Assembly (NCBI RefSeq): GCF_000518265.1
Contig: NZ_JADG01000019.1
Location: 62,001-126,000 of the forward strand
Length of the DNA stretch: 64,000 bases
Source of the DNA: Actinomadura oligospora ATCC 43269
GTDB taxonomy: Bacteria > Actinomycetota > Actinomycetes > Streptosporangiales > Streptosporangiaceae
Direction: 5' to 3'
In this document: piece after piece, positions 1-64,000 of the stretch
Position numbering within the stretch: the first letter of the stretch is position 1
Layout of the letters: each line of letters begins with the position of its first letter
The notes under the pieces: generated by a model
Seen by the model: the letters and a program-made list of their open reading frames with translations, nothing else
Databases searched by the model: none
What the model was told of the DNA's origin: nothing
Program-made: the position numbers and the translations under genes

Positions 1-95
1 CCGGTGGGGGACGCGCCGTCGTTCAGGGGCGCGTCGCACCGGGTGCAGCGGGGGAGCGCCGGAGTCGTGTCGCTACCGCAGGCAGGGCACCGCAT
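1..95 (-). CDS. Zinc-ribbon protein, N-terminal fragment (runs off the window)
   Basis: Only the first 31 codons lie in the window; the gene reads leftward from an ATG at 95. The fragment opens with CPxCG and then CTRC, two CxxC knuckles typical of a small zinc ribbon. The same arrangement begins the next gene upstream (288-1979), so the two look like tandem paralogues transcribed in the same direction with about 190 bp between them. What follows the zinc ribbon cannot be seen. No function can be assigned beyond probable metal binding. The reading is supported by the sharp similarity of both N-termini and by the lack of any competing frame with a better start. Confidence 0.7.
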   Translation of the reverse strand, partial: MRCPACGSDTTPALPRCTRCDAPLNDGASPT

Positions 96-287
96 GAAAG
101 CCCCTCACCGTCAGGGTCCGTCGCGACCAACCTACCGTGACGAACCGCACAGGGGGATGCCCCCGCACGGCCCGCGACCTGGTTGTGATCAGTCGCTCAC
201 CTGCGGCTGCGCCCCGAACCGCGTGACGCGGCCGTCCGGCGCGACCCCGGCCCGGCCTCCAGCCTGGCCTTCTGCCTGGACTCCGGC

Positions 288-1979
288 TCAGACTCCGGTC
301 CAGCGCCGGGCGGGCTGGCCGGCCTTGCGGGCGACGGGGTTCCACAGCTCCACGAAGGTCTTCTTCCCGCTGGTGGCGCGGCGCTCGGCGTCGGCGCGGC
401 CGGGAGCGTGGCCCGCGTCCGGCTTCGGCTTGCCCTTGCAGCCGTGCTGCGACCGGGTGGCCCAGGTCAGCAGGGCGCTGTCCACGTCCAGGGACGCCTG
501 GAGCGAGTCGTGCAGGGTCGAGCGCAGCTTCTCGCCGCGGTCCAGCTTGTCCACCTTCAGGGCCTGGGTGCGCTTCAGCTGGTTCTGCCGCCGCTGCGCG
601 ACCTCCCGGAAGGAGCCGACCGCGGCGGGCAGGTCCTTGCAGGCGCGGGACTGCGCGAGGCCCCGGACCAGCGTCCGCTTGGTGTCGGCGCTGGCGTCGA
701 GGATCGCGTTCAGCGCCTCCGCCTGCTGCCGGGTCGCCTCGTCGACCTTGATCTTGCTCTTCTGCGCGACCGGGGAGTTGGAGGTGTTGGGCGCCGCGTC
801 GCTCTTGCCGCCGCTCGGCCACAGCACGACCGTGACCGCGACGACCGCCGCGACGACGAGCGCGCCGACGCCGATCAGCAGCGGCTTGTTCGGCTTCTTC
901 CCGCCTCCGCCCCCGGGCGGCGGACCGCCCTGGAAGCCCTGTTGTCCGTAACCGCCCTGGTCGAACCCACCCTGGCCGAACCCGGCGTCCTGCTGGCCGC
1001 CGAACCCACCCTGGCCCAGGCCACCCTGCTGACCGAAGTTGCCCTGCTGCCCGAAGTCGCCCTGCTGGCCGAAACCGGCGTCCTGCTGGCCGAACCCGCC
1101 CGGCTGCTGGCCGAAGCCACCCTGCTGCTGGCCGAAGTTGCCCTGTTGCCCGAACCCGGCGTCCTGGCCGAACCCCTGCTGCTGCCCGAAGCCGCCGGGG
1201 CCGGGCGGGACGGAGCCCGCGTCGATCATGGCGGTCGGCTGCTCGCCGCCGCCCTGCTGGAAACCGCCCCCGGCGGGAGGCTGCTGGCCCCAGCCCTGGT
1301 CGGCGACCGTGTGCTGCGGCTGCCACTGCTGCGGCCCGGCGGGCTCGGACGGCTCCTCCGGACGGCGCGGCTTGGCGTACCAGGACTCCGGGACGATCGA
1401 CTCGGCCGGGTTCTCGGCCGCGCCGTCCTGCCAGTTCTGCGCCGGGGAGGCCGCCGCCGCGGACACGGCGGGCGACGGCGCGATGATCGTCTTCATGTCG
1501 GACGGGTGCGGATCGGCCGGCGCGGCCGACTTGTGCTCCCCGGACTCGGCGGGGTCGAACACCCACGCCGCCGTGGACTCGGGGTCACCGGCACCACCGG
1601 ACGGGCCGGAGTCGGACGACGCCCAGGCCGGGGCCGGCGGCGGGGGCACGTCACCCCCGGTCCCACTGGCGGGCGGCGCGGGCGCGAGAGCGGGCGGCGC
1701 GGACAGCGGCATACCGGGCTGCCCGCCGCCGAACCCGGCCGGAGGAGCGCCGGGGCCCGCCTGCCCGCCGGGGCCCGCCGCGAGGGCGCCGGGGCCGGGG
1801 ACGACCATCGTCTGCTCGCCGAACCCTCCGCCCGCCGCTCCGGGGGGCCCGCCCGTCCCGCCGGCGTTAGGTCCCGCGCCACCGGGGTTCTGGGCGGCCG
1901 CCGCACCCGTCGGCGTTCCGCAGTTCGCGCACCTGTCGAGCGTCCCGGCCGTGGTGGACCCGCACGTCGGACACTGCAT
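288..1979 (-). CDS. Zinc-ribbon, Gln/Gly-rich single-pass membrane protein
   Basis: A 563-residue protein. It starts with a zinc ribbon (C3, C6, C17, C20), followed by a long Pro/Gly/Ala-rich stretch. A low-complexity block of FGQQ-type repeats follows at roughly residues 245-355 and is visible in the DNA as repeats at about 930-1210. One hydrophobic helix lies at about 367-390. The C-terminal 170 residues are charged, probably helical and extracellular, and contain a few Cys. Proteins with this layout are common in actinomycetes and their role is unknown. The N-terminus would lie in the cytoplasm and the C-terminal domain outside. The FGQQ block recalls prion-like or phase-separating sequence, which is only a compositional resemblance. 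The ATG at 1979 sits directly before the CPTCG motif, so the start is well supported. Confidence 0.85.
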   Translation of the reverse strand: MQCPTCGSTTAGTLDRCANCGTPTGAAAAQNPGGAGPNAGGTGGPPGAAGGGFGEQTMVVPGPGALAAGPGGQAGPGAPPAGFGGGQPGMPLSAPPALAPAPPASGTGGDVPPPPAPAWASSDSGPSGGAGDPESTAAWVFDPAESGEHKSAAPADPHPSDMKTIIAPSPAVSAAAASPAQNWQDGAAENPAESIVPESWYAKPRRPEEPSEPAGPQQWQPQHTVADQGWGQQPPAGGGFQQGGGEQPTAMIDAGSVPPGPGGFGQQQGFGQDAGFGQQGNFGQQQGGFGQQPGGFGQQDAGFGQQGDFGQQGNFGQQGGLGQGGFGGQQDAGFGQGGFDQGGYGQQGFQGGPPPGGGGGKKPNKPLLIGVGALVVAAVVAVTVVLWPSGGKSDAAPNTSNSPVAQKSKIKVDEATRQQAEALNAILDASADTKRTLVRGLAQSRACKDLPAAVGSFREVAQRRQNQLKRTQALKVDKLDRGEKLRSTLHDSLQASLDVDSALLTWATRSQHGCKGKPKPDAGHAPGRADAERRATSGKKTFVELWNPVARKAGQPARRWTGV

Positions 1980-2381
1980 CGCTCAGACCTCGCTTGTCGC
2001 CGCTTCGCACGCCTCGCGGCCCACGCCCTCCACGGGGCGGACCCTCCCCACACCGGCCGCGGGGTATTCGACAAAAGGTACTGCGTACCGTCGGTCGCGT
2101 ACGCGGTGACGGGAATCCGCGGGGCCTTCCTTCGGCCGCCGTCGCAACGTCACCGGGGCTGGCACCGAATCACGACATGTCGTCCAGGGTCAAGGTCGGC
2201 CGCCGAGGTTTACCGCGACCCCGTGTGATGCTCGTCGCATTCTCCGCCCCGGCCGTCCCCCCGGCTCCCCGGCCGGACCCGGGCAGGTGATCACACCCAC
2301 GACGAGCCCCGCCCGGCACCGACTACCCTCGGGAAGGTCGCTGAGGCGCCCCAGAGACACGGAACAGAGAAGACGGAGTTC
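1980..2381. promoter_or_regulatory. Divergent intergenic region before murT
   Basis: About 400 bp without a supported gene separates the leftward zinc-ribbon gene from the rightward murT. A good -10-like hexamer, TACCCT, lies at 2324-2329 and would give a murT leader of about 50 nt. A GGAG ribosome binding site stands 5-6 nt before the murT ATG. No strong palindrome or RNA fold was recognised elsewhere in the interval. Confidence 0.45.
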
Positions 2382-3632
2382 ATGAGCGATCTTCCGCTGC
2401 GTTCGCAGCTGGCCGTCGCACTCGGTCGTACGGCCGCGAAGATGTCCCGGATGGCGGGCAAGGGAGACGGGTCGGTGATCGGCGGGAAGGTCGGCCTCCG
2501 GCTCGACCCCGAACTGCTCACCCGGCTGTCCCGGGACCGCAAGCTCGTCCTCGTCTCGGCCACCAACGGCAAGACGACGACGACCCGGCTGATCACCTCG
2601 GCGATGACGCCGCTGGGGGAGGTCGCCACCAACGCGTTCGGCGCGAACATGCCCACCGGGCACGTGTCGGCGCTCGCGTCCGCGCCCGCCGCCCGGTACG
2701 GCGTGCTGGAGTGCGACGAGAAGTACGTCCCCATGGTGCTCCGGGAGACCGGCGCCAACCTGGTCGCGCTGATGAACCTGTCCCGCGACCAGATGGACCG
2801 CGCGGCCGAGATCTGGCTGCTGGCGGGCAAGTGGCGCAAGGCCCTCGCCGAGTCGCCGGGCACCCACGTCATCGCCAACTGCGACGACCCCCTGGTGACC
2901 TGGGGCGCGGCCACCGCCAAGTCGGTGACGTGGGTCGCCGCGGGCCAGCACTGGCGTGAGGACTCCTGGTGCTGCCCCGAGTGCGGTGGTCCCCTCGACC
3001 GCCAGGAGGGCGAGGAGAACTCCGACTGGGCGTGCCGCCAGTGCCACTTCCGCCGCCCCCGCCCGGACTGGGTGCTCCACAACGGCGCGGTCTACGACCC
3101 GCACGGCCGCGCGTTCCCGCTGGACACGATCCAGCTGCCCGGCCGGGCCAACCGGTCGAACGCGGCCGTCGCGCTCGCGGTGGTCGCGCAGTTCGGTGTC
3201 CCGCCGGAGCAGGCGCTGCCGCTGCTGGCGACGGTGAAGTCGGTCGCGGGCCGGTACACCAGCGTGGAGGCGCAGGGCCGGACGCTGCGGCTGCTGCTCG
3301 CCAAGAACCCGGCGGGCTGGCTGGAGGCGTTCGACGTCCTCAAGCCCGCGCCGTCCCCGCTGATCCTGTCGATCAACGCGCAGGGCCCGGACGGCCGCGA
3401 CACCTCCTGGCTCTGGGACGTCGACTTCCGCCTCCTGCGCGGACGCCCGGTCTGGGTCGGCGGCGAGCGCCGGATCGACCTGGCCGCCCGCCTCGAGGCC
3501 GCCGACGTCCCGTTCACCCTGGTGGACGACGTGGAGCAGGCGATCCTCGCCGTCCAGCCGGGACACCTCGACGTGATCGCCAACTACACCGCCTTCCAGA
3601 GCATCCGAACGAGGTACGGCCGTGTCGTCTGA
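2382..3632 (+). CDS. murT: Lipid II isoglutaminyl synthase, ATPase/ligase subunit MurT
   Basis: MurT is a Mur-ligase-like protein. With GatD it amidates the D-Glu of lipid II to D-isoglutamine, using ammonia from glutamine. The 416-residue sequence shows the ATP-binding loop TNGKTTTT at 61-68 of the Mur ligase central domain. It has the inserted four-Cys zinc ribbon typical of MurT (C198, C201, C218, C221) and a C-terminal DUF1727 domain. The next gene, gatD, overlaps its end by 11 nt, which indicates translational coupling of the two subunits. The start ATG is preceded by GGAG. Length and partner match the family closely, so the assignment is firm. The reaction acts at the cytoplasmic membrane face on the peptidoglycan precursor. 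Confidence 0.95.
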   Translation: MSDLPLRSQLAVALGRTAAKMSRMAGKGDGSVIGGKVGLRLDPELLTRLSRDRKLVLVSATNGKTTTTRLITSAMTPLGEVATNAFGANMPTGHVSALASAPAARYGVLECDEKYVPMVLRETGANLVALMNLSRDQMDRAAEIWLLAGKWRKALAESPGTHVIANCDDPLVTWGAATAKSVTWVAAGQHWREDSWCCPECGGPLDRQEGEENSDWACRQCHFRRPRPDWVLHNGAVYDPHGRAFPLDTIQLPGRANRSNAAVALAVVAQFGVPPEQALPLLATVKSVAGRYTSVEAQGRTLRLLLAKNPAGWLEAFDVLKPAPSPLILSINAQGPDGRDTSWLWDVDFRLLRGRPVWVGGERRIDLAARLEAADVPFTLVDDVEQAILAVQPGHLDVIANYTAFQSIRTRYGRVV

Positions 3633-4350
3633 CCGTTTGAAGATCGTCTGGATCTATCCGGACCTGCTGTCCACCTACGGCGACCAGGGCAACACGATCG
3701 TCCTGGAGCGGCGGGCCGCGCTGCGCGGCATCCCGACCGAGACCGTCCACCTGCGCTCGGACGAGCCGGTCCCCCCGGACGGCCACATCTACCTGCTCGG
3801 CGGCGGTGAGGACCGGCCCCAGATCCTCGCCGCCCAGCGGCTGCGCGCCGACGGCGGCCTGACCCGCGCCGTGGAGAACGGCGCGGTCGTCTTCGCGGTC
3901 TGCGCGGGCTTCCAGATCATCGGCCACGAGTTCGGCGGGGACGAGGGGCAGCCGCTCCCCGGCCTCGGCCTGCTCGACATCCGCTCGTTCCGGGGCCAGC
4001 GGCGCGCGGTCGGCGAGGTCGTCTCGGACGTGGCGTCCGAGCTGCGCGTCCCGCGCGTGACCGGCTTCGAGAACCACCAGGGCGCGACCAGCATCGGCCC
4101 GAACGCGCGGCCGTTCGCCAGGGTCGTGTCCGGCATCGGCAACGCCGACGGGCAGGGCTTCGAGGGCGCCTACCAGGGCCACGTCCTCGGCACCTACATG
4201 CACGGCCCGGCGCTCGTCCGCAACCCGGCGCTCGCCGACCTGCTGCTGACCTGGGCCGTCGGCCGCGAACTCCAGCCCGTCGACGACTCCTGGGCCGGCC
4301 GCCTCCGCGAGGAGCGCCTGGCTGCGGTGCTCGGCGCGGCACCTGCTTAA
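3622..4350 (+). CDS. gatD: Lipid II isoglutaminyl synthase, glutamine amidotransferase subunit GatD
   Basis: A 242-residue class I glutaminase-like amidotransferase of the CobB/CobQ type that feeds ammonia to MurT. The nucleophile is C94 in the FAVCAGFQ elbow and the likely catalytic His is H194 in TYMHGP. The FRGQRR segment near residue 123-128 corresponds to the region that binds glutamine in characterised GatD. No separate catalytic Glu is needed in this family. The ATG at 3622 lies inside the end of murT, so the two are one transcript. TAA at 4348 is followed immediately by a set of strong hairpins. An unpaired role in cobalamin synthesis is excluded by the murT context. Confidence 0.94.
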   Translation: MSSDRLKIVWIYPDLLSTYGDQGNTIVLERRAALRGIPTETVHLRSDEPVPPDGHIYLLGGGEDRPQILAAQRLRADGGLTRAVENGAVVFAVCAGFQIIGHEFGGDEGQPLPGLGLLDIRSFRGQRRAVGEVVSDVASELRVPRVTGFENHQGATSIGPNARPFARVVSGIGNADGQGFEGAYQGHVLGTYMHGPALVRNPALADLLLTWAVGRELQPVDDSWAGRLREERLAAVLGAAPA

Positions 4351-4352
4351 TG

Positions 4353-4486
4353 GGTTTCGGGCCGCCAGGCTCGCCTGGCGGCTCGCCCGGCGGTCCGAAA
4401 CCTGTGCGAGTGCGGCATCGCTTCGCGATCAACCGCGCAGGGGCTCGCCTGCGGCGTCGCCCCTGCGCGGTTGGTAACGCACTCGC
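4353..4486. repeat. Nested multi-hairpin element after gatD
   Basis: Two compound dyads lie back to back. The first has outer arms 4353-4360 and 4395-4402 (GGTTTCGG/CCGAAACC) enclosing a perfect 10-bp hairpin, 4361-4370 with 4373-4382. The second has outer 9-nt arms 4406-4414 and 4478-4486 (GCGAGTGCG/CGCACTCGC). These enclose a small hairpin, 4417-4421 with 4425-4429, and a perfect 14-bp hairpin, 4431-4444 with 4459-4472. The whole can form a branched cruciform or RNA. It follows the gatD stop by 2 nt, so termination or 3'-end protection is one role. The branching is more elaborate than a terminator and there is no U-tract. Confidence 0.8.
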
Positions 4487-4556
4487 GCCGGTTGAGGTCG
4501 TCGCGCCGACTCTTTGGGCCTGGCGAGGTTGATCAAGCGCTGCGACGCTGCGAGGC

Positions 4557-5972
4557 ATGATCTGCTGCCTGGTGAGCCGCCGCGATGTTCTGCGGCTGAG
4601 TGCAATCGCGGCGGGGTTCACTCTCGTCCCGGCGACCGGGGCGCTCGCGGCGGACGCCGTCGCGGCGGTGAACCTGGAGCTGGTCACGCTGACCGAGACC
4701 GGCGCCGTCCTGACCTGGTACACCGGCGTCCCCGGGACGGACGACGGGCTCGGGCGGATGAAGCCCACTCCGGCGGACGCCGAGGTCCGGTACGGGACGC
4801 ACCCCGCGCGGCTGACCAAGGTCGCGCACGGGCCGTCCGGGACGCCGTACCACCACGTCGAGCTGCACGGACTCGAACCGGGCCGCACCTATTACTACCG
4901 GGCGTCGTCCCGAGGACGGGCCGCGTCCGCGACGCCGCTGACCGGCGGGACCGCCGCCGGGACGCCGCGCGGCGACGGGATCTTCGCGTTCACGACGCCG
5001 CAGCCGCCGCCCGGACGGTTCCTGTTCGCGGTCGCGCTCTGCAACGACCTGCACCTCGGCGAGACCGTCGCGGGCCTGGTCGGCGCGCTCCCGTGGATCA
5101 AGGGGATCTCGCAGGTGCCCGGCCATCCGCCGTACCCGGAGATCATGGCGACCGCGCTGGTGGACGACGCGAAGGCGCGCGGCGCGACGCACCTGCTCGC
5201 CGCCGGGGACGTCAGCGCCGAGGCCGCGCCCGCCGACCTCGCCCGCGCCAGGGGCCTGCTCGACCGGTTCGGCGGGTACGGCGCCGACTACCTCGTCACC
5301 CGCGGCAACCACGACCGCGCCCACGACGGCCACCCGTCCTGCACGCCCGGCCGGTGGCAGGGGAACGACTGCTTCGGCGACGCGTTCTTCCAGGGCCGTC
5401 CGACCTACTTCTCCCACGAGCTGAACGGCCTGCGGGTCATCGGCCTCGACACCTACGACAAGCCCGGTGACGGAGGCGACGCGGGAGGGCTCGGCCGCGA
5501 CCAGTTCGCGTGGTTCCAGGACGAGCTGAAACGCGACCCGGACCGTCCGACGCTGGTGTTCGGCCACCACCCGCTCTTCACCGAGAACGACCCGCTCGCC
5601 CTCACCGGGACGCACTCGCTCGACGCGGGCCAGTCCCTGCGGATCCTCGCCGCCTACGACCGGACGCCCGGCGTGCTCCTGCACCACGCGGGCCACACGC
5701 ACCGGAACCGGCGCTCGGTGTTCCCGCTCGCGCCCCGGGTCGTCCAGCAGGAGGTGGCCGCCGTGAAGGAGTACCCGGGCGGGTTCACGCTGCTGCGCGT
5801 CCACGAGGGCGGGTACGCGCTGAACTTCTACAAGACGCGCGCGCCGCTCGCCCGCGAGTGGAGCGAACGCAGCAGGCAGGAGCTGTCCGGGATGTGGCCG
5901 CGGCTGTCGTTCGGCGACCGGATCGCCGACCGCAACAGCGTCGTCCGCCGCGACCTCTCCGGCCTCGGCTGA
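4557..5972 (+). CDS. Exported metallophosphoesterase, purple-acid-phosphatase type
   Basis: A 471-residue secreted phosphoesterase. The N-terminus carries SRRDVLRLS followed by a hydrophobic stretch and an Ala-rich cleavage zone, which is a twin-arginine signal. A GTG at 4572 would begin right at the SRR motif and may be the true start. Residues about 35-150 form a fibronectin-III-like domain with a typical RTYYYR segment. The catalytic domain follows with the full metal-ligand series: DLH, AGD, GNHD, GHHP and GHTH. Substrate is unknown; related enzymes release phosphate from monoesters or diesters outside the cell. It stands alone between the gatD hairpins and a leftward gene. A role in phosphate scavenging is inference. 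Confidence 0.88.
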   Translation: MICCLVSRRDVLRLSAIAAGFTLVPATGALAADAVAAVNLELVTLTETGAVLTWYTGVPGTDDGLGRMKPTPADAEVRYGTHPARLTKVAHGPSGTPYHHVELHGLEPGRTYYYRASSRGRAASATPLTGGTAAGTPRGDGIFAFTTPQPPPGRFLFAVALCNDLHLGETVAGLVGALPWIKGISQVPGHPPYPEIMATALVDDAKARGATHLLAAGDVSAEAAPADLARARGLLDRFGGYGADYLVTRGNHDRAHDGHPSCTPGRWQGNDCFGDAFFQGRPTYFSHELNGLRVIGLDTYDKPGDGGDAGGLGRDQFAWFQDELKRDPDRPTLVFGHHPLFTENDPLALTGTHSLDAGQSLRILAAYDRTPGVLLHHAGHTHRNRRSVFPLAPRVVQQEVAAVKEYPGGFTLLRVHEGGYALNFYKTRAPLAREWSERSRQELSGMWPRLSFGDRIADRNSVVRRDLSGLG

Positions 5973-6017
5973 CGCTCGGCCCGCGCTCAGCGGCACAGGT
6001 TGACCGGCGCGCGGGTT

Positions 6018-6380
6018 TCAGTAGACGAGGGCCTGGACGCCGTCGGTGGTGACCTCTTCGACGAACGTCGGGGCGCCCGCGATGCGGATGCCGGGGATCA
6101 CGTCGTCCGGGCCGATGTCGCGGCGTCCGGCGCACTGCGTGCAGAGCGTCACCCGGCCGCCCGCGAGGATGACCTGGAGCAGCTCGTCCAGCGGGGTGGC
6201 GAGCGGCAGGTTCAGCTCGGCGGCCCGGCCCGGCAGGGCGTACCAGGCCGACTCGCCGGTCAGCCACAGCGAGACGGGGACGCCGCTGGCGACGGCCGCC
6301 GCCGCGACCGTGAACGCCTGGTTCACCCGCTCCGGGCCGTCCGCGCCCGCCGTCGCCTTGATCACCAATGAACGCGCCAT
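6018..6380 (-). CDS. DsrE-family protein
   Basis: A 120-residue protein of the DsrE/DsrF-like fold. The sequence shows an N-terminal strand and helix, a central SLWLTGES segment and CTQC around residues 80-83. The last two are typical of small actinobacterial DsrE homologues thought to handle sulfur or bind cofactors. The ATG at 6380 is preceded by TACAGT at 6388-6393 with 7 nt between and no Shine-Dalgarno, so the mRNA is probably leaderless. The gene is divergent from the small membrane peptide and nitrobindin genes. In other actinomycetes these genes also cluster (recalled, not checked). The actual sulfur-transfer activity is unproven for this subgroup. Confidence 0.85.
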   Translation of the reverse strand: MARSLVIKATAGADGPERVNQAFTVAAAAVASGVPVSLWLTGESAWYALPGRAAELNLPLATPLDELLQVILAGGRVTLCTQCAGRRDIGPDDVIPGIRIAGAPTFVEEVTTDGVQALVY

Positions 6381-6445
6381 ACCGGGCACTGTAGCCGGGC
6401 GCGCCGTCCCGGCCCGGAACGTCCCGCCGGTTAGGGTGGGGCGCC

Positions 6446-6544
6446 ATGGGCGGACTGGTGAACGCGGGCGTGCTCGTCCTGGCCTGCGCCGGGCTGGCTG
6501 TCGCCGCGCTGCTGCTGGTGGTGCGGCTCTTCCGGCTCCGCTGA
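6446..6544 (+). CDS. Small single-pass membrane peptide (32 aa)
   Basis: A 32-codon frame from ATG at 6446 to TGA at 6542. The product is almost entirely one hydrophobic Val/Leu/Ala helix and ends in a positively charged VRLFRLR tail, as in small membrane-anchored peptides. A TAGGGT box at 6432-6437 lies 8 nt before the ATG, matching the leaderless pattern of neighbouring genes. It is followed 64 bp later by the nitrobindin gene. The function is unknown. Because it is short and compositionally biased, its reality rests on the promoter and the clean membrane-helix design. Confidence 0.6.
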   Translation: MGGLVNAGVLVLACAGLAVAALLLVVRLFRLR

Positions 6545-6608
6545 GCCCGCGCCGGAGCGCGGTGTCAGAGGCGGGCCCGCGGGCGCTCCAGCCGGTAGCC
6601 TTCGGGGC

Positions 6609-7109
6609 ATGGAGCCTGAGCTGCACGACGACCTCAAACCGCTGGAATTCCTCCTCGGCACCTGGAAGGGCGCGGGGGTCGGCGACTACCCGACGATCGA
6701 GGCGTTCAACTTCGGTCAGGAGATCTCGTTCAGCCACAACGGCAAGCCGTTCCTGATCTACTCCAGCCGCAGCTGGCTGATCGAGCCGGACGGCTCGGTC
6801 GGCCGCCCGCTGGCGACCGAGACGGGCTACTGGCGGCCGCAGCCAGGCAACCGGATCGAGGTGACCCTCGCGCACCCGACCGGGATCATCGAGATCTACC
6901 TCGGGACGATCGCCTTCCACCAGATCGAGATCGGCACCGACGTGATCGCCCGCACCGACACCGCCAAGGAGGTCAAGGCGGGCAAGCGGCTGTACGGGCT
7001 GATGCCGGAGAAGAACGGCGCCCGCGACCTCGGCTGGGTCTATGAGATGGCCGCGATGGGCCAGCCTTTGCAGGCGCACCTGTCGGCGCAGCTCAAGAAG
7101 GCCGACTAG
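6609..7109 (+). CDS. Nitrobindin-like heme-binding protein (FABP/DUF1794 family)
   Basis: A 166-residue ten-stranded beta-barrel protein. The signature GTWKGAG lies near residues 17-23, and the barrel strands continue to a C-terminal QPLQAHLSAQL segment. The His there is the likely axial heme ligand. Characterised nitrobindins bind ferric heme and interact with NO or peroxynitrite; the physiological role in actinomycetes is uncertain. TAGCCT at 6596-6601 lies 7 nt before the ATG, so translation is probably leaderless. Neighbours (DsrE-like, Fur, YgfZ) suggest a redox and iron setting. Length is standard for the family. Confidence 0.9.
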   Translation: MEPELHDDLKPLEFLLGTWKGAGVGDYPTIEAFNFGQEISFSHNGKPFLIYSSRSWLIEPDGSVGRPLATETGYWRPQPGNRIEVTLAHPTGIIEIYLGTIAFHQIEIGTDVIARTDTAKEVKAGKRLYGLMPEKNGARDLGWVYEMAAMGQPLQAHLSAQLKKAD

Positions 7110-7481
7110 CGGCTCAAGAAGCCCGGCTAAAGGCGGCGGAAGGGGTTCGGGGGCGTCCCGGAAAAGGGAACGACCCCCGGACCTTCCCCGCCGGATGGCG
7201 GGAGACGCACAGGACTGGTGCGTCGGTCCGGGGGCCGGGTAACTGCCTGGTATTCGCCGATCACCGTCCGGTGATCGGCCACCGCCGTGCGATGACGACG
7301 GCGCCGCGGCAGGACGGCGACTAGCGGACAGTCACCTCGCGAGTCCCAGAATGAATCATTTCTTGGACCACCTCCTTTCGCGCGTGCCGCCAAGCTATGC
7401 GAGCATCCGGGCGGGAGGCAAACCCTTTTTCGGACGATTTCGCTGCGGCGGTTCGCCGCCCCCGGGACGTAGGATGCGGGC
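7110..7481. other. Intergenic region with hairpins, probable short leftward transcript
   Basis: Between nitrobindin and fur no long gene fits. The interval holds a perfect 10-bp hairpin at 7256-7265/7270-7279 with a 4-nt loop. It also holds a GC-rich inverted pair around 7145-7185 and a short leftward ORF at 7321-7359 with an exceptional ribosome binding site. Read leftward, the order is Shine-Dalgarno, 12-codon ORF, strong hairpin, then a second dyad before the nitrobindin end. That is the layout of a small regulatory RNA or an attenuated leader. The fur -10-like TAGGAT (7470-7475) lies at the right edge. Confidence 0.5.
7321..7359 (-). CDS. 12-codon ORF with perfect Shine-Dalgarno (possible leader peptide)
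   Basis: Reading leftward from ATG at 7359 the frame encodes MIHSGTREVTVR and stops at TAG (7321-7323). Nine nucleotides before the ATG lies AAAGGAGGTGG (7368-7378), fully complementary to the 16S 3' end, which is rare in this window where many genes lack any Shine-Dalgarno. The downstream side is a 10-bp hairpin at 7256-7279. The combination suggests a translated leader or a dual-function RNA divergent from fur. No homologous protein is recognised. It is too short to be certain of translation. Confidence 0.45.
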   Translation of the reverse strand: MIHSGTREVTVR

Positions 7482-7898
7482 ATGGCCGAGACGTGGCAGG
7501 AGGAGCTGCGGGCGAAGGGGTACCGCGTGACCCCGCAGCGGCAGCTCGTGCTGGAGGCCGTCCACAGGCTCGAGCACGGCACCCCCGAGGAGATCTGCAC
7601 CGAGGTGCAGCGCACCGCGGGCGGCGTCAACATCTCCACCGTCTACCGGACGCTGGAGCTGCTGGAGGAGCTGGGGCTGGTCAAGCACGCCCACCTCGGC
7701 CACGGCCCCCCGAACTACCACCTGGCCGCCGAGGCCCAGCACATCCACCTGGTCTGCCGCGACTGCGGCCGGGTGAACGACGTGTCCCTGGACGCCGCGG
7801 CGAGCCTCGCCGCCGGGCTCGACAGCGACTACGGCTTCGAGACCGACGTCCAGCACCTCACCGTCTACGGCCGCTGCAAGGACTGCCGCGCCCGCTGA
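7482..7898 (+). CDS. Fur-family metal/redox regulator
   Basis: A 138-residue Fur-type repressor. The N-terminal winged helix contains RVTPQRQLVLEAV and the recognition region ISTVYRTLELLEELGLV. The C-terminal dimerisation domain carries HIHLVCRDCG and a terminal CKDC, that is, two CxxC pairs for the structural zinc, and a His-rich strand. Which metal it senses (Fe, Zn, Mn, Ni or peroxide) cannot be read from the sequence. TAGGAT at 7470-7475 lies 6 nt before the ATG, consistent with a leaderless start. It is divergent from the short ORF at 7321-7359, which is a candidate target. Confidence 0.93.
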   Translation: MAETWQEELRAKGYRVTPQRQLVLEAVHRLEHGTPEEICTEVQRTAGGVNISTVYRTLELLEELGLVKHAHLGHGPPNYHLAAEAQHIHLVCRDCGRVNDVSLDAAASLAAGLDSDYGFETDVQHLTVYGRCKDCRAR

Positions 7899-7982
7899 CG
7901 CCGCGGGACTTCGGAGATGGTCTCGGACGGCTGATCAGGTCCGCGAGGCGTGATCCGCTTCCCGCCGCATAGTCTGGGCTGC

Positions 7983-8987
7983 ATGGAGAGCCCGCTGCTG
8001 AACGTGCACGGGGCCGTCGCCGCCGACGCCCCCGACCAGGAGATCGCCGCGCACTACGGGGACCCGGTCCGCGAACAACGGCTGCTCGAGGCGGGCAAGG
8101 CGTTCGTCGACCGGAGCAACCGGGGCGTCCTGAAGGTCTCCGGCCCGGACCGGCTGTCCTGGCTGCACAGCCTGCTCAGCCAGCACCTGGAGGCGCTGGA
8201 GCCCGGCGCCGCGACGCAGGCGCTGCTGCTGACGATCAACGGCCACATCGAGCACCACCTGCACCTGGTGGACGACGGCGAGACGGTCTGGATCCACGTC
8301 GAGCCCGGTACCGCGCCCGCGCTCGCCGAGTTCCTCGACCGCATGCGGTTCTTCCTGCGCGTCGAGGTCGAGGACGTCTCCGACCGCTACGCCGTGGTGA
8401 CCGGCCCTTCGGGCGACGGCCTGGCGGGCGACGGCCCGTCCCTCCCGGACGTCGCGGGCCTGACGACACGGATCGTCCTGCGGAGCGAGCTGGACGGGCT
8501 CGCCGCGGGTGACCTGCCCCCGGCGGGCCTCTGGGCCTACGAGGCACTGCGGATCGCCGCGCACGTCGCCCGTTTCGGCCGCGACACCGACCACCGGACG
8601 ATCCCGCACGAGATCGGCGTGATCGGGACGGCCGTCCACCTGCACAAGGGCTGCTACCGGGGCCAGGAGACGGTCGCGCGGGTCGAGAACCTGGGCCGTC
8701 CGCCGCGCCGCCTGGTCTTCCTTCACCTGGACGGCAGCGTCGACCGGCTGCCCGCGCAGGGCGACCCCGTGGAGATCCCCGGCGGACGCCAGATCGGCTT
8801 CGTCGGCACCTCCGCACGCCACCACGAGCTCGGCCCGATCGCGCTCGCGCTGGTCAAGCGCAACGCCCCGGTGGACATCGAGCTGCTGGCCGGGGGAGTC
8901 GCGGCGTCCCAGGAGGTGATCGTCGCGCCCGACACCGGCGCGAACGCCAAGATCGAGCTGCGCCGCACCGCCGCCGACCGGCCCTAG
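7983..8987 (+). CDS. ygfZ: YgfZ/GcvT-type folate-binding iron-sulfur maintenance protein
   Basis: A 334-residue protein of the GcvT fold. It contains the YgfZ signature KGCYRGQE near residue 222, whose Cys is the conserved reactive residue. YgfZ proteins help keep certain Fe-S enzymes intact, using tetrahydrofolate; the mechanism is not fully understood. The start at ATG 7983 is chosen because TAGTCT at 7970-7975 stands 7 nt upstream with no ribosome binding site, again a leaderless pattern. An in-frame ATG at 7950 lies upstream of that box and is unlikely. It follows fur in the same direction with 84 bp between. Confidence 0.9.
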   Translation: MESPLLNVHGAVAADAPDQEIAAHYGDPVREQRLLEAGKAFVDRSNRGVLKVSGPDRLSWLHSLLSQHLEALEPGAATQALLLTINGHIEHHLHLVDDGETVWIHVEPGTAPALAEFLDRMRFFLRVEVEDVSDRYAVVTGPSGDGLAGDGPSLPDVAGLTTRIVLRSELDGLAAGDLPPAGLWAYEALRIAAHVARFGRDTDHRTIPHEIGVIGTAVHLHKGCYRGQETVARVENLGRPPRRLVFLHLDGSVDRLPAQGDPVEIPGGRQIGFVGTSARHHELGPIALALVKRNAPVDIELLAGGVAASQEVIVAPDTGANAKIELRRTAADRP

Positions 8988-9083
8988 CGGAACCGCCGAA
9001 GGGCGCGTAGAACACGGGCTCCAGGGGCAGAATCGTTCTCACGGGAGAGGCGGCCGTCCGAGTGGCCGCCACGCCCGGAGGAG

Positions 9084-10031
9084 GTGGGACCCGTCACCGC
9101 ACCCGAGGAGCCCCCACGCCGCCCGCCCGAAGACGGCGACCGCTGGGTCGCGGGCCCCGGCGACACCGCGCCCGACCCGCCCTCGCCCCCCGAGAGCGTC
9201 CCGCCTCCGCCGCCCGGCCACTTCCCCGCCCCTGAACCCCTCCCGCCCTCCGGATCCCTGCCACCTTCCGGGCCTGCGCCGCCTTCCGGATCCCACGCGC
9301 CCTCCGGGGCGGTGCCGCCGCCTGGGCCCCCGCCGACCATGACGGCATCGTTCGGGCGGGGCGACCCCGCAGCGACCGAGGATTCGAGCGTCCCGCGTCC
9401 CGTGATGCCTCCGGACGCGCCGATGGCCCCCGCCCCGGCGCGGACGTCCACGCAGGCGGCCGGGGGACGGGGGAACCGGCGGAGGCCGCGGCGGGAGCCG
9501 CCCGGCGTGTGGTGGGCCGGGTTCGCGCTGTGGGAACTGCTGGCCTGGTACGTGGGCTCGTGGCGGCTCGCGCTGCTGGGGCTGGCCGCGTGGTGCCTGT
9601 ACGAGTTCCTGCTGATCCCGACGGTGTGCCGGGTGATGACCGAGAAGGGCTACCCGTGCCGGGAACCGGTGCGCGGCAGGCCCTTCGCGTGCCGCCGTCC
9701 CGGGCACCAGGCGTTCAAGAACGAGGGGATCGCGCGGCTGCTCGGGCTGCGTCCCCGGCGTCCGGCGCGCGACGTCCGCCCGCTGCCCGCGCCCGTCGGG
9801 AACGACCGTCCGGCCTCCCTGCCCGTCCAGGACGACCGTCCGGGGCCGGTGCCCGTCCCGGAGGCGTATTCGCCCGCTCAGGCGGGCGCGCCCGCGCGGG
9901 ACGAGCGGGTGGTGGTGCATTCGCGGGACGTCCGCGCGCGGCTCGCGCAGGCGGACCAGGTGTGCCTGATCCTCGCGGGCGCGGGCACGGTCGTCGCCAT
10001 CGCCGGGATGATCTACGGATTCCGCGGCTGA
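9084..10031 (+). CDS. Proline-rich membrane protein of unknown function
   Basis: A protein of about 315 residues. The first 130 are Pro/Ser/Ala-rich and disordered, with short PSGS-type repeats. Two adjacent hydrophobic segments (about 143-175) follow, then a Cys/Arg-rich cytoplasmic loop with YPCREPVRGRPFACRRPGHQ. A second disordered linker leads to a C-terminal membrane helix ending GFRG. The loop with two Cys and a His could bind metal, but no family is recognised. The GTG at 9084 is directly preceded by GGAGGAG, closer than usual, so the exact start is doubtful. Confidence 0.6.
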   Translation: MGPVTAPEEPPRRPPEDGDRWVAGPGDTAPDPPSPPESVPPPPPGHFPAPEPLPPSGSLPPSGPAPPSGSHAPSGAVPPPGPPPTMTASFGRGDPAATEDSSVPRPVMPPDAPMAPAPARTSTQAAGGRGNRRRPRREPPGVWWAGFALWELLAWYVGSWRLALLGLAAWCLYEFLLIPTVCRVMTEKGYPCREPVRGRPFACRRPGHQAFKNEGIARLLGLRPRRPARDVRPLPAPVGNDRPASLPVQDDRPGPVPVPEAYSPAQAGAPARDERVVVHSRDVRARLAQADQVCLILAGAGTVVAIAGMIYGFRG

Positions 10032-10058
10032 GCCGTCGGAGCCGTCCTGCGCGTGTGG

Positions 10059-10484
10059 TCAGTATTCGAGGAGGACGGTGATCGGGCCGTCGTTGACCAG
10101 CTCGACCTTCATGTCCGCGCCGAAGACGCCGGTCTCGACCTTGGCGCCCAGGGCGCGCAGCTCGGAGACGACGGCCTCCACGAGGGGCTCGGCGACCGGG
10201 CCGGGGGCGGCGGCGGTCCAGGTGGGACGGCGGCCCTTGCGGGCGTCGCCGTAGAGCGTGAACTGGCTCACCACCAGCAGCGGGGCCCCGAGGTCGGAGC
10301 AGGACTTCTCGTCCTCCAGGATCCGCAGGCCCCACAGTTTCGCGGCCGTCTTCGCGGCCTTCTCGGGCGTGTCGTCGTGGGTGACGCCGACCAGGACCAT
10401 CAGGCCCGGACCCTCGATCTCCCCCACGACGCGACCCGCCACGGTCACGCTCGCCCTGCTCACCCTCTGGACTACCGCTCGCAT
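10059..10484 (-). CDS. dtd: D-aminoacyl-tRNA deacylase
   Basis: DTD removes D-amino acids, and glycine mischarged on tRNA-Ala, from tRNAs. The 141-residue product has both active-site motifs: SQFTLYGD near residue 73 and the C-terminal NDGPITV, which supplies the Gly-cisPro chirality filter. Start ATG at 10484 begins MRAVVQRV, the usual family N-terminus. It is divergent from the beta-keto acid cleavage gene with only 19 bp between starts, so the two promoters overlap or share regulation. The family fit is complete. Confidence 0.95.
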
Positions 10485-10503
10485 GACACGCCATTCTGCC
10501 TCC

Positions 10504-11337
10504 ATGGGAGCAACGACGCTCATCACGGTGGCCCCGACCGGGGCGGAGTCGGCCAAGGCCGACGTCCCCGCCCTTCCGGTCACCCTGGACGAGCTGGTAC
10601 AGACGGCCAAGGAATGCGAGGCGGCCGGAGCCGCCGTCATCCACGTGCACATCCGCGACGACGACGCGCGGCCGACCCTGGACCTCGCGCGGCTGCGCGA
10701 CACCGTCCAGGCGCTGCGGGAGAGCACTGGACTGATCGTCCAGCTGTCCACGGGCGGCGCGGTCACCGACCCGTACGAGCACCGGCTGCGGGTGCTGGAC
10801 GCCGAGCCGGACGGCTGCTCGCTGACCTGCGGGACGGTCAACTTCGGCGACGACGTGTTCATGAACCCCTGGCCGTTCATGGTGGAGCTCTACCAGCGGA
10901 CGCAGGCCCAGCGGATCGTCCCGGAGTTCGAGCTGTTCGACCTCGGGCAGATCCGGTCGCTGCACCGCCTCCTGGACAAGCACGGCCTGCCGTTCGGCGG
11001 GCACGTCCACTGTGACCTGGTCATGGGCGTCCCGGGCGGGATGCCGGGGGACGCCCGGACGCTGGTCGCGGCGGTCGAGGCGCTGCCCGAGGGCGCGACC
11101 TGGTCGGCGACGGGCGTCGGCCGGACGTCCCTGCCGGTGATGTTCGCGGCGCTGTCGGCGGGCGGGCACCTGCGGGTCGGCATGGAGGACACCCTCACCT
11201 TCGCCCGGGGGCTGCCGGTGGCGGCGAACGTCCAGCTCGTCGAGCGGGCGGCCGAGGCGGCCCGGCTCGCGCAGCGTCCGCCCATGAGCGCGGCCGACGC
11301 CCGCGCCCTGCTGGGCGTCCGCAAGATCGACAACTGA
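10504..11337 (+). CDS. Beta-keto acid cleavage enzyme (BKACE, DUF849)
   Basis: A 277-residue TIM-barrel enzyme of the family that cleaves beta-keto acids with acetyl-CoA, typified by 3-keto-5-aminohexanoate cleavage enzyme of lysine fermentation. Visible motifs are the zinc-binding HVHIRD near residue 48, the GGHVHCD segment near 160, and the acidic VPEFELFD stretch. The third zinc ligand is the Glu in that region. Substrate range in the family is broad and no lysine-fermentation neighbours are present. So only the general reaction can be inferred. The start at 10504 gives the normal family length. Confidence 0.88.
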
Positions 11338-11416
11338 ACGAGGGCGCCGGGGTCCGGCGCACCCCACCAGGTCGGGTATGAGTAAGGACGAGAATGTCTG
11401 ACTTGTGGGGGTTGTT

Positions 11417-12385
11417 GTGACGACGGTGTCCACGCCTGTCCTGGTCGAGGTGGAACGTTCCGGCTTCGTGGAGTCGCGCCACCGCGGCAGCGCGGTGGGA
11501 CTGGCCGCCGACGGGACGACGGTGGTCCGCGCCGGGTTCCCGGACGAGCCGATCTTCCCGCGCTCGGCGAACAAGCCGATGCAGGCGGTCGCGATGGTCC
11601 GCTCGGGGCTCGCTCTGGAGGGCGAGCTCCTGGCGATCGCCGCGGGCAGCCATTCGGGCGAGGACTTCCACGTCGAGGGCGCCGAGCGGATCCTGGCGTC
11701 CGCAGGGCTGTCGGCGACGGCGCTCCAGTGCCCGGAGCAGTGGCCGCTCGACCAGGAGGTCGCGCTGGACGTGGCGCGCCGCGGCGAGGGCCGCACCCGG
11801 CTGCGGATGAACTGCTCCGGCAAGCACGCCGCGATGCTCGCGACCTGCGTGGCCGCCGGGTGGTCCACCGGCGACTACCTCGACCCCGCGCACCCGCTGC
11901 AGGTCGCCTCGCGCGAGGCGGTCGAGGCGCTGGCGGGCGAGAGCGTCGCGGCGGTCGGCGTGGACGGCTGCGGCGCGCCGCTGTTCGGGCTGTCGGCGAC
12001 CGGTGTCGCGCGGGCGTTCCGGGCGCTGGTGACGGCCGAGCCCGGCACGCCCGAGCGCAGGGTCGCCGACGCGATGCGCGCCTATCCGGCCTGGACGTCC
12101 GGCACCCGGCGCGAGGAGCGCCTCCTGATGGACGCCGTGCCGGGCCTGCTGGTCAAGTGCGGCGCGGAGGGCGTGGACGCGTTCGCGTTCGCGGACGGCC
12201 GGGCCGGGGCCATCAAGGTCGACGACGGGTCCATGCGGGCCCGGACGCCGGTCACCGTGGCGCTGCTGCGCGCGCTCGGCGTCGAGCCCGCCGACCCGGC
12301 GGCGCTGGACGACCTGGCGACCGTCCGGCTGCACGGCGGCGAGGCGGTCGTGGGCGAGATCCGGGCCGTCCCGAACCTTTTCTGA
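11417..12385 (+). CDS. L-asparaginase II-family protein
   Basis: A 322-residue member of the bacterial asparaginase family distinct from E. coli AnsA/AnsB (PF06089). Motifs include RSANKPMQAVAM near residue 54, AAGSHSGE near 78, NCSGKHAAML near 133 and GVDGCGAP near 185, all typical of this family. The expected reaction is hydrolysis of asparagine to aspartate and ammonia; substrate preference is unproven. GTG at 11417 gives the usual N-terminus. A GTG at 11405 is an alternative, adding four residues. The gene converges on the MFS gene and both end at a 38-bp palindrome. Confidence 0.85.
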   Translation: MTTVSTPVLVEVERSGFVESRHRGSAVGLAADGTTVVRAGFPDEPIFPRSANKPMQAVAMVRSGLALEGELLAIAAGSHSGEDFHVEGAERILASAGLSATALQCPEQWPLDQEVALDVARRGEGRTRLRMNCSGKHAAMLATCVAAGWSTGDYLDPAHPLQVASREAVEALAGESVAAVGVDGCGAPLFGLSATGVARAFRALVTAEPGTPERRVADAMRAYPAWTSGTRREERLLMDAVPGLLVKCGAEGVDAFAFADGRAGAIKVDDGSMRARTPVTVALLRALGVEPADPAALDDLATVRLHGGEAVVGEIRAVPNLF

Positions 12386-12402
12386 TCACGGGCGGAACGG
12401 CC

Positions 12403-12440
12403 GGAGGCGCGGCCCTGGAACGTTCCAGGGCCGCGCCTCC
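12403..12440. terminator. Bidirectional hairpin terminator
   Basis: A perfect 19-bp inverted repeat (12403-12421 with 12422-12440, no spacer) lies between the stop of the asparaginase gene and the stop of the leftward MFS gene. Its position between convergent genes supports a terminator serving both strands. It lacks a strong U-tract, as is common in high-GC actinomycetes. Confidence 0.8.
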
Positions 12441-12453
12441 GCCGCGTCCCTGG

Positions 12454-13734
12454 TCATTCGAGGACGCGGGCCCGGCCGGCGCCGAGGCCCGGCAGGATCT
12501 CGGCGAGCGCGATCGCGACCACCAGCGCCACCGGGACCGTCCAGCCGGACGTGGCGTCCCGCAGCGCGCCGATCAGCAGCGGCCCGAACGCGGAGATCAC
12601 GTAGCCGACGCCCTGCACCATCCCGGAGAGCTGGGCGGCGGTCGCGGCGTCCGGGGAGCGCAGCCCGATCATGGACAGCGCGAGCGCGAACGACCCGCCC
12701 TGGCCGAGTCCGAGCACCACGACGAACAGCCACATCCCGCCGAGCGGCGCCCAGGTCAGCCCGGCGAACCCGGCGGCCGTGAAGAGCCCGACCATCAGCG
12801 CGATCGGCCGCTGGTCGCGCAGCCGCGAGGCCAGCAGGGGCAGGGTCATGTTCCCGATGATCTGGATCAGGCTGGCCGCCGCGGTCACGAACCCCGCGCT
12901 GCTCTCCGACAGGCCCCGGTCGGTGAGCAGGGTCGGCACCCAGGCGAACAGGACGTACGCCAGCGACGACTGGAGCCCGAAGAACAGCGTGATCTGCCAG
13001 GCCAGCCGCGACCGCCACACCTTCCGCGCGATGTCCCGGTGCGAGGCGGCGGCGGCCGGGCCCGTCCCCGCCGCTGCGGCGGCGCGGCGCACCCGCAGCA
13101 GCCGGGGCAGCCACACCAGCGCGGCCAGCACGGACGGGACGGCCAGCAGGGACAGCGGCGCCCGCCAGTTCCCGCCGGTCGCGTCCTGCATCGGGACGGC
13201 CAGTCCGGACCCGAGCGCCGCGCCGCCGCTCAGCGCGACCGTGTAGAGCGCCGTCACCGCCGTGATCCGGTGCGGATGGTCGCGCTTGATGATGCCGGGC
13301 ACCGCGATGTTGCCGATGCTGATCGCCATCCCGGCGACCAGCGACCCGGCGAACAGCGCCGCCGTCACCGGGATCATCCGCAGCCCGATCGCGGCGGTGA
13401 GCGTGACCATCGCGGTCACCAGCAGCGCCTCGGGACGCGGCGGACGGCGCAGGAACGCCGCCAGCAGCCCGTACGAGCCGAGGAACATCAGCGGCAGCGT
13501 GGTCAGCGCCCCGGCCGCCGTCCCGGACAGGTTCAGGTCGTCCCGGATGCCGCCGACCAGCGGCCCGACTGCGGTCAGCGCGGGCCGCAGGTTGACCGCC
13601 ACGAGGACGATCAGCACGAGCCCGGCGACCGCCCCGGCGCGTCCGCGCGCGTCCTCTGGTGGTTTGAGGGGATTCGGTGGAGTTCGGGGGCTCGTGATCG
13701 AGAGGGAGGGCTCGGACTCCTCGCGGACGGTCAC
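12454..13734 (-). CDS. MFS transporter, CynX/NimT type
   Basis: A 426-residue, 12-helix major facilitator. The segment NLRPALTAVGPL in helix 1, together with GNIAVPGIIKRD in the cytoplasmic loop, places it in the cyanate/2-nitroimidazole (CynX/NimT) group. Actinomycete members mostly have unknown substrates. The first 30 residues are polar and Pro-rich and may be overlong. The gene lies 11 bp downstream of a GntR/FCD regulator on the same strand, so they form one unit. That unit is presumably controlled by the palindrome before the regulator. Confidence 0.88.
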   Translation of the reverse strand: MTVREESEPSLSITSPRTPPNPLKPPEDARGRAGAVAGLVLIVLVAVNLRPALTAVGPLVGGIRDDLNLSGTAAGALTTLPLMFLGSYGLLAAFLRRPPRPEALLVTAMVTLTAAIGLRMIPVTAALFAGSLVAGMAISIGNIAVPGIIKRDHPHRITAVTALYTVALSGGAALGSGLAVPMQDATGGNWRAPLSLLAVPSVLAALVWLPRLLRVRRAAAAAGTGPAAAASHRDIARKVWRSRLAWQITLFFGLQSSLAYVLFAWVPTLLTDRGLSESSAGFVTAAASLIQIIGNMTLPLLASRLRDQRPIALMVGLFTAAGFAGLTWAPLGGMWLFVVVLGLGQGGSFALALSMIGLRSPDAATAAQLSGMVQGVGYVISAFGPLLIGALRDATSGWTVPVALVVAIALAEILPGLGAGRARVLE

Positions 13735-13745
13735 AGGGGGGCTCC

Positions 13746-14435
13746 TCAGGGGGTGTCGGGGGTGACCAGCGCGTCCAGCTCGGCCAGGGTGGGCTCGATG
13801 ATCGTCCGGACGGCCCGCTCGGCCGCCTCGGGGTCGCGGGCCGCGACCGCGTCCAGCACGGCCTGGTGCGCCTCCTGGCTGGCCTCCGCGACGGCGACGT
13901 CGGCGCGCAGTGCGGCCATCGCCTCGCCGAGCCGTCCGGTGAAGTACCGGTACGCCTCGACGAGCAGGGGGTTCTTCCCGGCCTCGACCACGCCGAGGTG
14001 GAAGCGGGCGTCCGCCTCGCCGAACTCCCGGTCGTCGGCGGCGGCGCCGCGCGCGGCGAGCAGCCCCTCCAGGCGGGCCAGATCGGCGCCGGTGCGGCGG
14101 CGCGCGGCGAGCCGGGCGGCCTGGACGTCGTAGGCGAGCTGCACCTCGAACACGTCGATCAGCGTCGAGCGCGCCACGCCGGTCAGCATCGGCCGGGGGT
14201 CGACGCGGCTGCGCACGTACGTCCCGTCGCCCCGGCGGACCTCGAGCACGCCGATGTGGGTGAGCGCGCGGATCGCCTCCCGGACGGCCGGACGGCTCAC
14301 CCCGAGTTCGCCCGCGAGCCGGTGCTCCCCGGGCAGCCGCTCGCCCACCTCCCAGCCGCCGCCGGTGATCTCCGACTGCAGCTGGTCGAGCACGGCGTCC
14401 ACGGTCGAGCCCGTGGGGACCGGGTTGAGGGCCAT
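13746..14435 (-). CDS. GntR/FadR-type regulator with FCD ligand domain
   Basis: A 229-residue repressor. The N-terminal winged helix includes LPGEHRLAGELGVSRPAVREAIRAL and the wing GVLEVRRGDGTYV, standard for the FadR subfamily. The C-terminal all-helical FCD domain shows the metal-ligand pattern with FHLGVV and later His residues (H152, H198 region). Ligands of such regulators are often small carboxylates. It is the first gene of an operon with the CynX-type transporter. A 27-bp dyad at 14446-14472 just upstream of its start is the probable autoregulatory operator. GGAGG precedes the ATG. Confidence 0.92.
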   Translation of the reverse strand: MALNPVPTGSTVDAVLDQLQSEITGGGWEVGERLPGEHRLAGELGVSRPAVREAIRALTHIGVLEVRRGDGTYVRSRVDPRPMLTGVARSTLIDVFEVQLAYDVQAARLAARRRTGADLARLEGLLAARGAAADDREFGEADARFHLGVVEAGKNPLLVEAYRYFTGRLGEAMAALRADVAVAEASQEAHQAVLDAVAARDPEAAERAVRTIIEPTLAELDALVTPDTP

Positions 14436-14445
14436 GCCACCTCCA

Positions 14446-14472
14446 TAGGTCAGATGTCAGACATCTTACCTA
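14446..14472. promoter_or_regulatory. Operator dyad for the GntR/FCD regulator
   Basis: A near-perfect palindrome with core AGATGTCAGACATCT (14452-14466) and outer arms TAGGT (14446-14450) and ACCTA (14468-14472). It lies 11-37 bp before the regulator ATG. FadR-type repressors bind such TNGT/ACNA dyads, so autoregulation of the regulator-MFS operon is likely. Confidence 0.75.
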
Positions 14473-14524
14473 CGCGAAAAAGATGGCTTTTGGGCGGGTG
14501 GGCCGCGAACGCCCCGGCGAGCGG

Positions 14525-14779
14525 CTACTCGTGGCCGCGGTGCTCGTACTCCTCGGGCTGGACGACGTCACGGCGGTTGCGCTGGCCGGGGTCCCCCTCG
14601 ATGATCCCGCCCTGGACCGGGCCCCGGTCGGGCATCGAGCCCCTGGTCCTCTCCGGGCGTGCGCGCCTGCGCGCGGCGATCCGGGTCAGGACGAGCCAGG
14701 TGAGGATCGCCAGCGCGATGATGATCGGGCCCAGCACGAGCCAGTAGTTGTTCCCGACGTGGTGTCCGATGGCGAGCAA
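14525..14779 (-). CDS. Small single-pass membrane protein
   Basis: An 84-residue protein with one membrane helix (WLVLGPIIIALAILTWLVL, about 12-30) followed by a strongly basic segment and an acidic/polar tail. I chose the TTG at 14779 because GGAGGTG at 14787-14793 stands 7 nt before it. The longer GTG start at 14797 would place the ribosome binding site inside the coding region. The family is not recognised by name. It is transcribed toward the GntR gene, and its own upstream neighbour is the DUF2207 gene. Confidence 0.65.
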   Translation of the reverse strand: MLAIGHHVGNNYWLVLGPIIIALAILTWLVLTRIAARRRARPERTRGSMPDRGPVQGGIIEGDPGQRNRRDVVQPEEYEHRGHE

Positions 14780-14866
14780 AGGAAAACACCTCCTCACCAG
14801 GCAGTACCCGGTGAGAAGGCGCTAATCCTCACATCTCGGGCGGCGTGCGGTCCGCCCTCCGTGGGC

Positions 14867-16582
14867 TCACATGCCGCGCGACTGGGAGATCGAGCCGGAC
14901 GTGGCGAGGGTGAAGGTGCGCATGGACTCGGCGAACCGGGACAGGTCCCACTCGGCCGGGCCCTCGTACCAGTAGAGGTTGTCGGCGCCCTCGGCGCGGA
15001 CGCCCGCGTCCTCGACGGTGCGGGCCCACCGGTCGACGACGTCGAAGACGACCGCGTACGGCAGGAACCGGGAGAACAGGGCGATGCGCTGCTGGGACGG
15101 CATCTCCGCGTCCGGCAGGGCGCCCCGCTCCAGGAACGCGCGGAACCCGATGGTGTGCGCCAGGACGGTCGAGCCGCGCGCGGTCTTGGCGGGCATGTAC
15201 TGGCCGCCGTAGGCGAGCGCCGCGCCCGCGACGATCGCCGCGAGGCCGACCAGCGCGAGGTCGGTGGTGACGGCGAGGACGACGGTGGCGATGATGCCGA
15301 GCCCGGTCAGCGCCATGCCCGCGATCGTCCAGCGGGACCGGACGGTGTCCGGGCGGCGCGCGAACCAGCCCTGCTCGACCACGTCGTCGTACATCGCCGA
15401 CCGGACGCGCTGGAGCTGCGTCGCGAACGTCCCGCCGAGCGCGGACAGCTTGACCGCCTCACGGCCGTCGAACAGCGCGCCGAGCAGGATCCGCTCGTAC
15501 CGCAGCAGGTCGGCGTCGCCGCCCGCGCGCTGCAGCCGGCGCAGCGTCCAGTCGAGACGTCCGGTGGTGCCGCGGTCGTCCTCCTCGATCAGCAGGTGGC
15601 CGCGGACGGCCAGGTCGACGATGGTGGCGGTGACGTCGATCACGTCCGCCTGCTCGTCGATCAGCGTGCCGATCTGGCCGGGACGGACGCCGTCCGGCGG
15701 CTCGAACTCCTCGCCGGTGACGTGCCCGTGGTCGGCCTCGGCGGCCCGCTTGCCGACCACCCGGGTGTCCCGGCCTCGCACCATGTAGAGGCCGACGACG
15801 CCGCCGACCAGCAGGAGGAGCAGCGCCCCCAGCGCGGACGCGGTGACGCCGTTCACCGAGAACGCGGTCGCGGCGGTGTGGCGGCGCTCGAAGGCGGCCT
15901 TGCCGCCGGTCGCCCCGGCCGGGAGCCCGACGACGACGGTGAGGTTGTCGTCCGGCAGCATCTGGCTCTGGCTGAACACGCCCTGCGTGTGCGTGTGGTT
16001 CGTATAGAACTGCGTGCACCCGATCGTGCTGTCCAGGGCGCCCGCGAAGCAGTTGACGTTCTGGACCATGGCGGGCGCGTCGACCGTGGCGCGCGCCTGG
16101 GCGACGGGGACCTTCCAGCCGCCGATCGCCGTCCAGCGGAACTCCTCGGCGCCGTTCGTCTGGGCGACCGGGCCGCGCACGTCGTACTCCAGCACGACCG
16201 AGTGCTGCCCGGACGCCGCGCCGCCGGTGAGCTTCACCTCGGTCGTCGTCCCGGACGAGGAGACCGCCGTCTTCGTCGGCCCGCCGTCAGGGCTGGACGC
16301 CTTGACGTTCTCGATCTTCCAGACCCGGTCCCGCGTCACGCTGGAGTGCACGCGGGTGGTGAAGGTCCGCTCGAACCCGGGGCTGGTGAACTGGTAGACG
16401 ATCGTCTCGCGGACGTGCGCGACGCCGCCCTTGGCCAGGGTGATCGCCGCCTCGTCCTTGACGACGCGGTCGGACACCCGCAGCGCCGATCCGCTCGCGG
16501 CCTGCGCGGGAAGCGCGACCCCGGCGGACAGAACGGCGGCGAGCGGCAGGGAGGCGACCAATGGCCACAGGCGACTCGACAT
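14867..16582 (-). CDS. DUF2207 membrane protein
   Basis: A 571-residue protein. It has an N-terminal signal peptide ending about AQA, an extracellular beta-rich DUF2207 domain (about 35-240, including YQFTSPGFERTF), a membrane helix near 255, and a cytoplasmic part with two more helices around 405-445. It ends in a soluble tail, and the last residues are Ser-rich. The function of DUF2207 proteins is unknown; they are thought to act at the cell envelope. Start ATG at 16582 has TACCAT 8 nt upstream, indicating a leaderless transcript. It is divergent from the zinc peptidase gene, with a 41-bp shared promoter region. Confidence 0.85.
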   Translation of the reverse strand: MSSRLWPLVASLPLAAVLSAGVALPAQAASGSALRVSDRVVKDEAAITLAKGGVAHVRETIVYQFTSPGFERTFTTRVHSSVTRDRVWKIENVKASSPDGGPTKTAVSSSGTTTEVKLTGGAASGQHSVVLEYDVRGPVAQTNGAEEFRWTAIGGWKVPVAQARATVDAPAMVQNVNCFAGALDSTIGCTQFYTNHTHTQGVFSQSQMLPDDNLTVVVGLPAGATGGKAAFERRHTAATAFSVNGVTASALGALLLLLVGGVVGLYMVRGRDTRVVGKRAAEADHGHVTGEEFEPPDGVRPGQIGTLIDEQADVIDVTATIVDLAVRGHLLIEEDDRGTTGRLDWTLRRLQRAGGDADLLRYERILLGALFDGREAVKLSALGGTFATQLQRVRSAMYDDVVEQGWFARRPDTVRSRWTIAGMALTGLGIIATVVLAVTTDLALVGLAAIVAGAALAYGGQYMPAKTARGSTVLAHTIGFRAFLERGALPDAEMPSQQRIALFSRFLPYAVVFDVVDRWARTVEDAGVRAEGADNLYWYEGPAEWDLSRFAESMRTFTLATSGSISQSRGM

Positions 16583-16623
16583 GGCGGCAAATGGTAGCGG
16601 GCCCGCCCGTATAGTTCTGCCCT

Positions 16624-17769
16624 ATGGCTGGTCACTACCCCCCTCCGGCCGGACGGCCGGGGCAACCTCCGTACGGTCCGCCGCCCCCGCGGCCGCCCTA
16701 CGGCGGTCCTCCGCACGGCGCGCCGCCCGCGCAGCCGTACGGCGCCCCGCCCCGTCCTCCGTACGGCGCGCCGCCCCCGCCCCCGCAGGGACCGCCGCCG
16801 CCGTACCGGGGAATGCCCCAGCCCTACCCGCAGGGCGGTCCGCCGGTCGCCTACCGGTACATGCCACCGCGCCGTCCGCCGCGCCGCAGCGCGGGCGGGA
16901 CGGTCGCCGGGATCATCGGCGGGTTCGCCGCGCTCGGCGTCGTCCTGATCGTCGTGCTGTCGGCGCTGTCGTCCAACCACACGACCGTCCAGTCCGGTGG
17001 GAGCGGCGTGACCGCATCCGGCCGGGGCAGCGGCGGGTCGCCGCAGAGCGCGACCCGCGCGACCGCGACGGACAACAAGTTGTACGCGACCGGCGCGCTG
17101 GACTCGGTGGGCTGCCACCTGCCCGCGCTGGACGAGACGTCCGACACGATGCGCCGGTTCATGAACGAGCTGAGCGACTGCCTCGACTCCACCTGGAAGG
17201 CGCAGTTCGCCAAGACCGGCATGTCGTTCGCGCCGCCGAACCGCGTGTTCTGGCTCACGTCCGGCAACAGCCCGTGCGGCAACTACCCGGCCCCCGGCTC
17301 GTCGGCGTTCTACTGCCCGGCGAACAACACGATGTACGTCGGGCTCAAGCACGTCATCGAGACCTCGGGCTCGGAGTCGGTGGAGCACTTCGCGGTGTTC
17401 GCGCGGGTCATCGCGCACGAGTACGGCCACCACGTCCAGGACCGGGCGGGCATCCTGCTCTACGGCGACCGCCTCATGGACCAGAGCGACCCGCTCGGCC
17501 GCGCCGAGGCCAGCCGCCGCATCGAGCTGCAGGCGCAGTGCTTCGCGGGCGAGTTCCTCGGCGCGAACCGGACGACCCTGCCGCTGGACCAGGCTCAGTA
17601 CTCGGCGCTGGTCGTGGACGTCCAGGGCCGTGGCGACGAGAACCAGCCCGCCGACAAGCGCGACCACGGCTCCAGCAAGCACTACGCGGGCTGGGTCGTC
17701 CGGGGCATCCGGACGCAGAACCTGTCCGCCTGCAACACCTGGACCGCTTCGCCCAGCGCGGTCTCCTGA
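16624..17769 (+). CDS. YpfJ-type neutral zinc metallopeptidase, membrane-anchored
   Basis: A 381-residue protein. The first 85 residues are Pro/Tyr/Gly-rich and cytoplasmic. A membrane helix follows at about 95-118, then an exported peptidase domain of the neutral zinc metallopeptidase family. The zinc site is HEYGHH near residue 264, and the Glu-rich helix RRIELQAQCFAGEF near 300 supplies further ligands. Several Cys could form disulfides outside. Targets are unknown. TATAGT at 16610-16615 lies 8 nt before the ATG, so the mRNA is probably leaderless. It is divergent from the DUF2207 gene. Confidence 0.88.
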   Translation: MAGHYPPPAGRPGQPPYGPPPPRPPYGGPPHGAPPAQPYGAPPRPPYGAPPPPPQGPPPPYRGMPQPYPQGGPPVAYRYMPPRRPPRRSAGGTVAGIIGGFAALGVVLIVVLSALSSNHTTVQSGGSGVTASGRGSGGSPQSATRATATDNKLYATGALDSVGCHLPALDETSDTMRRFMNELSDCLDSTWKAQFAKTGMSFAPPNRVFWLTSGNSPCGNYPAPGSSAFYCPANNTMYVGLKHVIETSGSESVEHFAVFARVIAHEYGHHVQDRAGILLYGDRLMDQSDPLGRAEASRRIELQAQCFAGEFLGANRTTLPLDQAQYSALVVDVQGRGDENQPADKRDHGSSKHYAGWVVRGIRTQNLSACNTWTASPSAVS

Positions 17770-17800
17770 TGTCCGGCTCCTGACGTCCGGGCGGGCGCGG

Positions 17801-18562
17801 TCAGAGCTTCGACCCGCCGGTCGCGTCCAGGACGCTGCCGGTGACCCAGCGGGAGTCGTCGGACGCCAGGAACGCGACGACGTCCGCCACGTCCTCGGGC
17901 GCTCCGACGCGTCCGAGGGCCGACATCGAGGCGGAGTGGTCCCAGGCTTCCTGGTTCCCCCGCAGCCAGGACGCGTTGACGTCGGTGTCGATGATCCCCG
18001 GCCGGACGGAGTTGGCCGTGATGCCGCGCGGCCCGAGCTCCACCGCCAGGTTCGTCGTGAAGTTGTCCAGGGCGGCCTTGGTCGCGCCGTAGGCCATGAT
18101 CTCGGGCATCGCGACCCGGGCCAGCCCGCTGGACACGTTGATGATCCGCCCGCCGTCGTTCAGACGCGGCAGCGCCTTCTGGACGATGAAGAACGGCGCC
18201 CGGACGTTCACCGCGAACACCTGGTCGAAGCCGTCCTCGGTGAGGTGCTCCAGGTCGTCGCTGCGCCCGATGCCCGCGTTGTTGACGATGATGTCGACGC
18301 GCGCGCCGCCGGTGGCCTCGTCATAGGCGGCCCACAGGCGGTCGGCGTCGCCGCGCTCGCCGAGGTCGGCCTGGATCGCGATCGCCCTCCCGCCGTCCTT
18401 CTCGATCCGCGCGACGTTGTCCGCCGCCGACTCCGCGTCCCGGGCATAGGTGAGGACGACCGTCGCGCCGTCCGCCGCCAAGCGCTGGGCGATGGCCCGC
18501 CCAATGCCCCTGCTGCCCCCGGTGACCAGCGCGAACTTCCCGTCCAGACGTCCCGTGCCCAT
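17801..18562 (-). CDS. Short-chain dehydrogenase/reductase
   Basis: A 253-residue classical SDR. The cofactor motif TGGSRGIG lies near residue 14 and NNAG near 90, followed by the catalytic Ser and YGATK (Tyr/Lys pair) around 152-156. The Tyr in TYARD after beta-2 gives no clear NAD versus NADP choice. Substrate unknown. ATG at 18562 is taken because GAGAGG lies upstream; an earlier ATG at 18583 would put that site inside the gene. It is divergent from a TetR regulator, with a 13-bp inverted repeat between, so it is the probable regulated target. Confidence 0.88.
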   Translation of the reverse strand: MGTGRLDGKFALVTGGSRGIGRAIAQRLAADGATVVLTYARDAESAADNVARIEKDGGRAIAIQADLGERGDADRLWAAYDEATGGARVDIIVNNAGIGRSDDLEHLTEDGFDQVFAVNVRAPFFIVQKALPRLNDGGRIINVSSGLARVAMPEIMAYGATKAALDNFTTNLAVELGPRGITANSVRPGIIDTDVNASWLRGNQEAWDHSASMSALGRVGAPEDVADVVAFLASDDSRWVTGSVLDATGGSKL

Positions 18563-18592
18563 GGTCGTTCGACCGCCTCTCATTTATTGAAT

Positions 18593-18633
18593 GATCGCTC
18601 AAGAAAGAAGCTAGCACAGATTCTTGAGCGGTC
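18593..18633. promoter_or_regulatory. Inverted repeat operator between SDR and TetR genes
   Basis: GATCGCTCAAGAA at 18593-18605 is matched by its inverse TTCTTGAGCGGTC at 18621-18633 with one mismatch and a 15-bp spacer. It lies in the 87-bp divergent promoter and touches the TetR -10-like TAGAAT (18638-18643). It is a good candidate for TetR binding and control of both genes. Confidence 0.7.
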
Positions 18634-18649
18634 GATCTAGAATTGGGGC

Positions 18650-19261
18650 ATGACCGAGACCCGCCGGGGCCGTCCCCGGGCCTTCGACCGCGACGCCGCC
18701 CTCGCGTCCGCCACCCGGCTGTTCTGGGAGCGCGGCTACGAGGCGACCTCCATCGGCGACCTGACCGAGGCCATGGGCATCCGCCCGGCCAGCCTCTACG
18801 CCGCGTTCGGCGACAAGAAGACCCTGTTCAGGGAGGTCGTCGCGAGCTACCAGCGGACCGAGTGGGCGGACTTCGTGGCCCGAGCCCTGGACGAGGAGCC
18901 CACCCTCTACAGGGGGTTCGCCCGCGCCCTGCGGGACGCCGCCGAGATCTACACCGACCCGTCCCATCCGGCGGGCTGCCTGGTCATCCGGGCGGCGACG
19001 AACGTCGCGGCGCGCGACGCCGAGATCGAGGCGTACCTCCGCGACATCCGCAACGCCAACGTGGACGGGTTCGCCGAGCGGGTGCGCGCGGCCGTCCGGC
19101 GCGGCGAGCTACCGGACGCCACCGACCCGGACGCGGTGGCCCAGCTCTTCGCCATCGCGCTGCAGGGGCTGTCGCAGCGCGCGGGCGACGGCGCGACCGC
19201 TGACGACCTGCGTCCGGCGGTCGACATGGTCCTCGCGGCCTGGCCGGGGAGCCGGGATTGA
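18650..19261 (+). CDS. TetR/AcrR-family regulator
   Basis: A 203-residue repressor. The N-terminal helix-turn-helix (ATSIGDLTEAMGIRPASLYA) spans about 36-55. The C-terminal region resembles TetR proteins paired with SDR or oxidoreductase genes (DPSHPAGCLVIRAA). The Cys in that segment sits at the start of the ligand domain. The start has TAGAAT 6 nt upstream and no ribosome binding site. It is divergent from the SDR gene. The inducer is unknown. Confidence 0.9.
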   Translation: MTETRRGRPRAFDRDAALASATRLFWERGYEATSIGDLTEAMGIRPASLYAAFGDKKTLFREVVASYQRTEWADFVARALDEEPTLYRGFARALRDAAEIYTDPSHPAGCLVIRAATNVAARDAEIEAYLRDIRNANVDGFAERVRAAVRRGELPDATDPDAVAQLFAIALQGLSQRAGDGATADDLRPAVDMVLAAWPGSRD

Positions 19262-19315
19262 GCGACGTCGACGCTGGTCAGGATGGCTGTGAGCAGTCTC
19301 ACCGGGGAAGTGCTA

Positions 19316-19338
19316 GCAAGCCGCTTGCAATTGCAAGC
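19316..19338. promoter_or_regulatory. Overlapping CTTGCAA palindromes upstream of the XRE regulator
   Basis: A perfect 16-bp palindrome GCTTGCAATTGCAAGC occupies 19323-19338. An additional GCAAGC half-site at 19316-19321 forms a second dyad with its left half. The site ends 21 bp before the ATG at 19360 and fits an operator for the XRE protein itself. Confidence 0.65.
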
Positions 19339-19359
19339 ACCGTGACGGAGGGTGGAGGC

Positions 19360-19794
19360 ATGGCGAGTTCGAAGGTCGGCTCCATCGGGGAGTACATCCG
19401 GGAGCAGCGCACGCGGGCGAAGATCTCGCTGCGCCAGCTCGCGGACGTCTCGGGCATCTCCAACCCGTACCTGAGCCAGATCGAACGCGGCCTGCGCAAG
19501 CCGAGCGCGGAGATCCTCCAGCAGATCGCGAAGGGTCTGCGGATCTCCGCCGAGGCGCTGTACGTCCAGGCGGGCATCCTCGAGGCCCGCGAGGCCGAGA
19601 GCGACGTGCAGGCCGCGATCCGGACCGACCTGATCCTCACGGAGCGTCAGAAACAGGTGTTGCTCGACATCTACGACTCGTTCCGCAAGGAGAACGAAGC
19701 AGCCGGAGTCGTCCCCGAGGCCGCGCCACCGGGCGCGCGCGAGGCGGACGGCGAGCAGGCACCCGCAGCACGGGAAGGGAAACAGGTTCGATGA
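19360..19794 (+). CDS. XRE-family regulator of the HbhA-like locus
   Basis: A 144-residue DNA-binding protein with one XRE helix-turn-helix (about 10-65, SLRQLADVSGISNPYLSQIERG). A helical region with LILTERQKQVLLDIYDSFR and an Ala/Glu-rich tail follow. It matches by order and type the regulator that precedes hbhA in mycobacteria (Rv0474). The ATG at 19360 begins MASSKVGSIGEYIR; a GTG at 19342 would add six residues. Its stop overlaps the next ATG (ATGA), so it is co-translated with the HbhA-like gene. The palindrome at 19323-19338 probably mediates autoregulation. Confidence 0.88.
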   Translation: MASSKVGSIGEYIREQRTRAKISLRQLADVSGISNPYLSQIERGLRKPSAEILQQIAKGLRISAEALYVQAGILEAREAESDVQAAIRTDLILTERQKQVLLDIYDSFRKENEAAGVVPEAAPPGAREADGEQAPAAREGKQVR

Positions 19795-20399
19795 CGCTTG
19801 CCGACACCCTCCGAGAGAACAAGGTCGTCTACACCGTCGCCGGCGCGGGCGACCTCGCGGTCGAGAAGCTCCGCGAGGCCCCCGAGCAGGTGGGCAAGGC
19901 GCGCGAGACGGCCGCCAAGTACCAGGACGAGGTCCGCGAGAACCTCGGGAAGTACCGGGGCGAGGTCCTGGAGAACCTGGACAAGTACGGCGACGAGGTT
20001 CGGGAGAACCTCGGGAAGTACCGCGGGCAGGTGCGTGACACGGTCGCGAGGTACCGCGGCCAGGTCCGCGAGAACGTGGACAGGTACCGCGGCGAGGCAC
20101 GCGGGAACGTGGAGAAGATCCAGGAGAAGGTCGAGGTCAAGGACCTTCCGGGCGCGGCCGTCGCGTACGTGACGCACTTCGGCACCCGCGCCGTCGGGTT
20201 CGTGGACGAGCTGGCCGAGCGCGGCAAGAAGGTCGTCCACGGGGCCGCCTCCGAGGTCGCCCAGGGCGCCGAGGCCGTCGCCGAGGTCGCCGCGGGCGAC
20301 CAGGGCAAGGGCGCGTCCAGGGCCAAGGCCGCCCGGACGAGGAAGGCCGCCGGGGAGCAGACTCGCTCCGGCGCGTCCACCCCGAAGTCCGGCTCCTGA
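19791..20399 (+). CDS. HbhA-like repeat coiled-coil protein
   Basis: A 202-residue, highly charged helical protein. After about 42 residues come six clear 11-residue repeats of the type KYRGEVxENLD, encoded by 33-nt DNA repeats from about 19917 to 20114. The pattern is that of an amphipathic, apolipoprotein-like helix. The C-terminal 40 residues are Lys/Ala-rich, as in mycobacterial heparin-binding hemagglutinin. Its place after the XRE regulator and before the DUF2516 gene copies the mycobacterial Rv0474-hbhA-Rv0476 order. In mycobacteria HbhA binds glycans and also affects lipid droplets. A surface or lipid-associated role here is inference; no signal peptide is present. Confidence 0.8.
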   Translation: MTLADTLRENKVVYTVAGAGDLAVEKLREAPEQVGKARETAAKYQDEVRENLGKYRGEVLENLDKYGDEVRENLGKYRGQVRDTVARYRGQVRENVDRYRGEARGNVEKIQEKVEVKDLPGAAVAYVTHFGTRAVGFVDELAERGKKVVHGAASEVAQGAEAVAEVAAGDQGKGASRAKAARTRKAAGEQTRSGASTPKSGS

Positions 20400-20435
20400 C
20401 CCTCAGGGGCGGGGGACCGCCGGACGCTCGACGCG

Positions 20436-20475
20436 CGAAGGGGCCCGGCCGGGAACACCCGGCCGGGCCCCTTCG
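20436..20475. terminator. Strong hairpin terminator after the HbhA-like gene
   Basis: An 18-bp perfect stem (20436-20453 with 20458-20475) with loop AACA follows the HbhA-like stop by about 37 nt. It separates that operon from the DUF2516 gene and should end transcription in actinomycetes even without a long U-tract. Confidence 0.85.
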
Positions 20476-20583
20476 TCGTTCGATGTACCGGCTGGACAGG
20501 CCGCATAGGGTGGGGAGTCCACTCGCCGAACACGCGGCGCCCACCCCGGCGCCGCCCGGAACGGACAGGAGCGTTGATCGTCG

Positions 20584-20943
20584 GTGACCGGCTTCGGTGT
20601 GCTCGACTACTTCTTCTGGATCCTGCTGCTCATCGCGTTCGTGATGGAGGCGTGGGCGCTGATCGACGCGCTGACCGTGCCGACGAACGCCTACGCCGCC
20701 GCGAGCAAGCAGAGCAAGAAGCTCTGGATGATCATCCTGATCGTCGCGGCCGTGGTGGGGCTCGCGGCGGCCGTCCTGCCGCTCCAGGGCTCCTCGCCGA
20801 TCGCGATCCTCTTCGGCATCCTGCCGGTGGCCTCGTTCATCGCCGCCGCCGTCTACCTCGCCGACGTCCGTCCGGCGGTCAAGCAGTTCAAGGGCCGCGG
20901 CGGCGGCCGGGGCTCCAACATGGGCCCCTACGGGCCCTGGTAG
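20584..20943 (+). CDS. DUF2516 membrane protein
   Basis: A 119-residue protein with three hydrophobic segments at about 8-28, 45-66 and 72-92. A cytoplasmic Gly/Arg-rich tail ends PYGPW. It belongs to the small actinobacterial DUF2516 family found next to hbhA-type genes (Rv0476 equivalent). Function unknown. The GTG at 20584 is the first start giving the family N-terminus; no clear ribosome binding site is visible. It is separated from the upstream pair by a strong terminator, so it probably has its own promoter. Confidence 0.85.
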   Translation: MTGFGVLDYFFWILLLIAFVMEAWALIDALTVPTNAYAAASKQSKKLWMIILIVAAVVGLAAAVLPLQGSSPIAILFGILPVASFIAAAVYLADVRPAVKQFKGRGGGRGSNMGPYGPW

Positions 20944-21109
20944 GCCGCGGATCCACCCCCGGGACGGGCGTCCGCCGCGGTCCGGGGGTGATCCGGAACA
21001 CTTGCAAGTGGGCACTTACTTCAGGCACCCTGGGCGGGTCCGCCGATCCGTGCGACGGGCGCCGGGCGGAGGCTGCCGCCGACCGGACGCCGTGCGAAGT
21101 GAGGCTCCC

Positions 21110-21988
21110 GTGACCAGTGCCCCCACCCTCCCGCTCGCCGCGGGCTCCGGCCCGGACGGGCCCGGCGCCGCCGGTGAGCCGATCCCGCGGGTCGTCCGCG
21201 AGCTGGTCAGCGGCCCGTCCCTGGCCGCGGGCGGCGCGAACGTGATCATGCAGCTCTCCCGGCTGCCCGTCGGGCTCGGCGTCGTGGAGTCCAAGGTCGA
21301 GTCCGGACGCATCGACCGGCACCCGGTCAAGCGCACCCGCACCACGCTCACCTATCTGATCGTCGCGATGCTCGGCGGCCCGGACGAGCGCGTCTGGATG
21401 CGTGAGGAGATCAACCGGCAGCACCGCCGCGTGCGCAGCGAACCCGGCGCGGACGTCCGGTACAACGCGTTCGACCGCGAGCTCCAGCTGTGGGTCGCCG
21501 CCTGCATCTACTGGGGCATGGAGGACGTCTACCGCCGCTTCTACGGCGAGCCGTCCGAGGCGGCGCTCGCCGACTTCTACCGGCACGGACGGCGGTTCGC
21601 CACGACGCTCCAGGTGCCGGACGACATGTGGCCCGAGAGCCGCGAGGCGTTCGAGGAGTACTGGCGGGACGGCCTCGCGAAGCTGAGCAGCACCCCGGAG
21701 ACCCGCGCCTACCTGCGCGGGATCGCGAAGGCGGCGTTCCTGCCGAGGTCCGTCCAGCGCGTCGTCGGCCCGGCGAACCGGCTCCTCACCGTCGGGTTCC
21801 TGCCGCCGGAGTTCCGCGAGGAGCTGGGCTTCACCTGGACGGCCCGGGACCAGCGGGCGTTCGACGCGGGCGTCCGGGCGCTCGCGCTCGCCAACCGGAC
21901 GATGCCGAGGCCGATGCGCGAGTTCCCGTTCAACGCCTACCTGTGGGACTTCCGCCGTCGCATGCGCACCGGCCGCTCCTTCGTCTAG
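21110..21988 (+). CDS. MpaB/DUF2236-type heme oxygenase-like protein
   Basis: A 292-residue helical protein of the oxygenase MpaB / latex-clearing protein superfamily. Recognisable segments are FNAFDRELQLWVAACI-like spacing with DRELQLWVAA, the EDVYRRF helix, and FPFNAYLWDFRRRM near the end. Members bind heme b via conserved His and Lys/Arg residues and act on diverse lipids or polyisoprenes. The substrate here is unknown. GTG at 21110 preceded by GAAGTGAGG is the preferred start. Upstream in-frame sequence (from 21002) is Arg/Pro-rich and unlike coding sequence. Confidence 0.82.
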   Translation: MTSAPTLPLAAGSGPDGPGAAGEPIPRVVRELVSGPSLAAGGANVIMQLSRLPVGLGVVESKVESGRIDRHPVKRTRTTLTYLIVAMLGGPDERVWMREEINRQHRRVRSEPGADVRYNAFDRELQLWVAACIYWGMEDVYRRFYGEPSEAALADFYRHGRRFATTLQVPDDMWPESREAFEEYWRDGLAKLSSTPETRAYLRGIAKAAFLPRSVQRVVGPANRLLTVGFLPPEFREELGFTWTARDQRAFDAGVRALALANRTMPRPMREFPFNAYLWDFRRRMRTGRSFV

Positions 21989-22023
21989 GGGGCACCTCCG
22001 GGGGCGTGGCTCCGCCCGATAGC

Positions 22024-22059
22024 ACTACGCGCCGTAGTACGTAAGTCGGTAGTACTACC
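22024..22059. promoter_or_regulatory. Tandem BlaI-type operators
   Basis: Two dyads built from ACTAC/GTAGT: ACTACG-CGC-CGTAGT at 22024-22038 and the perfect GGTAGTACTACC at 22048-22059. TACTAC/GTAGTA elements are the known binding sites of BlaI/MecI repressors. They lie 30-70 bp before the blaI-type -10 box. Confidence 0.8.
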
Positions 22060-22101
22060 CCGCGTGGTGATCTGTCTCACCCGTCGCATACAGTGGACGC
22101 C

Positions 22102-22482
22102 GTGAAGGGTCTGGGAGAGCTTGAACGCACCGTCATGGAGGTCTGCTGGGCGCGCGAGGAGGCCGGTGTCGTCCCCGCCACCGCCCGCGACGTGAGCCGC
22201 GCGCTGGCCGACCAGCGCGACCTCGCGCACACCACGGTCATGACCGTGCTGGACCGCCTGGCCAAGAAGGGATTCCTTGATCGTGAGCGGGACGGCCGCG
22301 CGTGGCGGTACCGTCCCAGTGCGAGCAGGGAGGGATATGTGACCGAGCTCATGCTGGGCGCGCTGAACGAGACCGGCGACCGCGACGCGGCGCTGGCGCA
22401 CTTCGTCCGGTCGGTGTCGCAGGACGAGATCGACGTCCTCCGCCAGGCCCTCGAAGAGATCACCCTGGAGCCACCGGCATGA
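22102..22482 (+). CDS. BlaI/MecI/CopY-family repressor
   Basis: A 126-residue winged-helix repressor. The recognition region TTVMTVLDRLAKKGFLDRERDGRAWRYRP is characteristic of the BlaI/MecI family. Such repressors are cleaved or released when a partner M56 peptidase senses a signal. GTG at 22102 is favoured over GTG at 22093 because TACAGT (22089-22094) stands 7 nt before it, a leaderless arrangement, and because it gives the family N-terminus. Its stop overlaps the start of the M56 gene. No beta-lactamase lies nearby, so the regulon is elsewhere or is only this operon. Confidence 0.92.
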   Translation: MKGLGELERTVMEVCWAREEAGVVPATARDVSRALADQRDLAHTTVMTVLDRLAKKGFLDRERDGRAWRYRPSASREGYVTELMLGALNETGDRDAALAHFVRSVSQDEIDVLRQALEEITLEPPA

Positions 22483-23390
22483 CAGGCCCGGCCCTGCTCG
22501 CGGCGGTCGCGCTCCTGACCGTCCTCGGCGCGCACGGGCTGTCGAAGGCTCGCTGGACGTGGCGCACCCCCCGCATCGCGATCGGGCTGTGGCAGGCCCT
22601 CGGCCTCGGCTGGGGCATCGCCACGATCGGCGCGCTGCTGAGCGTGGCCCTGCTCCCGTACGGGCAGGGCATCGTGCACGGGGTCCCCGGCCTGGTGGCC
22701 GACAACGCCGCGCGGCTCGACGTGGTCCACATGGCCGCGCTGCTCGCCGCCGTGGCGCTGACCTTCGTCCTGCTCACCATGCTCGCCACCGCGGTCGTCC
22801 GCGTGGTGCGGGCCCGCCGCAGGCACCGCGCGCTGCTCGCGCTGGTCGCCCGCGGCGACTCGGCCGCCCCCGACGCGCTGGTCCTCGACCACCCGGGAGC
22901 GGCCGCGTACTGCGTTCCGGGCGTCCGGTCGTCCAAGGTCGTGGTGAGCGCCGGGACGCTGGAACTGCTCGACGACCGGGAGCTGGCCGCCGTCCTCGCG
23001 CACGAGCGCGCGCACGCGCGCGAGCGGCACGACCTGGTGCTGCTGCCGTTCTACTCGCTCCGCCAGGTGTTCCCGCACTTCCGGCTCGTCGGACGATGTC
23101 TGGACGCCGTCGAGCTGCTCATCGAGATGGCCGCCGACGACCGCGCCCGCCGTCACCGCCCCGCGAAGGAGCTGGCGACGGCGCTTCTGCGTTTCGCCGC
23201 CGCCCGTCCGGCGGCGGCCCCGTCGGGCACGCTCGGCGTGGCCGCGGCCGACGACCTGCCGGTCCTGGCCCGCGTGAACCGCCTGCTCCGCCCCGAGCCG
23301 CAGCCCCGCCGCATCCGGGTGGCCGCCACCGTCGCGATCCCGATGGCGATCATCATCCCGGCCCTCCTCTGGACGCTGCCACCCTTCTAG
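22479..23390 (+). CDS. BlaR1/MecR1-like M56 membrane metallopeptidase
   Basis: A 303-residue integral membrane peptidase. Hydrophobic segments occupy about 5-22, 32-62, 82-105 and the extreme C-terminus, with the zinc motif HERAH near residue 173. It lacks the extracellular penicillin-binding sensor domain of BlaR1, as do most actinobacterial M56 proteins. So the signal sensed is unknown. It overlaps the blaI-type gene by an ATGA junction, so sensor and repressor are made together. Proteolytic inactivation of the repressor is inferred from the family. Confidence 0.9.
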   Translation: MTGPALLAAVALLTVLGAHGLSKARWTWRTPRIAIGLWQALGLGWGIATIGALLSVALLPYGQGIVHGVPGLVADNAARLDVVHMAALLAAVALTFVLLTMLATAVVRVVRARRRHRALLALVARGDSAAPDALVLDHPGAAAYCVPGVRSSKVVVSAGTLELLDDRELAAVLAHERAHARERHDLVLLPFYSLRQVFPHFRLVGRCLDAVELLIEMAADDRARRHRPAKELATALLRFAAARPAAAPSGTLGVAAADDLPVLARVNRLLRPEPQPRRIRVAATVAIPMAIIIPALLWTLPPF

Positions 23391-23397
23391 AACGCCT

Positions 23398-24054
23398 TCA
23401 CCCCTCACACACGCCGGTCCAGGACCCGATCCCGGACCGGCGTTCCGCTGTCACCACCCGCCGCGCCGTCCGGGGGAGCAACAGCGACAGCGGGATGGTC
23501 GCCAGCGTGAGCGCCAGGTCTCCCAGCAGGGTGAGACGCGCCGCCCCGACCAGGCCGTGCCGTCCGGCCAGCGTGAAGAACACGGCGCCGGACGCGGAAC
23601 AGCGCGAGGTCCACGACCGGTTCGGCCGTCCGGCGCTCCCAGAGCAGCGTCGCGGCCAGCACCGGGAGGCTCGCGCCGAGCGACAGCCAGGTCCACAGCG
23701 GCCAGCCCTCCTCGCGCCCCAGCACCAGCGGGGCCAGCGCCAGCCCGAGACCGGACGAGACGCCGAGCACACCGGCGACGTCCAGCCGGGGAGCGGTCCG
23801 GGCCTCGGCGCGCGGGAGGACGCGGGTCGCGAGCAGCGCCGCCGGGACGCCGACCGGCACGTTCACGAGGAAGATCGTCCGCCAGCCGAGGCCGAACAGG
23901 TCGGCCTGGAGCAGCAGCCCGCCGAGCACCTGCCCGCAGACGCCGCCGAGCCCCATGACGGCCCCGAACCAGCCCATCGCCCGCGCCCGCCGCTCCGGCG
24001 CGAACGACGCGGTGATCAGTGCGAGCACCTGCGGCACCATCGCCGCCGCCGCCC
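23398..24054 (-). pseudogene. Broken DHA2-type MFS transporter
   Basis: Leftward coding remnants of a 14-helix drug/proton antiporter. The readable part begins abruptly near 24054 with AAAAMVPQVLALITASF, which in intact proteins lies around helix 4. It continues through VCGQVLGGLLL and IFLVNVPVGVPAALL to VVDLALFR near 23605. The frame then changes and resumes with VFFTLAGRHGLVG and TLATIPLSLLLPR to a stop at 23398. So the 5' third is missing and helices of the second half are deleted or frameshifted. The missing start coincides with the broken 5' end of the rightward LuxR-type gene. Not expected to make a functional transporter. Confidence 0.8.
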
Positions 24055-25859
24055 GGCTGCCGGAACCCGAGCTGGAGGGGGCGCTGCGGTCCGCGATCGA
24101 GCAGGGCGTCCTGGCGCGGCCGGTCCGCGACCACCACGCCTTCCGGCGCGATCTCGTCCGGCAGGCGGTGTACGAGGACATGCTGCCGAGCGAGCGCACC
24201 CGCTTCCACCTGTGGTTCGGACGCGCGCTCCAGGCCGATCCGTCCCTGGCGCCACCTGATCACGTCCTGCCGCTGCTCGCCGCCCACTGGCAGGTCGCGG
24301 GTGAGCGCGAGGAGGCGCTCGCCGCCTGCCTGCGGGCCGCGCGGGCCGCCGCCGACATGCACGCCTACCCCGAGCAGCTGCGGATGCTCGAACGGGCCCT
24401 GACGCTCCTGCCTCCCGGCGCGGACCGGTCGCGTGCGCTGTCCCTCGCCGCCGCGGCGTGCCTGCACGCGGGCGAGGCCGGACGCGGCGTCGAGCTGGCG
24501 ACCGAGGCCCGGTCGCTGCTCGACCCGACCCGGGCCGATCCGTCCCCGGCCGACTCGTCCCCGGCCGACTCGTTCCGCCGCCGGGCCCTCCTGCTGGACC
24601 TGCGCAGCACGCTGGCCCACCGCCTCGGCGAGGACGGCCTGTCCGACCTGCGCGAGGGCGTCGCCCTCCTCGAGGACGGCCCGGACCGCGCCCGCCTGAC
24701 GTCCACGCTGGCGAACCGTCTCTACCTGATGGCCCGGTTCGACGAGGCCCGGACGCTCGCGTCCCGGGCGCTGGAGATGGACGGGGACGAACGCGTCCGG
24801 GCCTGGGCCCAGCTGACCCTCGCCGCCCTCGCGGCCCTGGACGGGGACCTTGACGAGACCGCGACCCGCACGGCCGAGGCCGAACGCCTGGTCCTCGCCT
24901 CGGGCGACGCCACGACCCGGTGCGTCGCGATCCTGTGCGAGGCGGACGCGCTGCACGCGATGGGCGAGGACGAGCGGGCCTGGGAGCACGCGCGGAAGGG
25001 CATCGAGACGGCCCGCGAGCACGGCCTCGTCCGCGACCAGGGAGCCGGGCTGACCGCCCTGGCGGCCGAGGCCCTGGTCACGCTCGGCCGCTGGCCCGAG
25101 GCCCGCGCCGTCCTCACCGCCTGCCTGGACCGGGATCCGCCGCCGCTGCTCCGCGCCCTCGCCCTCACCACCCTCGGCGGGATCGAGCTGGCCGCGGGCG
25201 ACACCGAGGCCGCGGCATCGGCCGCCGCGGAGGCGCGCCGGAACCTGAGCGCCACCTATGGCGGACGCATGTTCCAGCTGCGGCTGCTGGACCTCGAATG
25301 CGCCGTGGCGTCCGACCCGGACGCGCTGCTGGCGGACGTCCTGTCGGCTCCGGACCTGCTGGCCCACCCGCGCCAGGTATGGCCGCTGCTGGACACCGCG
25401 GCCCGCCGCACCAGGACGCATCGGCCCCGGATCCGGGCGCTGGCGGCGGACCTTCCCGTCGTCGGGCCCGTCCAGGAGGCGCATCGGCTGACCGTCCTGG
25501 CCGAAGTGGGCGACGCCTCCTGGCGGCATGCCGCCGACGCCTGGCGGTCGCTGAAGCACCCGCACCGCCTGGCGTACGCCCTCATGCGCGCGGGCTCGGT
25601 GGGGGAGGCGACCGCGTTGACCACGAGCCTGGGCGCGACCCCCTTCGCCTCCGAGACGTCGTTCCCGCCGCTGACGCCACGCGAGGTCGAAGTGCTCGGC
25701 CTGGTCGCGCTCGGCTACAGCAACCGCCGGATCGGCGAGCATCTGTTCATCTCCGGACGCACGGCCGGAGTGCACGTCTCCAACGTCCTCGCGAAACTCG
25801 AGGTCGCGTCGAGGACCGAGGCGGCGGCGGCGGCGCACCGGCTGAAACTCATCGGATGA
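24040..25859 (+). pseudogene. LAL-type LuxR regulator lacking its ATPase domain
   Basis: The frame encodes the C-terminal two thirds of a large LuxR-family (LAL) regulator. It begins within the end of the AAA-ATPase region (AARLPEPELEGALRSAIEQG), passes through long helical TPR-like repeats, and ends with a clean LuxR helix-turn-helix (LTPREVEVLGLVALGYSNRRIGE). Intact LALs are about 900 residues with an N-terminal Walker P-loop; here that part is absent. The frame runs upstream only as antisense of the MFS remnant, with no proper start. A truncated TPR-HTH protein could still be made from an internal start, but I treat it as a deletion remnant. Confidence 0.75.
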
Positions 25860-25934
25860 GTCCGGTCCGGGCAATTCGTGGCCGATGACGCGGTGGGGCC
25901 TGTGGGGGCCCTCCAGGCGCGTGAGAATGGGGAC

Positions 25935-27065
25935 GTGCTCACCGACCGGCTTCGGACGTGGATGGGGGAGACCCCACGGCTGCCCGCCTTCGTGTACGAC
26001 CTGGACGCGCTCGGCGCCCACGCGCGCCGCATCAGGGACGCGGTGCCGGTCGAGGTCTTCTACGCGGCGAAGGCCAATCCGGACGCGCCGGTCCTGCGGA
26101 CGCTCGCGCCGCACGTGGACGGGTTCGAGGTGGCCTCGGGGGGCGAGTTCCGGCACGTCCGGGACGTCCTGCCGGACGCGCGGCTGGCGTTCGGCGGTCC
26201 CGGAAAGACCGACTCCGAACTCGACCTCGACGCCGACCGCCTGCACGTCGAGTCGCCGTTCGAGCTCGCCCGGCTGGCCGCGAAGCGCCGAGAGGCGGAC
26301 GTGCTGCTGCGGGTGAACCTGGCGGTGGACCGGGAGGACGTCGCGCTCGCGATGTCCGGCCCGTTCGGGATGGACCCCGTCCTGATCGAGGAGTGCCACG
26401 CGATCCTGGCGTCCGCGCCGTGGCTGCGGCTGCGCGGCGTCCACGCGCACCTGGCCTCGGGCCTGGACGTCCCGGACGCGCTGGCCCAGTCCCGCGAGAT
26501 TCTGGACTGGGCGCGTCCGTGGGCGGAGAAGGCCGGGGTGGAGGATCCGGAGTTCAACCTGGGCGGCGGGATGGCGGTCGACTACGCGTCCCCGGCCCGG
26601 ACGTTCGACTGGGAGACCTACGGGCGGGAGATCGCGCGGCTCGTCCGTCCCGGTGAGACCCTGCGGATCGAGCCCGGACGGGCCGTCACCGCCTACTGCG
26701 GCTGGTACGTCACCGAGGTCCTGGACGTGAAGCCCGCGCACGGACGCTGGTACGCCGTCCTCCGCGGCGGGACCATGCACCTGCGGACCCCGGTGACCAA
26801 GCAGCACGACCAGCCGTTCACCGTCGTCCCCGGGCGGACGGGCGGCTCGGCGGCTCCGGCCGTGCGGGACGCGGAGATCACGCTGGTCGGGCAGCTGTGC
26901 ACGCCCAAGGACGTCTTCGCGCGCGATGTCCCCGTCGCCGAGATCGGCGTCGGGGACATCGTCGCTTTCGGCATGTCAGGCGCTTACGGCTGGAACATCT
27001 CGCATCGCGACTTCCTCATGCACGACCCGCCGGGGTTCCACTACTTGGTGAGCGAGGTGCCGTAA
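25935..27065 (+). CDS. Type III PLP-dependent decarboxylase (DAP/ornithine decarboxylase-like)
   Basis: A 376-residue alanine-racemase-fold decarboxylase. The PLP lysine is in YAAKAN near residue 41. The phosphate-binding glycine loop GGGMAVDY is near 213, the second-subunit motif CTPKD near 319, and SGAYGWNISHRDFLMH near the C-terminus. Relatives include decarboxylases of siderophore pathways (SbnH-type) as well as diaminopimelate decarboxylases, and substrate cannot be settled. No siderophore synthetase is nearby. GTG at 25935 is chosen because GAGAAT lies just upstream and the preceding codons look non-coding. Its end overlaps the convergent PPOX gene by 25 bp. Confidence 0.82.
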   Translation: MLTDRLRTWMGETPRLPAFVYDLDALGAHARRIRDAVPVEVFYAAKANPDAPVLRTLAPHVDGFEVASGGEFRHVRDVLPDARLAFGGPGKTDSELDLDADRLHVESPFELARLAAKRREADVLLRVNLAVDREDVALAMSGPFGMDPVLIEECHAILASAPWLRLRGVHAHLASGLDVPDALAQSREILDWARPWAEKAGVEDPEFNLGGGMAVDYASPARTFDWETYGREIARLVRPGETLRIEPGRAVTAYCGWYVTEVLDVKPAHGRWYAVLRGGTMHLRTPVTKQHDQPFTVVPGRTGGSAAPAVRDAEITLVGQLCTPKDVFARDVPVAEIGVGDIVAFGMSGAYGWNISHRDFLMHDPPGFHYLVSEVP

Positions 27066-27508
27066 AGGCGCTCGACGTGGAGGCGGATGACGACGCGGCG
27101 GTCCTTCACCATCTGCCCGAGGAAGGCCGCCTCGTCCGCCGGATCCGGAAAGCCGCCCATCATGTCCAGCAATTCGCGGGAGACCGCGTCGCCCGGCTCC
27201 GCGGCGACGTCCGACAACTCCGCGGTCCCTTCGGCGACGGCGAACGCCATGAAGTCCTCACTGGAGACATAGAGGGACGTTCGCGGGTTGTTCCGCAACT
27301 GCCGGACCTTGAGCCGGTCCGCCGTGGTCGAGATGCGGACGATCCGCTCCTTCTCGTCCCAGGAGAAGACGACCGTGGACATGTGCGGGTGCCCGCTGCG
27401 CTTCACCGTCGCCAGAGTTCCGAAAGTGGTCGCGCCGATCAGTTCGGACGCCTCCTCGTCCGAAAGCGCGACGGGTGCGGGTCCATCTCCGGGGCCATAG
27501 GCGGTCAT
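27041..27508 (-). CDS. PPOX-class F420/flavin-dependent oxidoreductase
   Basis: A 155-residue split-barrel protein of the pyridoxamine-5'-phosphate-oxidase superfamily. The motif GTLATVKRSGHPHMSTV is typical of actinobacterial F420-dependent members, followed by RISTTADRLKVRQLRNNPR for cofactor phosphate contact. Start ATG at 27508 with GGGAGA upstream; an in-frame ATG further upstream would overlap the MFS gene. It lies 19 bp after the MFS gene on the same strand, so they are probably co-transcribed. The substrate is unknown. Confidence 0.87.
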   Translation of the reverse strand: MTAYGPGDGPAPVALSDEEASELIGATTFGTLATVKRSGHPHMSTVVFSWDEKERIVRISTTADRLKVRQLRNNPRTSLYVSSEDFMAFAVAEGTAELSDVAAEPGDAVSRELLDMMGGFPDPADEAAFLGQMVKDRRVVIRLHVERLYGTSLTK

Positions 27509-27527
27509 CGTGGTTTCTCCCTTTTCC

Positions 27528-28961
27528 TTAGAGCTCAACGGTTGCGGGGGCCGGGGCCGGGGCCTCGGCGGGGGACGGCTCGGACGCGGGCGTCACCCGG
27601 CGCAGGACGACCAGCGACAGGACGATCCCGGCGGTCAGCAGCCCGGCGCCGGCCCAGAAGGCGACGTGGTAGCCGTGCGTGAGCGCGGCGCGAGACGTCC
27701 CGCCGGTGTTCGCGGCGGCGACGGCCGACAGGGCCGCGACGCCGAGGGCCGCGCCGATCTGCTGCGTCGTGTTGAAGACGCCCGACACCACTCCGGCGTC
27801 CTCGGGCTTCGCGCCGGACATGCCGAGCCCGGTGAGCGACGGCATCACGAGCCCGAACCCGCCCGACAGCAGCATGAGCGGCAGCAGGTCCGTCGCGAAG
27901 TGCCCGTCCACGGGGACGCGGGCGAGCAGCAGCCGCGCGGCGAGCAACAGGACGAGCCCGGTCACGAGGACGGTCCGGGCCCCGAGCCGGTCGATCAGCC
28001 GCGCCGCGACGAAGAGCGACACGACGGCGATCGCGCCCGCCGCGGGAAGCATCGCGAGCCCGGTCTCGGACGCGTTGTAGCGCAGGACGTTCTGCATGTA
28101 GAGCGCGACCATGACCTGGAAGCTGAACAACGCGGCCAGGACGACGAACTGGACGAGGTTCGCGCCCCAGACGTTCCGGTCGCGCAGCACGCGCAGCGGC
28201 ATCAGCGGGACGGCCGCGGTGGTCTGCCGGGCGACGAACCCGCCGAGGAGCGCCAGCGCCCCGAGACCGAGGCCGAGCGTCCGGAGCCCCCAGCCCGCGG
28301 ACTCGGTCTGGACGATCGTGTAGACGCCGAGCATGCTCCCGGCGGTCACCAGCGCCCCGCCGAGCACGTCCGCGCCCGCCGCGAACCCGAGGCCCCGGCC
28401 GGACGGCAGGTACCGCAGCGCGGCGAGGACCGTGGCCAGCCCGAGCGGAAGGTTGATCAGGAAGATCCAGTGCCAGTTCAGCGCGTCGGTGAGCACCCCG
28501 CCCAGGACCTGCCCGAGGGACGCGCCGACCGCGCCGGTGAACGCGAAGGCCGACAGCGCGCGGTTCCGCTCGGCGGGCGCGGAGTACAGCGTGGTGATCA
28601 TGCCGAGCGCGACCGCCGAGGTCAGCGCGCCGCCGACGCCCTGGGCGAACCGCGCCGCGATCAGTGTCGCGGGGCCGGTGGCCGCCGCGCACACCGCCGA
28701 GGCGAGGGTGAACACCGCGATCCCGGCGACGAACACGGCCCGTCGTCCGGCCAGGTCGCCCAGCCTGCCCGCCAGCAGCAGCAGGCCGCCGAACGCGATC
28801 ACGTAGCCGTTGACGACCCAGGTCAGCCCCGCGTCGCCGAGCCCGAGGTCGCGCTGCATCGCCGGCAGCGCGACCGTCACGATCGACCCGTCCAAGATGA
28901 TCATCAGCGGACCGGCGCACAGCACGGCCAGCGCCAGGGCCCGTGATCGAACGCTCTCCAT
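27528..28961 (-). CDS. DHA2-family MFS drug transporter
   Basis: A 477-residue, 14-helix proton antiporter. Helix 1 contains LDGSIVTVALPAMQRDLG, followed by GRLGDLAGRRAVF (motif A) and ALGQVLGG-like motif C (SLGQVLGGVLTD). These are standard for multidrug and antibiotic exporters. ATG at 28961 follows GAGGAG. It probably leads an operon with the PPOX gene, a pairing that suggests export plus reduction of a toxic small molecule. Upstream is an AT-rich promoter containing a short palindrome. No dedicated regulator is adjacent. Confidence 0.9.
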   Translation of the reverse strand: MESVRSRALALAVLCAGPLMIILDGSIVTVALPAMQRDLGLGDAGLTWVVNGYVIAFGGLLLLAGRLGDLAGRRAVFVAGIAVFTLASAVCAAATGPATLIAARFAQGVGGALTSAVALGMITTLYSAPAERNRALSAFAFTGAVGASLGQVLGGVLTDALNWHWIFLINLPLGLATVLAALRYLPSGRGLGFAAGADVLGGALVTAGSMLGVYTIVQTESAGWGLRTLGLGLGALALLGGFVARQTTAAVPLMPLRVLRDRNVWGANLVQFVVLAALFSFQVMVALYMQNVLRYNASETGLAMLPAAGAIAVVSLFVAARLIDRLGARTVLVTGLVLLLAARLLLARVPVDGHFATDLLPLMLLSGGFGLVMPSLTGLGMSGAKPEDAGVVSGVFNTTQQIGAALGVAALSAVAAANTGGTSRAALTHGYHVAFWAGAGLLTAGIVLSLVVLRRVTPASEPSPAEAPAPAPATVEL

Positions 28962-29044
28962 CAACTCTCCTCAGGCGACGCCCGCCGGTCCGGCGCGAAC
29001 GGCCGGACCCGGCCGCGCCCGGTCGGCGCGACAGGAGAGACGTT

Positions 29045-29060
29045 AACAGATAGTTCTGTT
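29045..29060. promoter_or_regulatory. Palindrome in the MFS promoter
   Basis: AACAGATAGTTCTGTT, a perfect 6-bp-arm dyad with 4-bp spacer, lies in the unusually AT-rich region 84-99 bp before the MFS start. It is a probable operator; the regulator is not identified. Confidence 0.55.
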
Positions 29061-29105
29061 GTAGACGATATGTATCCGATCTAGATTATTGGCGAGTGTC
29101 CGGCT

Positions 29106-29768
29106 TCACGGGCGCGGGCGGGACGGCGCGGCGGCCTCCAGGGCGTCGACGGAGCCGGACATGATCGTCCGGAGGTGCGCGGTGATGTGCTCGACCGGCC
29201 AGTCCCACCAGGCGATCTCCAGGAGGCGGGCGACGTCCTCGGGCGCGAAGCGGGTGCGGATGAGCCGCGCCGGGTTGCCGCCGACGATCCCGTAGTCGGG
29301 GACGTCCGAGGTGACCACCGCGCCGGACCCGACGATCGCGCCGTGCCCGATCCGGACGCCCGGCATGACCGTCGCGCCGTTCCCGAGCCAGACGTCGTTG
29401 CCGACGACGGTGTCGCCGCGGTTCGGCAGGCCGGTGAGCAGGTCGAAGTGCTCGGCCCACGCGCCGCCCATGGTCGGGAACGGGAAGGTCGACGGGCCGT
29501 CCATGCGGTGGTTGGCGCCGTTCATGATGAACCGCACGCCGGTCGCCAGCGCGCAGAACCTGCCGATGACCAGCCTCTCCGGCCCGTAGTGGTACAGGAC
29601 GTTGCGGGTCTCGAAGGCCGTCGCGTCGTCCGGGTCGTCGTAGTAGGAGTACTCGCCGACCTCGATCAGCGGGGACGTCACCAGCGGCCGGAGCAGCACC
29701 ACCCGCGGCTGCCCGGGCATCGGGTGCAGCACGTCCGGATCGGTCGGCAGGGCGTTCGGGGCGGTCAT
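29106..29768 (-). CDS. Vat/CatB-type xenobiotic acetyltransferase
   Basis: A 220-residue left-handed beta-helix acyltransferase. Characteristic pieces are YSYYDDP near residue 40, FIMNGANHRMDG with the catalytic His near 85, and hexapeptide repeats GNDVWLGNGATVMPGVRIGHGAIVGSGAVVT. The C-terminus contains PARLIRTRF and WWDWP, all typical of CatB/Vat proteins that acetylate chloramphenicol or streptogramin A. Actual resistance activity is unproven; many chromosomal homologues are of unknown substrate. ATG at 29768 has GGAG 5 nt upstream. It is divergent from a TetR gene, with an inverted repeat between. Confidence 0.88.
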   Translation of the reverse strand: MTAPNALPTDPDVLHPMPGQPRVVLLRPLVTSPLIEVGEYSYYDDPDDATAFETRNVLYHYGPERLVIGRFCALATGVRFIMNGANHRMDGPSTFPFPTMGGAWAEHFDLLTGLPNRGDTVVGNDVWLGNGATVMPGVRIGHGAIVGSGAVVTSDVPDYGIVGGNPARLIRTRFAPEDVARLLEIAWWDWPVEHITAHLRTIMSGSVDALEAAAPSRPRP

Positions 29769-29778
29769 CGGCACTCCA

Positions 29779-29802
29779 TTAATGCGACAAGTGATGCATT
29801 AA
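29779..29802. promoter_or_regulatory. Inverted repeat between acetyltransferase and TetR genes
   Basis: TTAATGC at 29779-29785 and GCATTAA at 29796-29802 form a perfect 7-bp inverted repeat with a 10-bp spacer. Its right arm overlaps TAAGAT (29800-29805), the TetR -10-like box. Binding there would repress the TetR gene and the divergent acetyltransferase. Confidence 0.75.
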
Positions 29803-29811
29803 GATGCTGGC

Positions 29812-30450
29812 ATGACCTCGTCCAGCGAGCAAACCCGTCCAGGAGACCCCGGGGACGGCGCGCCACGACGCCGCCCGGGTGGACGGACCGAACGTGTTCG
29901 CACGCAGGTGCTCGACGCGGTGCAGGCCGAACTCGCCGAGAACGGGTACGACGCGCTGACGATCGACGGTGTCGCGGCCCGCGCGGGCGTGCACCGCGCG
30001 ACGGTCTACCGGCGCTGGCGCGACATCGGCGGCCTGCTCGCGGACGTCTTCGACGCGGCGAGCGACGATGACTGGCAGCCCGCCGACACCGGCTCGCTCC
30101 AGGGCGACCTCACGGCCCTGAACGAGGAGAGCCAGGTGGCGCTGACCGCGCAGCCGCCGCTCGTGTCCGCGCTGATCGCCGCGTCCTTCCGCTCCGACGA
30201 GGCCGCGCGCGGCGTCCGCGAGCTGTGGGAGGACCGCTACACCCGCTGCGAGGTGATCGTCGCGCGGGCCGTCGAGCGCGGCGAGATCCCACCGGGCACG
30301 GACGCGCGGCAGCTGCTCATCGCCGCCACCGCCCCGGTCTACCACCGGCTCGTCCTGCTCCGGACGCCGCCCGACCCGGACCTCCCCGCGCACGCGGCGA
30401 GGACGGCCGTCCTCGCCGCCACCGCCGGAGCCTTCGCCACGAGCGACTAG
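29812..30450 (+). CDS. TetR-family regulator of the acetyltransferase
   Basis: A 212-residue TetR repressor. After a basic, disordered 25-residue leader, the helix-turn-helix (ALTIDGVAARAGVHRATVYRRW) spans about 46-67. The C-terminal domain resembles the TetR_C_11 group (AASDDDWQPADTGSL). TAAGAT is 6 nt before the ATG, so a leaderless start is likely. Its only close divergent neighbour is the CatB/Vat-like acetyltransferase, the probable target. Confidence 0.9.
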   Translation: MTSSSEQTRPGDPGDGAPRRRPGGRTERVRTQVLDAVQAELAENGYDALTIDGVAARAGVHRATVYRRWRDIGGLLADVFDAASDDDWQPADTGSLQGDLTALNEESQVALTAQPPLVSALIAASFRSDEAARGVRELWEDRYTRCEVIVARAVERGEIPPGTDARQLLIAATAPVYHRLVLLRTPPDPDLPAHAARTAVLAATAGAFATSD

Positions 30451-30542
30451 GAACGCCCAGGCTGCGGCACGCGCGCTCGCCGCGTCTGTCGGCCGTCGCG
30501 TCCGCTGGTCGGTGCCCGCGCGGGCGCTGCGGGGTTGGGGTT

Positions 30543-31031
30543 CTAGAGGGCGCGCTCGCGGGTGCGGCGGGCCGAGGTGGACGCGACGGGTTCGGCGAGC
30601 AGCCCGGTGGCCAGGCGGTTCATCGCGCGGAGGAAGACCTCGCGCTCGTCCTCGGGTAGCGCGTTCAGCACCTCGGCGTGGACGGAGTCCACGATCTCCT
30701 GGCTCCGCGCGGCGACCTCGGCGCCCTTGTCGGTGACCGCGATGACGCGGGCCCGCCGGTCCCTGGAGGACGGGCGGCGCTCGGCCAGGCCGCCGTGCTC
30801 CAGCGCGTCCACGGTGCTGACCATCGTGGTCTTGTCCATGTCGCCGATCTCGGCCAGCTGGTTCTGGGTGCGCTCCTCCTCCTGGGCGTGGACGAGGACG
30901 CAGTGCATGCGCGCGGTCAGGCCGATCTCGGCGAGCGCCGCCGCCATCCGCGTCCGCAGGACGTGCCCGGTGTGGTCGAGCAGGAACGAGACGTCGGGCG
31001 TGACGCCGGAGGTGGGTGCGAGAGAGGTCAT
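30543..31031 (-). CDS. MarR-family regulator
   Basis: A 162-residue winged-helix repressor with the MarR core QLAEIGDMDKTTMVSTVDAL (recognition helix) and the wing RRPSSRDRRARVIAVTDKG. TAGAAT lies 6 nt before the ATG, and a 15-bp dyad at 31051-31065 stands just upstream of that box, indicating autoregulation. The only divergent neighbour is the trpS leader. Control of trpS by this MarR is possible but not needed to explain the attenuator. Effector unknown. Confidence 0.9.
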   Translation of the reverse strand: MTSLAPTSGVTPDVSFLLDHTGHVLRTRMAAALAEIGLTARMHCVLVHAQEEERTQNQLAEIGDMDKTTMVSTVDALEHGGLAERRPSSRDRRARVIAVTDKGAEVAARSQEIVDSVHAEVLNALPEDEREVFLRAMNRLATGLLAEPVASTSARRTRERAL

Positions 31032-31050
31032 GCCCCCATTCTAGTTCCGT

Positions 31051-31065
31051 AGCGGATTATCCGCT
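31051..31065. promoter_or_regulatory. MarR operator
   Basis: AGCGGA-TTA-TCCGCT is a perfect 6-bp-arm palindrome 20-34 bp upstream of the marR ATG and about 45 bp upstream of the trp leader -10. It is the expected size for a MarR dimer site. Confidence 0.7.
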
Positions 31066-31120
31066 TTTGTGTTGATCACAGGTCTGGGCAGCGGCGCGCC
31101 CGGCCGGGTACGCTGAGGCC

Positions 31121-31168
31121 ATGCATCTCAGCGTCTGTCTTGGTTGGTGGCCGTCCTCGGACGGCTGA
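31121..31168 (+). CDS. Trp leader peptide (MHLSVCLGWWPSSDG)
   Basis: A 15-codon ORF with two consecutive Trp codons (TGG TGG at 31145-31150), upstream of tryptophanyl-tRNA synthetase. TACGCT at 31109-31114 lies 6 nt before the ATG and there is no ribosome binding site, so the leader mRNA is probably leaderless. The Trp codons sit directly against the 5' arm of the first hairpin. Ribosome stalling there under low Trp-tRNA would free the antiterminator strand. The peptide itself needs no function. Confidence 0.88.
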   Translation: MHLSVCLGWWPSSDG

Positions 31169-31258
31169 CCAGGCGTACGCGCAGGCCGTCCGAGTACCGG
31201 GCGGCCTTTCTCCTTTTCGAGGGGTCCGCCCTGAGAACCGCCCTCGAAGGAGAAGAGC
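31150..31258 (+). promoter_or_regulatory. Trp-type transcription attenuator upstream of trpS
   Basis: Four competing segments are visible. Hairpin 1:2 is 31150-31155 with 31160-31165. The antiterminator 2:3 is a perfect 10-bp pairing of 31156-31165 with 31185-31194. The terminator 3:4 pairs 31183-31192 with 31198-31207 (10 bp, one G-U), followed by a U-rich run to 31217. The 2:3 and 3:4 forms exclude each other. A further pairing, 31210-31213 and 31216-31223 with 31241-31252, covers the AAGGAG ribosome binding site of trpS. Classical attenuation of trp and trpS genes is known in actinobacteria; the ribosome-site hairpin is an added observation. Confidence 0.85.
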
Positions 31259-32284
31259 ATGACCCTCACCACCCCCGAACTCTCGGAACTCGTCGCCGGC
31301 GACGCCGCGCGGCACCGCGTCCTGACCGGTGACCGCCCGACCGGCCCCCTCCATCTCGGCCACTACTTCGGCACCCTGGAGAACCGCGTCACGCTGCAGC
31401 GCGCGGGCGTCGAGGTCTTCGTGATCATCCCCGACTACCAGGTGCTCACCGACCGGGACGTGGCCGACCGGCTGGAGGAGAACGTCCTCGGCCTGATCGC
31501 CGACTATCTGGCCGTCGGCATCGACCCGGCCACCGCGACGATCTTCACGCACTCGGCCGTCCCGGCGCTGAACCAGTTGTTCCTGCCGTTCCTGTCGCTG
31601 GTCTCGGTGCCGGAGCTGAGCCGGAACCCGACCGTCAAGGACGAGATCGAGCACTCCCGGCAGAGCGCGGTCAGCGGGCTGATGTTCACCTACCCCGTCC
31701 ACCAGGCCGCCGACATCCTGTTCTGCAAGGCCGACCTGGTGCCGGTGGGCCGCGACCAGGCCCCGCACCTGGAGGTCACCCGGACGGTCGCGCGCCGCTT
31801 CAACGAGCGGTACGGCCAGGTCTTCCCGGTGCCGGAGTGCCTCCTGTCCGACGTCCCGCTGCTGCTCGGCACCGACGGCCAGAAGATGAGCAAGTCGCGC
31901 GGCAACGCGATCGCGCTGTCCTCGACGGCGGACGAGGTCGCGCGCCTGGTCAAGCGGGCCAAGACCGACGCCGACCGGCACATCGCCTACGCGCCGGAGA
32001 CCCGTCCCGAGGTGTCGAACCTGGTGCGGCTCGCCGCGCTCGCCCAGGGGCGCGCGCCGGAGGAGGTCGCGGCGGAGATCGGCGACCGCGGCGCGGCCGA
32101 GCTCAAGCGGGTCGTCACCGAGTCGGTGAACGAGTTCCTGCGTCCGATCCGGGAGCGCCGGGCCGCGTTCGCCGCCGACCCCGGGCAGCTGCGGGCCATC
32201 CTCGCCGCGGGCAACGCGCGCGCGAACGAGATCGCAGGAACCACGCTGGCCGAGGTCCGGAAGGCCATGGCGATGACGTACTAG
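31259..32284 (+). CDS. trpS: Tryptophanyl-tRNA synthetase
   Basis: A 341-residue class I aminoacyl-tRNA synthetase that charges tRNA-Trp. The HIGH-type motif is HLGH near residue 33 (GPLHLGHYFGT) and the KMSKS loop KMSKSRGN is near 209. The C-terminal anticodon-binding helices end at residue 341. AAGGAG lies 7 nt before the ATG, inside a hairpin of the leader. Control by a Trp-Trp leader peptide suggests this copy responds to tryptophan supply. Some actinomycetes also have a second trpS; whether one exists here cannot be seen. Confidence 0.96.
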   Translation: MTLTTPELSELVAGDAARHRVLTGDRPTGPLHLGHYFGTLENRVTLQRAGVEVFVIIPDYQVLTDRDVADRLEENVLGLIADYLAVGIDPATATIFTHSAVPALNQLFLPFLSLVSVPELSRNPTVKDEIEHSRQSAVSGLMFTYPVHQAADILFCKADLVPVGRDQAPHLEVTRTVARRFNERYGQVFPVPECLLSDVPLLLGTDGQKMSKSRGNAIALSSTADEVARLVKRAKTDADRHIAYAPETRPEVSNLVRLAALAQGRAPEEVAAEIGDRGAAELKRVVTESVNEFLRPIRERRAAFAADPGQLRAILAAGNARANEIAGTTLAEVRKAMAMTY

Positions 32285-32478
32285 GCGATGGTGTCGATGC
32301 GGGCGAGGAAGTCGGGACGTCCGAGCAGGCCGGACAGTGCGGGCATGACGGCCGGTGGAGGGCCAGGCCGTACGCGAGGTGGGCCCGCACGCCGTCCGCC
32401 CGGCCGGAGCGCGCGGGCGATGTTGGCGAACGCGGCGACGGGATCGGCGAAGAACATCACGCCGAACCGGCTGTTGGA
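32281..32478 (-). pseudogene. SAM-dependent methyltransferase remnant
   Basis: Leftward sequence ending at TAG (32281-32283, overlapping the trpS stop) encodes SRFGVMFFADPVAAFANIAR ALRPGG, the post-motif segment of a class I methyltransferase. It is followed by ALSGLLGRPDFLARID, a usual C-terminal type of sequence. The SAM-binding N-terminal half is absent and the intervening part is shortened, so only a scar remains. The rest of the interval to 32650 shows no supported gene. Confidence 0.6.
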
Positions 32479-32650
32479 GCGGCGTCAAGCCCTCGGGTGT
32501 CGGTGCTGGTGGGGGCCGTGAATCCCTCGCTCGGGGCACGACGGGGCGCGACCTGCGGGGGAGGCGGATGGTGATCACGGGGGAGGTGTGCCGGACGGGC
32601 GCGGCCCGAGGCTTGGGGACGTCGAGAAGCCCCGAACCCGGGAGAGGGTC

Positions 32651-33235
32651 GTGTCCGAGACCGTTCACACACGGCGTCCGCATCGGATCGCCGCCGCGTA
32701 CGCCCGCCTGCACGGACGCCCCGCCGAGGGCGTGCCGCGCTGGGCCGTCGTCGCCGCCCACGCGACGGCCTGGGTCGTCCTGCCGTCGTGCCTGTGGCGG
32801 CTGGCGTTCGGCCTCTTCGGCCTGCCGATCGCCGAGCATCCGCGCACGGCGGCGGACATGAGCGGCGACACGCCCTCATGGCTCCCGCAGGGGGCCTACA
32901 TGATCGTGTTGTCCCTGGTCAGCGAGGGGTTGGCGTTCCTGACCGTCGGCCTGGTCAGCACCTGGGGCGAGCGGGTCCCGCGCTGGGTGCCCGGCCTCGG
33001 CGGACGCCGGATCCCCACGCTCGCGGCGGTCGTCCCGGCTGCGCTCGGGGCCGCCGCGGTGATCTGGATCTGCGCGTTCGGGCTGTTCTTCTCGCACCCG
33101 ACCGAGGAGTTCCACCAGACCTTCGCCCACCAGTGGCAGCTCAACCTGCTCATCGTCAGCTACGTGCCGCTGCTCGCCTGGGGGCCCCTCCTGGCCGCCG
33201 TCACGATCGCGTACTACCGCCGCCGCACGCGCTGA
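32651..33235 (+). CDS. Four-helix membrane protein of unknown function
   Basis: A 194-residue membrane protein. GTG at 32651 is preceded by GGAGAGG at 32641-32647. After a basic 30-residue start, hydrophobic segments occur near 35-57, 82-103, 125-145 and 165-185. Conserved-looking charged residues include HPTEEFHQTF in a loop. No family is recognised. It converges on a TetR gene whose stop is 24 bp away. Possibly related to polyketide or lantibiotic immunity membrane proteins, but nothing in the sequence proves that. Confidence 0.75.
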   Translation: MSETVHTRRPHRIAAAYARLHGRPAEGVPRWAVVAAHATAWVVLPSCLWRLAFGLFGLPIAEHPRTAADMSGDTPSWLPQGAYMIVLSLVSEGLAFLTVGLVSTWGERVPRWVPGLGGRRIPTLAAVVPAALGAAAVIWICAFGLFFSHPTEEFHQTFAHQWQLNLLIVSYVPLLAWGPLLAAVTIAYYRRRTR

Positions 33236-33258
33236 CCCGGCGGCGGCGCGCGCCGGGC

Positions 33259-33879
33259 TCAGGGGGCCGCGACGGTGCGCGCGAGGCGGGTCAGGGCCGC
33301 GCGCAGGCGGTCCTCGCCCAGATCGGGGAGCAGCGCGGAGACGTGTTCCGCGCTGAGGACGGCCAGGAGGCCGTGCGCGGCGGCCTCGGGATCCGGGTCG
33401 CCGTCCAGCAGGAGCGCCAGGTGCAGGTGCCAGAACCGGTACGCGCCGATGCGGTACCGCGCGCCGGGGGACGCGGTCTCCGACATCCGCACCAGCGGCA
33501 GGTGTCCCAGCAGGTGGTCGAGGTAGGCGAGGACGAACGCCTCGACCCGTTCGGCGGACGTCGCCCCCGGGCCGAGCGGCGGCGGCCCGCCGAGGATCGC
33601 CTCCTGGAGTTCGCGCTCGCGGGCGTCCAGCAGCGCGACGGCGAGCCCCGCCTTGTCGCCGAAGCGGCGGAACAGCGTCCCCTTGCCGACCCCCGCGGCC
33701 GTCGCGATCTGGTCCATGGACACGGCCTCCGGACCGTGCTCGGCGAACAGCCGGGCCGCCGCGTCCAGCACGGCCGCGCGGTTGCGCGCCGCGTCCGCGC
33801 GCTCTCTCGGCGGCGGGGTGCGCAGCAGTTCCAGGGGCGTTGCATAACCGGACCGCGGTCCGTTACTGTCCTCAGACAC
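33259..33879 (-). CDS. TetR-family regulator (paired with rhodanese)
   Basis: A 206-residue TetR repressor with helix-turn-helix AVSMDQIATAAGVGKGTLFRRF at about 54-75. The C-terminal domain resembles a common actinobacterial group that ends with LARTVAAP-like helices. GTG at 33879 gives the best start; the frame remains open upstream only through the divergent promoter. Two identical-pattern palindromes (33849-33862, inside the first codons, and 33884-33897, upstream) are the likely binding sites. It is divergent from a single-domain rhodanese gene, 39 bp away. Confidence 0.88.
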   Translation of the reverse strand: MSEDSNGPRSGYATPLELLRTPPPRERADAARNRAAVLDAAARLFAEHGPEAVSMDQIATAAGVGKGTLFRRFGDKAGLAVALLDARERELQEAILGGPPPLGPGATSAERVEAFVLAYLDHLLGHLPLVRMSETASPGARYRIGAYRFWHLHLALLLDGDPDPEAAAHGLLAVLSAEHVSALLPDLGEDRLRAALTRLARTVAAP

Positions 33880-33897
33880 GAAACGGACTATAGTCCG
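33849..33897. promoter_or_regulatory. Two CGGAC-N4-GTCCG operators
   Basis: CGGACCGCGGTCCG (33849-33862) and CGGACTATAGTCCG (33884-33897) are perfect 14-bp palindromes with the same arms and different 4-bp centres, spaced 35 bp centre to centre. One lies within the 5' coding part of the TetR gene and the other in the shared promoter, so bound dimers could block both directions. Confidence 0.85.
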
Positions 33898-33918
33898 ATT
33901 CTCGAGAGGATGCTTGGC

Positions 33919-34245
33919 ATGACCGCACTCATCACCCGCGACGAGCTGAAGGCCGCCATCGACGGCGGGAAGGTCACGGTCGTGGACGCCCTCGGCGGCG
34001 ACTACTGGGCCAAGCAGCACCTGCCCGGCGCGATCCCGCTGAACCCGGGCGAGGTGGACGCCGAGGCGGCGAACCGCCTCACCGACCGCGACGCCGCGAT
34101 CGTCACCTACTGCTCCAACGAGGCGTGCCCGAACAGCGGCCAGGTGGCCGACCGCCTGACCGCCCTGGGCTACACCGACGTTCGCAAGTACAAGGAGGGC
34201 ATCGAGGACTGGACGGAGGCCGGGCTCCCCACCGAGTCCGCCTGA
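33919..34245 (+). CDS. Single-domain rhodanese-like protein
   Basis: A 108-residue rhodanese homology domain. The active-site loop YCSNEAC near residue 62 contains the catalytic Cys, and the domain ends with GYTDVRKYKEGIEDWTEAGLP, the usual final helix. Such proteins transfer sulfane sulfur to acceptors such as cyanide or thiols; the acceptor is unknown. ATG at 33919 with GAGAGGA 8 nt upstream is preferred over ATG 33910. It is divergent from a TetR gene through two operators, so expression is probably induced by a specific signal such as reactive sulfur. Confidence 0.9.
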   Translation: MTALITRDELKAAIDGGKVTVVDALGGDYWAKQHLPGAIPLNPGEVDAEAANRLTDRDAAIVTYCSNEACPNSGQVADRLTALGYTDVRKYKEGIEDWTEAGLPTESA

Positions 34246-34272
34246 CCGCCACCCCGGCCCCGGCCCCGATCG

Positions 34273-34749
34273 TTAGAACGGCGCGCTGCGGACGGCCGGG
34301 GTCGTGGCCGCGATCTCGGCCTCCTCGGCGGCGCGCAGGTCGTAGGCGTCCCTCGCGGCGGCGATGGCGCCCTTGTGGACCTCGGTCCAGTCGACCAGGG
34401 CCTTGATGGTCGAGTGCAGACTCGCGCCCAGCGGCGTCAGGGAGTAGTCGACCCGCGGCGGGACGACGGGGTGGACGGTCCGGTGGACCAGGCCGTCCCG
34501 CTCCAGATGCCGCAGGGTGCGGGTCAGCATCCGCTGGCTCACGCCCTGCACCGACCGGCGCAGCTCGGTGAAGCGCAGACTGCGCTCGTCCAGGAGCGCG
34601 ATCACGAGCAGCGACCACTTGTCCGCCACGCGGTCGAGGATCTGCCGGGTCTCGCAGTCCTCCCGGGAGTCCCAGTGCGAGATGTCGAAGCCCTGGTCAG
34701 GGACGGTATCCGCGCAGTAACCGGGGGACTTTGAAGTGCCGTCTTCCAT
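34273..34749 (-). CDS. HxlR-family winged-helix regulator
   Basis: A 158-residue HxlR/DUF24 regulator. The core KWSLLVIALLDERSLRFTELRR and SQRMLTRTLRHLERDGLV is typical. Cysteines at about 12 and 32 precede the DNA-binding domain, the second (DCETRQIL) at the position used for redox or electrophile sensing in some members. It is divergent from a DHA2-type MFS exporter with about 100 bp between, so it probably controls that gene. A sensing role for the Cys is inference. Confidence 0.9.
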   Translation of the reverse strand: MEDGTSKSPGYCADTVPDQGFDISHWDSREDCETRQILDRVADKWSLLVIALLDERSLRFTELRRSVQGVSQRMLTRTLRHLERDGLVHRTVHPVVPPRVDYSLTPLGASLHSTIKALVDWTEVHKGAIAAARDAYDLRAAEEAEIAATTPAVRSAPF

Positions 34750-34851
34750 GATCCCCGATGGTGCCTGACGATGCTGTCGGTATCAAGAGGTAACCGGCAG
34801 GCCCATCGGGAACCGCCGGTTCACACTGCCGGAAGAGGTGTCGGGACCGAA

Positions 34852-36279
34852 ATGAGTACTTCACGCCGCTGGGGTGCGCTCCTGGTGTTGTGCGGGGCGA
34901 TCTTCCTTGAGGGGATCGACGTGGCGATGCTGAACGTCGCGCTGCCGTCGATCCGGGCCGATCTGGGGCTGTCCACGGGCGCGCTGAGCGGCGTCGTCAG
35001 CGCCTACGTGCTCGGGTACGGCGGATTCATGCTGCTCGGCGGCCGCGCCGCCGACCTGTTCGGACGCCGCCGGATGTTCCTGTCCTGGCTCGTGGTGTTC
35101 GTGGTCTTCTCCGGGCTCGGCGGCCTGGCGACCGAGGGCTGGATGCTGCTGACCGCGCGGTTCGTCACCGGCGTCGCCTCCGCGTTCCTCGCGCCCGCCG
35201 GACTGTCGCTGGTCACCGCCGCGTTCCCGGAGGGCCCCGAGCGGACCCGCGCGCTGTCGGTGTACGCCGCGACCGCCGCGGGCGGCTTCACGCTCGGGCT
35301 CGTCGCGGGCGGCCTGCTCACCCCGCTCGGCTGGCGCTGGGTGTTCTTCGCGCCGGTCATCCTGTCGCTGCTGATCCTGGTCGCCGCCGTCCCGCTCGTC
35401 CGGGACGACGCGGAGAACGCTCGTGGCCGCCTCGACGTCCCGGGCGCCCTCCTCTCCACGACCGCCATGTCCGCGCTGGTCTACGGGGTCGTCCGCCTGG
35501 AGCACGCCTCGGACGGCCCGCTCCTGACCGCCGCCGTGTTCGCCGCCGGGATCGTCCTGCTCACCGCGTTCGTCCTCGTCGAGCGGCGCGTCCCGGAACC
35601 CCTCGTGAGGCTCGGCGTCCTGCGCTCCGGGCCGCTGGCGCGCGCGAACCTCACCGCGCTCCTGTTCGTCGGCGCGTTCGGCGGCTTCCAGCTGCTCATG
35701 ACCTTCTACCTCCAGGAGATCCGCGGCTGGACGCCGATGCAGACCGGCCTGACCATGCTCGTCGCGGGCCTGGACCTCGTCCTCGCGCCCACCCTGACGC
35801 CCCGCCTGGTCGCCCGCTTCGGCGTCACGCGGGTGATCCTCGCCGCGACGGTCCTGGCCGCCGCCTGCTACACGACCTTCCTCGGCGCGGGCCTGGACTG
35901 GTCCTACGCCATGATGCTCCCCGGTCTCGTCCTGCTCGGCCTGGCCTTCACCCTCGGCTACGGCCCCCTGACCATGGCCGCCACCGAGGGCGTGGACGAG
36001 TCGGAGCAGGGCCTGGCGAGCGGCCTGCTCTACACGTCCATCCAGTTCGGCACGGCCCTCGGCGTCTCGATCGTCACCGCCGTGAACGTCGCCGTCCTCA
36101 CCGGCGACAGCACCGCCGACAAGCTCGACGCCCTTCACACCGCGATGCTCGTCCCGGTGGCGGTCGCCGTCGCGGGAGCCCTGGTCACCGCTCTCGGTCT
36201 GCGCCGTCGCGGGACCGTTCAGCCGGTGCCCGAGCCCGTCGCGGAGGGCGTCCCCGGGCCCGTCCGGACGAACGCCTGA
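34852..36279 (+). CDS. DHA2-family MFS exporter
   Basis: A 475-residue, 14-helix drug antiporter. Helix 1 has EGIDVAMLNVALPSIRADLG and motif A is GGRAADLFGRRRMF; motif C is replaced by GFTLGLVAGGLLT. It ends with a polar Pro-rich tail. Start ATG at 34852 has a weak GGAAGAGG site about 12 nt upstream. Divergent HxlR regulation suggests induction by an electrophilic or aromatic compound. The substrate is unknown. Confidence 0.9.
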   Translation: MSTSRRWGALLVLCGAIFLEGIDVAMLNVALPSIRADLGLSTGALSGVVSAYVLGYGGFMLLGGRAADLFGRRRMFLSWLVVFVVFSGLGGLATEGWMLLTARFVTGVASAFLAPAGLSLVTAAFPEGPERTRALSVYAATAAGGFTLGLVAGGLLTPLGWRWVFFAPVILSLLILVAAVPLVRDDAENARGRLDVPGALLSTTAMSALVYGVVRLEHASDGPLLTAAVFAAGIVLLTAFVLVERRVPEPLVRLGVLRSGPLARANLTALLFVGAFGGFQLLMTFYLQEIRGWTPMQTGLTMLVAGLDLVLAPTLTPRLVARFGVTRVILAATVLAAACYTTFLGAGLDWSYAMMLPGLVLLGLAFTLGYGPLTMAATEGVDESEQGLASGLLYTSIQFGTALGVSIVTAVNVAVLTGDSTADKLDALHTAMLVPVAVAVAGALVTALGLRRRGTVQPVPEPVAEGVPGPVRTNA

Positions 36280-36324
36280 GCGCGGGCGGGATCGGATGTC
36301 GGTGGGGCGTGGCAGGATGCGGGC

Positions 36325-36459
36325 ATGATCGAGATCGGGCCGCTTCGTCAGGACGAGCGGGACGCGGGGGAGACCCGGGAGCACAACGAGACCGTGCGGC
36401 TCCCGCACGACAAGGCCGCCCGGTCCAACGGGTTCCTCCGCTCCGACCACGCCCTCTGA
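36325..36459 (+). CDS. Short ORF before the AlkZ-like gene (44 aa)
   Basis: A 44-codon ORF whose first residues (MIEIGPLRQDERD) look like the start of a GNAT acetyltransferase, but the rest is charged and does not continue that fold. CAGGATGCGGGCATG around its start is nearly identical to the fur start region (TAGGATGCGGGCATG), so a leaderless promoter is plausible. It ends 1 nt before the next ATG. It may be a decayed gene or a small coupled ORF. Confidence 0.4.
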   Translation: MIEIGPLRQDERDAGETREHNETVRLPHDKAARSNGFLRSDHAL

Positions 36460-36460
36460 C

Positions 36461-37558
36461 ATGGCCGCCACGCTGGGACGACGTGAGCTGAACCGGGCGT
36501 TGCTCGCCCGGCAGCTCCTGCTGCGCCGCCACCGCATGGGTGTCCTCGACACCCTCGAGCACCTGGTCGGGATGCAGGCGCAGGCGCCGAACCCGCCCCA
36601 CCTCGGCCTCTGGACGCGGCTCGAGGAGTTCGACTTCGACGAGCCGGGACGGCTGCTGCACGAGCGCCAGGCCGTCCGCATGGTCCTCATGCGCGGCACG
36701 TTGCACCTGGTCAGCGCACGTGACGCGCTCCGGATCCGGCCGCTCACGCAGACCGTCATGGACGCCTTCCTGCGCAACCAGAGCACGCTTCGCGGCCTGG
36801 ACGGCGTCGACTTCGACGCGGTCCGGGAGACCGTCCGGGAGCTGCTGTCCGCCGAGCCGCTCTCCGACAAGCAGGTGCGGGAGGCGCTGGCCGAACGCTT
36901 CCCCGGGCACGACGCCTCGGAGCTCAACTGGGCGGCGCGCTGCATGCTGCCGCTCGTCCAGGTGCCGCCGCGCGGCGTCTGGGGGGCGTCCGGGCTGGCG
37001 AGGCACGCCGTGCTGGACGCCTGGCTCGGCGAGCCCCCGGCCGAGCCGGACGCCGAGGCGCTCGTGCTGCGCTACCTGGCCGCCTTCGGGCCCGCGAGCG
37101 TGGCCGATGCCCAGCACTGGTCCGGCCTCACCGGACTGAGCGAGGTCTTCGGACGGCTCAGGCCCCGCCTGCTCACCTTCAAGGACGAGACCGGCCGCCT
37201 CCTGTACGACGTGCCGGACGCGCCCCGCCCGGACGCCGACACGCCCGCGCCCGTCCGGTTCGTCCCGGAGTTCGACAACCTCACGCTGTCCCACAGCGAC
37301 CGCACCCGCATCGTCACCGACGAGGACCGCAGGCGCCTGTTCACCGTGAACGGGATCATCCGCGCGGCCGTGCTCGTGGACGGATTCGTGCGCGGCATGT
37401 GGAAGGCCGAGGTCAAGCGCGGAGCCGCGACGCTCCGGATCGAGGAGTTCGCCCCCATCCCGGACGCCACGCGCGAGGAGCTGACGGCCGAGGGCCTGCG
37501 GCTCCTCGAGGCCGCCCACCCGAAGGCGGCGGACCGCACCGTCCTGTTCGCCTCGTAG
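36461..37558 (+). CDS. AlkZ/YcaQ-like winged-helix DNA glycosylase family protein
   Basis: A 365-residue member of the HTH_42 (AlkZ/AlkX) superfamily. It contains the GMQAQAP segment near residue 38, corresponding to the QxQ catalytic motif of these glycosylases. The order is tandem winged helices followed by a beta-rich C-terminal domain with VPEFDNLTLSHSDR. AlkZ unhooks DNA crosslinks; close relatives in actinomycetes act on specific lesions or remain uncharacterised. The ATG at 36461 follows the short upstream ORF by 1 nt. No antibiotic cluster is adjacent, so self-resistance is not implied. Confidence 0.85.
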   Translation: MAATLGRRELNRALLARQLLLRRHRMGVLDTLEHLVGMQAQAPNPPHLGLWTRLEEFDFDEPGRLLHERQAVRMVLMRGTLHLVSARDALRIRPLTQTVMDAFLRNQSTLRGLDGVDFDAVRETVRELLSAEPLSDKQVREALAERFPGHDASELNWAARCMLPLVQVPPRGVWGASGLARHAVLDAWLGEPPAEPDAEALVLRYLAAFGPASVADAQHWSGLTGLSEVFGRLRPRLLTFKDETGRLLYDVPDAPRPDADTPAPVRFVPEFDNLTLSHSDRTRIVTDEDRRRLFTVNGIIRAAVLVDGFVRGMWKAEVKRGAATLRIEEFAPIPDATREELTAEGLRLLEAAHPKAADRTVLFAS

Positions 37559-37565
37559 GCCATGC

Positions 37566-37946
37566 TCACGGCATGAGCTGCTCGGCCAGGCGTTTCGGGG
37601 CCAGCAGCAGGTAGCTCTCGGTGACCAGCTCGGTGATCTCGTCCCAGTCGACGTCCGGGAGGTCGAGCCACGCGCCGACCCACCCGTGCTGGCCCATGTA
37701 GGGCGCGCTGAAGAACCGTTCGGGTTCGGACCCGAGGAGCGCCTGCTGCTCGTCCAGCGTGACCTTCACCCACAGGGACACGCGATTGTCACCGTGGTGG
37801 TTGTCCACGTACCAGGCGAACGTCGTCTTCCGCACGCGGTAGGCGACGTGCGGGCCGTGCCCGGACGGCTCGGACCCCGCCTCCGGCAGGCCCGTGCAGA
37901 TCTCCGTGAGCCGGGCCTTGCGCCGCTCGGTCTCCTTATCGTCCAT
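37566..37946 (-). CDS. MmcQ/YjbR-family protein
   Basis: A 126-residue protein of the YjbR/MmcQ (DUF419) fold, a CyaY-like DNA-binding-type domain. Visible features are KTTFAWYVDNHHGDNRVSLWVKV and the C-terminal WDEITELVTESYLLLAPKRL. Biochemical function is unknown. ATG at 37946 (MDDKETERR) is preferred; ATG at 37958 would also fit. It is convergent with the AlkZ-like gene with only 7 bp between stops. Confidence 0.85.
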   Translation of the reverse strand: MDDKETERRKARLTEICTGLPEAGSEPSGHGPHVAYRVRKTTFAWYVDNHHGDNRVSLWVKVTLDEQQALLGSEPERFFSAPYMGQHGWVGAWLDLPDVDWDEITELVTESYLLLAPKRLAEQLMP

Positions 37947-38080
37947 GCCCGCCATCATGCGCGACGCCACCGACAGTTCCGCGCCAGGCCCAGGCGCGCG
38001 TCAGACGCGAGGGCCAGGTGCGCACGTCAGGCGCGCAGGCAAGGCGGGCGGGTCGGGCCCGCACGTCAAACACGCACGGG

Positions 38081-38734
38081 TCAGGCGGCGTTCAGGTACC
38101 GCAGGACGGCCAGGACGCGCCGGTGGTCGCCGGGCGCGGGCGGCAGGCCGAGCTTGGCGAAGATGTTCGCGACGTGCTTCTCCACGGCCCGTTCGGACAC
38201 CACCAGCGCGCCCGCGATGGCGGCGTTCGAGCGTCCCTCGGCCATGAGCCCGAGCACCTCCCGCTCTCGCGGGGTCAGGCTCGGCAGCCTCGCGCCGCCG
38301 CCCCCGCCGAGCAGCTGCGCGACGACCTCCGGATCGAGCGCCGTGCCGCCGGATGCGACGCGCCGCAACGCCGTCTCGAACTCGGCGAGGTCGGACACGC
38401 GCTCCTTCAGCAGGTAGCCGACCCCGGCGGGCGATCCGGCGAGCAGCTCGGCCGCGTACCGGGTCTCGATGTACTGCGAGAACAGCAGGATCCCGACCGA
38501 CGGGTGGTCGCGGCGGAGCGCGAGCGCGGCCCGCAGGCCCTCGTCGGTGTGCGTCGGAGGCATCCGGACGTCGACGACCGCGACGTCCGGTTCGTGCTCG
38601 GCGACGGCCGCGACCAGCGCGTCCGCGTCGCCGACCGCCGCGGCGACCTCGTGGCCGCGCAGCCGCAGCAGCTGGACGAGCCCGTCGCGCAGGATCACCG
38701 CGTCCTCGGCGATCACCACCCGCAGCGACGTCAC
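38081..38734 (-). CDS. NarL/LuxR-type response regulator
   Basis: A 217-residue response regulator. The receiver domain has EDA near residue 10 and the phospho-acceptor Asp in VVDVRMPP near 54. The Lys is in YLLKE near 108. The LuxR effector domain (LTPREREVLGLMAEGRSNAAI) occupies 148-205. Its start overlaps the stop of the upstream histidine kinase by 4 nt, so they are a coupled pair. Target genes are not evident; nothing nearby shows a dedicated operator. Confidence 0.94.
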   Translation of the reverse strand: MTSLRVVIAEDAVILRDGLVQLLRLRGHEVAAAVGDADALVAAVAEHEPDVAVVDVRMPPTHTDEGLRAALALRRDHPSVGILLFSQYIETRYAAELLAGSPAGVGYLLKERVSDLAEFETALRRVASGGTALDPEVVAQLLGGGGGARLPSLTPREREVLGLMAEGRSNAAIAGALVVSERAVEKHVANIFAKLGLPPAPGDHRRVLAVLRYLNAA

Positions 38735-39996
38735 GGGACGGGGAGGGGAAGGGACACGGTCACGGTGGTGGGGCCTCCGGGAGGGCTGTGCACGGTCAGT
38801 TCGCCGTCAACCGTAGCGATCCGGTCGGCGAGCCCGGCCAGCCCACCGCCCGGCCGGACCTCCGCCCCTCCGCGTCCGTCGTCGGTGACGCGCAGCGCCA
38901 GCCGGCCGTCCGCCGTCCGGGCGTCGATCGTCAGGCGCGACGCGTCCGCGTGCTTGGCGGCGTTGGCGACCAGTTCGGCGGCGCAGAAGTAGGCCATGGA
39001 CTCCAGCGCGGGCGACGGACGTTCGGGCAGGTCGGTGGCCAGTTCGGCGCGGACCGGGCTGCGCGCGCCCAGCGTCGCGAGCGCCGCGTCCAGCCCCTTG
39101 TCGAGGACGGGCGGGTGGATGCCCCGCACCAGTTCGCGCAGCTCCCCGATCGCGGCGCGGGCCTCCTCGTGCGCGGCGTCCACCAGCTCGCGGACGGCGT
39201 CCGGCGCGTCCGGCGGGAGCGTCTCCCTGAGCATCGCGAGCCGGATCGTGACCGCGACCAGCCGGACCTGCGCGCCGTCGTGCAGGTCCCGTTCGATTCG
39301 CCGGACGGTCGCGACCGCGTCCTCGACCGCGTACGAGCGGCTCTCCTCCAGCGCCCTGATGCGTTTCTCGGCCGGTCCGGGACGGAAGACGAACCGCAGG
39401 ACCCGCACGTCCAGGCCGGCGGCGGCGCGGGTCACGGCGGGCGCGGCCAGCAGCAACGACGCGCCGACGGCCGTGAGCCCGAGCACGCGAGGCCAGGTGT
39501 CGAAGAGGATCCCGGAGATCATCAGTCCGTGGCGGATGCGCCCGGACGCGTCCGTGACCGTCGTCTCGTTCATTCCCAGCCGCCACTGCACCGGGTACGT
39601 CAGCAGGACCGCCCCGTACACCCACGTGAGCAGGACGGCCAGCAGCCCGAGCAGCCCCGTCGGGACGCTCGCGGCCAGGTAACCGAACGCGCGGTAGCCG
39701 AGACGTCCGTGCTGTTCGCGCACCCAGTTCCGCATGCCGCGGGCCTTCCCGCGGGACGGCATGGGCACGTCCTCACCGAGCAGCCGGGCCGCCAGGACGC
39801 GTCGCCCCTCGGCCATCCGGACCGACCCGTGCAGCACGGCCGCGGTCGCGGGCCTGCCGATCCGGGTGACGGAGAGGACCAGCGCGGCGAGCCCCGCGTA
39901 GACCGCGTAGTAGACCCCGAACGCGCTCAGCGCGCCGCCTCCGACCAGGTAGAGCGCGGGCGCCCAGCAGCGCCGGTCGTAGGGGTTCCACCTCAT
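38731..39996 (-). CDS. NarX-type sensor histidine kinase
   Basis: A 421-residue membrane kinase. Hydrophobic segments lie near 12-42, 105-130 and 170-195, with an extracellular loop between them. The HisKA_3 box is RIERDLHDGAQVRL with the phospho-His near 258, and the ATPase domain has ELVANAAKHA (N box), DDGRGG and GGGLAGLADR. ATG at 39996 (MRWNPYDRR) is chosen because the longer frame upstream is Pro-rich and non-conserved. It forms a two-gene operon with the LuxR-type regulator. The signal is unknown. Confidence 0.92.
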   Translation of the reverse strand: MRWNPYDRRCWAPALYLVGGGALSAFGVYYAVYAGLAALVLSVTRIGRPATAAVLHGSVRMAEGRRVLAARLLGEDVPMPSRGKARGMRNWVREQHGRLGYRAFGYLAASVPTGLLGLLAVLLTWVYGAVLLTYPVQWRLGMNETTVTDASGRIRHGLMISGILFDTWPRVLGLTAVGASLLLAAPAVTRAAAGLDVRVLRFVFRPGPAEKRIRALEESRSYAVEDAVATVRRIERDLHDGAQVRLVAVTIRLAMLRETLPPDAPDAVRELVDAAHEEARAAIGELRELVRGIHPPVLDKGLDAALATLGARSPVRAELATDLPERPSPALESMAYFCAAELVANAAKHADASRLTIDARTADGRLALRVTDDGRGGAEVRPGGGLAGLADRIATVDGELTVHSPPGGPTTVTVSLPLPVP

Positions 39997-40078
39997 GCGC
40001 CCAGCGTCGCCGACGACGGGCGTCCGCGTCGATCGTGCCTCCACGGGGACGGGGGGTTCGGCTGGCCCCACCCTCGCG

Positions 40079-40690
40079 TCAGGCGGCGTCGCAGTCCGAG
40101 TCGTCGTCCGAATCCTCGTCCGAGTCGATGCCGGGGCAGCCGCCCACGTCCGCGCAGCCAGGGCCGATCTCGACGGCCGCCGAAGGCGGCTCGGCGTCGG
40201 TGGGGCAGACCGGGGAGTCCGGGCAGACCGGCGCGTCCGGGTCGAGCCCGGCGAGCAGCGTGGTCAGGATGTCGTCGAAGGACGCCAGCTGCTCGGGCGT
40301 GAGCCGGTCGAACACCAGGCGGCGGACCTCGCCGACGTGTCCCGGCGCGGCCTTCTCGACGACCGCCATGCCGTCGTCGGTCAGCGACGCGATGATCGCG
40401 CGCCGGTCGTCCGGATGGCGGCTGCGCACCACCCAGCCGTTCGCCTGGAGCTTGTTGACCGCGTGCGACAGCCGGCTCGGGGACGCGCGCACGACCGTGG
40501 CCAGCTCGGTCATGGTGAGCGACCGGCCGGGCGCCTCCGAGAGCATCGCCAGGATCAGGTAGTAGCTGAAGGGCAGGCCCTCGTCACGGCCGAGCTGCCG
40601 CTCCATCGCCTCCGACAGCAGCCGGGAGAACGCGACGAAGGCGCGCCAGGTCTGCTGCTCCTCGTCGTCGAGCCACCGGGTGTCCGTCAT
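40079..40690 (-). CDS. MarR-family regulator with Cys-rich acidic tail
   Basis: A 203-residue protein. Residues 1-145 are a complete MarR domain (MTELATVVRASPSRLSHAVNKL, then RHPDDRRAIIASLTDDG). After residue 155 follows an unusual tail of about 45 residues with five Cys (CPDSPVC, GCADVGGC, CDAA end) and a run of Asp/Glu/Ser. The tail could bind metal or sense redox state. Start ATG at 40690; a TTGAA/TTCAA palindrome at 40705-40716 just upstream is the probable autoregulatory operator. Targets unknown. Confidence 0.88.
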   Translation of the reverse strand: MTDTRWLDDEEQQTWRAFVAFSRLLSEAMERQLGRDEGLPFSYYLILAMLSEAPGRSLTMTELATVVRASPSRLSHAVNKLQANGWVVRSRHPDDRRAIIASLTDDGMAVVEKAAPGHVGEVRRLVFDRLTPEQLASFDDILTTLLAGLDPDAPVCPDSPVCPTDAEPPSAAVEIGPGCADVGGCPGIDSDEDSDDDSDCDAA

Positions 40691-40704
40691 ACCGGACATC
40701 ATAC

Positions 40705-40716
40705 TTGAAGTTTCAA
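40705..40716. promoter_or_regulatory. MarR operator upstream of the Cys-tailed regulator
   Basis: TTGAAGTTTCAA, a 12-bp dyad (TTGAA-GT-TTCAA), lies 15-26 bp before the regulator ATG. It is typical of MarR-family sites and is suited to autorepression. Confidence 0.65.
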
Positions 40717-40882
40717 TGATCTGTCCGAGCCGCCCCCGCGAAATATCTCGAAGGCGGACGGACGGTACAGATCGGACGACCGAGGGCCGCGCCGCCCCCG
40801 GGCGTGTCACACCGGACCCGATCATGTCCGGCAGAGCCCGGCGGGATTCAGGCGATCTCGCCCGAACCCGGTCGATCCGGCC

Positions 40883-41716
40883 TCAGTCGAGCTGGGCGAA
40901 GCCGTCGCGCCAGGACTCCAGGCGCGGCTTCCAGCCCAGCTCGCGCGCCCGCGCGTTGGACACCGGACGCCCCTGCAGGGCGGCGTGCCGTGCGGTCGGC
41001 GGGGTGGGCGCGCCGAGCGCCGCGCTGTAGACCGGCAGCCACTCGGCGGCCGTGGCGGGCTCGTCGTCCACGATGTTCACCGGGCCCGCGGGCCAGTCGA
41101 GCGCCGCGACGGCGGCCGAGGCGGCGTCGTCCACGTGCACGAAGCAGGTCCAGGACGGGGTGAGCTTCAGCGCGCCGTCGCGCACCCGCTGGGCGATGGC
41201 GCCGTCCGGGGCGTACCAGGTGCCGGGGCCGTAAAACGCTCCATAACGGAGCACGACGCCGTGCGGCATCTCGCCGACCGCCTTCTCCAGGGCGGCGACG
41301 CCGCGGTGCGGCTGGAGCGACGGGTCGAACTCGTCGTCCTCGGTCGCCGGCTCCTCGCCGGGCCGGTAGACCCAGGCGATCGACTGGGCGATCATCTTCT
41401 CCACGCCGGCCGCGCGCGCCGCGTCCACCAGGTTGCGCGTGCCGTCGATCCGCAGCCGCGAGTTGGCCTCGAAGTCCGACGCGGACAGGTCGGTGAGCTG
41501 GTGGATCACCACGTCGGGCGCGTGTTCGGCGAGTGCCGCCGTCAGCCCTTCGCGGTCGAGCACGTCCACGACGGACGGGACGGCGTGCTGGTCGGCGATC
41601 AGCTGCGCGCGCTCGGGGCTGCGGGTCGTTCCGACGACCTCGTGACCGGCCTGGACCAGCAACGGGACCAGCCGCCGCCCGACCACGCCGGCCGCGCCCG
41701 CGACGAGAATCTTCAA
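40883..41716 (-). CDS. NAD-dependent epimerase/dehydratase (atypical SDR)
   Basis: A 277-residue extended/atypical SDR. The Rossmann motif GAAGVVGRR lies at about 7-15; the YxxxK-type position is replaced by the VYRPGEE segment near 120. The C-terminus (VSNARARELGWKPRLESWRDGF) is typical of NAD(P)-binding epimerase-like proteins. TTG at 41716 is the start of choice because GGAGGTG (41723-41729) lies 6 nt upstream. Upstream in-frame sequence is unsupported. Substrate unknown; with the catalytic Tyr unclear, it may be a reductase or a non-enzymatic binder. Confidence 0.85.
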   Translation of the reverse strand: MKILVAGAAGVVGRRLVPLLVQAGHEVVGTTRSPERAQLIADQHAVPSVVDVLDREGLTAALAEHAPDVVIHQLTDLSASDFEANSRLRIDGTRNLVDAARAAGVEKMIAQSIAWVYRPGEEPATEDDEFDPSLQPHRGVAALEKAVGEMPHGVVLRYGAFYGPGTWYAPDGAIAQRVRDGALKLTPSWTCFVHVDDAASAAVAALDWPAGPVNIVDDEPATAAEWLPVYSAALGAPTPPTARHAALQGRPVSNARARELGWKPRLESWRDGFAQLD

Positions 41717-42076
41717 GGGGGGCACCTCCACGACTTTCACACCATTGTGGTCGCTGTAGCGGCAGGATAGTGCCGCCTGTGACGACGTTTTCTCCGGCGG
41801 TTCGCTCGTTCGTGACCCGGCCGCCACCACGGGCCAGGCGGTCCGGCCCGAGAACGGCCGCCGAATTATCGGTACTTTCCGGTATTCCATGAAACCCCAC
41901 GGCGCCCGCTCGCGCTCGCCGTTTGGCCCCTCCCGGCCCGGATTTCGCGTCGCCGCACAGGGTTTAACGTTCCGACCCCCTGAGCAGGGTTCCCGACGGG
42001 ATCAGAGGGCGACGCGCCTGTCCGAGAATGTGCCTTTTATGGTGGACGCGCCGTTGGTAGGGGTGAAAGGGAAGCG
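41717..42076. other. Divergent intergenic region before the macro-domain gene
   Basis: About 360 bp between the leftward epimerase and the rightward macro-domain gene. It holds the epimerase ribosome binding site (41723-41729), an AT-richer patch with ATTATC at about 41864 (a leftward GATAAT -10 candidate), and a weaker promoter-like stretch before 42060. AAAGGGAAG precedes the macro ATG. No gene or stable fold was recognised. Confidence 0.4.
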
Positions 42077-42595
42077 ATGAAGATCACTCTGGTGCGCGGG
42101 GACATCACCGCGCAGCGCGTGGACGCGGTGGTGAACGCGGCCAACTCCTCGCTCCTCGGCGGGGGCGGGGTGGACGGCGCGATCCACCGCCGCGGCGGAC
42201 CGGAGATCCTGGAGGCGTGCCGCAAGCTGCGGGCCTCACACTACGGCGGCGGGCTGCCCACCGGCCAGGCGGTCGCCACCACGGCCGGACACCTCCCCGC
42301 GCGCTGGGTCATCCACACCGTCGGGCCCGTCTACTCCGTCTCGGAGGACCGTTCTGCCCTGCTGGCGTCCTGCTTCCGCGAGTCCCTCCGCACGGCGGAC
42401 GAGCTGGGCGTCTCCTCGATCGCCTTCCCCGCGGTGTCCGCCGGGATCTACGGCTGGCCCGTGGACGACGCCGCGCGCATCGCCGTGAACACGGTCGCGT
42501 CCACCCCGAGCACCGTGGAGGACGTCCGGTTCGTCCTGTTCACCGAGGAGGCGTACACGGCCTTCGAGCAGGCCCTGAAGGCACTGAGCGGATAG
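42077..42595 (+). CDS. Macro-domain ADP-ribosyl hydrolase (MacroD/YmdB type)
   Basis: A 172-residue single macro domain. The signature NAANSSLLGGGGVDGAIH (about 24-41) binds ADP-ribose, and AVSAGIYGWP (about 119-128) forms the second loop. Proteins of this type deacetylate O-acetyl-ADP-ribose and remove mono-ADP-ribose from proteins. No ADP-ribosyltransferase or sirtuin lies adjacent. The start has an AAAGGGAAG site 5 nt upstream. Length and motifs match the MacroD class well. Confidence 0.93.
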   Translation: MKITLVRGDITAQRVDAVVNAANSSLLGGGGVDGAIHRRGGPEILEACRKLRASHYGGGLPTGQAVATTAGHLPARWVIHTVGPVYSVSEDRSALLASCFRESLRTADELGVSSIAFPAVSAGIYGWPVDDAARIAVNTVASTPSTVEDVRFVLFTEEAYTAFEQALKALSG

Positions 42596-42757
42596 TTCTT
42601 CCCGGCGTGTCGGTCAGCCAGGGGAGACCCGGGAGGCGCGCGCTCCGGCGGGGGCGTGGCGCGGCCGGGACCGGTTCCGGGACGGGCGTCCCGTGGCCGG
42701 TCGGACGCTACTTCATAGCCGCCGGTTAAGGACGGTCTTGCTTGGAGGGAAGGTCGG

Positions 42758-43225
42758 TCAGTCCTCCTTCTTGGCGTGCGGGACGACCAGGACGGCCCGG
42801 TGGGTCTTGTGCAGGACGCGCGTGGACACGCTGCCGAGGATCACCGAGCGGGCCGCGCCGAGGCCGCGCGAACCGGTGACGATGACGTCGGCGTCGAGCT
42901 CCTCCGCGACGTCCACGATGCCCGCCCAGATCGGGCCGGTCGTGCGCGCCGACCGCGCCTCGACCTGCTCGAACCCGGCCTTGCGGGCGATCTCGGCGCC
43001 GGCCAGCGCGAGCCGCCGGGCCTGCTCCTCCTCGGGCCACTCGTCGGACTTGTCGTCCACGGTGAGCGCGCCGGCGGCGGCGAGCGGGGCCCAGTTGATC
43101 TGGCTGAGCAGGGGTTCCCAGACGGTCAGGACGGCGACGGGTTCTTGGGGACGGAGCGTGCGGGCGGCGAACTCGATGGCGGTGCGCGCGTCGTCGGAGC
43201 CGTCGAAAGCGATCAGGATGGTCAT
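42758..43225 (-). CDS. Universal stress protein (UspA family)
   Basis: A 155-residue Usp domain. The N-terminal ILIAFDGSDDA and the C-terminal ATP-binding motif GSRGLGAARSVILGSVS mark an ATP-binding type. Function is in stress or dormancy responses, poorly defined. TAGGAC about 7 nt before the ATG suggests a leaderless start. It stands alone, with 97 bp to the next leftward gene. Confidence 0.92.
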   Translation of the reverse strand: MTILIAFDGSDDARTAIEFAARTLRPQEPVAVLTVWEPLLSQINWAPLAAAGALTVDDKSDEWPEEEQARRLALAGAEIARKAGFEQVEARSARTTGPIWAGIVDVAEELDADVIVTGSRGLGAARSVILGSVSTRVLHKTHRAVLVVPHAKKED

Positions 43226-43327
43226 GCTTCAGTCCTATCCGCTGATCGGCCGAACGGAACACGAGGTGCCGAAGATCACCTTCCGGACGCCGTCCGCCGA
43301 GGTCAGCGGCGGCTTTCGGACGTGTGG

Positions 43328-44101
43328 TCAGCCGCGGGCCGGACGGTCGGCGCCGGGAGGTCCGGCGAACGTCTGGATCACGTCCAGCCAGCGGTCGGCG
43401 TCCGGCCCGGTGGCGGCGACGTCCACGTCGGCGCGGTTGCGGCGGCGGGTGGCCAGCACGCAGAAGTCGAGCGCGGGCGCGGTCACGCGCTGGGCGGCGT
43501 CCGCGGGGCCCCACGTCCACGAGGCCCCGCCGTCCGGCGGGGTGATCTCGACGCGGAACTCCTCGGCGGGCGGTGTCAGGCCGCGGTTGTGGAAGGCGAA
43601 GTCCCGGGCCCGGACGGCGATGTGCGCGACGTGCCGCAGCCGGTTCGTGGGGGCGCGGGTCACGCCGAGCGCCTCCGCCACGTCCTCGCCGTGCGCCCAG
43701 GTCTCCATGATCCGCGCGGTCGCCATGGATCCGGCCGCCATCGGCGGGCCGAACCACGGCAGGCGCGTGCCGGGCGGGAGCGCGGCGAGCGCCATGCCCA
43801 GCTCCGCCAGGCCCTTGCGCCAGCGGTCGAGCAGCTCGGCGGGGGCGAGCTTGGCGCCCTCGGCGGCGGCGAGGTCCACGTCCTCGATCCGGGGCAGGTT
43901 CGCCAGGAACCCGTCGGGATCGGTGGCGGCGCGCAGGGCCGCCTCCTCCGTCCAGGTCAGGTGCGCGATCTGATGGGCGATGGTCCAGCCCTCGGCGGGC
44001 GTGGGCGTGGCCCACGCGGCGGCGTCGAGGGGCGTGACGAGCGCGTCGAGGGACGCGCCCTCGGCGGCCATGTCGGCGAGCAGCGCGTTGAGATCCGGCA
44101 T
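43328..44101 (-). CDS. TIGR03084-type metal-binding protein (DinB/MDMPI fold)
   Basis: A 257-residue protein of the mycothiol-dependent maleylpyruvate isomerase-like N-terminal fold. Probable metal ligands are the His residues in HQIAHLTWTEE (about 42-52) and in ETWAHGEDVA (about 146-155). The C-terminal half (AQRVTAPALDFCVLATRRR) is typical of TIGR03084. No activity has been shown for this subgroup. It follows the acyl-CoA synthetase gene by 10 bp on the same strand, so they form an operon and may act on the same acyl compound. Confidence 0.85.
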   Translation of the reverse strand: MPDLNALLADMAAEGASLDALVTPLDAAAWATPTPAEGWTIAHQIAHLTWTEEAALRAATDPDGFLANLPRIEDVDLAAAEGAKLAPAELLDRWRKGLAELGMALAALPPGTRLPWFGPPMAAGSMATARIMETWAHGEDVAEALGVTRAPTNRLRHVAHIAVRARDFAFHNRGLTPPAEEFRVEITPPDGGASWTWGPADAAQRVTAPALDFCVLATRRRNRADVDVAATGPDADRWLDVIQTFAGPPGADRPARG

Positions 44102-44111
44102 TCCGCCAGCA

Positions 44112-45899
44112 TCACCCGCCGCCCGCCACGGGCGGAAGACCCCGACCGAGCAGGATTCGGGCCGCCGCGTAGTCGGCCTTGCCGTTGGGCAGCCGGAGCG
44201 ACCCGTCCGTCCGGACGAACGCCTTGGGGATCTTGTAGCGGGCGAGATGCCCGGCGCAGCCCTTCCGCAGGTCGGCGTCCGTGGGGCCGCCGGGGCCGGG
44301 GGCGCCGGTCCGCACGACCGCGACGATCTCGGTGCCCCAGCGCTCGCTCGGACGGCCGACGACCAGCGCGTCCTCGACGCCGGGCAGGCCGCGCAGGACG
44401 GTCTCGACCTCCTCGGCGAACACCTTCTCGCCGCCGGTGTTGATCGTGGTGGCCTCGCGTCCGTGCACCTGGACGGCGCCGTCCGGGAGGATCCGGGCAC
44501 GGTCCCCGGCGACCACGACGCGCGTCCCGTCCAGCGTCACGAACGTCGCGGCGGTCCTGTCGGGATCGTTGAGGTAGCCGAGCGGGATCGTCCCGCCCTT
44601 GGCCAGCCAGCCCAGCTCGTCCTCGCCGGGCGCGAGCACGCGGGACCGGTCGGCGCTCAGCACCACCGCGCCGGGCGAGGCCGCGAACGGCCGCTCGTCC
44701 GCGCCCTGGCGGGTCACCTGGAACCCGGTCTCGGACGATCCGAGCACATCGGCGATCCGCGCGCCGGGCAGCAGCTCCAGCAGGCGCCTCTTCACGCCCG
44801 GACTGATCGCGGCGGCCGAGTTCAGCAGCGTCCGGAGCGCCGTCAGGTCGTGGTCGCGGCGTTCCAGTTCCGCCACGAGGGGACGCGCGAACGCGTCGCC
44901 CACCAGCGGGATCCGGGTGACGCGCTCGCGCTCGGCGACGGCCAGCAGGTCGGCCGCGTCCAGGCCGTCCACGCGCGCGGGGAAGACCACGCACCCGCCC
45001 CCGCACCAGGCGCCCAGCGCCGACCACGTCCCGGCGCCGTGCATCAGCGGCGGCCCGACCAGCACCCTCGCCGTAGACCGGACGGCCCGCGCGACCGCCT
45101 CGTCCAGGTCGGTGATCGCCGTGTGGTCGCGGCGGCGCATGCCGAGCGGGCCGAGCATGAGGTCCCCGATGCGCCACAGCACGCCCTTGGGGAGTCCGGT
45201 CGTCCCGCCCGTGTACAGGATGTGCAGGTCACCGGCATCGGGAACGACGTCCAGAGCCTCATCTGGGGTGGTTTCGAGGGTCGTCTCGTACGCGCGCGCG
45301 TTGGGCGGCTGCGGGGTCTCGGACTCGTCGTCCACAGAGAGGAGCAGGGGTTGGAGGCCGGTCCGCTCGAGGACTTCAATGATTCGTGGGGCGTACCGGG
45401 CGTGGTAGATCACCGCGCTCGGACGGGCGTCCTCGAAGAGCCGCACCAGCTCGTCGCCGGTGTAGCGGTAGTTGACGTTGAACGGCGCGACACGGGCCAT
45501 GTGCGCGCCGACCAGGCCCTCCAGGTACTCGGGGCCGTTGTGCAGACAGAGAGCCAGGTGATCATGTGGTGACTCCCAGGGCGCGCCGCCCCCTTGCCCG
45601 TGCCGTCCAAGCCCGGCGTCATGCAGCACGCGAGCGAGCCGACGGCTGCGCACGACCATGTCACGCCACGTCCGCGCGTGCCGCCCGTCCCCGTCGTACC
45701 AAACCAGACACTCCCGCTCGGGCATCACCTCCGCGACCGCCCCAAGCACCCCGGCCAACTCAAGTTCCCCGTGAACACGCCCCTCGCCCACGCAGACCTC
45801 GCGAGCGCGGGCCTCATGCGTCCGGGCCTCCTGCACACGGGCCTCGTGCGCGGGGGCCTCGCGGGTGTGGGGCTCGTGCGCGGGGGTGGGGTCGGGCAC
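44112..45899 (-). CDS. Acyl-CoA synthetase (AMP-binding, FadD type)
   Basis: A protein of about 595 residues in the adenylate-forming family. The P-loop is YTGGTTGLPKGV near 232, the A5-type motif is LGSSETG, the A8 region is NTGGEKVFAEEVE, and the A10 catalytic Lys lies in LPNGKADYAAA near the C-terminus. It would activate a fatty or aromatic acid with CoA; the substrate is unknown. GTG at 45899 is preceded by AAGGGAG, but the first 40 residues are a low-complexity HEAR/EPHTREA repeat. A GTG nearer the conserved ELAGVLGAVAEVMPE segment might be the real start. It is cotranscribed with the TIGR03084 gene. Confidence 0.87.
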   Translation of the reverse strand: MPDPTPAHEPHTREAPAHEARVQEARTHEARAREVCVGEGRVHGELELAGVLGAVAEVMPERECLVWYDGDGRHARTWRDMVVRSRRLARVLHDAGLGRHGQGGGAPWESPHDHLALCLHNGPEYLEGLVGAHMARVAPFNVNYRYTGDELVRLFEDARPSAVIYHARYAPRIIEVLERTGLQPLLLSVDDESETPQPPNARAYETTLETTPDEALDVVPDAGDLHILYTGGTTGLPKGVLWRIGDLMLGPLGMRRRDHTAITDLDEAVARAVRSTARVLVGPPLMHGAGTWSALGAWCGGGCVVFPARVDGLDAADLLAVAERERVTRIPLVGDAFARPLVAELERRDHDLTALRTLLNSAAAISPGVKRRLLELLPGARIADVLGSSETGFQVTRQGADERPFAASPGAVVLSADRSRVLAPGEDELGWLAKGGTIPLGYLNDPDRTAATFVTLDGTRVVVAGDRARILPDGAVQVHGREATTINTGGEKVFAEEVETVLRGLPGVEDALVVGRPSERWGTEIVAVVRTGAPGPGGPTDADLRKGCAGHLARYKIPKAFVRTDGSLRLPNGKADYAAARILLGRGLPPVAGGG

Positions 45900-45999
45900 G
45901 GCGGCTCCCTTGGGCGCGGACGGGCGGGAGATCACCGTAACCGATCGCTTATGTCGGACAGAATCCCGTTCGGTCTGCGGGGCGGCGACAATCGACGGC

Positions 46000-46809
46000 G
46001 TGGCGCGCGCGACGAGACCCCAGGGGGAGGTGACCCGGGGAACGACGAACCCGAACCGGCTCCGCCGAGCGGACCGGTGGACGGCCGCCACCCAGGGACG
46101 CCTGCTGCGCGCGGTTCCGCGTCCGCTGGCCGTCGACCTCGGGTACGGCGCGACACCGATCACCACGATCGAGTTCTACGCACGCCTGCGCGCTGTCGCG
46201 CCCGAGGTCGAGGTCGTCGGCATCGAGATCGAGCCGGATCGCGTCGCCGCGGGTCAGGCCGTCCAGGCGCGGTACCCGGGGTTGTCGTTCCGGCGCGGTG
46301 GGTTCGAACTGCCCGTCGACCGTCCGCCGACGCTCGTGCGCGCGTTCAACGTGTTGCGGCAGTACGACGAGGACGCCGCCTGGCAGGCGTGGGAGGACCT
46401 GACCGCGCGGCTCGACCCGTCCGGCGTGCTGATCGAGGGCACCTGCGACGAGATCGGCCGCCGCGCGGTCTGGGTGACGCTCGACCGCACCGGCCCCCGG
46501 ACGATCACCTTCGCCGCGCACCTGCCGTCCCTCGACCGGCCGTCCGACCTCGCGCCCCGGCTGCCCAAGACGCTGATCCACCGCAACGTCGAGGGGGAGG
46601 CTGTGCACGCGCTGCTGGCCGACCTCGATCGCGCGTGGGCGATCGCCGCGCCGCAGTCGGCGTTCGGCGCGCGCGCCCGCTGGATCGCCGCCGTCGAGCA
46701 CCTCGCGGCGACCCACCCCGTCTGCACGACCCCGCCCTACGGCGGAAGGGCACGCTGGCGCCTGGGCGAACTCACCCTCCCCTGGACAGCGGTCGCCCCC
46801 ACCCGCTGA
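46000..46809 (+). CDS. SAM-dependent methyltransferase-like protein
   Basis: A 269-residue class I methyltransferase-fold protein. [15 protein letters not shown] leads into motif [13 protein letters not shown] near residue 48 and motif [13 protein letters not shown] near 73. The remainder is an actinobacterial subgroup of unknown substrate. GTG at 46000 is used; GTG at 46030 would remove ten residues and is also possible. It is divergent from the acyl-CoA synthetase and converges on the SDR gene near mshA. Confidence 0.82.
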
Positions 46810-46846
46810 TCGCCCGCTGGTCCGGCGGCCTCGTCGGCCCCTGGTG

Positions 46847-47608
46847 TCAGTGCTCGCGGTGGAGTTTGTGGGGGGCGGCCTGGACGCGCGGCTGGACGTC
46901 GATGCGGTCGATGTTGACGTGTGCCGGGCGGGTGACGGCCCAGGCGACGCAGTCGGCGATGTCCGACGCCACGAGCGGGTCCGGGATGCCCTCGTACGGC
47001 TTCTCGGCGCGCTCGCTGTCGCCGCGGAACCGGACGAGGCTGAACTCCTCGGTCTTGACCAGGCCGGGCGCGATCTCGGTGATCCGCACCGGCTGGTCCA
47101 CCAGCTCCAGCCGCATGACCTCGTTCACCGCGTAGGCGGCGTGCTTGGCGGCGTTGTAGCCGCCCCCGCCCTCGTAGGCGACGTGCGCGGCGAGCGAGGT
47201 GATGTTCACCACGTGGCCGGCTCCGGACGCGATCATCTTCGGCAGCAGCGCCTTGGTCACCCGCAGCAGCCCGAGGACGTTCGTGTCGTACATCGCCTGC
47301 CAGTCGGCCGGATCGGCGTTCGCGACCGACTCCAGGCCGATCGCGCCGCCCGCGTTGTTCACCAGGACGTGGCAGGAGTCGAGCGCGTCCGCCAGCGCGT
47401 CCACGGACTCCTGCGAGGTCACGTCCAGGGTCACCGGGACGACCTTGCCCGCGCCGGGAACCTCCTCGGCGATCTCCTTGACGAGGGCGTCCAGGCGGTC
47501 CCGGCGGCGCGCGGCCGCCACGACGTTGAACCCCTCGGCCGCGAGCCTCCGCGCCGTCGCCGCTCCGATCCCGCTGCTCGCCCCGGTCACCACCGCCGTT
47601 TTACGCAT
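46847..47608 (-). CDS. NADP-type short-chain dehydrogenase (YdfG-like)
   Basis: A 253-residue classical [11 protein letters not shown] is near residue 8, ARRRDRLD after beta-2 points to NADP, and NNAGG is near 85. The catalytic Ser (ITSLAAHV) and YNAAK are near 138-155, and [10 protein letters not shown] follows. Similar to YdfG/serine-3-dehydrogenase-like proteins. It lies divergent from mshA, a conserved position in actinomycetes, but no role in mycothiol synthesis is known. Confidence 0.9.
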
Positions 47609-47716
47609 GCCGCACAGCTTCCCAGATCGGCCGGGGGACGCACGTCACAGGGTCGCCCTCGCGGGACGGGAACAGTCGAACCGGTGGATAGGTTGCACTA
47701 CCGGAGGTGGTGTCCG

Positions 47717-49027
47717 GTGTCGGGTCGTATCAAGCGAGTTGCGACGATCAGCCTGCATACCTCGCCCCTGGATCAACCGGGCACGGGCGACGCGGGCGGC
47801 ATGAACGTCTACGTCGTCGAGACCGCGAAACGCCTGGCCGAGCGGGGCGTCGAGGTGGACGTCTTCACCCGCGCGACCTCCCGGGCCCTGCCGCCGGTCA
47901 CCGAGCTGGCCCCCGGCGTCCTCGTCCGGAACGTCGTCGCGGGGCCGTTCGAGGAGCTGGACAAGGGCGAGCTGCCCCGCCACCTGTGCACGTTCACGTC
48001 CGGTGTGCTGCGCGCCGAGGCGTCCTATGACCCAGGCCACTATGACCTGATCCACACCCATTACTGGCTTTCCGGCCAGGCCGGATGGGCCGCCAAGCGG
48101 CGCTGGGGCGTCCCGCTCGTGCACTCCATGCACACCATGGCCAAGGTCAAGAACGCGGCCCTCGCCGCCGGGGACGCCCCCGAGCCCCTCCTCCGCGTGA
48201 ACGGCGAGCAGCAGATCGTCGACACCGCCGACCACCTCGTCGCCAACACCGCCAAGGAGACCCGCGAGCTCGCCGGTCTCTACGCCGCCGACCCGTCCCG
48301 CATCGCGACCGTCAGCCCCGGCGTCGACCTGGCCCTCTTCCGTCCCGAGTCGCCGGTGATCGCGCGCGGCACCGGGCTGCTCCCGCACCGCACCGGCCCC
48401 GCGCGCCGCCGCCTCGGCCTTCCCCGGGACGCCTTCGTCCTGCTGTTCGTCGGACGGATCCAGCCGCTCAAGGCCCCCGACGTGCTGCTCCGCGCCGTCG
48501 CGCTCATGCTCCACCAGGAGCCCGCGCTGCGCTCCAAGCTGGTCGTCGCCGTCGTCGGCGGGCCGTCAGGGTCCGGACGGAGCCGTCCCGAGGGACTCCA
48601 GCGGCTCGCCTCCGAACTCGGCATCACCGACGTCGTCCGGTTCGAGCCGCCCTGTCCGCAGCGCGAGCTCGCCGACTGGTACCGGGCCGCGGACGTCACG
48701 GTCGTCCCGTCCCACAACGAGTCGTTCGGCCTGGTCGCGGTCGAGTCCCAGGCGTGCGGGACGCCCGTCGTGGCCGCCGCCGTCGGCGGGCTCCAGACCG
48801 CCGTGAAGGACGGCGAGTCCGGCATTCTGGTCAACGGGCACGATCCCGCCGACTACGCCTCCGTCCTGCGCCGCCTGTACGCCGAGCCCGGCACCCACCT
48901 CCGGCTCGCGCGCGGGGCGGTCCGGCACGCGCAGGCGTTCGGCTGGGACGCGACCGTGGACCGCCTGCTCGAGGTGTATACCGGTGCGACGACCCGCGAG
49001 GCGATGGTGAAGGAGATGGCCCGGTGA
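47717..49027 (+). CDS. mshA: D-inositol-3-phosphate glycosyltransferase
   Basis: MshA transfers GlcNAc from UDP-GlcNAc to 1L-myo-inositol-1-phosphate, the first step of mycothiol synthesis. The 436-residue GT-B enzyme shows the N-terminal [21 protein letters not shown] acceptor region and YWLSG. The C-terminal domain has [14 protein letters not shown] and [19 protein letters not shown] (EX7E). Start GTG at 47717 has GGAGG 9 nt upstream. Its stop overlaps the next start (GTGA), so it is coupled to the YbjN-type gene. This is strong evidence for an actinobacterial host. Confidence 0.96.
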
Positions 49028-49542
49028 GCCACGGCGCGCAGGAGACCCCGGCGGACGACCCGATCGCGGTGATCGAGGAGACGCTGAGGTCGTCCGAGCT
49101 GGAGTACAGCGTCCCGCGCGAGGGCGCGTTCTTCGTCAAGCTGCCCGGCCAGCACAAGCTCGCCACCATGACCTGGCTGATCGTCGGCGACCACAGCCTC
49201 CACGTCGAGGCGTTCTTCTGCCGCCGGCCGGACGAGAACCACGCCGAGTTCTACCGCTTCCTCCTGGAACGCAACGGCCGCATGTACGGGATGTCGTTCG
49301 CGCTGGACGAGGTCGGCGACGTCCACATCGTCGGCCGCCTCCCGCTGCACTCGGTCACCCCGGACGAGGTCGACCGGCTCCTCGGCTGCGTCCTCACCTA
49401 CTCGGACGAGAACTTCGACAAGGCCCTGGAACGCGGCTTCAAGACCTCGATCCAGAAGGAGTGGGACTGGCGCGTCAAGCGCGGCGAGTCCCTGGCGAAC
49501 CTGCGGGCCTTCGCGTCCTTCGCCGACCCCGCCAACCGCTGA
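49024..49542 (+). CDS. YbjN-domain protein
   Basis: A 172-residue protein of the bacterial YbjN / type III chaperone-like fold. Recognisable stretches are [22 protein letters not shown] and [25 protein letters not shown]. Function is unknown; E. coli YbjN affects motility and stress. The GTG start overlaps the mshA stop by four nt, so it is translated with mshA. The mshA-ybjN-gpm order is common in actinomycetes. Confidence 0.88.
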
Positions 49543-49645
49543 TCCGCGGGCGGCTGACCTGCCCGGTTCCGCCGTCCTGCCTCCCCTCCGCCGCCGTCCG
49601 GCCTGGTGCCGGACCGCCCGGTGACGCCCGCTAGGCTCTGGTGCC

Positions 49646-50401
49646 ATGGCGACCCTGGTTTTGCTGCGGCACGGCGAGAGTGTGTGGAACGCGGAGAACC
49701 TGTTCACCGGATGGGTGGACGTGGACCTCTCCGCCAAGGGCGAGAGCGAGGCGACGCGCGGCGGCGACCTGCTGCTCGACGCCGACATCACCCCGGACGT
49801 GGTGCACACCTCACTGCTGAAGCGGGCCATCCGCACGGCGAACATCGCGCTGGACGTCGCGGACCTGCTGTGGATCCCGGTCCGCCGGTCCTGGCGGCTG
49901 AACGAGCGGCACTACGGCGCTCTGCAGGGCAAGAACAAGGCCCAGACGCGCGACGAGTACGGCGAGGACCAGTTCATGGTCTGGCGCCGCTCCTACGACA
50001 CCCCGCCGCCGCCGATCAAGGACGACGACCCGCTGTCCCAGGTCAACGACCTGCGCTACGCGTCCCTGCCGTCCGAGCTGATCCCGCGGACCGAGTGCCT
50101 CGCCGACGTCGTGGACCGCCTGCTGCCCTACTGGTACGACGCGATCGTCCCGGACCTGGCGAGCGGCGGCACCGTCATGGTCACCGCGCACGGCAACTCG
50201 CTGCGCGCGCTGGTCAAGCACCTGGACGGCGTCTCCGACGAGGACATCGTCGGCCTGAACATCCCCACCGGCATCCCGCTGGTGTACGAGCTCGACGACG
50301 ACTTCGCCCCGCTGAAGCGCGGCGGCGAGTACCTCGACCCGGCCGCCGCCAAGGCCGCCATCGAGGCCGTCAAGAACCAGGGCGCGAACAAGAAGAAGTA
50401 G
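49646..50401 (+). CDS. gpmA: 2,3-bisphosphoglycerate-dependent phosphoglycerate mutase
   Basis: A 251-residue cofactor-dependent mutase of glycolysis. LLRHGES contains the phospho-His near residue 9, [11 protein letters not shown] the proton donor Glu near 87, and TAHGNSLR the second His near 181. The Lys-rich tail ends NKKK. TAGGCT at 49632-49637 lies 8 nt before the ATG, so translation may be leaderless. A perfect intrinsic terminator follows the stop. Confidence 0.96.
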
Positions 50402-50415
50402 GCCCGCGAACGACG

Positions 50416-50456
50416 GAGCCCGCCGCATCCCCCTGGGGACGCGGCGGGCTCTTTTT
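50416..50456 (+). terminator. Intrinsic terminator of gpmA
   Basis: An 11-bp stem GAGCCCGCCGC/GCGGCGGGCTC (50416-50426 with 50441-50451), extended inward by TCCC/GGGA, is followed by TTTTT. This is the most classical terminator in the window. It lies 15 nt after gpmA and also faces the end of the leftward phoU. Confidence 0.93.
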
Positions 50457-50472
50457 CGCTGGGTCCGGACGA

Positions 50473-51135
50473 TCAGCCGGCGTCGATGATCTCCTGCGGA
50501 CGCTGCCCGGTGACCAGGTAGACGACGTTCTCCGCGACGTGGACGGCGTGGTCGGCGAACCGCTCGAAGTACCGTCCGGCCAGGGTGATGTCGACGGCGG
50601 GCTCGACGCCGTGCTTCCACTTGGGGGAGAGCAGCAGGTCGAACAGGCGGCGGTGCAGCCGGTCCATCGCGTCGTCGTCGGCGTCCAGCTCCAGGCCCAT
50701 CTCGACGTCCCGGGACGCGATCACCGAGCCCGCCTTGGCGATCATGCGCTCGGCGATCTGGCCCATCTCCAGCACCGTGGACTGCAGCTCCGGCGGGACG
50801 GCCGTCTCCGGGTGCCGGCGGCGGGCGGTCTTGGCGATGTGGACGGCCAGGTCGCCCATGCGCTCCAGGTCACTGCTCATCCGCAGCGTGGTGACCAGGG
50901 TCCGCAGGTCGCCGGCGACCGGCTGCTGCCGGGCCATCAGGTCGAACACCGTCTCCTCGATCTCGGCGTCGATCTTGTTGACCTGCTCGTCGGCGGTGAT
51001 CACTTCCTCGGCCAGCCGCAGGTCGGCGTCCAGCAGCGCGGTCACCGCGCGGGACATCGCCGACCGGACCAGGCGGGTCATCTCGACCAGCCGGTCGGCC
51101 AGGGAGTCGAGTTCCTCGTGGTAGACGTCGCGCAA
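50473..51135 (-). CDS. phoU: Phosphate-specific transport accessory protein PhoU
   Basis: A 220-residue two-domain helical bundle with the paired metal-binding motifs ERMGDLAVHIAKTA near residue 80 and ERFADHAVHVAENV near 185. PhoU restrains phosphate uptake and signals to the SenX3/PhoR-type kinase. TTG at 51135 (read as MRDVYHEELDSL) is the likely start, since it gives the family N-terminus and GAGGA stands 8 nt upstream. The longer frame is Pro/Gly-rich. It is divergent from the sensor kinase across a PHO box. Confidence 0.92.
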   Translation of the reverse strand: MRDVYHEELDSLADRLVEMTRLVRSAMSRAVTALLDADLRLAEEVITADEQVNKIDAEIEETVFDLMARQQPVAGDLRTLVTTLRMSSDLERMGDLAVHIAKTARRRHPETAVPPELQSTVLEMGQIAERMIAKAGSVIASRDVEMGLELDADDDAMDRLHRRLFDLLLSPKWKHGVEPAVDITLAGRYFERFADHAVHVAENVVYLVTGQRPQEIIDAG

Positions 51136-51337
51136 TTGAAGATCCTCGGGTTTCGGGGAGGGCCGGGCGTTCGGGCCCGGCCGGTACTGCGAGGGCGGTG
51201 ACGCACCGCCCGCTCGGGTGTCTCGGGCGTCGGCGCCGCGCCCGGAGCCGGCGGCCGCCGGGGCACCGCGCACGGGTCCCGTGCCCCCGGCGGGCCCGAG
51301 GCGCGGGGCGTACTCGCCCACGCCACAGCCTGCCCGA

Positions 51338-51370
51338 CCGGCGTGAACCGATACGGATAAAGAGGTGAAC
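51338..51370 (-). promoter_or_regulatory. PHO box (three 11-bp direct repeats)
   Basis: On the minus strand the sequence reads as three 11-nt units: GTTCACCTCTT, TATCCGTATCG and GTTCACGCCGG. The first and third share GTTCAC. GTTCACC repeats every 11 bp are the known binding pattern of PhoP/RegX3-type regulators in streptomycetes. It sits in the phoU/senX3 divergent region, about 75 bp before the kinase start, and should serve autoregulation. Confidence 0.82.
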
Positions 51371-51443
51371 ATTGGGCTAACGGGTCCCGCACCGGTGCCC
51401 CCGTGGTGTGGGACGGGTCCGTTCGCCACTTACGATCCAAGAT

Positions 51444-52745
51444 GTGGAGGTCGAGGTTGTCGCAGGTCTGACCGGGCTCGCCGGGCTCGCGATCGGACTC
51501 GCGACGGGATTGGCGGTACGGGTGAGCGAGCGTGCCCAGCGAACCGTGCCCCCGGCGCAGCCCCAGGGCGGGCTGCCGCCGGGGATAGCGTCGGTGCTGA
51601 GCGTCCTGAGATCGTCGGGCGTCGTCGTGGACGCCGAGGACAGGGTGCTGCGCGCGAGTTCCGCCGCCCGTGCCTACGGCCTGGTCAGCGACGACCGGCT
51701 GGTCGTGGACGAACTGCTCGCGATGGCCCGGCTCGTCCGCCGCGACGGCGAGATCCGGGAGACCGAGATCCAGGTCGGGCCGTCCCGGTCGCGCTCGCGC
51801 GCCGAGGGCCGCTGGTTCGCCGTCCGGGTCGCGCCGCTCGGCTCGCACGGCCTGGTGCTCGTCCTCGCCGAGGACCTCACCGAGATGCGCCGCGTCGAGG
51901 CCATCCGCCGCGACTTCGTCGCCAACGTCAGCCACGAGCTGAAGACGCCGGTCGGCGCGCTGTCACTGCTCGCCGAGACCGTGGACGCCGCGGCCGACGA
52001 CCCCGAGGCCGTCCGCCGGTTCGCCGGGCGGATGCAGCACGAGTCGGTCCGCCTCACCAACCTCGTCCAGGACCTCATGACCCTGTCGCGCGTCCAGGGC
52101 GAGGAGCCGCTGGACGACCTGCACCCCGTCGAGCTCGACACCGTGATAGACGAGTCGCTCGACCGCTCGCAGATCCGCGCGGGCTCCAAGGACATCGAGC
52201 TGATCGCCGGCGGACGGCACGGCTTCCGGGTGCGCGGCGACGAGGAACTGCTGGTCACCGCGCTGCGCAACCTGATCGACAACGCCGTCGCCTACAGCCC
52301 GGAGCACACCCGCGTGGTGGTGGCGACCCGGCAGACCGACGACCAGCACGTCGAGATCACCGTCACCGACCAGGGCATCGGCATCCCCGACGGCGACCTG
52401 GAACGGATCTTCGAGCGCTTCTACCGGGTGGACCCCGCGCGGTCCCGGCAGACCGGCGGCACCGGGCTCGGCCTGGCCATCGTCAAGCACGTCACCAGCA
52501 AGCACGGCGGCGAGGTCACGGTCTGGAGCAAGGAGGGCTCCGGCTCCACCTTCACCCTCCGGCTGCCCCTGCTGAACCCCTCCGCCCCGCCGGTCACCGC
52601 CGGCGCAGAGACCCCCAGTGACGTCCCCGGCGACCCCGGCGGCGCGGACCGCGGACCGGACGCGCCACGTCCGGACGCGACCGCCCTCGCGGTCGTCCAC
52701 GGCCTCACTCCATCCCACCCGACCCCCGAGGACCGGACGCGGTGA
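51444..52745 (+). CDS. senX3: SenX3/PhoR-type sensor histidine kinase
   Basis: A 433-residue kinase. One membrane segment at about 5-27 is followed by a PAS-like domain (about 55-160), the HisKA box FVANVSHELKTPVGAL (phospho-His near 163), and a full HATPase with LIDNAVAYSPEHT, DQGIGIP and GGTGLGLAIVKH. A polar Pro-rich tail ends the protein. GTG at 51444 is favoured because TACGAT at 51431-51436 ends 7 nt before it, a leaderless pattern. Phosphate limitation is inferred from phoU and PHO-box context. It precedes the response regulator by 40 bp. Confidence 0.93.
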   Translation: MEVEVVAGLTGLAGLAIGLATGLAVRVSERAQRTVPPAQPQGGLPPGIASVLSVLRSSGVVVDAEDRVLRASSAARAYGLVSDDRLVVDELLAMARLVRRDGEIRETEIQVGPSRSRSRAEGRWFAVRVAPLGSHGLVLVLAEDLTEMRRVEAIRRDFVANVSHELKTPVGALSLLAETVDAAADDPEAVRRFAGRMQHESVRLTNLVQDLMTLSRVQGEEPLDDLHPVELDTVIDESLDRSQIRAGSKDIELIAGGRHGFRVRGDEELLVTALRNLIDNAVAYSPEHTRVVVATRQTDDQHVEITVTDQGIGIPDGDLERIFERFYRVDPARSRQTGGTGLGLAIVKHVTSKHGGEVTVWSKEGSGSTFTLRLPLLNPSAPPVTAGAETPSDVPGDPGGADRGPDAPRPDATALAVVHGLTPSHPTPEDRTR

Positions 52746-52785
52746 CCTCCGCGCTCCTGCCCAGAACCGCCCGGGAGGCAACACC

Positions 52786-53469
52786 GTGACCCGTGTGCTC
52801 GTCGTGGAAGACGAGGAGTCCTTCAGCGACGCGCTGTCGTACACCCTCCGCAAGGAGGGGTTCGAGGTCGCCGTCGCGGCCACCGGCCCGGACGCGCTGG
52901 ACATCTTCGAGCGCAACGGCGCCGACCTCGTCCTGCTCGACCTGATGCTGCCGGGCCTGCCCGGCACCGAGGTGTGCCGCGAGCTGCGCGCGAAATCCAA
53001 CGTCCCGGTCATCATGCTCACCGCCAAGGACAGCGAGGTCGACAAGGTCGTCGGCCTGGAACTCGGCGCGGACGACTACGTCACCAAGCCGTTCTCCACC
53101 CGCGAGCTGATCGCCCGCATGCGCGCCGTCCTGCGCCGCCAGGGGGACGCCGGCGAGGAGCTCGCGCCCGCCGTCCTCGAGGCCGGACCCGTCCGCATGG
53201 ACGTCGAACGCCACGTCGTCAGCGTCAACAGCGGCTCGGTCCAGCTGCCCCTCAAGGAGTTCGAGCTCCTGGAGGTCCTGCTCCGCAACGCGGGCCGCGT
53301 CCTGACCCGCATGCAGCTCATCGACCGCGTCTGGGGCGCCGACTACGTCGGCGACACCAAGACCCTCGACGTCCACATCAAGCGCCTCCGCGCCAAGATC
53401 GAGGACGCCCCGTCCACGCCGCGCCACATCGTCACCGTCCGCGGCCTGGGCTACAAGTTCGAGCCATAA
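52786..53469 (+). CDS. regX3: RegX3/PhoP-type response regulator
   Basis: A 227-residue OmpR-family regulator. VLVVEDEESF begins the receiver, the phospho-Asp is in LVLLDLMLPG near 51, and the Lys is in YVTKPFS near 101. The winged helix has LKEFELLEVLL and TLDVHIKRLRAKIE, and the protein ends GLGYKFEP. GTG at 52786 has CGGGAGG upstream. Partner of the upstream kinase; expected to bind the PHO box at 51338-51370. Transcription ends in a repeat-derived hairpin at 53701-53747. Confidence 0.95.
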   Translation: MTRVLVVEDEESFSDALSYTLRKEGFEVAVAATGPDALDIFERNGADLVLLDLMLPGLPGTEVCRELRAKSNVPVIMLTAKDSEVDKVVGLELGADDYVTKPFSTRELIARMRAVLRRQGDAGEELAPAVLEAGPVRMDVERHVVSVNSGSVQLPLKEFELLEVLLRNAGRVLTRMQLIDRVWGADYVGDTKTLDVHIKRLRAKIEDAPSTPRHIVTVRGLGYKFEP

Positions 53470-53620
53470 CCCACCGAGGAACCCCAGGCCGCCGGCACCC
53501 AGCCCGCGGCCTTCCTCATTTCCCCGCCGAATCGACCGGGACGGCTCGTCCGCGCAGCCCGGCCCCGGGGCCGGCACGTCCGCGGAGACCGGTTCGCATG
53601 CGCGAAGGTCTGGGGCCCGG

Positions 53621-53747
53621 ACGTGCGAAACGCCCCGTGCCGCGCGCCCTGAGGCGAACGTGCGAAACGGCCCGTGCCGCGCAGCCCTGGGGCTCGAACG
53701 TGCGAAACGGCCCGTGCTGCGTCCTGGGGACGCGGCACGGGCCGTTT
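53621..53747. repeat. Triplicated 24-bp repeat with inverted copy (acts as terminator)
   Basis: Three direct copies of ACGTGCGAAACGGCCCGTGC (24-bp unit, slightly variable) occur at 53621-53644, 53656-53679 and 53696-53719. An inverted copy lies at 53729-53747. The last direct copy and the inverted one form a long hairpin with a 9-nt loop. It sits between the convergent regX3 and lipoprotein genes and so probably terminates both. The two extra copies and the CCCTGGGG spacers suggest duplication of a terminator arm. Confidence 0.85.
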
Positions 53748-53762
53748 CGTGTGGTGCGTGGG

Positions 53763-54764
53763 TCAGGCGGCGGGGGTCTGGGCGCCCTCGGGCTCGCCGG
53801 ACTTGCTCGGGCTCACCGCGCCGGACGGCTCGGTGCCCGGGGAGGCCGGGGTGCTGGGCTCACCGGCCGGGGAGGTCGCCTCGCCGCCGCCGCTGGGCGA
53901 GGCGCCCGGGGCCGAGGCGAACGGCGTGCTCTGCGACGCCGGGACGTAGGCGCCGAACTCGTTCTGCTGCGGGATGACCGGGACGGAGACCGTGATCGCT
54001 CCCGCCTTCTCGAACTGGAGCGTGACCTGGATCGTCTCGCCGCCGAGGAGCTCCTTGCCCACCTGGGGCAGCACGACCAGCGGGCCCTTGGCGCCGGGGG
54101 CCGGAGCGGCCTCACCGGAAGCGGGCGCGCTCGGGGCGCCGGACGCCGGAGCGTTCGCCTCACCGGAGGCCGGAGCGGTCGGAGCGCCGGACGCCGGGGC
54201 CGTCGCCTCGCCGGAAGCGGGGGCGCTCGGGGCGCCGGTCGACGGCTTGGCGCCGGGCTTGCCGGTCTTCGCCGTGGACGGCTTGGTCGACGGGCTGCCC
54301 GAAGGAGCGCCCGAAGGGGTCTCGTGGCCCGCCGCGGGGGCCGGGCGGACCGCCGGGGCCGTCCCGAGCAGGGACACCGGGGTGCCCTCGCCGCGCTCCC
54401 TCGCCGCCGGCAGCACGACGCCCTGGGCGGCGATCCTGGCCGGTCCGGCGAACTCCGGCGCGGTCACCGAGACGAGCCGGTCGGCGCGTCCGGGGACCTC
54501 GTTGATCAAGGTCGCGTACAGCGGGACCGACGACTTGTCGGGCAGAGCCTCTCCCGGCCGCGGACCGAGCAGGAACATGTTCCGGATGCTGACCTGCGGC
54601 TTGGCCGCGTCGGTCTTCGGCACCCAGGCGTTCACGCCCTCGGTGAGCTGCGTCGGCGCCGCGGTCTGAGGCTCCTCGCCGGCCCCGCAGCCGGAGAGCA
54701 CCGGCGCGATGGCGACGGCGCCCGCGAAGGCGAGCGCGACCACTCGACGGCTGTTTCGGATCAC
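53763..54764 (-). CDS. Lipoprotein with PCu(A)C-like domain split by an Ala/Pro repeat
   Basis: A 333-residue lipoprotein. The signal peptide ends in the lipobox LSGC, with lipidation at C26. Beta-strand-rich sequence like DUF461/PCu(A)C copper-chaperone domains occupies about 35-130 and resumes at about 225-280 (GETIQVTLQFEKAG). Between them lies a Pro/Ala/Ser/Gly insert of about 95 residues with repeats of APASGEA/APASGAP. The C-terminus is another low-complexity tail. GTG at 54764 has GAGGAG upstream. Copper binding is doubtful, since no clear Met/His ligand cluster is seen. A TAGGCT promoter and a 7-bp-arm hairpin (54805-54820) lie upstream. Confidence 0.8.
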   Translation of the reverse strand: MIRNSRRVVALAFAGAVAIAPVLSGCGAGEEPQTAAPTQLTEGVNAWVPKTDAAKPQVSIRNMFLLGPRPGEALPDKSSVPLYATLINEVPGRADRLVSVTAPEFAGPARIAAQGVVLPAARERGEGTPVSLLGTAPAVRPAPAAGHETPSGAPSGSPSTKPSTAKTGKPGAKPSTGAPSAPASGEATAPASGAPTAPASGEANAPASGAPSAPASGEAAPAPGAKGPLVVLPQVGKELLGGETIQVTLQFEKAGAITVSVPVIPQQNEFGAYVPASQSTPFASAPGASPSGGGEATSPAGEPSTPASPGTEPSGAVSPSKSGEPEGAQTPAA

Positions 54765-54965
54765 GGCGACGATCTCCTCGGGAAAGGGGTTGTGAGCGGT
54801 GGGGGTTCGGCGTGCCGAACGCCGAAGGGCAGCCTAGCGAGGTCGCGGGCGTGGTACAGCTCCGGGGTCCGGTTCCCGGCGAATCCCACATGGCGCCCAT
54901 GCCGCGTCCGGCCCGGATCCCCCGTGGCCCATGATCACCTGAGGGCTTGGTGGCCTGCCGGTGGT

Positions 54966-55736
54966 CTAGTTCTTCCTGTCCGGGGCGGCGGCCTTGATCA
55001 GGTCGGTCAGCTCGGGCCCCGGCTGCGCGGACGTGCGGATGTCGGACACCACGCCGTCGCTGCCGACGAACACGGCGGTGAGGCCGACGGCGGGACGCCC
55101 GTCCGGGGTGTTGGCGTAGTTCTTGGCCAGGATGCCGGACAGATCGTCCAGGACGATGGGCTCGCCGTCGTGCGCGCCGCCCGCGAGCGCGCGCAGGGAC
55201 TTGATCGTCTCGTTGGGGGGCGCGGTGGAGCCCCGCCGGTCGGCGACGAGCCACAGGCTGAGGCGGAGGTCCTGGGCGCGTTTGGCGAGGTCGGCGATCA
55301 CGGCCGAGCAGGAGCACTTGGGCGAGGCGATCGCGATCACGCTCGGCCGCAGGTCGCGCAGGCTCCTGTGCTTCGGGCTCGGCGGCGCGGTGACATCGCC
55401 GGTGGGGAGGTATCCGCCCTTGCGTCCCACGGGCGCGGACGGGTGCGGGGCGAGCGCGGCACGGGGCGGCCGCGCGTCCGGTCGGGTGCCGAGGGCGGTC
55501 ATCAGCACCCCGCTGACCAGCGCGATCAGCAGCGCGCCGGTGATGATCGGGATGGCGACGCCGAAGCGGGCGAACGGGCCGACGAGGCGGCGGTACCGGG
55601 CGCGGCGGCGGAGCTGGCGCTGCTCACGGTGGTAGGCGATGACGTCGCGGTCGAGATCGCGGGCGTCGTCGGGCACCACGACATCGACGTGGGGGAGTCC
55701 GTGGTCGTCGTGCTCGGGATCGCCGTCTGGCCTCAC
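54966..55736 (-). CDS. Membrane-anchored thioredoxin-like protein with CxC motif
   Basis: A 256-residue protein. A charged cytoplasmic N-terminus contains YHREQRQLRRRARYRR, a membrane helix lies at about 77-98, and an extracellular domain follows. Its SPKCSCSAVIADLAKR segment (about 143-158) sits where thioredoxin-fold proteins keep their CxxC, but here it is CxC. The later VGLTAVFVGSDGVV fits the cis-Pro strand region of TlpA/redoxin proteins. Function is unproven. GTG at 55736 is chosen for its AGGAGAGG ribosome binding site. Upstream lies the carD promoter region. Confidence 0.75.
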   Translation of the reverse strand: MRPDGDPEHDDHGLPHVDVVVPDDARDLDRDVIAYHREQRQLRRRARYRRLVGPFARFGVAIPIITGALLIALVSGVLMTALGTRPDARPPRAALAPHPSAPVGRKGGYLPTGDVTAPPSPKHRSLRDLRPSVIAIASPKCSCSAVIADLAKRAQDLRLSLWLVADRRGSTAPPNETIKSLRALAGGAHDGEPIVLDDLSGILAKNYANTPDGRPAVGLTAVFVGSDGVVSDIRTSAQPGPELTDLIKAAAPDRKN

Positions 55737-56148
55737 ACCGCACCTCTCCTGTTTACCCTTGTTCGCCGGAACGCTCCCGTCCGTTGCGCCCCTTTCCCTC
55801 TTTTTCGGACGTTTTGTACCCGCCCCAGGCGGCATGCTCACCTCCCAGTATGGGCCGCGGCGCGCGACCTGACAGGGGGGAGCGGCGGAACGCCGCGAAA
55901 TGGCCGGACCGCGTCTTCGAGACACTTTCGTGATCATGCTCAGACGTGCGGTGACAAGGGGCGATGCAGGGTCCGGTGGGGGTGTGGTGGGATGCTCGAC
56001 AGGATCGGTAAACCTGCCTCGGAGGCACTATCAAGACACATTGTCAAGGTCCCAATAAGGCGGTTGACCTGCGGATTTGTCGCGTACGTCGGTGCGGTCA
56101 CCCCGAGGTCCGTGCTACCCTGGTTCTAGCGGAAGGGGTACTTGTCAC
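55737..56148. promoter_or_regulatory. Divergent promoter region before carD
   Basis: About 410 bp between the thioredoxin-like gene and carD. Promoter-like elements include TTGACC at 56064-56069 with TACGTC 15 bp later, and a stronger -10-like TACCCT at 56116-56121, which would give a carD leader of about 25 nt. GGAAGGGG precedes the carD ATG. No ORF or strong hairpin was recognised in 55760-56060, which is less GC-rich than the genes. Confidence 0.45.
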
Positions 56149-56631
56149 ATGACTTTCCAGGTCGGCGACACCGTCGTCTACCCCCACCATGGGGCTGCTC
56201 GGATCGAGGCCATCGAGACTCGCACCATCAAGGGTGAGGAAAGGACCTACCTGGTCCTGAAGGTCGACAAGGGCGACCTGACAGTTCAGGTTCCGGTCGA
56301 GAACGTCGAAGACGTGGGCGTGCGCGACGTCGTCGGCCAGGAGGGCCTGGAGAAGGTGTTCGAGGTGCTGCGCGCACCCTACACCGAGGAGCCCACCAAC
56401 TGGTCGCGCCGCTACAAGGCCAACCTGGAGAAGCTCGCCTCCGGTGACGTCAACAAGGTCGCCGAGGTGGTTCGCGACCTGTGGCGTCGCGACAAGGAGC
56501 GTGGCCTGTCGGCGGGCGAGAAGCGCATGCTCGCCAAGGCTCGCCAGATCCTGGTCAGTGAGCTCGCGCTCGCGGAGAAGACCAACGAGGACAAGGCGGA
56601 GGCCCTCCTCGACGAGGTGCTGGCCAGCTGA
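56149..56631 (+). CDS. carD: CarD-family RNA polymerase-binding regulator
   Basis: A 160-residue CarD. The N-terminal Tudor-like RNAP-interaction domain ([18 protein letters not shown]) binds the beta subunit, and the helical C-terminal domain contains the conserved Trp (NWSRRYKAN) that props the promoter bubble. CarD stabilises open complexes at rRNA and other promoters and is essential in mycobacteria. The start ATG has GGAAGGGG 10 nt upstream. ispF follows after 4 bp. Confidence 0.97.
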
Positions 56632-56635
56632 TCAG

Positions 56636-57133
56636 GTGACTCATCAGCTTCCACGGGTGGGCGTCGGAACCGACGTCCACCCGTTCGCTTCCCATGACCG
56701 TCCCCTCTGGGTGGCGGGGCTCGAATGGCCCGGCGAGGGCCCCGGACTCGCAGGCCACTCCGACGGCGACGTCGCCGCGCACGCCATCTGTGACGCACTG
56801 CTGTCGGCGTGCTCCCTCGGCGACCTCGGCAAGGTCTTCGGCACGTCCGACCCCCGGTGGTCCGGCGCGTCCGGCGTCACGTTGCTGCGCGAGACGGCCC
56901 GCCTGGTGGACGAGGCGGGCTGGTTGATCGGGAACGTCGCCGTGCAGGTCATCGGCAACCGTCCGAAGATCGGCAAGCGCCGGGACGAGGCCGCCAAGGC
57001 CCTCTCGGAGGCACTGGACGGCGCGTCCGTCAGCGTCTCGGCCACCACCACCGACGGCCTCGGCCTCACCGGCCGCGGCGAGGGCCTGGCCGCCCTCGCG
57101 AACGCCCTGGTCTTCCCCAAGCCGTCCACCTAA
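56636..57133 (+). CDS. ispF: 2-C-methyl-D-erythritol 2,4-cyclodiphosphate synthase
   Basis: A 165-residue trimeric enzyme of the MEP isoprenoid pathway. The divalent-metal ligands are in GTDVHPF (Asp/His near 12-14) and H near 43 in [12 protein letters not shown]. The C-terminal [14 protein letters not shown] is the family signature. GTG at 56636 lies 4 bp after carD, so they are one transcript. In many actinobacteria ispD stands between carD and ispF; it is absent here and must lie elsewhere. A repeat array follows. Confidence 0.95.
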
Positions 57134-57149
57134 CCCCCGAACACCCGCG

Positions 57150-57360
57150 GCCCCCGCGAGCTTTCGCGAATCCCCGTGGACCTCCGCGCGGCTCCGCGAA
57201 CAACTGCGGACCCCGCGAGGCTTCGCGAACACACGTGGACCTCCGCAGGGCTTCGCGGCCCCTCGCAACGCTTCGCGAACACCCACGGGCCCCACGCGGC
57301 CCGCGAGGCCACGCGCGGTTTCGCGGGCACCCGCGAGGCTTCGCGCGCCTTCGCGAGTTC
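57150..57360. repeat. Tandem mini-hairpin array after ispF
   Basis: About seven degenerate copies, each 20-37 bp, of a unit starting with a small hairpin of the form CGCGAGGCTTCGCG followed by a spacer such as AACACCCGTGGACCTC. Clear copies start near 57151, 57180, 57209, 57239, 57259, 57290 and 57328. The hairpin arms (CGCGA/TCGCG) are best conserved. It lies 20 bp after ispF and 15-20 bp before the DnaA-box pair. Confidence 0.8.
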
Positions 57361-57373
57361 TGCGCGCCGGAGG

Positions 57374-57394
57374 TTATCCACAACTTGTGGGTAA
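57374..57394. promoter_or_regulatory. Inverted pair of DnaA boxes
   Basis: TTATCCACA (57374-57382) is the perfect DnaA consensus. TGTGGGTAA (57386-57394) is an inverted box with one mismatch (TTACCCACA), separated by 3 bp. Two closely spaced opposed boxes are unlikely by chance at this GC content. No dnaA or dnaN gene is near, so this is not the main origin; it could titrate or modulate DnaA. Confidence 0.6.
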
Positions 57395-57441
57395 CTTTCC
57401 GTTGTCCCGCTCCGGCGGCGCAGACTCGACGTATGAGACGT

Positions 57442-58653
57442 TCAGCAGTTCGCGGGGCGGATGGTGCCGGTCACCTCGCCGAGATCGATCGTCGTGCCGT
57501 TCGCGCCCGGCGCGGTCGCGCGGATGGTGACGGTGTCGCCGTCCTCGAGGAACGCGCGCTTCGCGCCGTCCGGAAGCTCCAGCGGCTCGGTGCCGTTCCA
57601 GGTCAGCTCCAGCAGGCAGCCGCGCTCCTCCTTGGTGGGTCCCGAGACGGTCCCGGAGGCGAACAGGTCCCCGGTGCGCAGCGACGCGCCGTTCACCGTC
57701 GCGTGCGCAAGCTGCTGCGGCGCCGTCCAGTACATCCGCTCGAAGCGCGGGCGGGAGACGGACCCTCCGTTGATCAGGATCTCCAGGCGCAGGTCCAGTC
57801 CCCAGGGCTCGTCGGCGCGCAGGTAGGGCAGGGGCACCGGGTCCTGCGCGGGCGGGGTGACCCGCGCCGCCTCCAGGGCCGCGACGGGCACCACCCACGG
57901 CGACACCGACGTCGCGAACGACTTGCCGAGGAACGGCCCGAGCGGCTGCCCCTCCCACGCCTGGATGTCCCGTGCGCTCCAGTCGTTCACCAGCACGAAC
58001 CCGAAGACGTGATCGCGGAACGCGCGCGGGGTGACGGGCCGTCCGGGCGTCGACGGCGTCCCGGCGACGAATCCGACCTCGGCCTCGATGTCGAGCCTCA
58101 GGGTCGGCCCGAACGACGGCGCGGCGTCGGACGGCCCCACCTTGCGCTGCCCGCACGGCCGCACGATCGGGGTCCCGGACGCGTACACCGTTCCGGCCCG
58201 TCCGTGATATCCGACCGGAAGGTGTTTCCAGTTCGGGAGGAGCGGCTCGCCCTGCGGCCGGAAGATCCGTCCGGCGTTCGTCGCGTGGTGCTCGGACGCG
58301 TAGAAGTCCACGTAGTCGGCGACCTCGAAGGGGCGCAGCAGCTCGACGTCCGTCACGGGCACCAGATGCGGCGACACCGCCGCCCGCTGCGCCGGGTCCG
58401 TGAGCAGGTCCCGCAGCCGGGCCCGGTTCGCCGTCCAGGCGGCCCGTCCCGCCGCCATGAACCCGTTCAGTGTCCCGGATGCGAACCAGCCGCGACCCTC
58501 GACCAGCCCCGCCCCGGCCAGTCCGGCCAGGTCAAGCACCCGATCCCCGATCGCCACGCCGACCCTGGCGTCCGTCCCGTCCCGCCGGAACACCCCGTAC
58601 GGCAGGTTCTCGATGCCAAAGCCGCTGTCCTCGTCGACCTCAAGCCACGTCAT
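57442..58653 (-). CDS. fahA: Fumarylacetoacetase
   Basis: A 403-residue FAH that splits fumarylacetoacetate to fumarate and acetoacetate in tyrosine/homogentisate breakdown. The N-terminal SH3-like domain contains IENLPYGVFR. The catalytic domain contains DFYASEHHATNAG with the catalytic His, the metal ligands in EAEVGFV and VLVNDWSARDIQ, and NPW-like PWVVP. ATG at 58653 has GGAAGG upstream. It follows the uncharacterised gene at 58708-59514 by 54 bp, and homogentisate dioxygenase lies divergently beyond. Confidence 0.95.
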   Translation of the reverse strand: MTWLEVDEDSGFGIENLPYGVFRRDGTDARVGVAIGDRVLDLAGLAGAGLVEGRGWFASGTLNGFMAAGRAAWTANRARLRDLLTDPAQRAAVSPHLVPVTDVELLRPFEVADYVDFYASEHHATNAGRIFRPQGEPLLPNWKHLPVGYHGRAGTVYASGTPIVRPCGQRKVGPSDAAPSFGPTLRLDIEAEVGFVAGTPSTPGRPVTPRAFRDHVFGFVLVNDWSARDIQAWEGQPLGPFLGKSFATSVSPWVVPVAALEAARVTPPAQDPVPLPYLRADEPWGLDLRLEILINGGSVSRPRFERMYWTAPQQLAHATVNGASLRTGDLFASGTVSGPTKEERGCLLELTWNGTEPLELPDGAKRAFLEDGDTVTIRATAPGANGTTIDLGEVTGTIRPANC

Positions 58654-58707
58654 GCGCACCATCCTTCCCCGCCCATCCGGATCGACCAACCCCCTGCCGG
58701 GCCGCGC

Positions 58708-59514
58708 TCAGAGCAGGTCGAGGTCGGCGAGGTCCGAGCGCGGGGAGTCGATGTCGCAGGAGCCGAACGCGGTGAACATCCGGCGCGCCGTTTCGCGCTG
58801 GTCATCGGTCAGGCCACGCACCCGGGAGGCGATGGCGACCGGATCGGTCGCCAGGAGGTCCTCGATGCTCCCGCCGTGCGCCGTGGCCAGCAGGATGTTC
58901 AGGAACCCGTGGTGGACGAACCCCGTCTCCGGGTCCGCGTGGCGCACGGCATGGTGCAGGCCCGCCGTGCACTTGAACGGCAACCGCCGCTCGACGCACG
59001 CCCCCACGAAGACCGCGACCTCATCGGGCGACGGAAACGCGTCGGCCGTCACCCCGCCTGTCCGGAGCTTGGCCCCGACCTGCGCCCCGGCCTCGCGCGC
59101 GGCGGCGATCCCGTCCAGCACCACGTGCCACGAGGCCGCCCGCCGCACCTCAAGGAACGCCGGAGCCTCCGTGGCCAGCGCCGCGATCGTGACCGTCGCG
59201 GCCCGCGCCTGGTCGGCGTCCTCGGGCAACGCGACCTCGATCCCCCGCAGCCGGAGCCGGGGCTCGGACACCACGTCCTCCAACGCCTTCGGCAGGTCGT
59301 CCACCCCGGTGTCCGCGATCACCCCGACATCCAGGAGATCGTCCGCCGCCAGCAGCGTCCGCAACTCGGCGACCCGCGACGCCGGACACAGGAACCGCCC
59401 GATCACCACGTCCCCGGCCGCGTCCCGATACGCGGGCAGAGCCTTCTCCAACGACTCCCGCGCCGGCGGGAACAGCGCCGCGTCATCCACGATCCCAGCG
59501 AACAGTCGCCCCAT
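58708..59514 (-). CDS. Uncharacterised conserved protein of the homogentisate cluster
   Basis: A 268-residue protein with no clear named family. Its spacing of strands and helices (GVIADTGVDDLP, GAQVGAKLRTGG, LPFKCTAGLHHAVRH) suggests a TIM-barrel-like fold. The conserved-looking KLRTGG, KCTAGLHH and GFVHHGFLN segments are rich in potential catalytic Lys, Cys and His. It lies upstream of fahA on the same strand and opposite homogentisate dioxygenase, so it is probably part of that pathway. No maleylacetoacetate isomerase gene is visible, making it a candidate for that step, which is inference only. Confidence 0.75.
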   Translation of the reverse strand: MGRLFAGIVDDAALFPPARESLEKALPAYRDAAGDVVIGRFLCPASRVAELRTLLAADDLLDVGVIADTGVDDLPKALEDVVSEPRLRLRGIEVALPEDADQARAATVTIAALATEAPAFLEVRRAASWHVVLDGIAAAREAGAQVGAKLRTGGVTADAFPSPDEVAVFVGACVERRLPFKCTAGLHHAVRHADPETGFVHHGFLNILLATAHGGSIEDLLATDPVAIASRVRGLTDDQRETARRMFTAFGSCDIDSPRSDLADLDLL

Positions 59515-59577
59515 ACCTGGAGAAGTACCCCCGCACCCCCACCCCCACCCGACCATTTCCGGCCCCCCCAAACCACG

Positions 59578-59735
59578 CCCGTGCCCGCGCGCCGACGCGC
59601 CTGCGCCCTGCGGGCCGACCCGCCGCCTGCGCCCCGCCTCACTCGCCCCCGCGGGCCGCCCCATCCGTGCTTGCGGGCCGACCCGCCCGTGCCCGCGCGC
59701 CGACGCGCCTGGGCCCTGCGGGCCGACCCGCCGCC
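59578..59735. repeat. 50-bp direct repeat pair in a GC-rich spacer
   Basis: The 50-bp segments 59578-59627 and 59686-59735 are identical except for one base. A partial third copy (about 17 bp, TGCGGGCCGACCCGCCC) abuts the second at 59672-59688. The copies are 108 bp apart in extremely GC-rich noncoding DNA upstream of the uncharacterised gene. It may be a local duplication. Confidence 0.85.
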
Positions 59736-60187
59736 CTACCCGCCCCCGCGGGCTGTTCCATCCGCGCCTGAGTTCGCTATGACGGAGATTCCCTCTTGGT
59801 CGTTCCTGCGGCGGGACTCGCGATCCGTCGTGTCATGGCGGAGTCCGTGCCTTGCTGTTCGCCTTCGGTGGAGGGGTTGGCGTGGTGTTCGCGTCCTTTG
59901 GTGTTCCCGGAGCGCGCTGAGGTCGAAGGGCCCGCATCCGCCGAACGCGCGAGGGGCGCTGGTGAGCCCGCATCGACGATCGTTCTGTGATTTCCGTGGC
60001 TGAGGCATGGCCTTCGCCAGGGGGAATTGGACGCGGTATCGGGGCGCGGAGTCAGCGGAGGGGCGTCAGGAGAGCGTCGGCGGCGGGCCGGGACGGGGGC
60101 GGCACGCGCGTGTGCGGGTGTGCTGCGTCCGAAACGTGTCGCGACGTACGGTGTTGGTGACGATGACGTCCCCTATTGGAGGCAGCG
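59736..60187. other. Region upstream of homogentisate dioxygenase
   Basis: About 450 bp with lower GC and no convincing gene; short frames here have no motifs or ribosome binding sites. GGAGG at 60179-60183 is the ribosome binding site of the dioxygenase gene. The divergent promoters of the homogentisate genes must lie in this interval, but no operator palindrome was recognised. Confidence 0.4.
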
Positions 60188-61378
60188 ATGCCGTACTACC
60201 GGGTCGTGGGTGAGGTTCCGCGCAAGCGTCACGTGCAGTTCCGCCGTCCGGACGGTGGTCTTTACGCCGAGGAGCTGATGGGCGAGGAGGGATTCTCCTC
60301 CGACTCGAGCCTGCTCTACCACCGGCACGCCCCGACGGCGATCATCAAGAGCGAGGGCCTGGACGACGTGGCCGTGGCGGAGGGGCTGGCCCCGAACCAT
60401 CCGCTGCAGCCGCGCGGCTACCGCACCCAGGATCTCCCGGTCGGCGGGGACCTGGTGCTCGGACGCCAGGTCCTGTTCGGCAACCAGGACGTGCGGATGT
60501 CGTTCGTGGCCTCGTCCGGCGGGCCCAGCGAGCTGTACCGCAACTCGGTGGGAGCCGAGGTCGTCTACGTCCAGACGGGGCGGGCGACGTTCGAGTCGAC
60601 CTATGGCGCGCTGGAGGTCGGCGAGGGCGACTATGTGGTGATTCCGACCGGGACGATCCACCGCTGGGTCCCGAAGGAGGGCGAGACGGTCCGCGCGCTC
60701 GTCATCGAGGCGAGCGGCCATGTGCGTCCGCCCAGGCGGTACCTGTCGCAGTTCGGGCAGTTCCTTGAGCATGCGCCCTACAGCGAGCGGGATCTGCGCG
60801 CGCCCGCCGAGCCCTTGCAGATGGAGGGCGGCGAGGTGCCGGTCATCGTGCGCACGCGTGGAGGGCTGTCCAGGCTGACGTACCTGAACCACCCGTTCGA
60901 CGTGGTCGGGTGGGACGGCTGCCTGTACCCGTACGTGTTCAACATCCACGACTTCGAGCCCATTGTGAAGCGGACGCACGCGCCGCCGCCCGTCCACCAG
61001 ACGTTCGAGGGGCCGAACTTCGTGATCTGCTCCTTCTGCCCGCGTCCGCTGGACTTCCACGAGGAGGCCGTGCCGATCCCGTACAACCACCACAACGTGG
61101 ACTCCGACGAGATGATGTTCTACGTCGGCGGCGACTACTCGGCGCGGAAGGGCTCGGGCATCGGGGTCGGATCGATCTCGCTGCATCCGGCCGGGTTCAC
61201 GCACGGGCCGCAGCCGGGCGCGGTGGAGGCCGTCATCGACGCGGTGAAGCAGGGGCACGACCGGTCCTCCGAGTTGGCCGTCATGATCGACACGTTCCGT
61301 CCGCTGGACCTGGGCCCCGCCGCCCGCCGCTGCGAAGACCCCGAATACGCCTGGACCTGGGCGCGCACCGCCACCTGA
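60188..61378 (+). CDS. hmgA: Homogentisate 1,2-dioxygenase
   Basis: A 396-residue Fe(II) dioxygenase that opens homogentisate to maleylacetoacetate. Iron ligands are in HHNVDSDEMMFY (His, Glu near 300-306) and FTHGPQPG (His near 337). Other family marks are FHRHAP-like YHRHAPTAI at the N-terminus and YPYVFNIHDFEP. It is somewhat shorter than the roughly 440-residue proteobacterial and human enzymes, as usual in actinomycetes. Divergent from the uncharacterised gene and fahA, it completes a tyrosine-degradation cluster. Confidence 0.95.
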   Translation: MPYYRVVGEVPRKRHVQFRRPDGGLYAEELMGEEGFSSDSSLLYHRHAPTAIIKSEGLDDVAVAEGLAPNHPLQPRGYRTQDLPVGGDLVLGRQVLFGNQDVRMSFVASSGGPSELYRNSVGAEVVYVQTGRATFESTYGALEVGEGDYVVIPTGTIHRWVPKEGETVRALVIEASGHVRPPRRYLSQFGQFLEHAPYSERDLRAPAEPLQMEGGEVPVIVRTRGGLSRLTYLNHPFDVVGWDGCLYPYVFNIHDFEPIVKRTHAPPPVHQTFEGPNFVICSFCPRPLDFHEEAVPIPYNHHNVDSDEMMFYVGGDYSARKGSGIGVGSISLHPAGFTHGPQPGAVEAVIDAVKQGHDRSSELAVMIDTFRPLDLGPAARRCEDPEYAWTWARTAT

Positions 61379-61492
61379 CGCGCCGAACCCGCGATCGCGC
61401 CGGCTCTGGCGACGAGGGTGCGGCGGGGCGGTGACGGGGGAATGGCGCGGGATGGTGATTTTCTTCGGCGGCGTCGGGGTAATCGGTAGTTT

Positions 61493-62272
61493 GTGCCATT
61501 TCCTCGTTCGGTGCTGGAGCGGGCTGCCTCGCAGGGGCTCGGCGTGCCGGTCCGGGTGTTCGACGCCCGGACCGGCCGTCGGCGTGCGGTCGGCTGGCTG
61601 GTCTTGCTCGGTCTCGCCGTCCTCGTGCTCGCGCCCGCGTCCGTCCTGTACCTGCGCGCGGGACGGTTCTGGATCGGGATCCTGGCCGCGTCCGTCGGCG
61701 CCGCGTATCTGGTCCTCGCGGTACGGATCCTCCTGCGCGCGGGGCTGCGGGAGGACAGACCCGTCGTCTACCTGTTCGGAGGCGGCCTGGTCTACGCCGG
61801 GACGGGACGGGCGGTGGCCTACCGCTGGGACGACCTGTCCGCCGTGACCGTCGCGGGTGTTCGCGGCGGGTCGCGCGGGCGGACGCGTTGGCGCTTCACC
61901 GTGACCGCCGAGGGCGGACGCGACCTGCCGCTCGACGACGGGCTGCCGGACGTGCGGCGACTCGGCGACGTCGTCGTCGCGGAGGTCACGGCGCGGGCCG
62001 TCCCGCGGCTCACGGCGGTCGTGCGGAGCGGCGGGACGGCCCGGCTCGGGGCGTTCGAGGTCGGCCCGGACGGCATCGGCAAGGACGGTCAGCTGGTGCC
62101 GTGGCCCGCCGTCCGTGACGTGAGCATGGCGAACGGGCTGGTCAGGGTGGGTTCGGCCGACGGCGTCCGGGAGCTGACCGCGCTCGCGGCGCACACGCCC
62201 AACGCGGTCGCGCTCGTGGAGCTCTGCGCGCGCCTCGCCACGGCGCGGGCGCGTGACCGTCCCGTCCGGTAG
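61493..62272 (+). CDS. Membrane protein with duplicated PH-like region
   Basis: A 259-residue protein. After a 30-residue lead, two adjacent membrane helices (about 33-55 and 60-80) precede a soluble, beta-rich region. Two similar parts (VYLFGGGLVYAGTGRAVAYRWDDLSAVTV and LGAFEVGPDGIGKDGQLVPW) recall PH-like bacterial domains such as DUF6585. No function is known. GTG at 61493 is used; GTG at 61511 is an alternative, and a TAGTTT box just before 61493 hints at a leaderless start. Confidence 0.72.
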   Translation: MPFPRSVLERAASQGLGVPVRVFDARTGRRRAVGWLVLLGLAVLVLAPASVLYLRAGRFWIGILAASVGAAYLVLAVRILLRAGLREDRPVVYLFGGGLVYAGTGRAVAYRWDDLSAVTVAGVRGGSRGRTRWRFTVTAEGGRDLPLDDGLPDVRRLGDVVVAEVTARAVPRLTAVVRSGGTARLGAFEVGPDGIGKDGQLVPWPAVRDVSMANGLVRVGSADGVRELTALAAHTPNAVALVELCARLATARARDRPVR

Positions 62273-62347
62273 TGGACCCCGGGTGATCGCCGGCGGACGG
62301 CGCGCGTGCGACGATGCCCTGACCTGATGATCGTCTGGAGGGGCGGC

Positions 62348-62737
62348 ATGGCGGAGAAGGCGCTCAACGACAAGGCCCGTGCGTTGTTCGACGGGAAGAA
62401 CTTCGTGACGGTGGCGACGATCAACGCGGACGGCGCGCCGCAGGCGAGCCCGGTCTGGGCGAAGGTGGACGGCGACGCGGTCGTGTTCTCCACGACCAGG
62501 GGACGGCGCAAGCACACCAACCTCGTCCGCGACCCGCGGATCAACCTGACGACCTACGACCTGGCCAACCCCTACGACTACGCCGAGATCCGCGGCACGG
62601 TCACCATCGAGGACGACCCGGACGCCGAGCTCATCGAGGAGCTGTCCCAGAAGTACACCGGGGGCCCGTGGAAGCCGCAGGGACCGGAGGAGCGCGTGAT
62701 CGTCCGCGTGACCCCGTCCTACGTCTTCAGCCGCTGA
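62348..62737 (+). CDS. PPOX-class F420-dependent oxidoreductase
   Basis: A 129-residue split-barrel protein. FVTVATINADGAPQASPVWAKV is the core flavin/F420-binding stretch and FSTTRGRRKHTNLVRDPR contacts cofactor phosphate, as in the TIGR03618 group (Rv1155-like). ATG at 62348 is preceded by GGAGGGG. Substrate unknown. It stands between a membrane protein gene and cysS, all on the same strand but with separate promoters likely. Confidence 0.9.
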   Translation: MAEKALNDKARALFDGKNFVTVATINADGAPQASPVWAKVDGDAVVFSTTRGRRKHTNLVRDPRINLTTYDLANPYDYAEIRGTVTIEDDPDAELIEELSQKYTGGPWKPQGPEERVIVRVTPSYVFSR

Positions 62738-62868
62738 CCGACCCGCCGCGTCGCCGCGTGGCCGCCCCTCCCGGCCTTGTCCGGCCGGGCGTGGGGCGGG
62801 CGGGGAGGCAGGGAAGAAAGGTCGGCTTGGGACGGCACGCCTCCCGCACGATCCAATAACCTTGGGGC

Positions 62869-64000
62869 GTGAGCCTGCGCCTTTACGACACCAGCACCCG
62901 TACCGTCCGCGCGTTCGAGCCGCTCCGAGAGGGCCGCGTCGGGATGTACGTCTGTGGTGCGACGCCGCAGGCCTCCCCGCACATCGGGCACCTGCGCTCG
63001 GGCGTCATCTACGACGTGCTGCTGCGCTGGCTGCGGGCGTCGGGGTACGAGGTGACCTTCGTCCGGAACGTCACCGACATCGACGACAAGATCATCAAGG
63101 TGGCCGCCGACACCGGCGAGCCGTGGTTCGCGGTCGCCGAGGGCAACCAGCGGATCTTCGGCCGGGGGTACGAGCGGCTCGGCTGCCTGCCGCCGACGAT
63201 CGAGCCGCGCGCGACCGGGCACGTCCCGGAGATGATCAAGCTGATGCGGCGGCTGATCGACAACGGGCACGCCTACGCGTCCGAGGGTGACGTCTACTTC
63301 GACGTGAACTCCTGGGCCGGGCGGTACGGCGAGCTGTCCAACCAGCGCCTCGAGAACATGCGGTCGGCCGGGGACACCCCGAACGAGGACGCCAAGCGCG
63401 ACGCGCGCGACTTCGCGCTCTGGAAGGGCGCCAAGCCGGGCGAGCCCGCGTGGGAGACGCCGTGGGGCGAGGGCCGTCCCGGCTGGCACCTGGAGTGCTC
63501 GGCGATGGCGACGATGTACCTCGGCCCGGAGTTCGACATCCACGGCGGCGGCGTCGACCTGATCTTCCCGCACCACGAGAACGAGATCGCCCAGTCCAGG
63601 GCCGCGGGCGATGATTTCGCCCGCTACTGGATGCACAACGGGCTGCTCACCGTGGACGGCGAGAAGATGAGCAAGTCCATCGGCAACGTCGTGCTGCTGA
63701 CCGACCTGCTCGGCCGGGCGCGTCCCGCCGAGGTGCGGTACTACCTCGCGTCCGCGCACTACCGCTCGCTGATGGACTACACCGACGCCGCGCTCGCCGA
63801 GGCGGTCGCCGCCTACCAGCGCGTCGAGGGGTTCGTGAAGCGCGCCGCCGAGGTCGTCGGGGCGGGCGAGCCGGACGGGCTGCCGGGCGCGTTCGTCCAG
63901 GCCATGGACGACGACCTGGGCGTCCCGCAGGCGCTCGCGGCCGTGCACGAGACCGTCCGGGAGGGCAACAACGCCCTCGCCGCCGAGGACAAGGACGCCG
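62869..64000 (+). CDS. cysS: Cysteinyl-tRNA synthetase (3' end outside window)
   Basis: The first 377 residues of a class I synthetase. [16 protein letters not shown] holds the zinc Cys and the HIGH motif; WHLECSAMA and HHENEIAQ give the other zinc ligands, and KMSKSIGN is the KMSKS loop. GTG at 62869 has TAACCT (62857-62862) 6 nt upstream and no ribosome binding site, so the mRNA is probably leaderless. It is cysS rather than mshC, since the tRNA-binding region after KMSKS continues and the carD-ispF-cysS order is conserved. The gene runs beyond 64000. Confidence 0.93.

Follow-up and report, generated by a model that had tools for sequence, protein, structure and literature searches.

Ribosome-mediated transcriptional attenuation of an auxiliary tryptophanyl-tRNA synthetase (TrpRS) gene, trpRS, was reportedly described by Vecchione and Sello in 2010, and Canestrari et al. 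are said to have described, in 2020, mycobacterial attenuators based on leaderless small open reading frames (sORF) rich in consecutive Cys codons (poly-Cys). In the trp leader of Bacillus subtilis, which is controlled by TRAP, an attenuator terminator is combined with a hairpin over the Shine-Dalgarno (SD) sequence of trpE. An attenuator preceding trpS had been predicted in Streptomyces by Seliverstov et al. in 2005 (PMC1262725, excerpts), in agreement with the statement in the preliminary description of the present locus that trp/trpS attenuation is known in actinobacteria. According to the excerpted text of an RNA-seq study of Streptomyces lividans (PMC8079986), TAnnnT is the −10 consensus derived from mapped starts, 17% of transcripts are leaderless, and the leader peptides preceding trpE and trpS belong to this leaderless class. 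The mycobacterial poly-Cys sORF systems are described as translation attenuation in the available portion of PMC13236596.

Here we analyse the leader of a trpS gene in a 64,000-nucleotide stretch of DNA from Actinomadura oligospora ATCC 43269, hereafter the window, whose numbering is used throughout. We consider it likely that this leader is a ribosome-mediated attenuator of an auxiliary TrpRS gene with two gates, a terminator and an SD-masking hairpin, both read by a single leader peptide.

Experimental procedures

Loci came from four sources: 80 named loci; hits in 56 of 65 same-genus genomes; a subset of 30 hits out of those in 46 of 394 genomes from the class; and, for a genus inferred as Streptomyces, almost every hit in 55 of its 295 genomes, the second copy in genome G616 and a partial hit in genome G665 being left out. 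This gave 216 loci (L001 and L003-L217), with overlap between source sets and some species present twice. By script, 56 of the 216 loci were without a Trp-Trp leader; seven of these, in which the gene motif was not located, were not rescanned. Identical leaders were collapsed, from 118 to 111 distinct ones in an earlier set and from 160 to 153 in the full set. Later statistics were computed on 151 leaders, after exclusion of L102, whose terminator the script had misplaced, and of L158, which offered no room. Group labels (StrepM, Streptomyces-type, Nocardia-like, Nonomuraea-type, Actinomadura A and B) were assigned from the leader peptides. StrepM comprises 32 distinct leaders with MTSVPC-like peptides, the Streptomyces-type group also includes other genera, and the window clade consists of four Actinomadura members. 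Covariation was assessed by swapping helix partners between sister leaders (73 pairs), a test that controls for descent and in which informative pairs are those with an energy difference; it was used instead of counting pairs in an alignment, MAFFT having misaligned the two SD arms of the window clade.

Results

The trpS gene (31259-32284, + strand) matches TIGR00233 with 255 bits, and the solved structures nearest to its product are TrpRS 1yi8 and an entry titled 'Tryptophanyl-tRNA synthetase II', 2a4m. The 9.35-Mb genome (G000) carries two TrpRS, which are 34% identical, and TGGTGG is absent from the 200 nt upstream of the second one. These comparisons indicate that trpS encodes a TrpRS II-type auxiliary synthetase beside a standard one. 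The nearest named relative by trpS is Actinomadura logoneensis (92% identical TrpRS). Upstream of the leader lies a MarR-type gene on the opposite strand (30543-31031). In the auxiliary TrpRS (31259-32284), PDYQVLTD is found where the main copy (G000:C1:91513-92541) has VDLHAITV so that, by our reading of the alignment, the usual His would be replaced in the auxiliary enzyme; this His in the motif of the main TrpRS is presumably linked to indolmycin sensitivity. Elsewhere in the window, positions 7165-7385 (− strand) give a strong match (104.8 bits) to Rfam RF02471, the Actinobacteria sRNA Ms_IGR-5.

All leader features lie on the + strand, and the coordinates given in the preliminary description were confirmed base for base. 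The putative −10 box TACGCT (31109-31114), of the form TAnnnT, is separated by 6 nt from the ATG at 31121 that opens the leader peptide ORF (31121-31168; MHLSVCLGWWPSSDG, 15 aa, then a stop). Within this ORF, the tandem Trp codons TGG TGG (31145-31150), which relatives also have, would serve as the sensor. Trp-Trp leaders are present upstream of trpS in 160 of the 216 loci compared (153 distinct). When start codons were chosen blind to the box, three of the 153 leaders had no usable start, leaving 150 to be scored; the gap between TAnnnT and the start was 6 nt in 117 and 7 nt in 24, each of the remaining gaps, from 0 to 41 nt, accounting for 0-8 leaders. When the script favoured boxed starts, TAnnnT lay at 6-7 nt in 159 of 160 leaders. 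The box at 6-7 nt in 141/150 box-blind starts means that the leaderless layout is conserved, which supports the leaderless start proposed earlier. As judged from these sequences, the spacing between box and leader start codon is constant across genera, and a transcription start at or adjacent to the A of the leader ATG is strongly implied. The preliminary description had presented the leaderless start plus the ribosome-site hairpin as the added feature of this locus. Its leaderless half was already in the S. lividans RNA-seq data (PMC8079986, excerpts), and its hairpin half holds, as detailed below.

Several loci depart from this pattern. L213 is the sole leader among the 160 without TAnnnT at 6-7 nt, and its genome, G616, has two trpS copies ∼7.8 kb apart. 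Among the 56 loci scored as having no Trp-Trp leader, 15 have a one-Trp WRPS or WRPF leader behind TAnnnT, in the same leaderless layout (L004, L005, L009, L020, L098, L099, L103, L104, L112, L114, L118, L123, L128, L136, and L138). L151, L170, and L187 have other Trp-containing leaders, and in L169 the Trp-Trp pair is present and was missed through the boundaries used by the script.

The leader contains the four strands of an attenuator. Strand 1 (GGCCGTCC, 31149-31156) pairs with strand 2 (31156-31166, which takes in the first nucleotide of the leader's stop codon) in a 1:2 duplex of −14.5 kcal/mol, and strand 2 can alternatively pair with strand 3 (31183-31194). The resulting antiterminator (31156-31165/31185-31194) is a perfect 10-bp helix with a duplex energy of −19.8 kcal/mol. 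In the terminator, strand 3 instead pairs with strand 4, its 3' arm (31183-31192/31198-31207; 10 bp including one G-U, −19.6 kcal/mol). Antiterminator and terminator exclude each other, as had been proposed, because they have 31185-31192 in common, and their nearly equal energies are what a kinetic switch needs. From the geometry, a ribosome stalled at 31145-31150 would cover strand 1, and a ribosome at the stop codon (31166-31168) would cover strand 2. The fold of 31121-31262 has a z score of −4.3, and none of 200 shuffled sequences was equally stable.

The leader, its hairpins, and the SD mask are found again in relatives. For the 3:4 helix, which served as the positive control of the swap test, native partners were better in 26 of 30 informative sister pairs (p = 3e-5). 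For 2:3 they were better in 5 of 6 (p = 0.11), its strands being too invariant to test, and 1:2 had too few informative pairs. The covariation by which the preliminary description had suggested judging both hairpins is thus seen for the terminator and, as described below, for the SD helix, the antiterminator varying too little to display it. Together with the frequency of Trp-Trp leaders across loci, the 3:4 covariation supports the attenuator. The T-box covariance model gave no match in the window at the gathering threshold, nor in 31050-31300 at E ≤ 5, and no Rfam leader family matches this leader.

Beyond the terminator, the U-tract of the window reads TTTCTCCTTTTC, a pyrimidine tail interrupted by C residues. 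Across the family, TTT occurs within 10 nt of the end of strand 4 in 81 of 153 leaders, and in none of the 11 Nocardia-like ones. Such tails would fit a purely translational attenuator, in which 3:4 is made an ineffective terminator by its poor U-tract and switching takes place at the SD alone. We regard this as quite improbable, since the T run is mostly kept in StrepM (24/32) and Streptomyces-type (27/41) leaders, and since the title of the 2010 report on the auxiliary trpRS is said to speak of transcriptional attenuation.

An additional helix, P0, is present in the MFE structure of the window, where it lengthens 1:2. Its 5' strand (31131-31145) lies within the leader ORF and pairs with the spacer between strands 2 and 3 (31167-31180). 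P0 covaries: across groups, the native partners came out ahead in 33 of the 44 sister pairs that were informative (p = 0.0006), and permutation of partners gave p = 0.0002 both in Actinomadura B and in the Streptomyces-type group. The same permutation was not significant in StrepM, in the window clade (p = 0.67, with the arm clipped to 10 nt), and in the other smaller groups. P0 probably strengthens the default, non-stalled fold, and the Cys codon that often precedes the Trp codons appears to sit within it.

The pyrimidine tail of the terminator (31208-31223) doubles as an anti-SD strand, as the preliminary description had it. It pairs with 31241-31254, which includes the trpS SD sequence GAAGGAG (31246-31252), in a hairpin formed by 31208-31214/31248-31254 and 31217-31223/31241-31247 (14 bp with a 2-nt bulge; duplex energy −20.8 kcal/mol). 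The pairing of 31210-31223 with 31241-31252 reported at first is therefore real in the sequence, in a helix that is slightly longer. For the SD helix, 31 of the 43 informative sister pairs favoured the native partners (p = 0.0027), both window-clade pairs among them, as did 33 of 52 when longer arms were used (sign p = 0.035, Wilcoxon p = 0.0009). Four control pairs of stretches gave 27/49, 25/40, 11/42, and 30/56, none below p = 0.05; the control of tail versus gene start was mildly raised (25/40, p = 0.08). Permutation of SD partners within groups gave z = −7.1 in Actinomadura (n = 41), z = −5.0 in the Streptomyces-type group (n = 24), and p = 0.04 in the window clade (n = 4). Significance was not reached among StrepM (n = 7), Nonomuraea-type (n = 9, p = 0.054), and Nocardia-like (n = 10) leaders; in StrepM, the anti-SD sits in strand 5 and not in the tail, so that the test was aimed at the wrong strand. 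In 112 of 151 leaders, occlusion of the SD was greater (p ≤ 0.1) than when the upstream sequence was dinucleotide-shuffled. The cost of opening the SD had a median of 7.7 kcal in these 151 leaders, versus 4.1 in 42 SD-led background genes from the same loci (p = 4e-7).

Could the SD pairing be a by-product of a pyrimidine tail facing a purine SD, in a plain transcription attenuator whose second hairpin regulates nothing? The attenuator stands complete without that hairpin and belongs to a known class, as reportedly described by Vecchione and Sello (2010). The 2005 prediction is of this kind too (PMC1262725, excerpts). Moreover, swapped tails also pair well (permuted mean of −16.1 versus −18.8 kcal for native ones in Actinomadura), and the SD of the window is not extreme, its opening cost of 5.6 kcal (60 nt context) being equalled or exceeded in 26% of the 42 background genes. 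Occlusion p values in the four window-clade members are 0.07, 0.17, 0.07, and 0.40, with 0.07 for the window itself (30 dinucleotide shuffles). For the window alone the SD-mask statistics are modest, and the case for the hairpin rests on the family. There, the success of native partners in sister pairs against controls that fall short of p = 0.05, an occlusion that goes beyond composition, and the persistence of a strong SD hairpin in the Nocardia-like group, though no T run follows 3:4, all argue against a by-product, which we consider unlikely. The SD-masking hairpin is thus supported by the family comparison, and the mask has very probably been selected for in the family. In the Nocardia-like group, an SD hairpin without a T run suggests purely translational control.

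Two groups have further peculiarities. Nocardia-like loci L155-L157 and L160-L166 have VKSLVLVWWLPS-type leaders with a strong SD hairpin and no T run after 3:4. In the Nonomuraea-type loci L053, L055-L058, L063, and L064, there is a GGGACGGC-like element past the terminator, between anti-SD and SD, which is complementary to strand 3, not to strand 4.

The layout in which one leader combines transcription attenuation with translation masking is supported by these results; the preliminary description, which proposed it, gave no route for lifting the mask. Our candidate route is the re-pairing of strand 4 with a fifth strand. In this relay, stalling would free strand 2, strand 2 would take strand 3, strand 4 would take strand 5, and strand 5 would leave the SD. 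We propose tentatively, at somewhat less than an even chance, that such a relay arose at least twice, in StrepM and in the window clade. The case for it is good in StrepM, plausible to moderate in the window clade, where covariation is lacking, and weak or absent elsewhere.

In StrepM, the block GGGCCGTCC is found in 31 of 32 leaders (L181 being without it), 25-69 nt past strand 4. It is the exact complement of GGACGGCCC, which is present in strand 4 of 32/32 StrepM leaders, and it continues into TCCTC (23 leaders) or TCCCTC (6 leaders), which are able to pair with the SD. When strand 4 was added, the median cost of opening the SD fell from 8.8 to 4.1 kcal, with a decrease in 32/32 leaders, versus 8.7 with shuffled strand 4; the effect was within the best 10% of shuffles in 30/32. 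In 31/32, no more than 5% of the shuffled versions of strand 4 bound nascent RNA equally well. When 4:5 was forced, the total energy equalled or bettered that of the SD hairpin with an unpaired strand 4 in 31/32 StrepM leaders, in one of the four window-clade members (the window), in 5/41 of Actinomadura B, and in 8/41 of the Streptomyces-type group.

In the window, candidate strand 5 (31219-31231) pairs with 31199-31210 of strand 4 in a 12-bp hairpin that would form before the SD is transcribed. The computed 4:5 duplex is −17.9 kcal/mol, and its formation consumes bases of the anti-SD strand itself. This hairpin is the nascent MFE structure in 4/4 window-clade members, with pairing probabilities of 0.67-0.95. 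Values over 0.5 for nascent strand-4 pairing occur commonly in every group but 'other' (2/4) and are by themselves not specific. Binding of strand 4 in the nascent RNA of the window amounts to −13.2 kcal, versus −8.5 for shuffled strand 4, and among 200 strand-4 shuffles 3.5, 15.5, 5.0, and 1.0% were as good in the four clade members, i.e. three of four at or under 5% (two of four with 60 shuffles). Against dinucleotide-shuffled downstream RNA, 4:5 reached p ≤ 0.05 in 4/4 window-clade, 7/7 StrepM, 18/50 B/Kit, 4/24 Strep, and 0/24 other leaders. We also considered a 4:5 relay common to the whole family and rejected it: compared with shuffled strand 4 in nascent RNA, only StrepM (31/32) and the window clade stand out, with no strand-4-specific signal in the remaining groups.

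At equilibrium, a drop of more than 1 kcal in the SD opening cost on addition of strand 4 is seen in 32/32 StrepM leaders and in one of four window-clade members, the window, where strand 4 cuts the cost from 9.1 to 5.6 kcal, a change that 20% of shuffled strands 4 match. Of the clade relatives, L003 and L084 show a higher cost with strand 4, and L085 shows little change. In the full read-through RNA of the window, the SD is masked whether strand 4 is included or not (MFE −30.5), and the folding barrier is 26.2 kcal by the direct path, which is an upper bound. Covariation of 4:5, which was looked for by sister-pair swap, was absent (8/18, p = 0.76); strand 4 barely varies across leaders. For the window, we rate the relay as possible, short of evenly balanced, because the equilibrium mask, the rise in L003 and L084, and the lack of 4:5 covariation weigh against it.

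These results also bear on another reading, in which the SD hairpin acts as a constant brake on expression, Trp starvation does not relieve it, and only transcription is regulated. This reading overlaps with the two-gate explanation, of which it would leave one regulated gate, and we find it possible, on the doubtful side. It is consistent with the equilibrium mask of the window and with the lack of special downstream affinity of nascent strand 4 outside StrepM and the window clade. Relief of the mask is favoured by the uniform drop in SD opening cost in StrepM, by the nascent 4:5 structure in the window clade, and by an effect of strand 4 in the same direction, smaller than in StrepM, in Actinomadura B (cost below shuffled in 29/41, p = 2e-5) and the Streptomyces-type group (28/41, p = 2e-4).

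Discussion

Our preferred explanation, two gates read by one leader peptide, would work as follows. Transcription would start at the leader ATG. When charged tRNA-Trp is present, the ribosome would clear the Trp codons, P0 and 1:2 would form, and 3:4 would terminate transcription; in any read-through RNA, the tail of the terminator would fold onto the trpS SD, so that this RNA would be poorly translated. When Trp is short or TrpRS is inhibited, the ribosome would stall at TGG-TGG, strand 2 would capture strand 3, and RNA polymerase would continue. In this antiterminated state, in the window clade, the free strand 4 could fold with strand 5 before the SD is made, using part of the anti-SD strand, and the mask would be delayed or prevented.

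The trpS gene of this soil actinomycete appears to be a spare gene that is switched on only under Trp shortage. Provided that both gates work, leakiness of the terminator would cease to be a weakness: transcripts that read through in Trp-replete cells would remain silent, and a costly or conditional spare synthetase could be held very low. If the relay is true, one leader peptide would switch first RNA polymerase and then the next ribosome. The family offers 153 distinct natural leaders in which to study chained RNA switches. In S. coelicolor, which has two TrpRS genes, one of them was reportedly tied by Kitabatake in 2002 to indolmycin resistance through induced expression, and on that account the leader bears on the tolerance of actinomycetes to TrpRS inhibitors.

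Several known systems share parts of this design. The trpS/trpRS attenuators of Streptomyces have in common with it a leader peptide containing Trp, an antiterminator and a terminator that exclude each other, an aminoacyl-tRNA synthetase as the target, and the auxiliary nature of the TrpRS. In the literature that we searched, which did not include Vecchione and Sello 2010, we found no description of an SD gate or a relay for trpS leaders. The mycobacterial poly-Cys attenuators share the leaderless sensing ORF and differ in that they respond to cysteine and reportedly operate without a 1-2-3-4 terminator. In the TRAP-controlled trp leader, the sensor is a Trp-bound protein rather than a leader peptide. 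SD masking is described in the 2005 study for ileS T-boxes and leuA LEU elements, and not for trpS, in the excerpts at hand (PMC1262725). The trpL2-trpS region of S. lividans shares the leaderless leader, the TAnnnT −10 consensus, and hairpins before trpS, whereas its leader peptide, MMTRTCTQLWRAA, has one Trp and, in the excerpted text, no uridine-enriched stretch was found there (PMC8079986). Dual control is also exerted in tlrB (yxjB) of B. subtilis, in which a terminator and an SD-sequestering hairpin stand under one leader peptide and transcription as well as translation is attenuated. According to the portion of that report available (PMC6851288), the signal for tlrB is tylosin and not tRNA-Trp, both hairpins are blocked directly by the stalled ribosome, an overlapping antiterminator was not identified, and the leader peptide has an SD of its own. 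The trpS attenuator, leaderless leader peptides, and the combination of a terminator with an SD hairpin (tlrB) are already known. Newer here are a covarying SD gate built from the terminator tail, the extra covarying helix P0, and the candidate relay between strands 4 and 5.
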